NCBI GenBank assembly: GCA_023662875.1
Contig: JAMPIG010000040.1
Location: 1-33,866 of the forward strand
DNA length: 33,866 nucleotides
DNA from: Roseburia sp.
GTDB taxonomy: Bacteria > Bacillota > Clostridia > Lachnospirales > Lachnospiraceae
Reading direction: 5' to 3'
In this document: positions 1 through 33,866 of the stretch, in pieces
How the letters are laid out: each line of letters begins with the position of its first letter
How positions within the stretch are numbered: the first letter of the stretch is position 1
Position numbers and translations under genes: made by a program
The notes under the pieces: model-generated
Told to the model about the DNA's origin: nothing
What the model saw: only the letters and a program-made list of their open reading frames with translations
Databases searched by the model: none

Positions 1-288
1 GGGAGCGTGTCCGTCACGCTGAAAACAGAGGGGGATTTCGCTGTGGTCCGGGTTGTGGACACCGGCTGCGGGATTCCGCCGGAAGCGGGGAAGCATATCT
101 TCGAGAAATTTTATCAGGGTGACACTTCACACGCTACGCAGGGTAACGGCCTGGGCCTTGTCCTTGTGAAGCGGGTGGCGGATATCGTAGGCGGGGAGAT
201 CTCCGTGCAGAGTGAGGTGGGCAAAGGCAGTACTTTTATGGTAAAGATCAGGAGAATACAGAATGGGAAAACTGAAACGGGTACTTAA
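1..288 (+). CDS. Sensor histidine kinase, C-terminal ATPase domain (5' partial)
   Basis: The reading frame is open from the first base, so the gene starts outside the window. What is visible is the end of a HATPase_c domain: a G1 box DTGCGIPPE, then EKFYQGD, then the G2 box GNGLGLVLVKRVADIVGG and a terminal beta strand with STFMVKI. These are the ATP-lid and nucleotide-binding elements of a membrane two-component kinase. The sensor, HAMP and phospho-acceptor histidine regions are not in the window, so the signal cannot be guessed. The next gene begins inside its last 26 bases, which suggests translational coupling. Confidence 0.9.
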   Translation, partial: GSVSVTLKTEGDFAVVRVVDTGCGIPPEAGKHIFEKFYQGDTSHATQGNGLGLVLVKRVADIVGGEISVQSEVGKGSTFMVKIRRIQNGKTETGT

Positions 289-1168
289 AAAGATATTCTT
301 TCTGCCGCCGCTGCCTACGGTTGCCGCCGCTGTCCTGGGCTATGCGTCTGTCCTCGCTGTTGCGGCATTCGATATTGAGGTTCCTGCGGTGGAGTATGCG
401 TCCTATATCGCCTCGGCCTATGCCCTGATTATCACCATCACAGGCCTGCCCCATGGGAAAGCCGCTATCGTGGGTATAAAAAAATACATACTTGGCCATC
501 CCCTTATGAAAAGGTTCCGTTCCACCGTGATAGGGGAGAGGTTTTTCACGGACATCCGCTTCCGCACAGGGGTTTCGCTGTACCGGGGATTTTTTATCAA
601 CCTGCTGTATATCGCCATGAAGCTGTTTTCGGGGATCTATTACCGTTCCATATGGTTCATTGTCCTGGCGTTCTATTATATGCTGCTTGCCCTCATGCGG
701 ATCCTGCTGGTCAGGAAGATCCGTATCCAGGATGAGGAATCGGAGCTCCGCCGCTACCGCCTGTGCGGGATCATGCTCCTTCTGATGAACCAGGCGCTTG
801 CGGGCATTGTGATCCTTGTGGTACACAAGGATAAAGGCTTTGCCTATCCGGGGGTTTTGGTTTACGGGATGGCGTTTTATGCGTTTTATGCCGTGATAAC
901 CGCAGCCGTAAATATTGTCAGGACACGCCGCCATAAAAGCCCTGTCCTTTCGGCGGTAAAGGCAGTCAATCTTGTGGCCGCGATGGTTTCCATCCTGTCA
1001 TTGGAAACGGCGATGCTTGCCCGGTTTGGCGGCGACGATGCCGTGTTCCGGAAGACGATGACATCGGCAACCGGCGGAGGGGTGTGCGCGATTGTGATTG
1101 GCATGGCAGTGTTTATGATTGTGCGCTCGTGCAAGCTGTTGAAAAAATTGAAAGATAATAACCCTTAA
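263..1168 (+). CDS. Polytopic membrane protein of unknown function
   Basis: A 301-residue protein with about eight hydrophobic segments (roughly residues 14-40, 45-65, 105-125, 128-150, 170-190, 200-220, 235-255 and 268-290) and short, positively charged loops such as KKYILGHPLMKRFR. It has no signal peptide, large soluble domain or catalytic motif that I recognise. The ATG at 263 follows an AGGAGA ribosome binding site inside the upstream kinase gene, and the two overlap by 26 bp, so they are almost certainly one operon. It may be a membrane partner or output of that two-component system, but this rests on position only. Confidence 0.8.
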   Translation: MGKLKRVLKKIFFLPPLPTVAAAVLGYASVLAVAAFDIEVPAVEYASYIASAYALIITITGLPHGKAAIVGIKKYILGHPLMKRFRSTVIGERFFTDIRFRTGVSLYRGFFINLLYIAMKLFSGIYYRSIWFIVLAFYYMLLALMRILLVRKIRIQDEESELRRYRLCGIMLLLMNQALAGIVILVVHKDKGFAYPGVLVYGMAFYAFYAVITAAVNIVRTRRHKSPVLSAVKAVNLVAAMVSILSLETAMLARFGGDDAVFRKTMTSATGGGVCAIVIGMAVFMIVRSCKLLKKLKDNNP

Positions 1169-1240
1169 ATAAAGCGGAACGATTGATACTCACAAACGAA
1201 AATAGTTGATGTTATAAGCTATAAACGTGGGATGCACCGA

Positions 1241-1281
1241 CAATCTGGGTCGAAAAGCGGCAATGAAATGCGTTTACGAGT
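1241..1281 (+). repeat. 41-nt dispersed repeat, copy A
   Basis: By eye, 35 of 41 bases match 12046-12086 with no gaps. Both copies share CGAAAAGCGGCAA and AAATGCGTTTACGAGT. The segment is flanked by ATAAACG upstream and CGTTTACG inside the right end, so it can fold back on itself. It lies in the leader region of the small membrane protein gene that follows. Confidence 0.7.
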
Positions 1282-1335
1282 ATAAAGATCAAAATGGTGT
1301 TATGATAACAGAAAAACAAAAAGGAGATGCAAGAC

Positions 1336-1716
1336 ATGGGAGAAGAAAGCGGAAAATTTGAGTTTACTTATTCGGCCGGGGAACAGGAGGAGATCAGGCG
1401 TATCCGTGCGAAATATGCGCCGGAAACAGGCGGGGAAACGACAATGGAGCATTTGCGCCGCCTGGATGCCAGCGCCACAAGGGCGGCTGCGGCCGTTTCC
1501 ATCATCCTGGGAACCATAAGCACCCTTATCATGGGATTCGGCATGTGCTGCATCATGGTCTGGGGGGATACCCTGTTTGTCCCCGGCATCGTGATCGGTA
1601 TTGTCGGGATTGCGGGCGTGGCAGCCGCCTATCCCGTCTATACGCATATGGTAAAGCGCAGGCGGGAAAAACTGACCCCGGAGATTCTGCGGCTGACGGA
1701 AGAACTGCTGAAATAA
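1336..1716 (+). CDS. Small two-TM membrane protein of unknown function
   Basis: A protein of about 126 residues: a hydrophilic N-terminus (EESGKFEFTYSAGEQEEI), two hydrophobic segments (about residues 50-72 and 76-98) and a charged C-terminal helix ending LTEELLK. The ATG at 1336 is preferred over the one at 1327 because AAGGAG at 1321-1326 abuts 1327 directly but is nine bases from 1336. No catalytic motif is visible. The layout, soluble N-terminus plus a helical hairpin in the membrane, is common among uncharacterised Firmicutes proteins. It stands alone, with a 41-nt repeat in its leader and a convergent lacI-type gene downstream. Confidence 0.7.
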   Translation: MGEESGKFEFTYSAGEQEEIRRIRAKYAPETGGETTMEHLRRLDASATRAAAAVSIILGTISTLIMGFGMCCIMVWGDTLFVPGIVIGIVGIAGVAAAYPVYTHMVKRRREKLTPEILRLTEELLK

Positions 1717-1797
1717 AGGAATATATGGCGAAGCTGATAGAAGCGAATTACGGCGGCGGGCGGCCGGAATTCCGGTAACCCGCTGTCTTTTGCCGTG

Positions 1798-1820
1798 GAA
1801 ATAGAATTTTCGTCGCGCTT
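1798..1820 (+). repeat. Half copy of the AATAGAATT palindrome family
   Basis: The segment contains AATAGAATTTTCG followed by TCGCGC, matching the left arm of the full elements at 22226 and 31245. The right arm is missing. It lies just beyond the 3' end of the LacI-family gene. Confidence 0.45.
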
Positions 1821-1844
1821 GCCCGGTTACGTGTTCCGGCAGCG

Positions 1845-2870
1845 CTATGTCGTTGCCCGAGGGATAAAATCCGTTTCAAAAATCTGCCGGTAGCCGTCCT
1901 CTGCCAGCTTCTCGCCTGCACTCAGGCGTTCCATCATTTCTATGGCCGCGCGGCATATATCCTCGATCCGATGGCGGATGGAGGAGATCGGCTTACCGAT
2001 ATGCAGCGGCAACAACATATCGTTACAGCCGATTATTCTGACATCTTCTGGAATCCGGTAATGGTGCAGCACCAGAGCCTCCATCAGCGCCAATGCCAGG
2101 TGATCGGAGGAGCAGAAATACCCGTCCGCAGCCGGCAGCTCATCTAATTTCTGATTGATCTTTTCCAAGATAACGCCATAATCATTTTGATCGGACACAA
2201 TCGACAGGGATTCTTCATAGGTGACATCGCAGTCGTACAGCGATTGAAGCAGCCCCAGGTGGCGGGCCAGTGGGAATCGATTGTCACTGCTGATCAGCCT
2301 TACCTCCGCGATATGTCGACAACCGAGCCGCAGCAGCTCGCGACCGGCCTGATAACCAGCTCCGTAATTATCTGTTTCAATCCGGCAGACCGACGGGCTG
2401 GTCGGCGTCTGCAGGGGATAGCGGTAGACATAGATCAGAGGGATAGCGCTTTTAAAGTCAATCGTGCTGTCGCTGTGATTGACAATCATAAAAATAGCGC
2501 AGGCATTCATGGAGAGCATCATTTGGTAATAATGCTCTTCTTTTTCCGCATTCGCGCCTATATTACAGATGATGGAGGCGAAATCCTTCTCGGCCAGGCG
2601 GTCGTGGAGCCGCGACATTACAATAGAAGAGATTCCGTAATCCAGCGTATTGACAAATATCCCCACCAGGCGGGAGGTGCGCATACGAAGGTTTTTAGCT
2701 GACTCATTGGGAACATAGCCCCAGGCTGTGGCAATATCCATCACCCGCTTCTGTGTCTCTTTTGAAATATGGTTGTTTCCATTCATCACCCTGGAAACGG
2801 TGGAAGGCGATACGTGACAATACTCAGCTATATCTCTGATTGAAACTTTCCTGTTATGATTGATAGGCAT
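1845..2870 (-). CDS. LacI-family transcriptional regulator
   Basis: A 341-residue protein of normal LacI/GalR length. The N-terminal helix-turn-helix (residues 9-30, IRDIAEYCHVSPSTVSRVMN) is followed by the hinge helix region NESAKNLR and a periplasmic-binding-protein-like effector domain starting at RLVGIFVNTLDYG. GRELLRLGCRHIAEV and DVRIIGCNDM are typical family segments. A GGAGG site lies six bases before the ATG. It is divergent from the MFS gene, and the shared 220-bp spacer has a promoter for each gene and LacI-type palindromes, so it probably represses itself and the MFS-hydrolase-ABC genes until an unknown ligand binds. The family usually senses sugars or nucleosides; here the targets look peptide-like, so the ligand is open. 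Confidence 0.93.
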   Translation of the reverse strand: MPINHNRKVSIRDIAEYCHVSPSTVSRVMNGNNHISKETQKRVMDIATAWGYVPNESAKNLRMRTSRLVGIFVNTLDYGISSIVMSRLHDRLAEKDFASIICNIGANAEKEEHYYQMMLSMNACAIFMIVNHSDSTIDFKSAIPLIYVYRYPLQTPTSPSVCRIETDNYGAGYQAGRELLRLGCRHIAEVRLISSDNRFPLARHLGLLQSLYDCDVTYEESLSIVSDQNDYGVILEKINQKLDELPAADGYFCSSDHLALALMEALVLHHYRIPEDVRIIGCNDMLLPLHIGKPISSIRHRIEDICRAAIEMMERLSAGEKLAEDGYRQIFETDFIPRATT

Positions 2871-2910
2871 ACTCTACCTCCGGATAAAATGGATCTGCTC
2901 ACCAAGAACT

Positions 2911-2940
2911 ATTTTAACTTATGCAATTTGCTTTTGTCAA
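2911..2940 (-). promoter_or_regulatory. Promoter of the LacI-family gene
   Basis: On the minus strand TTGACA (2940-2935) is followed, after 18 bases, by TAAAAT (2916-2911). The spacer contains GCAAATTGC, a small palindrome resembling the halves of the LacI operator, which fits autorepression. Confidence 0.6.
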
Positions 2941-2960
2941 GAATTGCCAGTTTGCTTTTG

Positions 2961-2973
2961 TGCAAATGTTGCA
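2961..2973. promoter_or_regulatory. Candidate second LacI-type operator
   Basis: TGCAAATGTTGCA has perfect TGCAA/TTGCA half sites with a 3-bp centre, against the 4-bp centre of the main site at 3082-3095. It lies upstream of the lacI-type promoter on the minus strand. Identical half sites suggest the same protein binds, and a second site could support looping. Confidence 0.45.
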
Positions 2974-3039
2974 TAAAATAAATTGGCATATTATATCATA
3001 TAAATTCGTGTAAATCACGCCATAAACAGAAAATCATAC

Positions 3040-3068
3040 TTGACAGAGCGAATTTTGTAGAATATACT
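3040..3068 (+). promoter_or_regulatory. Sigma-A promoter of the MFS-hydrolase-ABC genes
   Basis: A consensus TTGACA (3040-3045), a 17-bp spacer and TATACT (3063-3068). Transcription should start near 3075, only a few bases before the LacI-type palindrome. Confidence 0.75.
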
Positions 3069-3081
3069 ATATGTAAATCAA

Positions 3082-3095
3082 TGCAAACGATTGCA
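3082..3095. promoter_or_regulatory. LacI-type operator
   Basis: TGCAAACGATTGCA is a near-perfect palindrome (six of seven positions per arm) with the central CG typical of LacI/GalR operators. It starts about seven bases after the predicted transcription start, where a bound repressor would block initiation or early elongation. Confidence 0.7.
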
Positions 3096-3102
3096 CAAAG
3101 AG

Positions 3103-4350
3103 GTGAAGATTCTGCGCAAAAAGAGTGAAAGCATAAAAAAGGAAAGTCTTTGGACGCCAGCCTTCCTGTTATTGTTTCTTTACAGTTTATTCAGCAACAT
3201 GGGGTTCTTTATGACAATGCCCACGCTTCCGCGTTATGCAGTGGAGATCGGCATGTCTCTCTCTGCCGCCGGTTTGCTGACAGGTATTTTTTCCGTCATG
3301 GCGATTTTCGTGAGGCCGATCGCAGGTATCCTGTCTGACCGGGGCGGAAGAAAACCTCTGTTGATCCTGTTTACTTTACTTGTCAGCTTTGCGGCTTTCG
3401 GCTATTCGCTGAGCCATCACTTTGCGGGTCTGTTTCTGTGCAGGATTCTGCACGGCGCATGCTTTGCCATGAGCAGCACCATCCAGCTTGCCATGGTCAC
3501 ATCCGTCATTCCTTCCGCCAAAATGGGAGAAGGAATGGGTTATATGAGCTTGGCGCAGATTCTGGCAATGTCGTCTGCTCCCAGTCTCGGGCTGGCGCTG
3601 GCTGATGCAAAAGGATATACTGTCATGTTTCTTGTCTCCGGAATTTTAATCGCAGCCGCTGCTGTCTGCGTTGTCTTTCTGCCGGACGCAAAGCATCAGA
3701 CTGCCGAGTCCGTATTGCAGGCGCGAGAAGAAGGAACAATCCCGAATCGGCGTTCTCTTCGGCTTTCGGAATTATTTGCAGCGGAGCTGTTGCTGTTGTC
3801 GGCTGTCAGCGGATTGTTTTCCGTCATGAACGGCGTGGCCTCCTCTTATCTGTCCATGTTGGGCGACGAGCGGGGGATCGTCAATATTTCGATTTTTTTC
3901 ACGATTTCATCGGTGGCGGTTCTGTTGATCCGCCCCGTCGCCGGAAAGCTGCAGGATAAAAAAGGGCTTTCCGTTGTACTGATTCCCAGCCTGATTCTGG
4001 GGGCGGCCGCCATGTTCTGCATCGGTGCGTCGTGGAGCATTCTGACTATTGTAACAGCCGCCCTGCTCAAGGGCGTTGCTCAGAGCTCCGGACAGGCTGC
4101 CATTCAGGCAGACTGTGCCCGACGCGCCCCGGCGGACAGACGCGGCGTCGCCATGTCTACCTGCTATCTCGGAAGCGATCTGGGGAACTGTGTCGGCGCA
4201 TCTCTGGGCGGATGGCTTGCGGGCCTGTTCGGATATGGAGCGATGTTCGACCTGATCGGCGTTATGGTCGTCGGCGGCCTTGGCATGTATGGTATCCAGC
4301 TCGTCATTGACAAAAAGCGACAAGGGACAACGTGTAAGGACGCGGCGTAA
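3103..4350 (+). CDS. MFS transporter, 12 TM
   Basis: A major facilitator superfamily permease of about 415 residues with twelve predicted helices. The motif-A loop between helices 2 and 3 is clear (GILSDRGGRKPLL), and an equivalent loop, GKLQDKKGLS, recurs in the second half. The start is uncertain: TTG at 3091 lies inside the operator, GTG at 3103 has no upstream ribosome binding site, and GAGGTG at 3100-3105 is well spaced for a CTG at 3112. All give nearly the same protein. It is the first gene after the LacI-controlled promoter and lies 36 bp before the hydrolase. The substrate is unknown; drug-efflux-like and solute-uptake subfamilies both fit. Confidence 0.9.
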   Translation: MKILRKKSESIKKESLWTPAFLLLFLYSLFSNMGFFMTMPTLPRYAVEIGMSLSAAGLLTGIFSVMAIFVRPIAGILSDRGGRKPLLILFTLLVSFAAFGYSLSHHFAGLFLCRILHGACFAMSSTIQLAMVTSVIPSAKMGEGMGYMSLAQILAMSSAPSLGLALADAKGYTVMFLVSGILIAAAAVCVVFLPDAKHQTAESVLQAREEGTIPNRRSLRLSELFAAELLLLSAVSGLFSVMNGVASSYLSMLGDERGIVNISIFFTISSVAVLLIRPVAGKLQDKKGLSVVLIPSLILGAAAMFCIGASWSILTIVTAALLKGVAQSSGQAAIQADCARRAPADRRGVAMSTCYLGSDLGNCVGASLGGWLAGLFGYGAMFDLIGVMVVGGLGMYGIQLVIDKKRQGTTCKDAA

Positions 4351-4386
4351 CGTCCCGAAAACAAAAAGGAAAGCGGGGAATTGGCT

Positions 4387-5235
4387 ATGTCTTATGTACA
4401 GACTTCAGACGGCATCGAACTGTTTTATGAGGATTGGGGAGAGGGAGACCGGTATGTTTTCACTTCTTCCATCTATCTCGACTACTACTGCTCTTATACG
4501 CGGGAGTTATCTAAACGGGGATATCATGTCATCGCCGTCCAGATGCGCGGCTACGGAAAATCCTCCCGCGTACCGCAGACGGACGACATCGCGGAGCACT
4601 GGCTTCCGGATATGCTGGCCGTTGCGGATCATCTGGGCGTCAGCCGCTTTGCGTACACGGGAATCAGCCACGGCTGCCTGCTGGGGTGGCAGATGATGCG
4701 AGAATGCCCGGAGCGTATTCTGGCATTTGCCGGCGTAGTGACCGGCCCGAATTTCAAGGGGGATACAACCTACTCCGGCGGCGCAGCCCGCGCGAAGGAC
4801 GCCGCCCGCAGCGCCACGCCGGAGGGCTGGCAGGCGCGCTGCGAGGAAACACGGAACGGAATCCTGGCTGCGGATCGGCCTTATACAACCGATTACTGGC
4901 GCGACCAGCTCCGTCAGCTGGCGGACTATGAATATGAGCATAGCATGGGCCTGGACGCGCAGGAGCGTGCCCTGAATTTCGGACACGGTGTGGACGACGG
5001 AATGAAGACTGAGGAGGAACTGATTGCATGGATGAAAACAGTCCGCACGCCCTGCATCCTGCTCGGCGGTATGAAGGACGTCATTATCCGGCCGGAAGCC
5101 ATGGTGAGGACGGTGCGATATGTGCCGCACTGCAAGCTGGTACTGTATCAGGACTCGGATCACGGCGTCGCCGTCTGCCATGCGCAGGATGTACTGGAGG
5201 AGGTTGACCGCTTCTTCCGGGAACGGTGTATCTAA
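4387..5235 (+). CDS. Alpha/beta hydrolase
   Basis: A 282-residue single-domain alpha/beta hydrolase. The nucleophile elbow is GISHG (Ser in FAYTGISHGCLLGWQ), the likely acid is the Asp of GGMKDVIIRPE, and the catalytic His is in DSDHGVAV; MRGYGKS supplies the usual oxyanion-side loop. No signal peptide is seen, so it acts in the cytoplasm. ATG at 4387 fits GGGG eight bases upstream; a TTG at 4381 is possible. Lying between an MFS permease and a peptide-type ABC importer, it probably cleaves an imported ester, amide or lactone. Relatives include prolyl iminopeptidases, esterases and dehalogenases; the sequence does not say which. Confidence 0.88.
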   Translation: MSYVQTSDGIELFYEDWGEGDRYVFTSSIYLDYYCSYTRELSKRGYHVIAVQMRGYGKSSRVPQTDDIAEHWLPDMLAVADHLGVSRFAYTGISHGCLLGWQMMRECPERILAFAGVVTGPNFKGDTTYSGGAARAKDAARSATPEGWQARCEETRNGILAADRPYTTDYWRDQLRQLADYEYEHSMGLDAQERALNFGHGVDDGMKTEEELIAWMKTVRTPCILLGGMKDVIIRPEAMVRTVRYVPHCKLVLYQDSDHGVAVCHAQDVLEEVDRFFRERCI

Positions 5236-5238
5236 AGT

Positions 5239-5270
5239 CTGTCCGGTTCGTCGTATCGATCGGACAGCTT
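5239..5270 (+). terminator. Weak hairpin after the hydrolase gene
   Basis: CTGTCCG and CGGACAG pair around a 15-base loop and are followed by CTTTGAT, a poor U tract. It may be a partial terminator or an mRNA-stabilising hairpin ahead of the binding-protein gene. Confidence 0.4.
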
Positions 5271-5400
5271 TGATATAAAGTAACCCGTCAACCGTACGGA
5301 CGCCGGAAGAAAATCCGCCCCACGGCATCCGTACCGCAACAAAGCAACACGGCCGCGGCATTTGTCCGGCCGAAAACTTATTACGCGAGGAGGATATATC

Positions 5401-7050
5401 GTGAAAAAGAAAAAATGTACCAGATTTTTAACTCTGCTCCTGACATGTTTGCTGGTGCTCTCAGCCCTGACGGCATGCGGCGCAGAAAATGATCCGCCCG
5501 GATCAGATGTACAGCAATCTGATCCCGCTCAGTCAGGCGGGCAGCAAGACGAAAGCGGCCAGACCGGCGGGGATGAGACGGACGGCCCCAGAACAGGCGG
5601 CACTCTCACCATCGCTTTCCCGGCTCAGCTGACAAATATCGGTTTTCCTATCGTGGGTGGTGTACAGCCCCTGTGGGCATCCAAACCGGCCATCGAAATG
5701 CTGGGACGCTACGATGAGAACGGTCAGGTATACGGCTGGCTTGCAAAGGAAATTCTTCCGGATCCGGATAATCTGCAGATTGTCTTAAAGCTTCAGGAAG
5801 GTGTAATGTACCACGACGGAACGCCCTTCAACGCGCAGGCTGTATGCGACGTTTGGCAGATTCTCATTGACAACGGCAGTGCCGGCTCTTATTTCTCCAA
5901 TGTGGAATCCTTTACGGCAACCGGCGAATACGAGGTTACCGTAAAACTGACGGAATGGCGCAGCAGCACTGTTTCCAATCTTTGTATCGAATGTGGCACT
6001 ATGATTTCTCCGACCGAATATAACCGCCTCGGTCTGGAGGGCATTTATACCAGCGTCGTAGGTACGGGTCCCTATAAGATGGACAGCTACGACATCGCCG
6101 AGGGCATCAAATATGTCCGCAACGACGATTACTGGATTGAGGGACAGCCCTATCTGGACGGCATTAATATTATTTTCTTCACAGAGGAAAACACCGGAGA
6201 AAGCATTTTCCGCACTGGAGAGGCGCAGATGATTTACGGCGCTTCCGCCAGCATGACGAACCGCTTAAGCCGCGACGGATTTGAAAAAATCTGCAACGAA
6301 GCCTGCATATCTCCTACCATGACAGGCATCTACTTTGCCAGCGGCAATGAAAACGACCCGATCAGCAAGCTGGAGGTGCGTCAGGCATTCAGCTATGCGT
6401 TAGACAAGCAGGCGCTTTGCGACACCTTTGCGGAGGGCATCGGCTTTGTCTCGGAACAGTTGGCCGTGCCCGGAAGCAAGGAATACAACGACGCGGTAGC
6501 CGGATATCCCTACAGCGTAGAGAAGGCAAAGGAAAAGCTCCGCGAGGCCGGATACGAGGATGGCGAATGCGTCGTTACCATCTATTACCAGCCTGTAAAC
6601 GAGGATATGTTTGTGGCGGTAAAGGGTATGCTGGAAGCGGCGGGCTTTAAGGTAGAAGGCGACACCCGCACCGGCGATGTCAGCCGGAATATGTACGGCA
6701 CGACGGATCCCTGGACATGCTGCGCGTTCTTCTGGGCACCCACGACATTGGAAAGCTGGCATCTGTTCTTTGGCAATCCGCCGGTGGTGTACGCAATCGA
6801 TACCATCGATATGGAAGAAGCAGGAATTTTTGAATGCTATAACAACTGCCTGACCGCTAAGACGACGGAGGAGCAGCACGAGGCAATGATGGAGCTGCAG
6901 CGTCTGGTCACCGAGGAATACTGCCTCTATACGCCTATGTTTGACACTCTCGCGCTGATTAATTTTTCAAACGGAACCGTCCATGATCACGGCATGGCTG
7001 AAACGTGGCTGTGCGAATGGACGCCTGAGACAATCTGGCTGAGCGAATAA
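5401..7050 (+). CDS. Peptide-type ABC transporter substrate-binding lipoprotein (SBP_bac_5)
   Basis: A lipoprotein of about 549 residues. The GTG at 5401 follows GAGGAGG with good spacing and gives a classic signal: a basic VKKKK start, a hydrophobic run and the lipobox LTAC, with Cys as the mature N-terminus. A linker rich in S, G, Q and D follows, then a family-5 binding domain with GGTLTIAFP, YHDGTPFNAQAVCDV, VVGTGPYKM, VRQAFSYALDKQALC and VEKAKEKLREAGYEDG. It captures substrate outside the membrane for the permeases downstream. The family binds oligopeptides, nickel, glycosides and some sugars, so the ligand is open. A strong hairpin after the gene probably raises its expression relative to the permeases. 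Confidence 0.95.
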   Translation: MKKKKCTRFLTLLLTCLLVLSALTACGAENDPPGSDVQQSDPAQSGGQQDESGQTGGDETDGPRTGGTLTIAFPAQLTNIGFPIVGGVQPLWASKPAIEMLGRYDENGQVYGWLAKEILPDPDNLQIVLKLQEGVMYHDGTPFNAQAVCDVWQILIDNGSAGSYFSNVESFTATGEYEVTVKLTEWRSSTVSNLCIECGTMISPTEYNRLGLEGIYTSVVGTGPYKMDSYDIAEGIKYVRNDDYWIEGQPYLDGINIIFFTEENTGESIFRTGEAQMIYGASASMTNRLSRDGFEKICNEACISPTMTGIYFASGNENDPISKLEVRQAFSYALDKQALCDTFAEGIGFVSEQLAVPGSKEYNDAVAGYPYSVEKAKEKLREAGYEDGECVVTIYYQPVNEDMFVAVKGMLEAAGFKVEGDTRTGDVSRNMYGTTDPWTCCAFFWAPTTLESWHLFFGNPPVVYAIDTIDMEEAGIFECYNNCLTAKTTEEQHEAMMELQRLVTEEYCLYTPMFDTLALINFSNGTVHDHGMAETWLCEWTPETIWLSE

Positions 7051-7059
7051 AGGTCCTTT

Positions 7060-7102
7060 ACAGGCCGGGCAGGACGGCAAATCCGTTTGCCTGGCCTGTT
7101 TT
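7060..7102 (+). terminator. Intrinsic terminator between binding protein and permease genes
   Basis: ACAGGCC-GGGCA pairs with TGCC-TGGCCTGT around the loop, followed by TTTTC. It would let some transcripts end after the lipoprotein gene while readthrough feeds the permease and ATPase genes. Confidence 0.7.
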
Positions 7103-7146
7103 CAAAATGACATCTGATCTGGCTATCATACGACGGAGACTGAGTG

Positions 7147-8091
7147 ATGGGAAGATTTATTTTTAAACGATTTATACAGACAATTATTATTCTGATGATG
7201 GTTTCGGTGCTCGCTTTTGCGCTGATCCAGTTCATCCCGGGCGATCCCGTATACGTCATGCTGGGGGAAAATATTTCGAAAGAATATCACGACACCGTAT
7301 ACAGCAGCATGGGGTTGGATAAGCCTCTCGTTCAGCAGTATTTTTCATGGCTGTGGAAAATGCTGCACGGAGATATGGGATATTCCTACCACTTCAACAA
7401 AAACGTGAATGAGCTGATTGCCTCGCGGCTGCCGGTCACGCTGATCCTGGGAGTCGCCTCTGCTGTTGTCAGCATTGTTCTGGGGATTCTTTTCGGCACG
7501 ATTACAGCCGTAAAGCGCGGCACCTTAACCGATACCGTTATCACCGTACTTGCGAATGTCGGTCTGGCGACGCCCAATTTCTGGATTGCCGTTTTACTGG
7601 TGCTGGTATTTTCCATTCATCTGAAATGGCTTCCGTCCTACGGATTTACGCTTCCATGGGTGGACTTCGGCAAGAGTATCCGGCAAATGATTCTCCCGGT
7701 TATCTGCATGAGCCTGGGCGGAGTGGCATCCTACACCCGCCAGATGCGTTCCAGCATGCTTGAGGTGATTCATCAGGATTATGTGCGCACCGCGCGCTCC
7801 AAGGGACTGCCGGAGGGAAAGGTTCTCTGGCGTTATGCCATCAAGAACAGTCTGATCCCGATTCTCACCATGGCGGGCACAACGCTCCGTGGCTGTATCG
7901 GCGGATCCGCTATTGTAGAGACAATGTTTAACATTGTCGGCATGGGGCAGATCATGGTGATTGCAATCAATTTCTGCGATTATCAGCTTCTGCAGTCCGG
8001 CCTGCTTTTCATGGCGGCGATCACATGTCTGTGCAATCTGCTGGTGGATATCGCCTATGCCTACGCCGATCCGCGCATCAGGCTCGAATAG
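7147..8091 (+). CDS. ABC transporter permease, DppB/OppB type
   Basis: A 314-residue inner permease with about six helices. The N-terminus RFIFKRFIQTIIILMMVS followed by IQFIPGDPV is diagnostic of the DppB/OppB family, and the EAA loop that contacts the ATPase is DYVRTARSKGLPEG. The ATG at 7147 is chosen because GGAG lies eight bases upstream; a GTG at 7144 would add one residue. It pairs with the next permease, ten bases downstream, to form the membrane channel of the importer. Confidence 0.95.
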   Translation: MGRFIFKRFIQTIIILMMVSVLAFALIQFIPGDPVYVMLGENISKEYHDTVYSSMGLDKPLVQQYFSWLWKMLHGDMGYSYHFNKNVNELIASRLPVTLILGVASAVVSIVLGILFGTITAVKRGTLTDTVITVLANVGLATPNFWIAVLLVLVFSIHLKWLPSYGFTLPWVDFGKSIRQMILPVICMSLGGVASYTRQMRSSMLEVIHQDYVRTARSKGLPEGKVLWRYAIKNSLIPILTMAGTTLRGCIGGSAIVETMFNIVGMGQIMVIAINFCDYQLLQSGLLFMAAITCLCNLLVDIAYAYADPRIRLE

Positions 8092-8101
8092 GGAGGTAAT
8101 C

Positions 8102-8950
8102 ATGGGAAAACGTGTAAAACAGTTTTTATCGGTTCTTTTTGGCAGAAAGATCGTACTGATCTCCGCCATCGTCATTCTATTTTTTGCATTTTGCGCCATA
8201 GCGTCGCCGCTGATGGCACCCTGCGACCCGTATGAGCAGGATCTGTCCAACCGGCTGGCAGGTGCCTCCCGCGAACATTGGCTGGGAACGGATCAGCTGG
8301 GCCGGGATCTGTACAGCCGTATCGTCTACGGCACAAGGGTTGCGTTTCTGGTCGGTATTCTGGCCGTCTTTATCGCCGCCGCCCTCGGCTGTGCCATCGG
8401 CCTGATATCCGGATATTTTGGCGGATGGGTTGACAATATTCTGATGCGGATTATGGAGGCACAGATGGCGATTCCGCCCCTCATTTTAGCTCTGGCGCTG
8501 GTAGCCGTATTCGGGCGGAGCGTCCCCATGCTCATCTTTGTGCTGGGCATTTCGGCGATTCCCGGCTTCGCCAGAATGATGCGCGGACAGGTACTCAGCA
8601 TCCGCGAAATGGACTATATAGCTGCCAGCCGGATCCGCGGCAATTCCAATCTGACTACCATGATACGGCACATTTTCCCAAACTGCCTGTCCCCTATTAT
8701 CGTGATCATGACCCAGAGTATCGGCGGAACTATCCTGGCCGAGGCAGGCATGAGCTTTCTGGGCGCAGGCATTGTGCCGCCTACCGCTTCCTGGGGAGCA
8801 ATGGTAAACGCCGGGTATTCTTATATCTATGACGCGCCCCTGTTCGCGCTGGCTCCCGGCATTGCGATCATCCTTCTGGTACTTGCATTTAACATTTTTG
8901 GCGACGGGCTGCGGGATGCGCTTGATCCACGGCTCAGAGGCACGATATAA
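8102..8950 (+). CDS. ABC transporter permease, DppC/OppC type
   Basis: A 282-residue second permease. The N-terminal OppC segment, the motif HWLGTDQLGRDLYSRI and the EAA loop DYIAASRIRGNSN identify the family, and the C-terminus DGLRDALDPRLRG is typical. The frame runs open upstream, but the ATG at 8102 is preceded by GGAGG at 8092-8096 and matches family starts, so the longer version is rejected. It lies ten bases after the DppB-type gene and eleven before the ATPase gene, a compact operon. Confidence 0.95.
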   Translation: MGKRVKQFLSVLFGRKIVLISAIVILFFAFCAIASPLMAPCDPYEQDLSNRLAGASREHWLGTDQLGRDLYSRIVYGTRVAFLVGILAVFIAAALGCAIGLISGYFGGWVDNILMRIMEAQMAIPPLILALALVAVFGRSVPMLIFVLGISAIPGFARMMRGQVLSIREMDYIAASRIRGNSNLTTMIRHIFPNCLSPIIVIMTQSIGGTILAEAGMSFLGAGIVPPTASWGAMVNAGYSYIYDAPLFALAPGIAIILLVLAFNIFGDGLRDALDPRLRGTI

Positions 8951-8961
8951 GGAGGCGGAAA

Positions 8962-10977
8962 ATGGAAGAACATTTGTTAGACATCAGACATCTCCAGACT
9001 GTTTTTCACACCCGGGACGGACTGGTCCGCGCGGTGGACGACGTCTCGCTCCATGTAGATCCCGGCGAGATCGTCGGCGTGGTCGGAGAATCCGGAAGCG
9101 GAAAGTCCGTCACCATGATGAGCATATTAAAGCTGATTCCCATGCCGCCGGGCGAAATCGTAAAGGGAGAAGCGTTTTTCGAGGGAAAGGATATTCTGCA
9201 CTACAAAGTCGGAAGCAGCGAGCTGCGCCGGGTTCGCGGGGGCGGTATTTCCATGATTTTTCAGGAGCCTATGACCTCCTTAAACCCGGTGATGACCGTT
9301 GGCGAGCAGATTCAGGAAAGTGTTATGCTGCATCTTGGCATGAAAAAGAAAGAGGCAAGAGAGCGCGCTATCGAGTTGCTTGGCATGGTTGGTATCCCTG
9401 ACAGTCAAAGCAGAATCGATTACTATCCCAACCAGTTTTCCGGCGGTATGCGCCAACGCGTGATGATTGCCATGGCTATGTCCTGTAATCCCCGGCTCCT
9501 GATCGCAGACGAGGCGACTACCGCCCTGGATGTGACCACGCAGGAACAGATTTTGGAGCTGCTGCGCGATATCGTCCGCAAGACACATACCGCGCTGATT
9601 ATCATCACTCACAATCTGAGCATCATTGCAAGATATGCCGACCGCATTTATGTGATGTACGCGGGAAATATCGTAGAGAGAGGTGCCTGCAGGGAGCTGT
9701 TTTCCGACGCGTGCCACCCCTACACCATGGGGCTGCTGCGCGCCATTCCCCGGCTTGACAGCGACAAGTCCAACAAACTGCTGTCGATTTCCGGTACGCC
9801 TTTAAATCCGGCGCAAAAGACCGGGTGCTGTCCCTTTGCTCCGCGCTGCTTTTACGCGAAGCCTGAATGCCGGGAGCCAAAGTCTCCTCCTGTGCAGGAA
9901 TATTCTCCCACCCACAGCGCAGCCTGTCATTTCCGCCGGGACGAGCTGAAAGCCGCCTCCGTCGCGCAGGAACAAAAGGCCGGAAAGCGGACGCTGTCGG
10001 AAGAACCTCTTTTAGAGGTTCGGCATCTGTGCAAATATTTTCCTGTCACTCAGGGAATCACGCGTCGCAAGGTGGGGGACGTCAAGGCTTTGGACGACGT
10101 CAGTTTTACCGTCCGCAAGGGCGAAACCCTCGGGCTTGTAGGCGAGTCGGGCTGCGGTAAAACCACCCTTGCCAAAACGCTTCTACGGCTGTATGATGCT
10201 TCGGCCGGAGAAATCGTTTTCAAGGGCCGCGATATCGCCGGGCTGAAAGAAAACAGGGTGCGTGATCTGCGCAGAGAGGTTCAGTTCATTTTCCAGGATC
10301 CCTTCGGCTCACTGGATCCGAGACAAAGCGCAGGAAGCGTGGTGGGCGAGGCGATCCGCGTCCATCGTCTGGCGTCCTCCAGAGCGGAGTATGACCGGAA
10401 GGTGGATGAGCTGTTTGAGGCCGTCGGCCTGGACCCGCTTCTGAAGACCAGAGCCCCTCACGAATTTTCCGGTGGACAGCGGCAGCGGCTTTGTATTGCG
10501 GGCGCGTTGGCCTCCGATCCCAGCTTTATCATCTGCGACGAGCCGATTTCGGCGTTGGACGTGTCGATTCAGTCCCAGATTATCAATCTGCTGATCGATT
10601 TACAGGCGCAGCGCGGGCTGACCTACCTTTTCATCGCGCACGATCTCTCCGTCGTCCGGCATGTGAGCGACCGGATCCTTGTAATGTATCTGGGAAAATG
10701 TGTCGAAATATCTCCGTGGGACGAGCTGTATCAGCGCCCGCTCCATCCTTACACGCAGGCTCTGCTCTCGGCAATACCGATCCCCGATCCGGAAGCTGAG
10801 GCGAAACGCAGTCATACCGGAATTATCGGCGAGGTTCCCAGTCTGATGAACCGCCCCGCCGGATGCGTCTTCCATACGCGCTGTCCTCATGCGACAGAAA
10901 AATGCCGCTCCGCCATACCTGAACTCAGGGATTGCGGCAACGGCCATCAGGTCGCCTGCTTTCTGGCGGACGGCTGA
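8962..10977 (+). CDS. Fused dual ATPase of the peptide-type ABC importer (DppD-DppF fusion)
   Basis: A 671-residue protein with two complete nucleotide-binding domains, normally two separate proteins. Domain 1 has Walker A GESGSGKS (42-49), signature FSGGMRQ near 160 and Walker B LLIADEA near 180, then the oligopeptide-type C-terminal cysteine region [16 protein letters not shown]. Domain 2 has Walker A GESGCGKT (394-401), signature FSGGQRQ near 502 and Walker B FIICDEP near 524, and ends with a second such region, [14 protein letters not shown]. Signatures and Walker motifs in both halves look intact, so both ATP sites should work. GGAGG precedes the ATG. A strong hairpin follows, so this is the last gene of the transport operon. 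Confidence 0.95.
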
Positions 10978-10992
10978 CATATCAGGAAGACA

Positions 10993-11030
10993 GAGCAGGA
11001 GGCGGTGAATCACCGCCTCCTGCTCGATTT
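10993..11030 (+). terminator. Strong hairpin ending the ABC operon
   Basis: GAGCAGGAGGCGGTG pairs perfectly with CACCGCCTCCTGCTC around a three-base loop and is followed by GATTTATT. The stem is very stable and the U tract modest. Confidence 0.75.
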
Positions 11031-11038
11031 ATTCATAA

Positions 11039-11071
11039 CAATAAAATTCTCGCGAAGCGTGAATTCTATTG
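11039..11071. repeat. AATAGAATT palindromic element, copy 1
   Basis: The left arm CAATAAAATTCTCGC and right arm GCGTGAATTCTATTG match at 13 of 15 positions around GAA. The same core, with GCGAAGCG at the centre, recurs at 22226 and 31245. It lies directly after the ABC operon terminator. Confidence 0.75.
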
Positions 11072-11073
11072 TT

Positions 11074-11162
11074 GCGGCAGTTGTGCCGCTGTGGCTTTAT
11101 TATATCAGGAATCTTTGATTCATGATCGCCATTCGCCGCTCGCCGAATGAGCTTGCTCATTC
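11074..11162. repeat. Hairpins attached to palindromic element copy 1
   Basis: GCGGCA-GTTG-TGCCGC (11074-11089) follows copy 1 immediately. GAATGAGC-TT-GCTCATTC (11145-11162) follows further on, just before the 3' end of the minus-strand gene. A similar pairing of an A/T-rich hairpin with a GCCGC hairpin occurs at 26004-26045, suggesting a composite element. Confidence 0.5.
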
Positions 11163-11175
11163 TTCTCGCTAACGC

Positions 11176-11886
11176 TCATTTTATCATGATCCCTGTCTCT
11201 CTCAAAAGCTCCATCACCCGATCCCGGGTTCCTGCGTCAAAAAAGCCGAAGGCTTCATCCGGAAGCCCCGCATCGGCGGAAGCCTGCTGGAGTCGTTCCT
11301 TTCGGTAAAAACCGACGGTGTGCAGAGTAAAGTTGTAGACTGTTCTGGACTTCGCCTGATGCGTGGTGGCGGTCTTTTGTTCCTCGCCCGCGCTGATCCA
11401 GGCGATATCCAACAGACGGATTAGAATGGAATAGGGAGTGCTTCCCTCCAGAAACGCGTAATGCGGCGTCAGCACAAAACGCGCCGGCGTTCCCTTGGAG
11501 CCGGGGCCGTTGATCGTATAAGAGATTTTATGACGTTCGTCGGCCGCCAGCATCTCCTGCGCCAGCTGCTCCTTTTCGGATTCGCTGAGAGCGAGGCGCT
11601 GTACATTCTTTTCGATTTTTCCGGTATACCGGCCGGGGCGCAGTCCCGGCAGCAGGATCAGCAGGTAGATTCCGCAGATGATCAGACCGAACAGGAAGCC
11701 CCCGAAAGCGCCGTACAGGAGATCCTCCGTGCCCGACCCGCCGAGAGCGGACAGTACGCCGAGCAGAACCGTCGCGCCGATCAGGATGGCGGGCGTTGTG
11801 ATGCAGAGAGCCTGGCGGCGTATTTTCCGACAATAAGTATTAATCCAGTCTTTTTCGGCTTGAAGCCATTTTTGATAAGTATTCAT
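11176..11886 (-). CDS. Membrane protein of unknown function
   Basis: A 236-residue protein. The frame continues upstream, but the ATG at 11886 follows a long purine ribosome binding site (AAAGGGGGAAAAAG on the minus strand) and gives a clean N-terminus, MNTYQKWLQAEKDW. Two hydrophobic segments (about residues 28-52 and 60-85) follow a short amphipathic start. The rest is a soluble domain containing YTINGPGSKGTPARFVLTPHYAFLEG in three adjoining parts, which reads as beta-rich. Nothing catalytic is recognisable. It is separated from the GLUG gene by a terminator and 386 bp, so it is probably its own transcription unit. Confidence 0.7.
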   Translation of the reverse strand: MNTYQKWLQAEKDWINTYCRKIRRQALCITTPAILIGATVLLGVLSALGGSGTEDLLYGAFGGFLFGLIICGIYLLILLPGLRPGRYTGKIEKNVQRLALSESEKEQLAQEMLAADERHKISYTINGPGSKGTPARFVLTPHYAFLEGSTPYSILIRLLDIAWISAGEEQKTATTHQAKSRTVYNFTLHTVGFYRKERLQQASADAGLPDEAFGFFDAGTRDRVMELLRETGIMIK

Positions 11887-12045
11887 TCTTTTTCCCCCTT
11901 TTTTACTGTCTTCCAGGTATTGCAAAATACCAGAACAGCCTCGCCGTCGATGTCGGGTTCCGCAACTCGCGCGTAAGTCCGCGCGGTTTATACTTGGCAA
12001 CGAAAACAGCTGCCGATCAAAATGTATAACGAATAAACGCACTGG

Positions 12046-12086
12046 CAATCCAGAGCGAAAAGCGGCAAGTAAATGCGTTTACGAGT
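12046..12086 (+). repeat. 41-nt dispersed repeat, copy B
   Basis: Ungapped match to 1241-1281 (35 of 41 by eye). AAACGCA just upstream and TGCGTTT inside make a fold-back. It lies on the opposite strand to its neighbouring gene, unlike copy A, so a shared regulatory role is not obvious. The rest of the 11887-12272 spacer holds only the terminator at 12206-12248. Confidence 0.7.
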
Positions 12087-12205
12087 CTGACAGGAAGAGG
12101 CAGAAACGTACGTCCGGCTGGCGTCCATATTTCATATATCATAAATAGGGGAGTGTGTCAAGGGGCGTCGGCGCTTATCGCTTGCTTGTTATTTCTGCAC
12201 TGAAG

Positions 12206-12248
12206 TGAAAAGTTAACTTCCACTTCTTGTGGGTACAAGTGGAAGTTA
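12206..12248 (-). terminator. Intrinsic terminator of the MMPL-GLUG operon
   Basis: On the minus strand TAACTTCCACTT pairs with AAGTGGAAGTTA over 12 perfect base pairs and is followed by ACTTTTCAC. It lies about 25 bp after the stop of the GLUG protein gene. Confidence 0.75.
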
Positions 12249-12272
12249 GCGCACCCCTTATTCTGCGCAGGG

Positions 12273-15263
12273 TTACGCGGGCTTCTTCCTCTTCCGCCTC
12301 CGCAGTCCTCCGCCCAGAAGCGCCGCCGCCAATACGGCGCAGCCGCCGACGGCTATACCGATCCGCAGTCGGTTGTCGCCGTTTGACAGAGGCGTCACCC
12401 GGTAAATACCGGCGGGCGGCAGAATGAATTCCACGTAGCTGCCGATAACGGAGGTCTGTTTCTGAGTCCAGCTGCCGTTCTCGTACAGCTCCACCGACAT
12501 CCGTTCCGGCTCCTCGCAGAGAACCCGTACCGTAACCGATTCCCCGTAGGTTTCCGCTATAAGACCCGCCTCATCCCGGTATACGACCTGCAGCCGTTGT
12601 CCTTCCTCTTCCTCGGTCAGGCTGAGCTCTGCCCCCGGCCGGAAGCTTCCCTGTACCAGGACAAGGGATTTCCCGCTTTCGTCCTTTTCCGCTCCGGCCA
12701 GTGTAGAAATCCAGGGCTGATACTGGGCGTCAAGGATTCGATTCCTGCGGACTGTCCTGTCCTCCAGATCCGGCCAGACGCCGTAACAGCCCTCTTTCTC
12801 AGGAATCTGCGGAATTTGCGCCTCCTCGATTACGTCGCCATATTGGCAGGTCAGGACAGCCAGCTCCTGTCCGTCCGCCCGAAAAATCACTGTAAATTCC
12901 CGAAAGGCCGTGGGAACGCTTTCCATACGGCAGAGCTCTTCATATTCCACGGGCGCGGCACCACCCTCATACCCCACATTGTCCACACCGGCTATGCCGC
13001 CCCTCACATAATAATTTTCTCTCAGGATTCCCTCGGTATCGATCTGGCCCGCGATGGAACCGCCGTATTCCCCCTCCAGCAGCAGCTCCGGGTAGGCGTA
13101 GCAGCCAAAGAGATCGCAGCCCCTGCCGACGATTCCGCCTACATAATTTTTTCCGCTGATATTTCCCAGGAAGGAACAGCTTCGGACGGCGTAGCCGGAC
13201 GCCCCGGCGATCCCCCCGACATAACTGCCGCCGGCGCTGGATACGGCACCGTAGGATTCACAGGAAATAATCGCGCCGAAGTCCGCCTTGCCGACGATTC
13301 CGCCCGCATAATCCTTCTTGCCGGTGATTTCGCCGAAATTAGCGCTCTCCCGGACGATGGCTTTTACCGTTTGCTCGATGTGGAAGCTTTCTTCTCCGGT
13401 GAGCTCGATATCGTCCTCCGGGTCGAAGTCGTATTCGGTAGCAACCTGCCCCACGATACCGCCGACAGCGGTATCGGCCGTCACGTTCCCCTTATTGACG
13501 CAGAGAGTGATTTTCCCCTGCTGGAAGGACGAGGTGTCATAATAAGCCTTCTCCTGCTCCGCTCCCGGCTCCGCGGGAGTTTGGCCCGCCGCTTCGTCGG
13601 AGGCGTCCTCCACCGAGATTCCCTCGTATCGGAACAGATCGTCCCGCAGTTCGCGGATGGAGTTGTGCAGAATCCTTGCCTGCGCCGCTACGGCGTCCAC
13701 ATCCCCTCCCACCTGATCCGTCTCTTTCAGCAGCAGATCCGAAAGCTGCTGCAGATCGCTTACCGCGTTCTCCATTTCCCGGTTCAGAAACTCCAGGTTT
13801 CCGTTGATCCCGCCGCTTCGGTCGGAGGAGGCCGTCGTCATATTGGCGATATGGGAGGCCGTACTGTCTCCGAAGCGCCGGAGCGCCGCCTGATAGCTGT
13901 CGAGATCGATGGGGAACCAGGAGGAAATATTCCCTGCGTCCCCGCCGCTGACGGTGTAGTCTCCGAGATTTCCCGGGAAGGTATTCTGCGGGATGCTATT
14001 CTCCTGGTTTGCGTCCTGCAGATCCGTATTCAGACGCTTTATATCGCTGCCGATCCCGGTCAGCTCCTGGTTGTAAATGTACCAGAGTTCATTGGCTGTG
14101 CCGGTCAGATAGCTGGCGGTGTCGGAAATATTCCGCAGGCGGGTCGTCAGCGACCCTGCCAGCTCGGAAGTCTGCCTGCCGTAGCGGTTCAGATCCTGAT
14201 GGGCCGCATCCATAAGCTCCAGAAGCGTTTCCGCTTCCCGGTCGATTTCGTCCAGCTTGTCGCTCAAATAGCGGATCTCCAGAAAGGGCTCCATCTGCCC
14301 CGCAATTCCGCCCACATCCTTCCGACCATACACGTCGCCGGTGTTAGTGCAGCTCTGCAGATACCCCTGATGAAGACGGCCGACGATGCCTCCCGTATTA
14401 TAGCCCACATGCGGATATCCGACCGTGCCGGTGTTAGTGCAGAAGTAGATCTTTCCCTCCGAATATCCGACGATGCCGCCCGTATCTGTGCGGGCTCCTA
14501 TATTAGACATATCGTTCAGATTCTCCAGGTTTTCCATGGTAAGATCGTCCAGGCGGTAGGTTACCTCCCGGCTGTAGGCGTTGATTTTCCCCTCGTTGGA
14601 GCAGTTGTTCAGTGTTCCGTAGTTAGCGCCGCAGATACCTCCTACGCAATGATCTCCAGCCACCAAAACCGCCGCGCTGCACCCTCTGATTTCTCCGGAG
14701 GCTCGGTTGACGCCCACAAGACCTCCGACCGTCTCCTCGCCGGTCACGCTGCCCGTGGCGCTGCAGCTTCGTATTTCTCCGTAATTGACGCCGGCTAAAA
14801 GTCCGACGTCAGTTTGGCTCCCCTGGGGATGTACCCTTCCGGAAACCCGGAGGTTGCGGACGACGGCTCCCTCACGGATATAGCGGAACAATCCTATGGC
14901 GGAGCCGGAGGCTTCCGTCTCCAGGTTGGAAATCTGGTAGCCGCAGCCGTCAAAGATACCGCCGAAGCCTGGAATCATCAGATCCCGGTGCTCCTTCAGG
15001 ACAATATCACCGTCCAGCAGGACATATTTATCTACAGACCAGGAATCCAGCTCGCAGTCCGCCGCCAGCCTGACCAGATCCTCCTCCGTGGCGATATGGA
15101 TTTGGGTATATTCGAGCTCCGCCCGCTCTGTTTTTGTCCCTGCAAGATATTCTTCATAGGTTTTGCCGCTTTCCGCCGCGGACACGGTCAGCTGTCCGGG
15201 AAGCAGAAGCGCTCCGCACAGCGCAAGTGACACACATGTCATAATATTTCTATCTTTTCTCAT
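12273..15263 (-). CDS. GLUG-repeat surface protein with helical insert and C-terminal membrane anchor
   Basis: A 996-residue exported protein. It has a signal peptide (residues 1-30, ending VSAAES), a first block of GLUG-type repeats (about 140-320; VGGLVG, VGGICG, TGGIVG and VGGIAG with CSNEG/CTNTG turns), a long predicted helical segment (about 324-545; LDEIDREAETLLELMD and ENAVSDLQQLSDLL), a second GLUG block (about 580-745), a beta-rich region and a final TM helix (about 968-986) followed by RRRKRKK. GLUG repeats usually form beta-solenoids on the cell surface. The ATG overlaps the stop of the MMPL gene (ATGA) behind GGAGGTAA, so the two are coupled and probably work together. Confidence 0.9.
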   Translation of the reverse strand: MRKDRNIMTCVSLALCGALLLPGQLTVSAAESGKTYEEYLAGTKTERAELEYTQIHIATEEDLVRLAADCELDSWSVDKYVLLDGDIVLKEHRDLMIPGFGGIFDGCGYQISNLETEASGSAIGLFRYIREGAVVRNLRVSGRVHPQGSQTDVGLLAGVNYGEIRSCSATGSVTGEETVGGLVGVNRASGEIRGCSAAVLVAGDHCVGGICGANYGTLNNCSNEGKINAYSREVTYRLDDLTMENLENLNDMSNIGARTDTGGIVGYSEGKIYFCTNTGTVGYPHVGYNTGGIVGRLHQGYLQSCTNTGDVYGRKDVGGIAGQMEPFLEIRYLSDKLDEIDREAETLLELMDAAHQDLNRYGRQTSELAGSLTTRLRNISDTASYLTGTANELWYIYNQELTGIGSDIKRLNTDLQDANQENSIPQNTFPGNLGDYTVSGGDAGNISSWFPIDLDSYQAALRRFGDSTASHIANMTTASSDRSGGINGNLEFLNREMENAVSDLQQLSDLLLKETDQVGGDVDAVAAQARILHNSIRELRDDLFRYEGISVEDASDEAAGQTPAEPGAEQEKAYYDTSSFQQGKITLCVNKGNVTADTAVGGIVGQVATEYDFDPEDDIELTGEESFHIEQTVKAIVRESANFGEITGKKDYAGGIVGKADFGAIISCESYGAVSSAGGSYVGGIAGASGYAVRSCSFLGNISGKNYVGGIVGRGCDLFGCYAYPELLLEGEYGGSIAGQIDTEGILRENYYVRGGIAGVDNVGYEGGAAPVEYEELCRMESVPTAFREFTVIFRADGQELAVLTCQYGDVIEEAQIPQIPEKEGCYGVWPDLEDRTVRRNRILDAQYQPWISTLAGAEKDESGKSLVLVQGSFRPGAELSLTEEEEGQRLQVVYRDEAGLIAETYGESVTVRVLCEEPERMSVELYENGSWTQKQTSVIGSYVEFILPPAGIYRVTPLSNGDNRLRIGIAVGGCAVLAAALLGGGLRRRKRKKPA

Positions 15264-17893
15264 CTTCTGTTACCTCCCGCGCTGACATTCCCGGAGCTGT
15301 TCTCCGCCGCTTCCCTCGCCGACGCGTCAGGGCTTTCGCCTGCGACTTCCAATATATGCGTCCCGGAGCCGCCTTCCGTGGTGTCCTGGATCCCGCCGAT
15401 TTCCTGAATCGTCCCCAGCCTCGGCGCCTCTCCGCTTTCCGGCGGAGCCTCCGGATTTAAGGCCTCTACCTCGTCCCGCGCCCGGACGACTGCGCCCATC
15501 TCCCCGTCGATCACGCCGCTGAATTCTCCGTCGATCACACCGTTTATATAACCCTTGATATGTCCCGACATACGGATCCTTCCTCCCGCCGGCAGCGGCT
15601 TTTGCAGCTCACGCTTTAAGGTAAACGCCGTCTTTTCGATAATAATGTCTCCCATCAGCAGAGTCTGCGGAAGTACCAGCAGCACCAGGAGGATAGAGGT
15701 TAACGTCCCTCTGCCCAGCGCCAGTCCGATGGCCGCTACCACCGCGTTGGAGGAGGTATTGCTGATGATAAAGCCTGCCGCCACGAGCATCGAGCCGCTG
15801 GTCACAATCGTAGGGAAGGCCTGATTTAAGGTCTCTACGATGGCCTCCTTGATCGGCAGGCAGGTTTTTAATTCCATATAGCGGCTGGTAATTACGATAG
15901 CGTAGTCGATGGTAGCGCCCATCTGGATCGCCGACACCACCAGATAACCGAGGAAGTACACCGATTCTCCCGTGAGATAGGGCAGGGAGAAATTCATCCA
16001 GATGCTGCCCTGGATCGAAAGCACCAGCAGCACCGGAAGCCCCGCGGACTGGAAGGTAAACAGCAGGATAATCATGACGAACAGAGCCGTCAGTACGGTA
16101 ATAATCGTATTGTCCATACCGAAGGACTCGCTGAGATCCCGGTTGCTGGTGGAGTTGCCCGCAAGCACAATGTCATCGCAGTTATAATACCGGGCTACCG
16201 TGTCACGGATCTTTTGAAGAGCCGCGTAGGTCTCCTCTCCTTCCGCCGGGACGGACAGATCCAGCACAAAACGGCTGTAGCTTTCTCCCAGCAGCTGATC
16301 CCGGGCAATGCTGATCCGGGAATAAGCGTCTGTCAGCGTCTCCTCCAGCTCGCTGTCCAGGGTAATGTTTCCGGTCTCCTTCTGATCGTAAATAAACAGG
16401 AACATATCGATCAGCGGAACCCGGTATTCATTCACGCCGTTCAGCAGCGCCCCGTAATTGCTTTGATCCACCGCATAAACGGAATACAGAAGATCCGCCA
16501 CCTCGATATCCATATCGATCAGCTCCGCAAACTCCCGGGGCGAAAGCTGCCCGGTCAGCATATAGCCGTCCATTGCCTCGATATTGGCCAGGCCCATGCA
16601 GGATTTTACCTCATCCAGAGCTTCCAGCGCCCGCAGCGCCTGTCCCTCCCTCTCGTAGTCTCCGTTAGGCACCATGACCGCCAGCTGGTTCACTGTTCCG
16701 AATTCCCGGTTCACCATGGTGACCGAAAACTTATTGTCGCTCATCTTTTTCGCTTCCAGGGCGTTTACATCGTACACATAGTTTGTCTTGCCTGAAATGA
16801 TCGCCGCCACGATTACCACGACCACAAAGATCGGCGGTACGACAAATCTGGTAAACACGCAGAACTTTCCCACCGCCGTGATCTTCGGCACAAAGCTTTT
16901 GTGATGCGAATTGTCGATGGCTCTCGCAAAGGTCAGGAGCAGCCCGGGCATCAGGAAAAACACGGAAACCAGGCTGAGCACGATCGCCTTCGCCAGAACG
17001 ATTCCCATGTCATACCCGATCCGGAACTGCATAAACATCATCGCTACCATGCCCGAGACCGTAGTCAGGGAGCTGGAGGAAATCTCGGGGATGGCCTTGC
17101 TCAGGGCGACGATCACAGCCTCTCTGGCGTCCTTATCCTCGTGCTCCTCCATAAAGCGGTGGCAGAGGATAATGGCGTAGTCCACCGCCAGGGCCAGCTG
17201 CAGCACCACGGCGATGGAATCCGTGACGAAGCTGATGGTGCCAAAGATAAAGTTGCTGCCCTTGTTCAGAATCGCCGCGACAATAAAGGTCATAAGAAAT
17301 ACCGGAATTTCCGCGTAGGTAGTAGAGGTAAACAGGAGCACCGCAACGATTACCACTCCCGCCAGTATCAGGATCAGGATCATATCCCGGTTCAAGTCGG
17401 CCGCATCCCGTTCCTCCTGCCCGATATCGGAGGAGTAATAGGTATCGTAATTTTTCAGCTCCTCCAGCACCGCGTTCAGATGCTCCTGGGAGATCGCCTC
17501 CTCCGCCTCCCCGTCAAAGGTGAGGTCAAACAGCGCCTCCATATCATGATAATGTTCTTCCGAATCGTCAAAGGTCAGCATACTGACCCCTTCCAGGGAT
17601 TCCAGGCGCTCCGCAAGCTCCTGCGCCTCCGCGAACGTCACGTTGCAAACCATGACCCTGGCTGTGCCGTAAGTAGTAAACTGCTCCTCCATCAGATCCA
17701 GGCCGATTCGGGTCTCCGTCGTCCCCGGCAGATAAGAGGTCAGGTCATTGTTTACCTTAACCTTATTCATGGAAGCGATGCTGAATAAAATCAGCATGAT
17801 AAAAATCAGATAAAATCCTTTACGCTTATCTACGATCAACGTAGACAGCTTTATCATAAAGGACTCATCCTTCTTTCCGTTTTCCTTCGTCAT
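15260..17893 (-). CDS. MMPL/RND-family transporter
   Basis: An 877-residue proton-driven transporter of the MMPL type, with two repeats of one helix plus five helices and large outside loops (about residues 45-160 and 375-545). The paired proton-relay positions are visible: LALAVDYAIILCHRF in the first half and MGATIDYAIVITSRYM in the second. The ATG at 17893 is chosen because GGAAGGG lies upstream and the longer frame would translate a palindromic repeat. An unusual tail of about 100 residues begins with six G-x-phi-x tetrapeptides (777-800), then becomes E/S/G-rich. It probably exports a lipid, peptide or other amphiphile, under control of the divergent TetR gene. Confidence 0.92.
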   Translation of the reverse strand: MTKENGKKDESFMIKLSTLIVDKRKGFYLIFIMLILFSIASMNKVKVNNDLTSYLPGTTETRIGLDLMEEQFTTYGTARVMVCNVTFAEAQELAERLESLEGVSMLTFDDSEEHYHDMEALFDLTFDGEAEEAISQEHLNAVLEELKNYDTYYSSDIGQEERDAADLNRDMILILILAGVVIVAVLLFTSTTYAEIPVFLMTFIVAAILNKGSNFIFGTISFVTDSIAVVLQLALAVDYAIILCHRFMEEHEDKDAREAVIVALSKAIPEISSSSLTTVSGMVAMMFMQFRIGYDMGIVLAKAIVLSLVSVFFLMPGLLLTFARAIDNSHHKSFVPKITAVGKFCVFTRFVVPPIFVVVVIVAAIISGKTNYVYDVNALEAKKMSDNKFSVTMVNREFGTVNQLAVMVPNGDYEREGQALRALEALDEVKSCMGLANIEAMDGYMLTGQLSPREFAELIDMDIEVADLLYSVYAVDQSNYGALLNGVNEYRVPLIDMFLFIYDQKETGNITLDSELEETLTDAYSRISIARDQLLGESYSRFVLDLSVPAEGEETYAALQKIRDTVARYYNCDDIVLAGNSTSNRDLSESFGMDNTIITVLTALFVMIILLFTFQSAGLPVLLVLSIQGSIWMNFSLPYLTGESVYFLGYLVVSAIQMGATIDYAIVITSRYMELKTCLPIKEAIVETLNQAFPTIVTSGSMLVAAGFIISNTSSNAVVAAIGLALGRGTLTSILLVLLVLPQTLLMGDIIIEKTAFTLKRELQKPLPAGGRIRMSGHIKGYINGVIDGEFSGVIDGEMGAVVRARDEVEALNPEAPPESGEAPRLGTIQEIGGIQDTTEGGSGTHILEVAGESPDASAREAAENSSGNVSAGGNRR

Positions 17894-17927
17894 AATCCGT
17901 TTCCCTTCCTTGTTGTGTTTTCTTCTG

Positions 17928-17970
17928 CTTCGCAGATTCTGTTGTTCGTGACAATCGAATTTTTGCGAAG
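17928..17970. repeat. Degenerate inverted repeat related to the palindromic family
   Basis: CTTCGCAGATTCTGTTG faces GACAATCGAATTTTTGCGAAG, the latter split here as GACAATCGAATT plus TTTGCGAAG, around TTCGT. The right half resembles the left arm of the full elements (GACAATAGAATT..GCGAAG). It lies in the leader of the MMPL gene. Confidence 0.5.
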
Positions 17971-17998
17971 TATAAAGGATCTGATTCCTATGATTCAA
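17969..17998 (-). promoter_or_regulatory. Candidate promoter of the MMPL-GLUG operon
   Basis: On the minus strand TTGAAT (17998-17993), an 18-bp spacer and TATACT (17974-17969). The start of transcription would fall near 17962, about 70 bp before the MMPL ATG. Confidence 0.55.
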
Positions 17999-18007
17999 GG
18001 GCTATCG

Positions 18008-18080
18008 TAGAATCAAAAATCCGATTCTATGATCTAAGGTCTCTTGTTGACATCAGTGTCTTTTACTGGACAGATGTTGA
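18008..18080. promoter_or_regulatory. Candidate TetR operators between the divergent genes
   Basis: Two imperfect palindromes. TAGAATC-N8-GATTCTA (18008-18029) extends to ATC.TAGAATC on each side. A second (18047-18080) pairs TTGACATCAGTGTC with GGACAGATGTTGA and overlaps the -35 of the tetR promoter. A TGTCCAGTAA word from the second site recurs inverted at 18176-18185. Either could bind the TetR dimer; which one does is not decidable here. Confidence 0.45.
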
Positions 18081-18105
18081 TTTTTGCTTTTGAAGCTATT
18101 ATAAT
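18077..18105 (+). promoter_or_regulatory. Promoter of the TetR-family gene
   Basis: TTGATT (18077-18082), a 17-bp spacer and a consensus TATAAT (18100-18105). Confidence 0.65.
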
Positions 18106-18276
18106 AAAGCAGAATAGAAAGGCAATACACATTTTTGGCGCGGCTGTGCATTTATCGACACTTTGCGGATTTTGTGTCCAGTAATTTACAATTTTTTAAG
18201 AAATTCGGTTCGGAAAGGAATGGCGATTGCCATAATTGCAAGGGTGGTCAACTGTTCTTTGGATAAGGAGAGCGGC

Positions 18277-18852
18277 ATGATGGGAAATGATAAGAAAGAC
18301 GGCACCGACCGGCGCGTCCGCAGGACACGCGCCCTGCTGCAGCAGGGACTGATACAGCTGATGGAGACAAAGGATGTCAAGGACATTTCCGTAAAGGAGT
18401 TATCCGATCTCGCCGATATCAACCGCGGGACATTTTATCTGCATTACACGGATATTTATGATATGCTGGAGAAGATGGAGGATGAGCTTTTTCGGGAATT
18501 CAACGAAATTCTGGATCGCACGCTTACCAGGGTGCCGGATTCCTCGGAGACAACGCTGAACGAGATCTTCGCCTTTCTGGAGCGCCACAGGGCCTTCGCC
18601 AGAGTCACCATGGGCCCTCATGGGGATCTGACCTTTGTAAATAAGCTGAAAAAACTGGTGCAGGAGCGCCTTTACAGTATCCTGACAGTGGCCCAGAAGG
18701 AACAGGATCTCGTCTATATCGAATCCTTTATCGTTTCCGGCTGTACCGGCGTTATCGAGACCTGGCTCAATCATCCGGATCCCAGGCCGCCGGAGGAAAT
18801 TGCCGCTATCTGCGAGGGGCTGCTGAGGAAGGGGTTTCATCTGGTGGAGTGA
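18277..18852 (+). CDS. TetR-family transcriptional regulator
   Basis: A protein of about 191 residues. The N-terminal helix-turn-helix is clear: RRTRALLQQGLIQLME, then ISVKELSDLADINRGTFYLHY, matching the TetR signature for helices 2-4. The C-terminal ligand domain contains SFIVSGCTGVIETWL, typical of the subgroup next to MMPL or YhgE-like genes. ATG at 18277 (or 18280) follows AAGGAG; the longer upstream frame is rejected. It is divergent from the MMPL-GLUG operon with about 380 bp between them and palindromes in the spacer, so repression of that operon and of itself is the likely role. The ligand is probably related to the exported compound. Confidence 0.9.
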   Translation: MMGNDKKDGTDRRVRRTRALLQQGLIQLMETKDVKDISVKELSDLADINRGTFYLHYTDIYDMLEKMEDELFREFNEILDRTLTRVPDSSETTLNEIFAFLERHRAFARVTMGPHGDLTFVNKLKKLVQERLYSILTVAQKEQDLVYIESFIVSGCTGVIETWLNHPDPRPPEEIAAICEGLLRKGFHLVE

Positions 18853-18911
18853 TATCGCTTCCGGCGTCTGGGGCGGCGTGATGCAAATAATTCTGTCAGG
18901 AGAGGAGATTT

Positions 18912-19313
18912 ATGGGAAGATTTTTATATTGGATTGTGGAAAAGATCGCGGAGGCGCACAGCTGGCTTTTAAGGCTGAACGATGCGTACGAGTACAATTT
19001 TACGGATAAGGAGCTGCATTTTCTGATCATCGGCGTGATGGGAATGCTGATGGTCTTCGTCGTACATCCTGTTTTCAAGTGGTTGGCGAGGCATAATCAT
19101 ATTATGGTGATCAGCTGGATCTATGTGTTTACTCTGGTTTTAGTCATCACCTTCGCCATCGAAATCGGACAGCGCGTCACCCATACGGGAGTTATGGAAT
19201 TTGCGGATATTGTGTTCGGCGTATTTGGATTTCTGGCGATGTTTCTGGTCTTCTCCGTGATCCGGGGGCTCTATCATGTGATTTTGCGGGCGATACGGAA
19301 GCGGGAGAATTGA
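18912..19313 (+). CDS. VanZ-like small membrane protein
   Basis: A 133-residue protein with about three to four hydrophobic segments (38-55, 73-93 and 103-125). FAIEIGQRVTHTG followed by FADIVFGVFGF resembles the E..Q...R..D...N..G core of VanZ-type proteins, although the usual Asn is not obvious. AGGAGAGGAG precedes the ATG. It lies 59 bp after the tetR gene on the same strand and 21 bp before a small hypothetical gene, so it may be co-transcribed with either. The family's biochemical function is poorly known, and teicoplanin resistance applies only to one member. Confidence 0.6.
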   Translation: MGRFLYWIVEKIAEAHSWLLRLNDAYEYNFTDKELHFLIIGVMGMLMVFVVHPVFKWLARHNHIMVISWIYVFTLVLVITFAIEIGQRVTHTGVMEFADIVFGVFGFLAMFLVFSVIRGLYHVILRAIRKREN

Positions 19314-19334
19314 TACCGGGAAGGGAGGAGTGAT

Positions 19335-19550
19335 ATGAGGACGGACGCAAAAGAATATATGGATTCTGTGGCCGAAGTAATTGCCGTTAAGTATCCTATA
19401 TCGGAATTAGAGTCATACAAAATGGTAAAAAAATCTTTCTTATATGATTCATTAGTCAAATTTTCGGAGGAGACGCTCCATGACGATATAGAAACGAACG
19501 CCGATTTTATTTATCAGGATTATATGGCGGAAAGGTTATTGGAAATGTAG
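19335..19550 (+). CDS. Small hypothetical protein
   Basis: A 71-residue acidic protein, entirely soluble and probably helical (EYMDSVAEVIAVKYPISE, HDDIETNADFIYQDYMAERL). A good ribosome binding site, GGGAGGAG, lies six bases before the ATG, which is the main reason to believe it. The family is not recognised. It follows the VanZ-like gene by 21 bp. Base composition becomes AT-richer within it. Confidence 0.55.
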   Translation: MRTDAKEYMDSVAEVIAVKYPISELESYKMVKKSFLYDSLVKFSEETLHDDIETNADFIYQDYMAERLLEM

Positions 19551-19707
19551 AATCAAAAACTGCCGAAATGTAACAGTAGCATTTTGCGAATAATTATGTT
19601 AAAATAGCAGTTACAGTGCAGGGAGCGCTGTGGCTGCTGTTTTTATGACAATAATTAAGGTATGGGCCTGCCATGCGAATCGACAGAGCAGGCGGATAGG
19701 AGTATAG

Positions 19708-21189
19708 ATGACAAAGGTAATCGGCGTAAGATTTCGGACGGCGGGGAAGATTTATTTTTTTGATCCCCTGAATTTTGAGATAAAGCGGGGCGATCATGTG
19801 ATCGTGGAAACCGCGAGGGGGATTGAGTTTGGTACAGTGATGGCGGGAATTACCGAGGTGGAGGACGAGAAGGTCGTACAACCGCTGAAGCCGGTGATCC
19901 GCCTGGCCAACCAGCGGGATCTGGAGCAGGAGGCCGGGAACAAGGTCAGGGAAAAAGAGGCTTTCCGGATCTGTCAGGAAAAGATTCGGAAGCATGAGCT
20001 GGATATGAAGCTGATCGATGTGGAGTATACCTTTGACAACAACAAGGTTCTCTTTTATTTCACGGCGGACGGAAGAATTGACTTCCGGGAGCTGGTCAAG
20101 GATCTGGCCAGCGTCTTTAAGACGAGGATTGAGCTGCGGCAGATCGGCGTGAGGGATGAGACGAAGATTGTCGGCGGGATCGGTATCTGCGGGCGGCCGC
20201 TCTGCTGTCACAGCTATCTTTCGGATTTTATCCCGGTGTCGATCAAGATGGCGAAGGAGCAGAATCTGTCCCTGAACCCCACAAAGATATCCGGGGTCTG
20301 CGGCAGGCTGATGTGCTGCCTGAAGAATGAGGAGGAGACCTACGAGGAGCTGAACCGAAGGCTGCCGGGAATCGGGGATTATGTGACGACTGAGGAAGGG
20401 CTGCGGGGTCAGGTGCAGAGCGTCAATGTGCTCAGGCAGTTGGTAAAGGTTCTCGTAGAGGACGGCGACGAGAAGGAGCTGAAGGAATATCCGGCGGAGA
20501 AGCTTCAGTTCAGGCGTCGGCGCGGCAAGAAGGAGAAAACGGAGCTTTCCAGGGAGGAGCTGCGCGAGCTGGAAAAGCTGGAGGAAGAAGAAAAGCAGGG
20601 AAAAGAGGGCGAGGAGACTCGTGAGGAAGGCCAGCGCCAGGGCGGCAAGGGACGCCGGGAGCGCGGGAACCGCCGCCGGGAAGACGGGGGAAACGGTCGA
20701 CAGAACGGTGAGCGCGAGGAGCGGAATCATCGAGAGGAGTCCGGAAGCGATCGTCAGAACGGCGAGCGCGGGGATCGGAATCGCCGAGAAGACGGCGGAA
20801 GCGGCAGACAGGATGGCGAGCCGGGAGAGCGGGATCGTCGCCGGGATCGCCGGGATGAGGTCGGAAATTATAGATCGGATGGGAATCGGGAAGGCCGGGA
20901 GCATCGTCAGGACGGTAGGAATCGTCGGGACGAGAGCGGAAATAACGGGTCGGACGGGGAGCCGCGCCGGGAGCGTGGAAACCGTCGCCGGGAGGAGGAC
21001 GGAGGTCTTCGTCAGGAAGAACACCGGGAGGATGAGAGCACCCGTCAGGAAAATGCACAGTTTGAGGAAAGAAATCCGCAGGAGAGTGAGCAGAGGCAGA
21101 AGCGTCGGCACAGAAACCGCTATAACAGGCGGAGGCAGGACGGACAGGAAGGACAGACAAAGCGTGATGACAATCAGCCTGAAGGATAA
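19708..21189 (+). CDS. ricT: RicT/YaaT (PSP1 family) with long charged C-terminal tail
   Basis: A 493-residue protein. Residues 1-270 are a complete PSP1/RicT domain: VIGVRFRTAGKIYFFDP at the N-terminus, then the conserved cysteine motifs GICGRPLCC and GVCGRLMCC. In Bacillus, RicT forms an iron-sulfur RicAFT complex with RNase Y that affects mRNA processing and the phosphorelay. The Bacillus protein ends near residue 275; here some 220 extra residues follow, rich in R, E, G, D, Q and N, with units such as RRDRRDE and NRREDGGSGRQ. The tail looks disordered and could bind RNA. trmN6 starts inside its last codons, as in the conserved ricT-trmN6 neighbourhood. Confidence 0.93.
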   Translation: MTKVIGVRFRTAGKIYFFDPLNFEIKRGDHVIVETARGIEFGTVMAGITEVEDEKVVQPLKPVIRLANQRDLEQEAGNKVREKEAFRICQEKIRKHELDMKLIDVEYTFDNNKVLFYFTADGRIDFRELVKDLASVFKTRIELRQIGVRDETKIVGGIGICGRPLCCHSYLSDFIPVSIKMAKEQNLSLNPTKISGVCGRLMCCLKNEEETYEELNRRLPGIGDYVTTEEGLRGQVQSVNVLRQLVKVLVEDGDEKELKEYPAEKLQFRRRRGKKEKTELSREELRELEKLEEEEKQGKEGEETREEGQRQGGKGRRERGNRRREDGGNGRQNGEREERNHREESGSDRQNGERGDRNRREDGGSGRQDGEPGERDRRRDRRDEVGNYRSDGNREGREHRQDGRNRRDESGNNGSDGEPRRERGNRRREEDGGLRQEEHREDESTRQENAQFEERNPQESEQRQKRRHRNRYNRRRQDGQEGQTKRDDNQPEG

Positions 21190-21904
21190 CGAGAGACTGG
21201 ACGATCTACAGCGCAACGGCTATCGGATTATCCAGAATCCGAAAAAGTTCTGCTTTGGAATGGACGCGGTATTGCTGACAGGGTTTGCCCGTGCGAACCC
21301 GAAGGACAGGCTGCTGGATCTGGGGACGGGGACGGGAATCATCCCGATCCTGATGGAGGCGAAGTATCACTGCGCGCATCTGGTCGGCCTGGAAATCCAG
21401 CCGGAGAGCGCGGATATGGCCGCCAGAAGCGTAGCGTTGAACGGCCTGTCGGAAAGAATAGAGATTGTAACAGGAGACATCAAAGAGGCAGACATTCTTT
21501 TTCCGTCTGCTTCTTTTGATTGCGTTACCTGTAACCCGCCTTATATAATCGGGCGGCACGGTATTGTGAATCCGGAGGAACCGAAGGCCATCGCCCGACA
21601 TGAGATACTCTGTACCTTTGAGGATGTGGCCTCCCGGACAGCGAAGCTTCTGAAGCCGGGGGGACGCTTTTTCCTGGTACATCGCCCTTTCCGGTTGGCG
21701 GAGATTCTCGTGACGTTGGTGAGGTACGGGCTGGAGCCGAAGCGGATGCAGCTGGTCTATCCGTATGTGGATAAGGAGCCGAACATGGTTTTCATCGAGG
21801 CTGTCCGGGGCGGGAAGCCCCGCATGATCGTGGAGAAGCCGCTGATCGTGTTCCGGGAGCCGGGGGTTTATATGCCGGAGATTCGGGAGGTCTACGGCTA
21901 CTGA
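21167..21904 (+). CDS. trmN6: tRNA1(Val) (adenine-N6)-methyltransferase-like protein (TrmN6/YabB)
   Basis: A 245-residue class I SAM-dependent methyltransferase. SAM motif I is DLGTGTGIIPI (about 47-57), the acidic strand end is GLEIQ, and the catalytic NPPY tetrapeptide is near residue 123, marking N6-adenine or related methylation. The N-terminus ERLDDLQRNGYRIIQNPKKF is characteristic of the YabB/TrmN6 family. The frame is open far upstream, but the ATG at 21167, overlapping the ricT stop by 23 bp, matches family starts; a GTG at 21164 is an alternative. The likely substrate is A37 of a tRNA, by family analogy only. Confidence 0.9.
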   Translation: MTISLKDNERLDDLQRNGYRIIQNPKKFCFGMDAVLLTGFARANPKDRLLDLGTGTGIIPILMEAKYHCAHLVGLEIQPESADMAARSVALNGLSERIEIVTGDIKEADILFPSASFDCVTCNPPYIIGRHGIVNPEEPKAIARHEILCTFEDVASRTAKLLKPGGRFFLVHRPFRLAEILVTLVRYGLEPKRMQLVYPYVDKEPNMVFIEAVRGGKPRMIVEKPLIVFREPGVYMPEIREVYGY

Positions 21905-21914
21905 GGTGTGCAGG

Positions 21915-22110
21915 GATTTTATTCCCGCGAGCAATGAGCCAAGCCAACACAGTTGGCTTTGTGCCAGTGTTTGCATAGGACATAAAGTCAGCAAGCTGAC
22001 TTGGCGAATGCTGAGAGGGTCGATACCATAGCGTTCCTCGGGCGCATTGCGCTTGTAACGATTCAAATTTCATGTCCCGCTGCTTGCGGCGGGGTTAATG
22101 GCTGAGTCAG
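21915..22110. other. Structured noncoding spacer after trmN6
   Basis: Contains several tight hairpins: AGCCAAC-ACA-GTTGGCT near 21939, AGTCAGC-AA-GCTGACT near 21988, and CCGC-TGCTT-GCGG near 22078. The short frames across it look accidental. It could be a repeat element or a structured RNA. No U tract typical of a terminator follows the hairpins. Confidence 0.4.
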
Positions 22111-22160
22111 GCGTATAAAGCTGAAGCGCGCGAAGGGTATTACGGGAAGATATATGGAAA

Positions 22161-22216
22161 TGTAAGAAAGATGTAAGAAAATACCCCGCCGATTTGTAAG
22201 GAAAGACGGATATTCT
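22161..22216 (+). promoter_or_regulatory. Direct-repeat response-regulator boxes and promoter of the two-component genes
   Basis: TGTAAGAAA occurs at 22161 and 22172 (11-bp period), and TGTAAGGAAA at 22195. Such 11-bp direct repeats are typical of OmpR/PhoB-class sites. TATTCT at 22211-22216 is a candidate -10 with no good -35, fitting an activator-dependent promoter. Confidence 0.55.
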
Positions 22217-22225
22217 GATTCATGA

Positions 22226-22257
22226 CAATAGAATTTTGCGAAGCGTTAATTCTATTG
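22226..22257. repeat. AATAGAATT palindromic element, copy 2
   Basis: CAATAGAATTTTGCG faces CGTTAATTCTATTG around AAG. It is preceded by GATTCATGA, as is copy 3. It lies in the presumed leader of the response regulator gene. Confidence 0.75.
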
Positions 22258-22470
22258 CATCAGCCTTTGGATTCAGCGGGAGCAAAACCTGCGGGGCGGA
22301 CGAAAAGCGATTGCGGTGTGCCGCCTGACAAGGTAAGCGGAAGCTATTGCAATGTGCCGTCTGACGGAGATGAGCGGGATTGTGGCGGCAATCCATACAT
22401 GTGAGGAAACAGGAAGATCATTTTTCTGGTTCCTGACAGGAACGGCAAGGGACACCGGGAGAGGATGATC

Positions 22471-23169
22471 ATGAGCGACTGTATCTTGGTAGTGGATGAC
22501 GACAGGGAGATTGTGAAGGCTATCGCGATCCTGTTGGAGGGGGAAGGGTATGAGGTGCTGAAAGCCTATGACGGACTGGAAGCCCTGGATATCCTGGCCT
22601 CCCGGCAGGTGCGGCTGGTGCTGATCGACGTGATGATGCCAAAGCTGGACGGTCTGTCGGCGCTGATGCGCATCCGGGAGAAGCAGAATATTCCGGTGAT
22701 CGTCCTGAGCGCTAAGAGCGAGGATACGGACAAGATTCTGGGCTTATCCATGGGAGCGGACGACTATGTGTCGAAGCCCTACAATCCCCAGGAGCTGGCG
22801 GCCCGGGTGAAAAGCCAGCTCCGTCGGTATACCAGTCTGGGCGATATCCACGCGGGAAGCCGGATCGGCGAGATTCGGAATGGCAGGCTTCTTTACCGCA
22901 CAGATGAAAAGATTCTCTATGCGGACGGAGAGCCGGTCAGGCTGACTGCGAAGGAAACCGGTATCGTCGAGCTGCTGATGCGCAATCTCGGCCGGGTCTT
23001 CCCGGCGGAGGAGATCTACCGCCGTGTCTGGGACGAGGAGGCCTTTTCCTCGGAAAATACGGTGATGGTGCATATCCGCCGCATCCGCGAAAAGCTGGAG
23101 CTGAATCCCAAAGAGCCAGAATATTTAAAGGTGGTGTGGGGAATTGGATACAAAATGGAAAAGCATTAA
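22471..23169 (+). CDS. OmpR-family response regulator
   Basis: A 232-residue protein. The receiver domain has acidic residues DDD (9-11), phospho-acceptor Asp53 in LIDVMMPKLDG, Ser80 in VIVLSAK and Lys102 in VSKPYNP. A winged-helix domain follows (RLTAKETGIVELLMRN, MVHIRRIREKLE, VWGIGYKM). The ATG at 22471 has GGAGAGG six bases upstream; an ATG at 22465 is too close to it. The kinase gene overlaps its end by 26 bp. Direct TGTAAGAAA repeats 270 bp upstream suggest that it activates its own operon. Confidence 0.93.
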   Translation: MSDCILVVDDDREIVKAIAILLEGEGYEVLKAYDGLEALDILASRQVRLVLIDVMMPKLDGLSALMRIREKQNIPVIVLSAKSEDTDKILGLSMGADDYVSKPYNPQELAARVKSQLRRYTSLGDIHAGSRIGEIRNGRLLYRTDEKILYADGEPVRLTAKETGIVELLMRNLGRVFPAEEIYRRVWDEEAFSSENTVMVHIRRIREKLELNPKEPEYLKVVWGIGYKMEKH

Positions 23170-25726
23170 AAGATTTTTAAGCTTTGCGCTCTTTTTTCTG
23201 GGCGTCAGCCTGACGCTCTGGAATCTGCCCGGGGTGCTTCGGAACGCGTCGGGGATGACCTTTGGGAGCGGGGAAAAGCCGTGGGAGGACTATCAGCAGA
23301 GCCGGAGCTTCCGGCGGTATATTTCCGAGCGGCTGGAGAATTTTCTTTCCGTCGCGGTGAACGGCTTCCCGGCCTGGAATTATTACAGCTATAACGACGG
23401 CGTTTACTTCGGCGCAGGGAGTATACTATATCCGGAATGGTGGTTTGAGGAACAGGCGCTGCAGGCGGAAGAGACCTCTGTACTGCAGGCGGAGACCGAC
23501 ACCGGGGTGTACGAGGAGCTGGAAACCGACATGTCCGAGGCGGAGCGGGAATGGTATTGGGAGCACGGGCTGGATCCCAATTACGGCTGGGGGGACTCGG
23601 AGGATTGGGAGGAGCGCCTGACGGAGGAGGAAAAGGAGCGGATCCGGAAGCGGAAGGAAGCTATGACCCGGGCGTTTTTTGACGGGATCGCGGAGGACAA
23701 AAATCTGCTCTACTCTGTTTCTTACGACGGAGAGCTGCTGTATTCCAACGGAGAGCTGCAGGTAACCGGCGGCAAGGTACAGGCGCCGGAGGGCTACAAT
23801 TTTCTTCTGTATTTTGACGGGGAAAAGGTCAGTATCACAAAGGACGGGCAGGAGACGGACGTCTATGGGGACGGCTATTACCGCGAGGCGGACAGGCAGT
23901 GGTATGTGCCGGGCTACCGCAACTTCCCGGTCAGCGATGAGATGAAGAAGGCTGTGATCTGCATCGCGGCGGCAAAAGAGCCCGTAAAATATACCGTAGG
24001 GCCGACGAACCGGGAGAACGGATACCGGGAGCAGGGCAATGACCTGTACTGGATTCAGTATAATCTTCTGGCGGAGCGGGAGCGTCTGCGTTGGAGTGCG
24101 GTGTGGCTTGGCCTGGGACTGGTTCTCTTGATCCTTTCCTGCTTTTGCCGTAAGTCCGGACGGGAGGCAGCGGAACGGCTCGCCGCTTTTCAGGGGAAAA
24201 TCTGGGTGGAGTGCAAAATACTGCTGATCGGAGCGGTCATTTTCGGGGCACTGTGTATTTTCATGGAAAACGGCAGAATCTACGGCGGCTGGGACGATTA
24301 TTATTGGGCCGTCCGGGAGGGCGGTCTGACGGCGGCTGCCGAGTACGGGAAATATCTGCTCTCCGAGTCCGCGCTGCTCTATCTGCCGGGGTTTTTCTGG
24401 ATTCTGCTGTTTTGGACGATCTACCTGGTTTGGAATGATTTGCGGCACAATAAAAAGGGGTGGCGCAGGGGACTGATCAGCCGGTGCCGGGAGGCCTTTT
24501 CCGCAAAGGAGCTGAAGCTGCCGCTTGTACGCAGGATGGTTCACAGGAATGCTTTTCTCTTTGGCACGATGGGCCTTTTGGGATTATTGCTGCTGGCGAT
24601 GACGGCCTGGGTAATGAGCTACGTTGATGTATGGCAGTATGAGGAAGTGTTACCAGTCTTTGCGGTCTGTATTTTGTTTTTCGCTGGAGCCCTGTTTATG
24701 GTCTGGCGAATCGCGCGGAAGAATGCGGCAACCGCCAGGGAGGTAGAGGCGCTGACGGAGCGGATCAGCGAAATCTGCAGCGGAGATTACAGCGAGAGGG
24801 GCGGCGACGGAACGAGCGAGAACCGTGGATATTTTAGCGGAAGGATTGGAGGAACGAGCGAAGACGCCGGGAAGTCCGGTGCGGGCGGCAGCGGAAAGAG
24901 CGAAGACAGTGGAAGCCTCGACGGGAAGGACTCTGGAACGGGCGGAGCCAGTCGGAAACCGAGCGGAAGCGGCGAAGGGCTGGAGACGGCCATGAGCCAG
25001 CTGGAAAATATCCGGCAGGGCATGGCGGGGGCTGTGGACGAGCAGATGAAGAGCGAGCGCATGAAGGTGGAGCTGATCGCCAATGTGTCCCACGACCTGA
25101 AGACGCCGCTGACCTCGATTATCAGCTATGTGCAGTTTTTGAAGGATGAGGAGGGACTTCCGGAGCATGTAAAGGACTATGTCCGGATTCTGGACGATAA
25201 GTCCCAGCGGCTGAACCAGATGGTGCAGGATGTCTTCGCGGTGAGCAAGGCCGCTTCCGGCGAGCTGCCCATGAATATGGAGGAGCTTGACTTCGGAAAG
25301 CTGCTGCGGCAGACGCTGGCGGATATGGACGAGGAGATACAGGGCAGCAGGGTATCCTTCCGGACGGAGCTGCCAGAGAAGCCGGTGATGATTACGGCGG
25401 ACGGACAGAGGATGTACCGTGTCTTCCAGAACCTGTTCCAGAACGCGCTGAAATATTCCCTGGACGGCTCCAGAGTGTATGTGGCGCTGAGGACGGAAGG
25501 CGGTCTGGCGGCAGCGAGCGTCAAGAATACCTCGCATATGGAGCTGGACGAGGATCAAAGCTTTACGGAGCGGTTTTTCCGGGGGGACAAGAGCCGAACG
25601 GACGGCGGAAGCGGTCTGGGGCTTTCCATCGCGCAGAGCTTTACGGAGGCGTGCGGCGGGCAGTTTGAGCTGAAGTTTAACGCGGATTTGTTTATCGTAG
25701 AGGTTTCCTTTGTGTGCGAGGGGTGA
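23144..25726 (+). CDS. Large membrane sensor histidine kinase
   Basis: An 860-residue kinase starting at a TTG. TM1 is residues 10-28. A region of about 290 residues outside the membrane follows, rich in W, Y and E, then five more helices (about 319-337, 357-375, 408-430, 469-490 and 501-522). A HAMP-like stretch is next, then an odd linker of about 60 residues rich in G, S, D and E (549-610), the DHp domain with His near 650 (NVSHDLKTPLTS), an N box NLFQNALKYS near 765 and a G box GSGLGLSIA near 823. It phosphorylates the regulator encoded just upstream, which it overlaps. No transporter or resistance gene sits beside it, so the signal is unknown. Confidence 0.92.
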   Translation: MDTKWKSIKRFLSFALFFLGVSLTLWNLPGVLRNASGMTFGSGEKPWEDYQQSRSFRRYISERLENFLSVAVNGFPAWNYYSYNDGVYFGAGSILYPEWWFEEQALQAEETSVLQAETDTGVYEELETDMSEAEREWYWEHGLDPNYGWGDSEDWEERLTEEEKERIRKRKEAMTRAFFDGIAEDKNLLYSVSYDGELLYSNGELQVTGGKVQAPEGYNFLLYFDGEKVSITKDGQETDVYGDGYYREADRQWYVPGYRNFPVSDEMKKAVICIAAAKEPVKYTVGPTNRENGYREQGNDLYWIQYNLLAERERLRWSAVWLGLGLVLLILSCFCRKSGREAAERLAAFQGKIWVECKILLIGAVIFGALCIFMENGRIYGGWDDYYWAVREGGLTAAAEYGKYLLSESALLYLPGFFWILLFWTIYLVWNDLRHNKKGWRRGLISRCREAFSAKELKLPLVRRMVHRNAFLFGTMGLLGLLLLAMTAWVMSYVDVWQYEEVLPVFAVCILFFAGALFMVWRIARKNAATAREVEALTERISEICSGDYSERGGDGTSENRGYFSGRIGGTSEDAGKSGAGGSGKSEDSGSLDGKDSGTGGASRKPSGSGEGLETAMSQLENIRQGMAGAVDEQMKSERMKVELIANVSHDLKTPLTSIISYVQFLKDEEGLPEHVKDYVRILDDKSQRLNQMVQDVFAVSKAASGELPMNMEELDFGKLLRQTLADMDEEIQGSRVSFRTELPEKPVMITADGQRMYRVFQNLFQNALKYSLDGSRVYVALRTEGGLAAASVKNTSHMELDEDQSFTERFFRGDKSRTDGGSGLGLSIAQSFTEACGGQFELKFNADLFIVEVSFVCEG

Positions 25727-25787
25727 GCCAATCCAGTCTCCTGCTGTAGATATTGTATCTGAGGTTTCCTTTGCGTGAGGGATGAGC
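25700..25787 (+). repeat. Duplicated 3' end of the kinase gene
   Basis: GAGGTTTCCTTTG with following GTGAGC (25700-25728, including the stop) recurs at 25761-25787 with few changes, a 61-bp period. It looks like a short tandem duplication of the last codons. Confidence 0.55.
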
Positions 25788-25898
25788 GGTATCCCTATAC
25801 GGATGTGCCCCTCGACTGGAAGGGGAATGCAGAGACGCCAGGCCGGGAGCGTAGGAGCGCGGTAAGCGACGGCGGCAGAGGAACGCTATTCCCATGCG

Positions 25899-25974
25899 GT
25901 TACATTTTCGCCCGGAGGCAAAACGTAACGGTGCGTAAGTAAGCGGAGTATGCTTGTTTACGCACCGCTGTTTT
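25899..25974 (+). terminator. Two stacked hairpins ending in a U tract
   Basis: GTTACATTTTCGCC pairs with GGCAAAACGTAAC (25899-25929). CGGTGCGTAA then pairs with TTTACGCACCG (25929-25967), followed by CTGTTTTAT. This is a probable terminator of the two-component operon. The preceding 110 bp shows no gene. Confidence 0.6.
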
Positions 25975-26003
25975 ATCTTATAGGGAACTGCATCGTAGCA
26001 AGG

Positions 26004-26050
26004 GAAGAATGCGAAGCATTCTTCTAAGTGCCGCTGTGCGGCACTTTTTT
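26004..26050 (+). terminator. Composite hairpin and intrinsic terminator
   Basis: GAAGAATGC-GAA-GCATTCTTC (26004-26024) is followed two bases later by AGTGCCGC-TGT-GCGGCACT and TTTTTT. The second hairpin is a textbook terminator. The pair resembles the layout at 11039-11089, so it may belong to the dispersed palindrome family. Confidence 0.75.
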
Positions 26051-26130
26051 GTACAGAATGGCGCACGGAACGACGGTTATCTACCGCCTGCGGCATGGCT
26101 TTAAATGGAATGACAAGATGCTTCATCCTG

Positions 26131-26811
26131 TCAGGAAACCCCTTTATGCGCGGCCTTACAGGCCCTGACCGCTTTTTGCTCAAAATCGCGGTCAATCAAC
26201 GGAGCAATTTCGCATTCGCCTCTGTAAACGGCAAGAAACTGTTCCATACCATATCGCTGAATCAGATACCAGACATAAACTCCGGCATAATCATATCCGC
26301 CGTTATCGGCAAATCCAATCTCATTTCCAATTCCCGAAATATCCGCCACCCGGGGACATTCCGTTTCCGACACATAAGATAAATCGATCTGTCCGGCACA
26401 GTACAAGGCGATGCCTTCCGCCAGCCAGATTTCACATTTTTCCGGATCGCATAGTCGGTCAAAAACGATATGCACTACCTCATGCAGTATGACACGAACC
26501 AGGTAATCTGTGTAGGATTGCGACCGATTATTGCGGGCTCCCGGAGAGAGGATGCAGAGTCTTTTTCGGGACAGATCGGTATTTCCCACCATCCATTCCT
26601 GATACGTTTCCCTGCTCTTTCCGGTAAGGGCGATAAATTCCTCTTCCGTCCCGCAGATGTAAAGATCGTAGCTGTCATCACCGGAAGGAAGGGAAGCTTT
26701 TTCGCAGGTTTCCAGATAAAACGGCTCTATCCGATGGATAAATTCCCCGGCGAAATCGCTGTCTTCCCTGTGATAAAGGATATGAAAGTGTGCGGTATTT
26801 TCCTGTAGCAT
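26131..26811 (-). CDS. HExxH metallopeptidase-like protein (gluzincin pattern)
   Basis: A 226-residue soluble protein without a signal peptide. The zinc motif is HEVVH (residues 110-114), followed 17 residues after the second His by Glu132 in WLAEGIALY, the HExxH..E arrangement of gluzincins such as the peptidase MA clan. The tail AGVYVWYLIQRYG FEQ-like region (VYVWYLIQRYGMEQFLAVY) is usual for those proteins. AGG lies eight bases before the ATG. It probably acts in the cytoplasm on peptides, though many such proteins are uncharacterised. It is the only minus-strand gene between the kinase and the toxin pair and looks complete. Confidence 0.75.
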   Translation of the reverse strand: MLQENTAHFHILYHREDSDFAGEFIHRIEPFYLETCEKASLPSGDDSYDLYICGTEEEFIALTGKSRETYQEWMVGNTDLSRKRLCILSPGARNNRSQSYTDYLVRVILHEVVHIVFDRLCDPEKCEIWLAEGIALYCAGQIDLSYVSETECPRVADISGIGNEIGFADNGGYDYAGVYVWYLIQRYGMEQFLAVYRGECEIAPLIDRDFEQKAVRACKAAHKGVS

Positions 26812-26939
26812 ATGTTTTTCCTCATGTTGTGCAACTCTTTTAGCGTCGTCCTGTTTTGTTCGGATTTCGGGCGGTCGACTGTTCAGAGGCTTCCGTCAGT
26901 TGCTTTTCGCACAGTGGTCAACGAAATCCCGATACTAAA

Positions 26940-27254
26940 CTACCCTATTGTTTTCTCGTAATCCTGTAGTTCATGATACATTCCTTCGACAATCACCTTA
27001 TCACTCTTCACTCTGTACACCAACAAATATCTATGTCTTTTTAAACGGACTTTATGAAACCCCAGCTTTCTTAACCGTTCGCTTTTACAATATCCCAAAT
27101 AATCAGCCTGTTCCGATAAGGTATCTATCGTATTGTCAAAATCCTGCATCAGATTATTGGCAGCCTGCGGATTCCCTAACTTAAAATAAATATACTCCAA
27201 AAACTTATCATACTGGATACTTGCCAGCTCTGACAGTTCAACCTTATATGACAT
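26940..27254 (-). CDS. RelE/ParE-family toxin
   Basis: A 104-residue basic protein with the ParE/RelE fold pattern: N-terminal helices YDKFLEYIYFKLGNPQAANN, then strands GFHKVRLKRHRYLLVYRV and KVIVEGMYHELQDY. The Arg/Lys-rich strand and terminal His-x-x-x-Asp-Tyr are usual. It starts inside the last 11 bases of the antitoxin gene, a typical type II toxin-antitoxin order (antitoxin first). RelE members cut mRNA at ribosomes and ParE members act on gyrase; the sequence alone does not tell which this is. The region is clearly more AT-rich than its surroundings, suggesting transfer. Confidence 0.85.
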   Translation of the reverse strand: MSYKVELSELASIQYDKFLEYIYFKLGNPQAANNLMQDFDNTIDTLSEQADYLGYCKSERLRKLGFHKVRLKRHRYLLVYRVKSDKVIVEGMYHELQDYEKTIG

Positions 27255-27483
27255 ATTTCTCCTTCATTTTCTGAGAAACGATACTGGCCGGAATCGTTGC
27301 ACCCATATCACTTTTTTCCATTGATGCTGTCAACTGTTCTACGATTGCATCTTCAGTAAGTAGTTCTGTTATCGGGTTCTCCGTATCACGGAACATGATA
27401 TATTGAATATAGCGCTGAACCTCTTTTAACTTTTCTTCCGGTATAGCTTCCAGCATGGAAACTGTATATTCTAATGTACTCAT
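27244..27483 (-). CDS. Antitoxin partner of the RelE/ParE toxin
   Basis: A 79-residue acidic, helical protein (MLEAIPEEKLKEVQRYIQYI; TELLTEDAIVEQL). The ATG at 27483 is preceded by GAGGAGG, and a longer frame upstream is rejected because it runs through a disrupted gene. It overlaps the toxin gene by 11 bp. A promoter with TTGAAT and TATAAT lies just upstream. Size, charge and order fit an antitoxin that binds the toxin and its own promoter, although I do not recognise a named DNA-binding fold. Confidence 0.75.
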   Translation of the reverse strand: MSTLEYTVSMLEAIPEEKLKEVQRYIQYIMFRDTENPITELLTEDAIVEQLTASMEKSDMGATIPASIVSQKMKEKYVI

Positions 27484-27523
27484 AAGCACCTCCTCGGCAA
27501 TTTCAACCTTAACTCTCTTACTA

Positions 27524-27552
27524 ATTATAATATGCAATACCCTGAAATTCAA
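27524..27552 (-). promoter_or_regulatory. Promoter of the toxin-antitoxin pair
   Basis: Minus strand: TTGAAT (27552-27547), a 17-bp spacer and TATAAT (27529-27524), about 40 bp before the antitoxin ATG. Confidence 0.7.
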
Positions 27553-27649
27553 TCTGCGATTTAACTGAGTTTTCAATCTCCTTTTCGGTATCAAAACATA
27601 TCTCCTGTTCGCTTCGCCGCCGCCCCGTCCCTCGGTTCCTCCCTGGGCA

Positions 27650-28186
27650 GCCGGATAATAATATGCTGCAGACATAAAATACCGGAGGCCTGATGCCGTA
27701 AACAATATTAAACGGGCCCCACATTTTTTACTCCGTTTCTGCTTTTTCTTCCGTTCCCAAAACGGCCTCCGCTCTTGCCGCCGCCTTTGCACGGGCGCGG
27801 GCTTTTCTGCGCGCTATAAACGCAGCCCTTTTTTCCGCCTCCACTGCTTTTTTATGCTGTTCCTTCTTTTGGACATAACTGTCCCATAGAGCATAAGCCC
27901 CTAAGCCGGCCGACAGGCTCCCGGTCACTGCCAGTAATGTTTTCACTATCTTTTTCATCGCAAAAGCTCCTTTTCAAATATAGTTTTCTGTCTGTTTACT
28001 TTTCCCCGATAAAACGCCGCTCACAAAACCGTTTTTGCATACGGCTGCCATTGGGGTTGCCCAATACCCATGACAGAACAGGCAAAACACTCCTTCAAGG
28101 AGGACTCCCGGCAGGCTGCCCAGCATAAACAGCCAAAACAGGCTGGAATAGCCAATCCGTTGCTGCACTCTGCTCATAAATGCCAT
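27650..28186 (-). pseudogene. GPFN-type membrane protein (PF06541-like), split by an insertion and truncated
   Basis: The 5' piece (minus strand, from ATG 28186) reads FWLFMLGSLPGVLLEGV, then CHGYWATPMAAV. The natural continuation, WGPFNIVYGI then VFYVCSILL, is found 318 bp further on at 27721-27650. Joined, they give AAV-WGPFN, the conserved core of putative ABC-transporter type IV membrane proteins. The intervening DNA carries a complete small gene and stops. After VCSILLSG the family likeness ends, so the C-terminal part is missing as well. The family name is from memory; the split itself is visible in the frames. Confidence 0.6.
27728..27958 (-). CDS. Small Ala/Lys-rich protein with N-terminal membrane helix
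   Basis: A 76-residue protein: a hydrophobic N-terminal segment (KTLLAVTGSLSAGLGAYALW) followed by a charged helix with alternating Arg, Ala and Lys (ARRKARARAKAAARAEAV). AAGGAG is well placed before the ATG. It lies inside the 318-bp stretch that interrupts the GPFN-type gene, on the same strand. It might be a real small membrane protein brought in with that stretch. No family is recognised. The Ala/Lys-rich tail is of low complexity, so homology will be weak. Confidence 0.5.
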   Translation of the reverse strand: MKKIVKTLLAVTGSLSAGLGAYALWDSYVQKKEQHKKAVEAEKRAAFIARRKARARAKAAARAEAVLGTEEKAETE

Positions 28187-28205
28187 CCCGTTCCATCCGG
28201 TATCG

Positions 28206-28954
28206 CTACATATACTGATATTTTTTCCTCTTTGCAAATAAGAATATGACCGAAATAACAAAGGCAAAAATCTCCGCCGTCACATCCGCAAGCCATATCC
28301 CGTCGAGCCTGAACAGGATCGGCAGGATCAGGATCGCCGCCATCTTGAAAATAAAGGTACGCAGGAAAGAGATCGCCGCCGATACGCCGCCGTCATTGAG
28401 GGCGGTGAAGAAAGACGAGGTAAAAATATTAAATCCCACGATGATAAAGGATATTGTGGAGATCCGCAGCGCCCGCACCGTCATGTCAAACAGCGTCGGG
28501 TTATAGCCCACGAAAAGCTTTGCCAGTGTGACGGCGAGAAGCTGCGCCACCACCACCATCACTGCGCCGGCCACATACATAAGGATGCTGCTCTTTTTCA
28601 GCAGATTCTTCAGTTCCCCGTGGTTTCCCGCGCCATAATGGTAACTGACCACAGGTGCGCATCCCATATCATCATGGTAAAATACTGATCTGCCTGCTCT
28701 TTTTTCTGCTCCCCCAGTATTTTGGCGACCAGGGCGCTGCCGCCGCTTCCCAGCATGAAGCCAACGCCGCCCAGTATTGTGTTAAAGGGCATGATCAGGT
28801 TGATCGCGGCAAAGGCGGTGTCACCCACAAAATTGGAGACAAACAGGCCGTCCACAACGCCGTAAATGGAAGTAAATACCATCATCACGATGGATGGCAT
28901 AACAAAATGCAGGAGGCGCTTGTAATTAAAATGGTCAGATAACTGGATCTTCAT
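28206..28954 (-). pseudogene. MATE efflux transporter with internal deletion and frameshift
   Basis: The start (from 28954) encodes residues typical of MATE helices 1-2: LHFVMPSIVMMVFTSIYGVV, DGLFVSNFVG, LGSGGSALVAKILGE. After QADQYFTMMIW the frame becomes unrelated and stops at 28610. In another frame from about 28667 the C-terminal third continues, with MGCAPVVSYHYGAG and the last helices to KRKKYQYM. MATE proteins have about 440-450 residues; here only about 250 are encoded, so roughly 190-200 residues are missing and the junction is out of frame. It cannot make a functional pump. Confidence 0.8.
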
Positions 28955-28979
28955 TTCTTTTTCCTTTCAAAATACTGTT

Positions 28980-29117
28980 TTATACGGTAAGGCTGCATAC
29001 CTTGCAGGATAATATCAGCATTTCTTCCCGCCATGACGGCATCGGCTTTTTTACCAGCCGTTTCCCCAGTTCCCTGCCGCCGCTCCCAAATTCGCGGCTT
29101 ATCGTCACAATTTTCAT
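28980..29117 (-). pseudogene. Cytidylate-kinase-like gene, truncated remnant
   Basis: A 45-codon frame starting ATG at 29117, overlapping the marR stop as ATGA behind AAAGGAGG. Its first 22 residues, MKIVTISREFGSGGRELGKR plus LV, are the N-terminus and P-loop of cytidylate-kinase-like proteins (usually about 200-220 residues). The frame then runs into unrelated sequence. In a second frame, VMAGRNADIILQ resembles a later family segment (GRxADYIL). The gene has therefore lost its middle, is frameshifted, and ends just before the broken MATE gene. Confidence 0.75.
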
Positions 29118-29620
29118 AAATAAACGCCTCCTTTGACCTTTCTGCTCCTCGCGGTATCCGGATCAATCTTCTGGAAGAGAGTGCTTTTTTCGTATTCTTC
29201 CTGCATGAACCGGTTGAGCTTGCGAAAAACGGAAATAAAAAGTTCCCTTTCTTTCCCGGGGATTCTGGAAAAAGCTGTCCGTTCGATTTCCTGTGTTTCT
29301 CCTATTGCCTGTTCACAGAACTGCTTTCCGGTTTCCGTAAGCATGATGCGCTTTCTGTTGCGGGTATTCGGGATTACCTCCAATGTGATCCACTCCTTTT
29401 TCAACATCGCGGCAATGGAAGTATTGACCGTCTGTTTGGAATATGACCAGCTGTTGCACAGATCCACCTGTGTAACAGGTTCGTCATAGTTGTACAGTAT
29501 ATACAGTATCCAGTATACACTGTCGGTAAGACCATGCCTCTGTGCGATGTTATGGTAGATTTCATCACTTTCATTGCAAAGCCGGTTGATCTCGATGATC
29601 TGTTTTTTTAAGGTGTCCAT
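29114..29620 (-). CDS. MarR-family transcriptional regulator
   Basis: A 168-residue protein with the MarR winged helix: VTQVDLCNSWSYSKQTVNTS as the recognition region, then LKKEWITLEVIPNTRNRKR as the wing and MLTETGKQFCEQAIGETQEIE as the linker helix. The ATG at 29620 follows GGGGG. It appears intact, and its promoter is embedded in a perfect palindrome. Its stop overlaps the start of the truncated kinase-like gene, and the MATE gene follows, so it once controlled a MarR-kinase-MATE operon of which it is the only intact member. Confidence 0.9.
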   Translation of the reverse strand: MDTLKKQIIEINRLCNESDEIYHNIAQRHGLTDSVYWILYILYNYDEPVTQVDLCNSWSYSKQTVNTSIAAMLKKEWITLEVIPNTRNRKRIMLTETGKQFCEQAIGETQEIERTAFSRIPGKERELFISVFRKLNRFMQEEYEKSTLFQKIDPDTARSRKVKGGVYL

Positions 29621-29643
29621 ATGGTTTCCCCCTGTAAACAAAT

Positions 29644-29698
29644 AAGTATCCGTTTTCGGACTTATTGGTATGATAGTCCGAAAACGGATACTTGTCAA
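29644..29698 (-). promoter_or_regulatory. marR promoter embedded in a perfect double operator
   Basis: Two 19-bp arms (29644-29662 and 29675-29693) are exact reverse complements around 12 bp. Each arm is itself a near-palindrome: AGTATCCGTTTTCGGACT. On the minus strand TTGACA (29698-29693), a 17-bp spacer filled by one arm, and TATCAT (29675-29670) form the promoter. Binding would block RNA polymerase, so autorepression is likely. Confidence 0.8.
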
Positions 29699-29890
29699 CA
29701 GATTCATAAAAATTTTACAATTACTACAGGGAAGTGCCTGTGTTCAAAAAGCTTTTCCCTTGTAATATACATATCTTTTCACTTTATGAAACTCCGGATT
29801 CCTTGAAAAACAAGGAAAGCTCGGATAATTCATCGACCTGTCATACTCACAAAAGCTATCCCGTAAAAGCACGACTTACCGGAAAACGAG

Positions 29891-29919
29891 TTGTGCGGAC
29901 AGGAAAGATAAGGTATAAT
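29891..29919 (+). promoter_or_regulatory. Promoter of rsmI
   Basis: TTGTGC (29891-29896), a 17-bp spacer and a consensus TATAAT (29914-29919). The rest of 29708-30007 shows no gene. Confidence 0.6.
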
Positions 29920-30007
29920 AATGTGCGTAAAGGGCAGGCGACAGGAGTTTTTGGGGCTCTGCCCGGGACTTGCCGCCGTTTGCGCGGCCGGGCGGGAAGG
30001 AGAGAAT

Positions 30008-30847
30008 ATGCCGGGAACCCTTTATTTATGCGCGACTCCGATCGGAAATCTGCAGGATATGACGCCGCGGGCGGTGGAGACGCTGCGGGCGGTGGATTTG
30101 ATTGCGGCGGAGGATACCCGCAACAGTATCAGGCTTTTAAACCATTTTGACATTCATACGCCGATGACCAGCTATCATGAGTATAATAAGGTGGAAAAGG
30201 CCAGACAGTTGGTCGGACAGCTGCAGGCGGGGAAGGATATCGCGTTGATTACGGACGCGGGGACGCCGGCTATCTCGGATCCGGGGGAGGTTCTTGTCCG
30301 CATGTGCCAGGAAAACGACATACCTGTCACAAGCCTCCCGGGGGCGGCAGCCTGTATTACGGCGTTGACTTTGTCAGGGCTTTCTACCAGGCGTTTCTGC
30401 TTTGAGGGCTTTCTGCCTTCGGATAAGCGGGAAAAGAAGCAGATATTGGAGGAGCTGGCGTCGGAGAGCCGGACGATGATCCTTTATGAGGCACCTCACC
30501 ATCTGGCGCGTACTCTGGAGGAGCTTTATGGAGCGCTGGGGCAAAGGCGGGTTACTCTGTGCCGGGAGCTGACGAAAAGGTTTGAAACGGTTATGCCGAC
30601 CACGCTGGAGGAGGCGTTGGAATATTACCGGGATGAAGAACCGCGGGGCGAATATGTGCTTGTGATAGAAGGAAAGAGCAGGGAGGAAAAACGCCGGGAG
30701 GAAATTGCCTCCTGGGAAAGTCTGACCGTCGCAGAACATATGGCGCTGTATGAGGGACAGGGCATGGATCGCAAGACGGCGATGAAGCAGGTAGCGAAGG
30801 ATCGGGGGGTAGGAAAAAGGGAAATTTATGCACGTCTGCAGGGCTGA
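30008..30847 (+). CDS. rsmI: 16S rRNA (cytidine-2'-O)-methyltransferase RsmI
   Basis: A 279-residue protein of normal length. The tetrapyrrole-methylase fold signatures of RsmI are present: TLYLCATPIGNLQDMTPRA at the N-terminus, AAEDTRNS, ALITDAGTPAISDPG, and GFLPSDK in the middle. It 2'-O-methylates a cytidine (C1402 in E. coli) near the decoding centre of 16S rRNA, using SAM. The frame is open upstream, but the ATG at 30008, with GAAGGAGA close before it, gives the family start. In Bacillus it lies close after ricT and yabB; here about 8 kb of accessory DNA separates them. Confidence 0.95.
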   Translation: MPGTLYLCATPIGNLQDMTPRAVETLRAVDLIAAEDTRNSIRLLNHFDIHTPMTSYHEYNKVEKARQLVGQLQAGKDIALITDAGTPAISDPGEVLVRMCQENDIPVTSLPGAAACITALTLSGLSTRRFCFEGFLPSDKREKKQILEELASESRTMILYEAPHHLARTLEELYGALGQRRVTLCRELTKRFETVMPTTLEEALEYYRDEEPRGEYVLVIEGKSREEKRREEIASWESLTVAEHMALYEGQGMDRKTAMKQVAKDRGVGKREIYARLQG

Positions 30848-30885
30848 AGGATAATGGGGTTCGAAAAAGGCAGAAAGCCTCCGGC

Positions 30886-30949
30886 CTGCGCACAGGGATC
30901 GGGAACGGTTCAACAGCTTAACCGTTACGGAAACTGTGTATTTGCGCAG
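30886..30949. repeat. Nested inverted repeat before the DUF6472-like gene
   Basis: An outer pair, CTGCGCACA with TGTG..GCGCAG, encloses an inner perfect pair, AACGGTT with AACCGTT. There is no U tract. It could be a leader structure for the next gene or a stem after rsmI. Confidence 0.45.
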
Positions 30950-30993
30950 AACGGAGGGAGAAAAATAGTAAACCGACAGATAGGGGGAAACAT

Positions 30994-31173
30994 ATGACAG
31001 CTTCAAATTGTGACGCGTGTGTCAATTATGTATACGATGAAGAGGACGAATGCTATTACTGCATGATAAATCTGGACGAGGACGAGATGTACCGCTTTTT
31101 AACCGGCGATCAGCGCGCGTGCCCCTATTTCAGACTGGACGACGAGTACGGTGTGGTGCGGCATCAAATATAA
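30994..31173 (+). CDS. Small Cys-rich protein, DUF6472-like
   Basis: A 59-residue protein beginning MTASNCDACVNYVYDEEDE and ending VVRHQI. It is rich in Asp/Glu and has five cysteines: CxxC at the N-terminus, one in CYYC as a second pair, and one in RACPYF. The spacing suggests metal or disulfide binding. AGGGGGAAA precedes the ATG, and a terminator hairpin follows. The likeness to DUF6472 is from memory of clostridial proteins with the same CxxCxNY..DE start; the function is unknown. It lies downstream of rsmI on the same strand. Confidence 0.75.
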   Translation: MTASNCDACVNYVYDEEDECYYCMINLDEDEMYRFLTGDQRACPYFRLDDEYGVVRHQI

Positions 31174-31202
31174 AGGAGCAAGAGTATTTTTGTAAAGAGA
31201 AG

Positions 31203-31235
31203 AGCATTCTTCCGGGAATTGGGAGGATGCTTTTT
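31203..31235 (+). terminator. Intrinsic terminator after the DUF6472-like gene
   Basis: GCATTCTTCC pairs with GGGAGGATGC around GGGAATT-type loop bases, followed by TTTTT at 31231-31235. Confidence 0.7.
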
Positions 31236-31244
31236 GATTCATGA

Positions 31245-31277
31245 CAATAGAATTTTCGCGAAGCGCAAATTCTATTG
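31245..31277. repeat. AATAGAATT palindromic element, copy 3
   Basis: CAATAGAATTT and AAATTCTATTG are perfect 11-bp arms; GCG-AAG-CGC sits at the centre. GATTCATGA precedes it, as in copy 2, and GCGGCA follows, as in copy 1. Near 31320 a further stretch, GAAGAATGCAGCAT, resembles the hairpin at 26004. No gene is seen in 31174-31617. Confidence 0.8.
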
Positions 31278-31617
31278 TAGCGGCAATAAGCTTTGTTTTT
31301 CGAAATTAAATTGCTGCGGAAGAATGCAGCATATTCTATAAAGTGACGGTTAAGGTACTTTTCCGCGCATATTTTAGCGGCAAGAAGCTCATACTATTTT
31401 TGCAAAAAGGGATGTAAGCATTTCGTCAGACCCAATATAAGCAGCATAACAGTTTTGCTGCGGTCAGGAAGGCTTTATGTGTCCTTTATGGGAATGACGG
31501 AATATATCATATACATTCCGGGATCCGCTTGAGCGGATTTGCAAGATGTGAAGAATTAAAAAATGAATTTCTCTCGGGAAAAGGCAAGTTCCCGGAGAAA
31601 AGAAGGAGGCCAGGAAC

Positions 31618-31803
31618 ATGAGTAATATTTCGGAACTTGATTTACAGAACCTGCGGCATCTGATCGGCGGTTTCGATACCACCCATTGTAAGATGCAGGC
31701 TTACGCGCAGGAGGCAACCGACCCGCAGATCAGACAATTCTTTGAAAAAGGAGCGCAGTCGGCCAAGGAAAATAAGCAGCAGCTGATGAAATTTTTAGGG
31801 TAA
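31618..31803 (+). CDS. Small spore-coat-like protein (CotF-related)
   Basis: A 61-residue helical protein (DLQNLRHLIGGFDTTHCKMQ; DPQIRQFFEKGAQSAKENK). Pattern and length match the short coat-F-like proteins that precede CotF genes in Clostridia. GAAGGAGG lies before the ATG. It is followed 12 bp later by a second coat gene, so the two probably form one unit expressed during sporulation in the mother cell. I saw no clear sporulation-sigma promoter. Confidence 0.7.
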   Translation: MSNISELDLQNLRHLIGGFDTTHCKMQAYAQEATDPQIRQFFEKGAQSAKENKQQLMKFLG

Positions 31804-31815
31804 GGAGAAGAAGAG

Positions 31816-32070
31816 ATGCAGGAAAAGACAATGGTGGCGGATACCCTTGCGGGTATCAACGGTGAACTGACCCGATACGCGGGTATGATCGCGCAGTCGG
31901 AGAACAAAGAATTAAAGGCAACCCTGAAGCAGATGCGCAATGCCTGCGAGCAGTCTCAGGAGGAACTGTACAACATTGCCCGGGAGAAATCCTATTATGT
32001 CCCCGCGAGCAAGGCGACAGAGGAAGAAGTCCAGCATGTAAAGGGCCTGTTTACCCAGGGAACGCTGTAA
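31816..32070 (+). CDS. Spore coat protein, CotF family
   Basis: An 84-residue helical protein: TLAGINGELTRYAGMIAQSE, NKELKATLKQMRNACEQSQEEL, then YNIAREKSYYVPASKATEEE and a terminal TQGTL. The YVPA segment near the C-terminus is typical of CotF-type coat proteins, which are ferritin-like helical bundles. GGAGAAGAAG precedes the ATG. It is co-directional with its partner upstream and with spmA/spmB downstream, a sporulation neighbourhood. Confidence 0.8.
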   Translation: MQEKTMVADTLAGINGELTRYAGMIAQSENKELKATLKQMRNACEQSQEELYNIAREKSYYVPASKATEEEVQHVKGLFTQGTL

Positions 32071-32242
32071 ACGAAAAATGCGCCGGGAAGGGAAGCAGGA
32101 TCGTCGGAGCGAGACCAATAAGCACTGGTTTTGCTGGGCAAAGCTGCAAAATTGTGTTGACCGCTGATACGGATAGCAGGAAAATGAAGAGATTCTTGCA
32201 AAATCAAGGAGACTGAAACCGCAAGGGAGATCACTGACGCTG

Positions 32243-32539
32243 ATGAAACAGGCGAAAAAGGATCGGGCGGGGGCGGGATTGCACAACAGTGCGGGAGAGC
32301 GCCGCAAGGGAAGTCGGACGAAGTATGGGGTCGACCGCTTCTCTGCGGCGCTCCTTTTCTTTATAGGAGGTTTCGCTGTAGCCAAAGCGTCACAAAAGGA
32401 CGCCTTTTTACATGAAACACTCGCGAAGCGTGCAGCTATTGTCTCTTCTGCGGAAAGGCTCGTTGCGGCAGGGAGAGAATGCGAGGCATTTGGGCCATAC
32501 GGATCTGTCACAGGAAAGTTTTGCCTGTCCGCTGAATAG
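32243..32539 (+). CDS. Doubtful small protein with one hydrophobic segment
   Basis: A 98-residue frame with a basic start, one hydrophobic run (FSAALLFFIGGFAVAKAS) and a helical end (ETLAKRAAIVSSAERLVAAG). Its look recalls small clostridial membrane proteins, but GGGAG lies 14 bases before the ATG, a poor fit. It also overlaps a good terminator hairpin at 32297-32353, whose U tract encodes the hydrophobic run. It may be accidental. Confidence 0.25.
   Translation: MKQAKKDRAGAGLHNSAGERRKGSRTKYGVDRFSAALLFFIGGFAVAKASQKDAFLHETLAKRAAIVSSAERLVAAGRECEAFGPYGSVTGKFCLSAE
32297..32362 (+). terminator. Terminator of the coat-protein genes
   Basis: GAGCGCCGC pairs with GCGGCGCTC, with further pairing inside (GGGAAG with CTTCTCT; GTCG with CGAC), followed by CTTTTCTTTAT. 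Together with the doubtful frame this accounts for much of the 540-bp gap before spmA. Confidence 0.6.
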
Positions 32540-32613
32540 AAATAGAACGAAGAGACGGGTACTGCTGTTTTCCTGGAGAAATCTCTCCTGCAGCGGAAAG
32601 GTATGGTTTTGAC

Positions 32614-33405
32614 ATGCTGAATGCAATCTGGGCGTTTATGATTCTGCTGGCGGTGTTTTACGCCGCATGTACGGGGCATATGGACGATGTGACCAACGCG
32701 GCGCTGGACAGCGCCGGGGAGGCGATCTCCCTCTGCCTTACCATGGCGGGGGTGGTGGCGCTCTGGATGGGACTGATGGAGATCGCGGAAAAGGCGGGGT
32801 TGATCCGTAAATTGACAAACGGGATTTCTCCTTTCCTGACCTTTTTGTTCCCGCGGATTCCTAAGGAGCATCCGGCCAGGGAATACATAGCGGCGAATGT
32901 GATAGCGAATGTGCTGGGGCTTGGCTGGGCCTGCACTCCGGCTGGTTTAAAAGCCATGGAGGAGCTGGCGAAGCTGGAGGCGCAGCGAGGGAATCCAGAG
33001 TACCTCGAAATGAGGGAAGCGTCGGAGAGCGGTAGGGGCAGACAGGCGAAGCAGAGATCGGAGACAGGCAGGAACAGACGGGACGAGACGCAAGCAGGAG
33101 GCAGCAGACGCGCCAGCAACGAGATGTGTGTTTTCCTGATCCTGAATATTTCCTCGCTGCAGTTGGTTCCGGTCAACATGATTGCTTACCGGGCCCAGTA
33201 CGGCAGCACAAACCCTACGGCGATTATTGCTCCGGCGATTGCGGCGACTCTGGTCAGTACGATCGTAGCTGTCGTCTATTGTAAGGTTAAGGATCACGCC
33301 TCCAGAGATAATTACATAAGTAAGGGGGAAGGCGCGTCTCGTCGTCCGGCTCTCGGACGAAAATCAGCAGAAAGAAAGAGAAACGGGGGAGGGAAAGCGG
33401 CATGA
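32614..33405 (+). CDS. spmA: Spore maturation protein SpmA with hydrophilic insert
   Basis: A 263-residue membrane protein; SpmA is usually about 195-200 residues. The family core is unmistakable: MLNAIWAFMILLAVFYA, WMGLMEIAEKAGL, ANVLGLGWACTPAGLKAMEEL and ASNEMCVFLILNISSLQLVP. Between AMEEL and ASNEM an extra hydrophilic stretch of about 35 residues (about 130-168), rich in R, G, S, E and Q, is inserted, and the C-terminus carries a further basic tail. SpmA and SpmB are needed for spore core dehydration in Bacillus. Its stop overlaps the spmB start (ATGA), so the two are coupled. Confidence 0.93.
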   Translation: MLNAIWAFMILLAVFYAACTGHMDDVTNAALDSAGEAISLCLTMAGVVALWMGLMEIAEKAGLIRKLTNGISPFLTFLFPRIPKEHPAREYIAANVIANVLGLGWACTPAGLKAMEELAKLEAQRGNPEYLEMREASESGRGRQAKQRSETGRNRRDETQAGGSRRASNEMCVFLILNISSLQLVPVNMIAYRAQYGSTNPTAIIAPAIAATLVSTIVAVVYCKVKDHASRDNYISKGEGASRRPALGRKSAERKRNGGGKAA

Positions 33406-33866
33406 ACGCAATGGCTCATCTGTCGGACGTCATAATCCCGCTGTTGATCTTTTTTATTGTGGGGTATGGTTATGTGTCAAGGGTAAAGGTATATGAAAGC
33501 TTTTTGGAAGGGGCAAAGGGCGGCCTGAAGATTGTGGTGGATATCGTACCGACGCTGATCGGTCTGCTTGTGGCGGTGGGAATGCTTCGGGCATCCGGTT
33601 TTTTTGAGCTGTTCGGATTGCTCTTCGGCCCTCTGACGGAGAAGGTTGGTCTGCCGGCGCAGCTTATGCCCCTCCTGATTGTCAAGATGTTTTCCTCCTC
33701 CGCGGCCACGGGACTGGTACTGGATATCTTTAAAACGGCGGGGCCGGACTCCTACGCGGGTACTCTGACCTCTATTCTGATGAGCTGTACGGAGACGGTT
33801 TTCTATACGATGAGCGTCTATTTCCTGGCGGCGAAGGTGACGAAGACCCGTTTTACCCTGCCGGGT
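33402..33866 (+). CDS. spmB: Spore maturation protein SpmB (3' partial)
   Basis: The frame runs from ATG 33402 to the window end, giving 155 residues of a protein usually about 175 long. IIPLLIFFIVGYGYVSRVKV, then YESFLEGAKGGLKIVVDIVP and VKMFSSSAATGLVLDIF, are diagnostic of SpmB and the nucleoside-recognition (gate) domain. The ATGA overlap with spmA is the usual arrangement. With SpmA it works in spore maturation, probably in the spore inner or outer membrane. Confidence 0.95.
   Translation, partial: MNAMAHLSDVIIPLLIFFIVGYGYVSRVKVYESFLEGAKGGLKIVVDIVPTLIGLLVAVGMLRASGFFELFGLLFGPLTEKVGLPAQLMPLLIVKMFSSSAATGLVLDIFKTAGPDSYAGTLTSILMSCTETVFYTMSVYFLAAKVTKTRFTLPG

Follow-up and report, generated by a model that had tools for sequence, protein, structure and literature searches.

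An MMPL-family pump and a GLUG-repeat surface protein form a conserved unit in gut Clostridia and may constitute a two-part export machine

RND pumps that work with adaptor proteins have mostly been regarded as belonging to two-membrane bacteria, and, to our knowledge, the MMPL genes of gut Clostridia are annotated as stand-alone transporters. In mycobacterial MmpL10, a coiled-coil domain (CCD) drives oligomerization and forms a tubular extension (PMC12183618); MmpL4 forms a hexameric complex with MmpS4 in which its CCD is an α-hairpin (PMC12803245). Gram-positive ABC systems, too, include adaptors that have large hairpins (PMC4446572). The C. difficile protein HexF is MprF-like and not an MMPL protein (PMC10128005), and it was dropped from the comparison. 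Our literature searches found no paper linking MMPL and GLUG, none on GLUG together with a transporter in Lachnospiraceae and, in a narrow multi-term search, none on MmpL-like proteins of Firmicutes.

The window analysed here, positions 1 to 33,866 (33,866 nucleotides) of contig JAMPIG010000040.1 of Roseburia sp. (GCA_023662875.1), encodes an MMPL-family pump followed on the same strand by a GLUG-repeat surface protein (Table 1). The first-pass annotation had noted that the two genes overlap by ATGA, and this was borne out. The Shine-Dalgarno-like motif inside the MMPL gene suggests that translation of the GLUG gene may be coupled to that of the pump. Among 100 distinct pairs, 96 have a Shine-Dalgarno-like core of at least 4 bases at the chosen start and 88 a gene overlap there, of the ATGA type in 20 of those. 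A terminator common to both genes, also proposed earlier, is plausible: a perfect inverted repeat follows the GLUG stop codon, but the terminator scan listing has no entry for it.

Table 1. Features of the MMPL-GLUG locus, in window positions; residue numbers are those of the protein concerned.
Feature	Position	Strand	Basis
MMPL-family (RND superfamily) pump, 877 aa	15260..17893	-	PF03176 (MMPL domain), E 2.8e-36, two stretches of the single chain
GLUG surface protein, 996 aa	12273..15263	-	reading frame and Pfam GLUG match
ATGA overlap of MMPL stop and GLUG-gene start codons	15260..15263	-	read from sequence
Shine-Dalgarno-like GGGAGGT, 8 nt 5' of the GLUG-gene ATG, within the MMPL gene	15272..15278	-	sequence
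Perfect 12-bp inverted repeat, 11-nt loop, 3' of the GLUG stop; possible terminator	12214..12248	.	sequence
Pump: first outer loop/porter domain D1, residues 48-170	17384..17752	-	hydropathy and alignment
Pump: second outer loop/porter domain D2, residues 369-595	16109..16789	-	alignment comparison
Pump: C-terminal tail with spaced glycines, residues 772-800, presumably cytoplasmic	15494..15580	-	consensus
GLUG protein: N-terminal signal/hydrophobic segment, residues 1-29 (hydrophobic 7-25)	15177..15263	-	sequence
GLUG protein: first GLUG block, residues ~98-326, ending in conserved GRKDVGGIxGQMEP	14286..14972	-	repeats
GLUG protein: helical insert, residues 327-559 (blocks 327-423 and 459-559, Pro/Gly-rich loop 424-458)	13587..14285	-	periodicity, PDB profile
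GLUG protein: second GLUG block, residues ~583-760	12984..13517	-	repeats
GLUG protein: C-terminal extracellular region, residues ~761-962	12378..12983	-	Pfam search
GLUG protein: C-terminal TM (966-984) and basic tail RRRKRKK	12276..12368	-	sequence
Divergent TetR-type regulator; TTG start called, uncertain	18163..18852	+	Pfam (TetR_C_8, E 6.8e-19)

The pump and its GLUG partner are a unit. A pump orthologue occurs in 32 of 200 genomes of the bacterial family; the partner is adjacent in 31 of these, and the remaining pump ends at a contig edge (hypergeometric p of co-occurrence 1.4e-35, phylogeny ignored). All six further orthologues in a phylum sample of 398 genomes are likewise adjacent. 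Searching with the partner alone pointed to 561 GTDB stretches encoding a relative, and the best 80, used as loci, comprise 74 adjacent pairs, 5 MMPL-GLUG fusions and 1 locus that is cut off. Both modules lie in a single open frame in L104 and L109 (90% identical), in L125 and L138 (49% over 1,827 aa) and in L143, and these five fused homologues retain a hydrophobic segment at the place matching that of the N-terminal signal. A sequencing artefact, in which one indel merges overlapping genes, is disfavoured by fused copies of 49-90% identity in separate records. Adjacency is thus far from rare, and the earlier proposal that the two proteins belong together stands on conserved adjacency and natural fusions. 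In the 200-genome sample, the partner homologues without an MMPL gene in their locus are L059, which is intact, and L050, a fragment at a contig start. Proteins with an identical 150-aa centre were counted as duplicates (L108, L110 and L111 copy L105), and by this criterion L114, L128, L135 and L147 repeat loci of the family sample; closer non-identical relatives remain. Duplicates are excluded from the counts over 100 distinct pairs and included in the neighbour, TetR, tail-pattern and D2 counts.

In phmmer searches the pump matches structures of MmpL3, MmpL4 and MmpL5 and, weakly, those of HpnN. Its Asp-Tyr pairs (D238/Y239 and D663/Y664), which we take to be the proton relay in TM4 and TM10, are identical in all 146 MMPL sequences compared, namely 100 of the GLUG type, with a few duplicates among them, and 46 others. 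All 47 GLUG-type pumps in a midpoint-rooted FastTree tree of 95 rows form one clade with a support of 100. The D2 domain measures 224-231 aa in 100 GLUG-type pumps (duplicates included), 101-148 aa in 41 pumps with another type of partner, described below, and 671-856 aa in three giant pumps without a partner; by this comparison with the giants, GLUG-type pumps have no long coiled-coil insertion in their own D2. A relationship between the window pump's D2 and tandem helical units in that of the giants was considered, but the similarity is weak and is not claimed. Of 105 GLUG-type pump sequences, some of them incomplete or duplicate, 78 show the spaced-glycine pattern of the tail.

The GLUG protein of the window matches PF07581 with E 1e-17, scoring 63.7 bits against a curated cut-off of 20.5, in six stretches at E <= 1, and 14 of 20 orthologues match this family at E <= 0.01. 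GGxxG-type cores occupy residues 171-318 and then 601-755, on either side of the helical insert, which confirms the described arrangement of GLUG blocks around about 220 helical residues, and the repeats suggest that the blocks form a β-solenoid. The N-terminal hydrophobic signal was missing from that description; the C-terminal TM and basic tail were part of it and are confirmed. Across 97 distinct partner proteins, 87 have a TM within the last 140 residues and 82 a basic tail. In four loci (L095, L098, L136 and L148) a HAD enzyme is fused behind the C-terminal TM (GLUG-TM-HAD), which supports, at the level of sequence, a cytoplasmic C terminus; in L150 the stretch behind the TM resembles, on visual inspection, an RsbW-type ATPase. 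An LPXTG-like motif before the C-terminal TM, sought with a loose pattern as a sign of sortase anchoring, is found in only 2 of the 97, and PF00746 matched only below its cut-off. No Pfam domain was found in the C-terminal extracellular region; an InlB-type B repeat suspected there by eye is not claimed, no such Pfam match being found in four orthologues. Among the Pfam and NCBIfam families listed for the window protein and 20 orthologues (25 of the 31 matched families in the orthologue search, the remainder being single-member matches), there is no MFP/HlyD family, and MmpS models are also absent from the matches listed. The pip_yhgE (YhgE/Pip) models matched none of the window's P0001, the 20 GLUG orthologues and four partners of the other type.

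Both the interruption of the GLUG repeats and the helical character of the insert are shown by the sequence. Each of its two blocks shows strong 100-degree hydrophobic periodicity, and the layout suggests that the insert may fold as a hairpin. A profile of 20 orthologues gave 350 matches against the PDB, and the 60 listed all fall over profile positions 325-645, that is, over the insert; most of these 60 are coiled coils or helical bundles. Of the 52 distinct inserts delimited with strict flanks, 51 had a periodicity above that of composition-preserving shuffles (z > 3), as had 75 of 76 with looser flanks. These inserts come from 100 distinct partner proteins, the others not being delimitable, and none of an equal number of neighbouring solenoid stretches reached z > 3. 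The single exception in both sets is L059, with an Asp/Ser-rich insert and no MMPL gene in its 11.5-kb locus. The insert is thus conserved in helical character, but its sequence is poorly conserved and its delimited length ranges from 150 to 839 aa; the solenoid cores and insert flanks are conserved across partners. An arm with this several-fold length range and poor sequence conservation could equally well be a channel, a spacer or a flexible tether. In one orthologue of the 20 (L040) the arm matches positions 459-661 of TIGR00833, the MmpL D2 region, with E 4.9e-6; SMC, MCE and other coiled-coil models score alike, so that specific homology with the mycobacterial MmpL coiled coils was rejected, and on sequence grounds the likeness is a coiled-coil resemblance only.

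Partners also accompany other MMPL genes of the bacterial family. Among 46 non-GLUG loci, chosen down the match list and not at random, L068, L069, L071 and L072 supplied query domains; the independent figure is that 37 of 40 have next to the MMPL gene, on the same strand, a gene that matches the N-terminal domain of a second partner family, including L158, which lies beyond the script's overlap limit and was added by inspection and alignment. Two of the six loci fetched first (L067 and L070) have no partner. The first-pass statement that monoderm MMPL proteins usually go without such a partner thus fails here, while its view of the two window proteins as a pair holds. These unnamed partners resemble the GLUG partner in adjoining the MMPL gene, in having an N-terminal signal and a β-rich domain (both by eye), and in a long region, helical or of XXXLXXG type, and a C-terminal motif that looks strand-like; they differ in their unrelated N-terminal domain, for which no Pfam or NCBIfam match was seen. 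Matches were scored on that domain, and the long helical regions are present in the members examined. A profile match between the two partner types covers the helical region only, and homology is not claimed. The MMPLs of the clade nearest the GLUG-type pumps carry extra mass inside D2.

Of 94 loci that allowed the test, 37 have a TetR homologue in divergent orientation at a distance of up to 1.3 kb, a possible regulator of the pair; no other neighbour was found in more than 17 of 105 loci. By eye, the recurring neighbours over these 105 are phosphate-acyltransferase (17), ABC ATPase (16), acyl kinase (16), HAD (12) and small phosphatase (11).

We favour, with a probability of roughly 55%, the reading that the two genes encode one export machine, composed of a pump and an adaptor-like outer subunit. 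In its favour are the near-strict pairing, the gene overlaps, the natural fusions, the conserved helicity of the arm, the single pump clade, the intact Asp-Tyr pairs and the parallel case of other MMPLs, which have a partner of the second family or a giant D2. The MMPL protein would be a proton-driven RND-type pump that takes a compound, probably lipid-like or amphiphilic, from the membrane. The GLUG protein would be its dedicated outer subunit, held by the C-terminal anchor with its tail in the cytoplasm, and its β-solenoid would lie at the outer surface, next to the porter domains or on them, and carry the long α-helical arm. In the window copy the arm probably forms an antiparallel hairpin, with some 90-100 residues on either side, and by analogy with the CCD of mycobacterial MmpL4, MmpL5 and MmpL10 or with the hairpin of membrane-fusion proteins it could organize an oligomer, provide a sheltered path from membrane to wall, or both. 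The divergent TetR regulator may induce the pair. Several points count against such a machine: the partners L038, L063 and L141 show no C-terminal TM, the MMPL loci L067 and L154 are without a recognized partner and without a giant insert, the neighbourhood offers no widely recurring biosynthesis gene from which a substrate could be derived, the partner has no match to an MFP or MmpS family among those listed, and we know of no outer-membrane factor in monoderms on which the arm could dock. Altogether, the results suggest that these gut Clostridia build two-part export machines that have so far gone unrecognized.

The GLUG protein could instead be a tether or scaffold without a part in transport, its solenoid binding a wall polymer or a neighbouring protein and its helical spacer placing the pump. 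Variable arm length beside conserved solenoid cores and flanks suits this idea, as do the C-terminal TM of most partners and the continuity with the pump in fused forms. The long helical region of the other partner family, where examined, and the D2 mass of the nearest clade nevertheless point to a requirement of the porter domains themselves and not just to positioning, and we consider a tether unlikely. A role as receptor or sensor, in which the GLUG protein would capture or sense a ligand outside and signal across the membrane, with the pump responding, is quite improbable. The cytosolic domains behind the TM of some partners (HAD, and the ATPase-like stretch of L150) and the often divergent TetR gene speak for it, but a short basic tail ends most partners, and the HAD fusion may be accidental because a HAD-like gene stands as a separate next gene in some other loci (by eye). 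Operon structure alone would permit the GLUG protein to be a cargo or client of the pump, or a surface protein merely co-regulated with it and making no contact; fusions into one frame, present in two or more divergent lineages, already disfavour this, as do the single clade of GLUG-type pumps and the finding of just one intact partner homologue without an MMPL gene in the 200-genome sample, and it seems highly improbable.

Beyond the export machine that we favour, a broader and more speculative reading, which we put forward tentatively as less likely than not, would make the MMPL pumps of these Clostridia obligate machines. Each would depend on a helical arm outside the cell, obtained in one of three interchangeable ways: from a β-rich, long-helix partner in trans, from a giant D2 in cis or from a GLUG-solenoid partner. 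The GLUG partner would then be a new class of RND adaptor, its arms bundled round a pump oligomer as a conduit into the wall, and single-membrane bacteria would have a counterpart of tripartite pumps. A partner that bears a helical arm and is near-strict, clade-specific and sometimes fused makes the multi-part working of monoderm MMPL pumps directly testable, and the second partner family extends this question to most other MMPL loci sampled. The pair also raises the questions of what the arm does without an outer membrane to reach and of what common gut bacteria export.

Among known systems, GLUG-motif surface proteins share with the window protein its repeats and secretion; in the window protein, a helical insert splits the repeats, and the protein is TM-anchored and paired with a pump. 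Seven other sampled genomes gave partial matches (E 4.5e-11 to 1.4e-15). The periplasmic adaptor or membrane-fusion proteins of RND, MFS and ABC pumps have a β domain interrupted by an α-hairpin and are encoded with the pump; the partner likewise lies beside its pump and has a helical interruption, a putative hairpin on a putative β base. They contain lipoyl/barrel domains, whereas the partner has GLUG repeats, a C-terminal TM and no listed MFP family match. Mycobacterial MmpL4, MmpL5 and MmpL10 likewise combine an MMPL-type pump with a long helical hairpin element, a putative hairpin in our case, outside the membrane. The operon partner of MmpL4 and MmpL5 is the small MmpS, while that of the present pump is the GLUG protein, which has no MmpS match, and the hosts of the GLUG-type pair are Clostridia, taken to be monoderm, unlike those of the mycobacterial pumps. 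The helical element, which in mycobacterial MmpL proteins belongs to D2, is here placed on a separate protein, between its GLUG blocks.

The MMPL pump gene and the gene for the GLUG-repeat surface protein lie on the window's minus strand and share an ATGA overlap of pump stop and partner start, and a GGGAGGT motif lies 8 nt ahead of the GLUG gene start. A perfect 12-bp inverted repeat lies 3' of the pair and is missing from the list returned by the terminator scan. The pump contains two MMPL stretches, resembles in sequence the MmpL3/4/5 structures and, weakly, those of HpnN, and has Asp-Tyr pairs that are identical across all 146 of the 146 MMPLs compared. Spaced glycines occur in its C-terminal tail after the last transmembrane segment (TM; window 15494-15580, minus strand), a pattern seen in 78 of 105 GLUG-type pump sequences, and this tail might be a small cytoplasmic beta-helix. 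Long open frames run antisense to both genes (12597-14798, plus strand, 733 aa; 16901-17788, plus strand, 295 aa) and are probably shadow frames. An ordinary oligopeptide-type ABC importer operon, encoding a binding protein, two permeases and a fused double ATPase, is located at 5362-10977 (plus strand).

Coordinates of the pumps, partner genes and regulator
Feature	Locus	Coordinates	Strand	Length	Remark
MMPL pump gene	window	15260-17893	-	877 aa	
GLUG protein gene	window	12273-15263	-	996 aa	
TetR-type gene	window	18163-18852	divergent, upstream of pair		start codon uncertain
Giant MMPL	L070	5007-8822		1,217-1,381 aa (range of the three)	
Giant MMPL	L169	2708-6361			
Giant MMPL	L191	2112-6257			
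Other-family partner gene of a pair	L181	6625-8952			window's own genome (G000:C83)
Other-family partners	L153-L192, L068, L069, L071, L072, L199, L200				

The pair stands in the window as the first-pass annotation had described it, and its coupling proved stronger than could be known from one sequence. Among 200 family genomes, orthologues of the GLUG protein (best E below 1e-40) and of the pump (E below 1e-150) were found in 31 and 32, respectively, the best pump match in any other genome being 1e-84. The two genes lie side by side in 31 of the 32; the remaining pump runs into a contig edge. All six further orthologues in a phylum sample of 398 genomes also adjoin a GLUG gene. Searched against GTDB, the GLUG alignment retrieved at least 561 stretches encoding a relative, and in the 80 best loci the pump is immediately upstream in 74, fused in a single frame in 5 and cut by a contig end in 1. 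Three of these 80 are copies of another and were dropped for counts of distinct pairs. With a rule that chooses the best partner start, the genes overlap in 88 of 100 distinct pairs and the partner starts within 30 nt of the pump stop in 92; like the other counts here, these span related genomes and are not independent events. The five fused frames (L104, L109, L125, L138 and L143; 1,806-2,152 aa) still hold a hydrophobic segment at the position of the signal peptide. Since fused copies in separate records are 90% and 49% identical, assembly error is an unlikely source of these frames.

A TetR gene, counted by clustering in 43 of 105 loci, is the sole neighbour to exceed 17 of them. Among the 94 loci that could be tested, 37 have a homologue of the window's TetR gene in divergent orientation no more than 1.3 kb away. 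A perfect 10-bp inverted repeat, TTACTGGACA/TGTCCAGTAA, is found in the TetR-MMPL intergenic region, with arms at 18063-18072 and 18175-18184, 102 nt apart; the second falls within the called TetR frame, whose start is uncertain. These arms are possible operator half-sites.

The window GLUG protein opens with a hydrophobic signal at its N-terminus. GLUG cores at residues 171-318 and 601-755 flank a mostly helical insert (327-559), and a C-terminal region matching no known domain leads into a TM and a basic tail. A TM lies within the last 140 residues of 87 of 97 distinct partners, 82 of these with a basic tail; seven others have a TM further in, and no C-terminal TM was seen in three (L038, L063 and L141). 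A loose LPXTG-like motif precedes the C-terminal TM in 2 of the 97. In four loci (L095, L098, L136 and L148) a complete HAD hydrolase is fused behind the TM, which argues that the C-terminus is cytoplasmic and the repeats are outside. In 12 loci a HAD-like gene, recognised by eye, neighbours the pair as a gene of its own; likewise by eye, the extension behind the TM in L150 (4268-7813) resembles an RsbW-type ATPase domain.

The insert is preceded by a conserved GRKDVGGIxGQMEP turn. The expected conservation of this arm holds for its helical character but not for its sequence, which is poorly conserved, or its length, which spans 150-839 residues in the 52 distinct proteins with both flanks delimited. 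Of these 52 inserts, 51 show helical hydrophobic periodicity over shuffles at z > 3 (56 of 57 with duplicates kept; 75 of 76 with looser flanks), a level that no adjacent stretch of the putative solenoid reaches. All 60 PDB matches listed for a 20-orthologue profile map onto the insert, and most are coiled coils or helical bundles. The sole non-helical insert is Asp/Ser-rich and belongs to L059 (4541-7297), where genome G047 carries an additional GLUG copy whose 11.5-kb locus lacks an MMPL; this single case goes in the direction expected of a pump-dependent arm.

The hosts, assigned to Lachnospiraceae (Clostridia) from named relatives, are taken to be monoderm, and the suggestion that monoderm MMPLs usually lack such a partner fails in this family. 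We examined 40 non-GLUG MMPL loci from the same genomes that had supplied no queries, and in 37 a gene next to the pump on the same strand matches the N-terminal domain of a different family of partners (in L163 and L183 this gene is upstream of the pump). Three subtypes of this family align by profile in that domain, which had no Pfam or NCBIfam match among the families listed (25 of 29 in one search); those members that were inspected continue into a long region of helical or XXXLXXG type. The exceptions are L154, with no partner seen, and the giant pumps L169 and L191, which, like L070, have 671-856 aa in D2, the second outer loop, and no partner gene in the stretch examined. In a midpoint-rooted FastTree of 95 MMPLs, the 47 GLUG-type pumps form one fully supported clade; the nearest group (support 99) holds the giant pumps and L067, in which neither partner nor giant D2 was seen, and the remainder, L154 excepted, have the other partner type. 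Given this layout and these alternatives, the GLUG partner appears to be a clade-specific variant of a wider habit, in which MMPL pumps receive a long additional element, either in trans or in cis.

Taken together, the best-supported reading from sequence is a two-component export machine of pump and membrane-anchored outer subunit, whose substrate, at a guess from MMPL family membership, would be an amphiphile or lipid. The window arm has two helical blocks of similar length (327-423 and 459-559) separated by a Pro/Gly-rich loop, from which we infer a fit to an antiparallel hairpin. The arm's variable length would suit a spacer or tether as well. Within the two-component machine, analogy suggests that the arm may bring pumps together in an oligomer or give the substrate a sheltered way out. 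No paper on the MMPL-GLUG pair was found in the literature searched; the pair would fall within a known kind, RND pumps served by their own outer accessory protein, for which a GLUG base is unrecorded there. The analogy draws on two systems: the mycobacterial MmpL proteins, whose coiled-coil domain, here likened to the arm, drives oligomerisation and is required for export (PMC12183618; PMC12803245), and adaptor proteins, which carry a hairpin inserted within a beta domain (PMC4446572), much as the arm lies between GLUG blocks.
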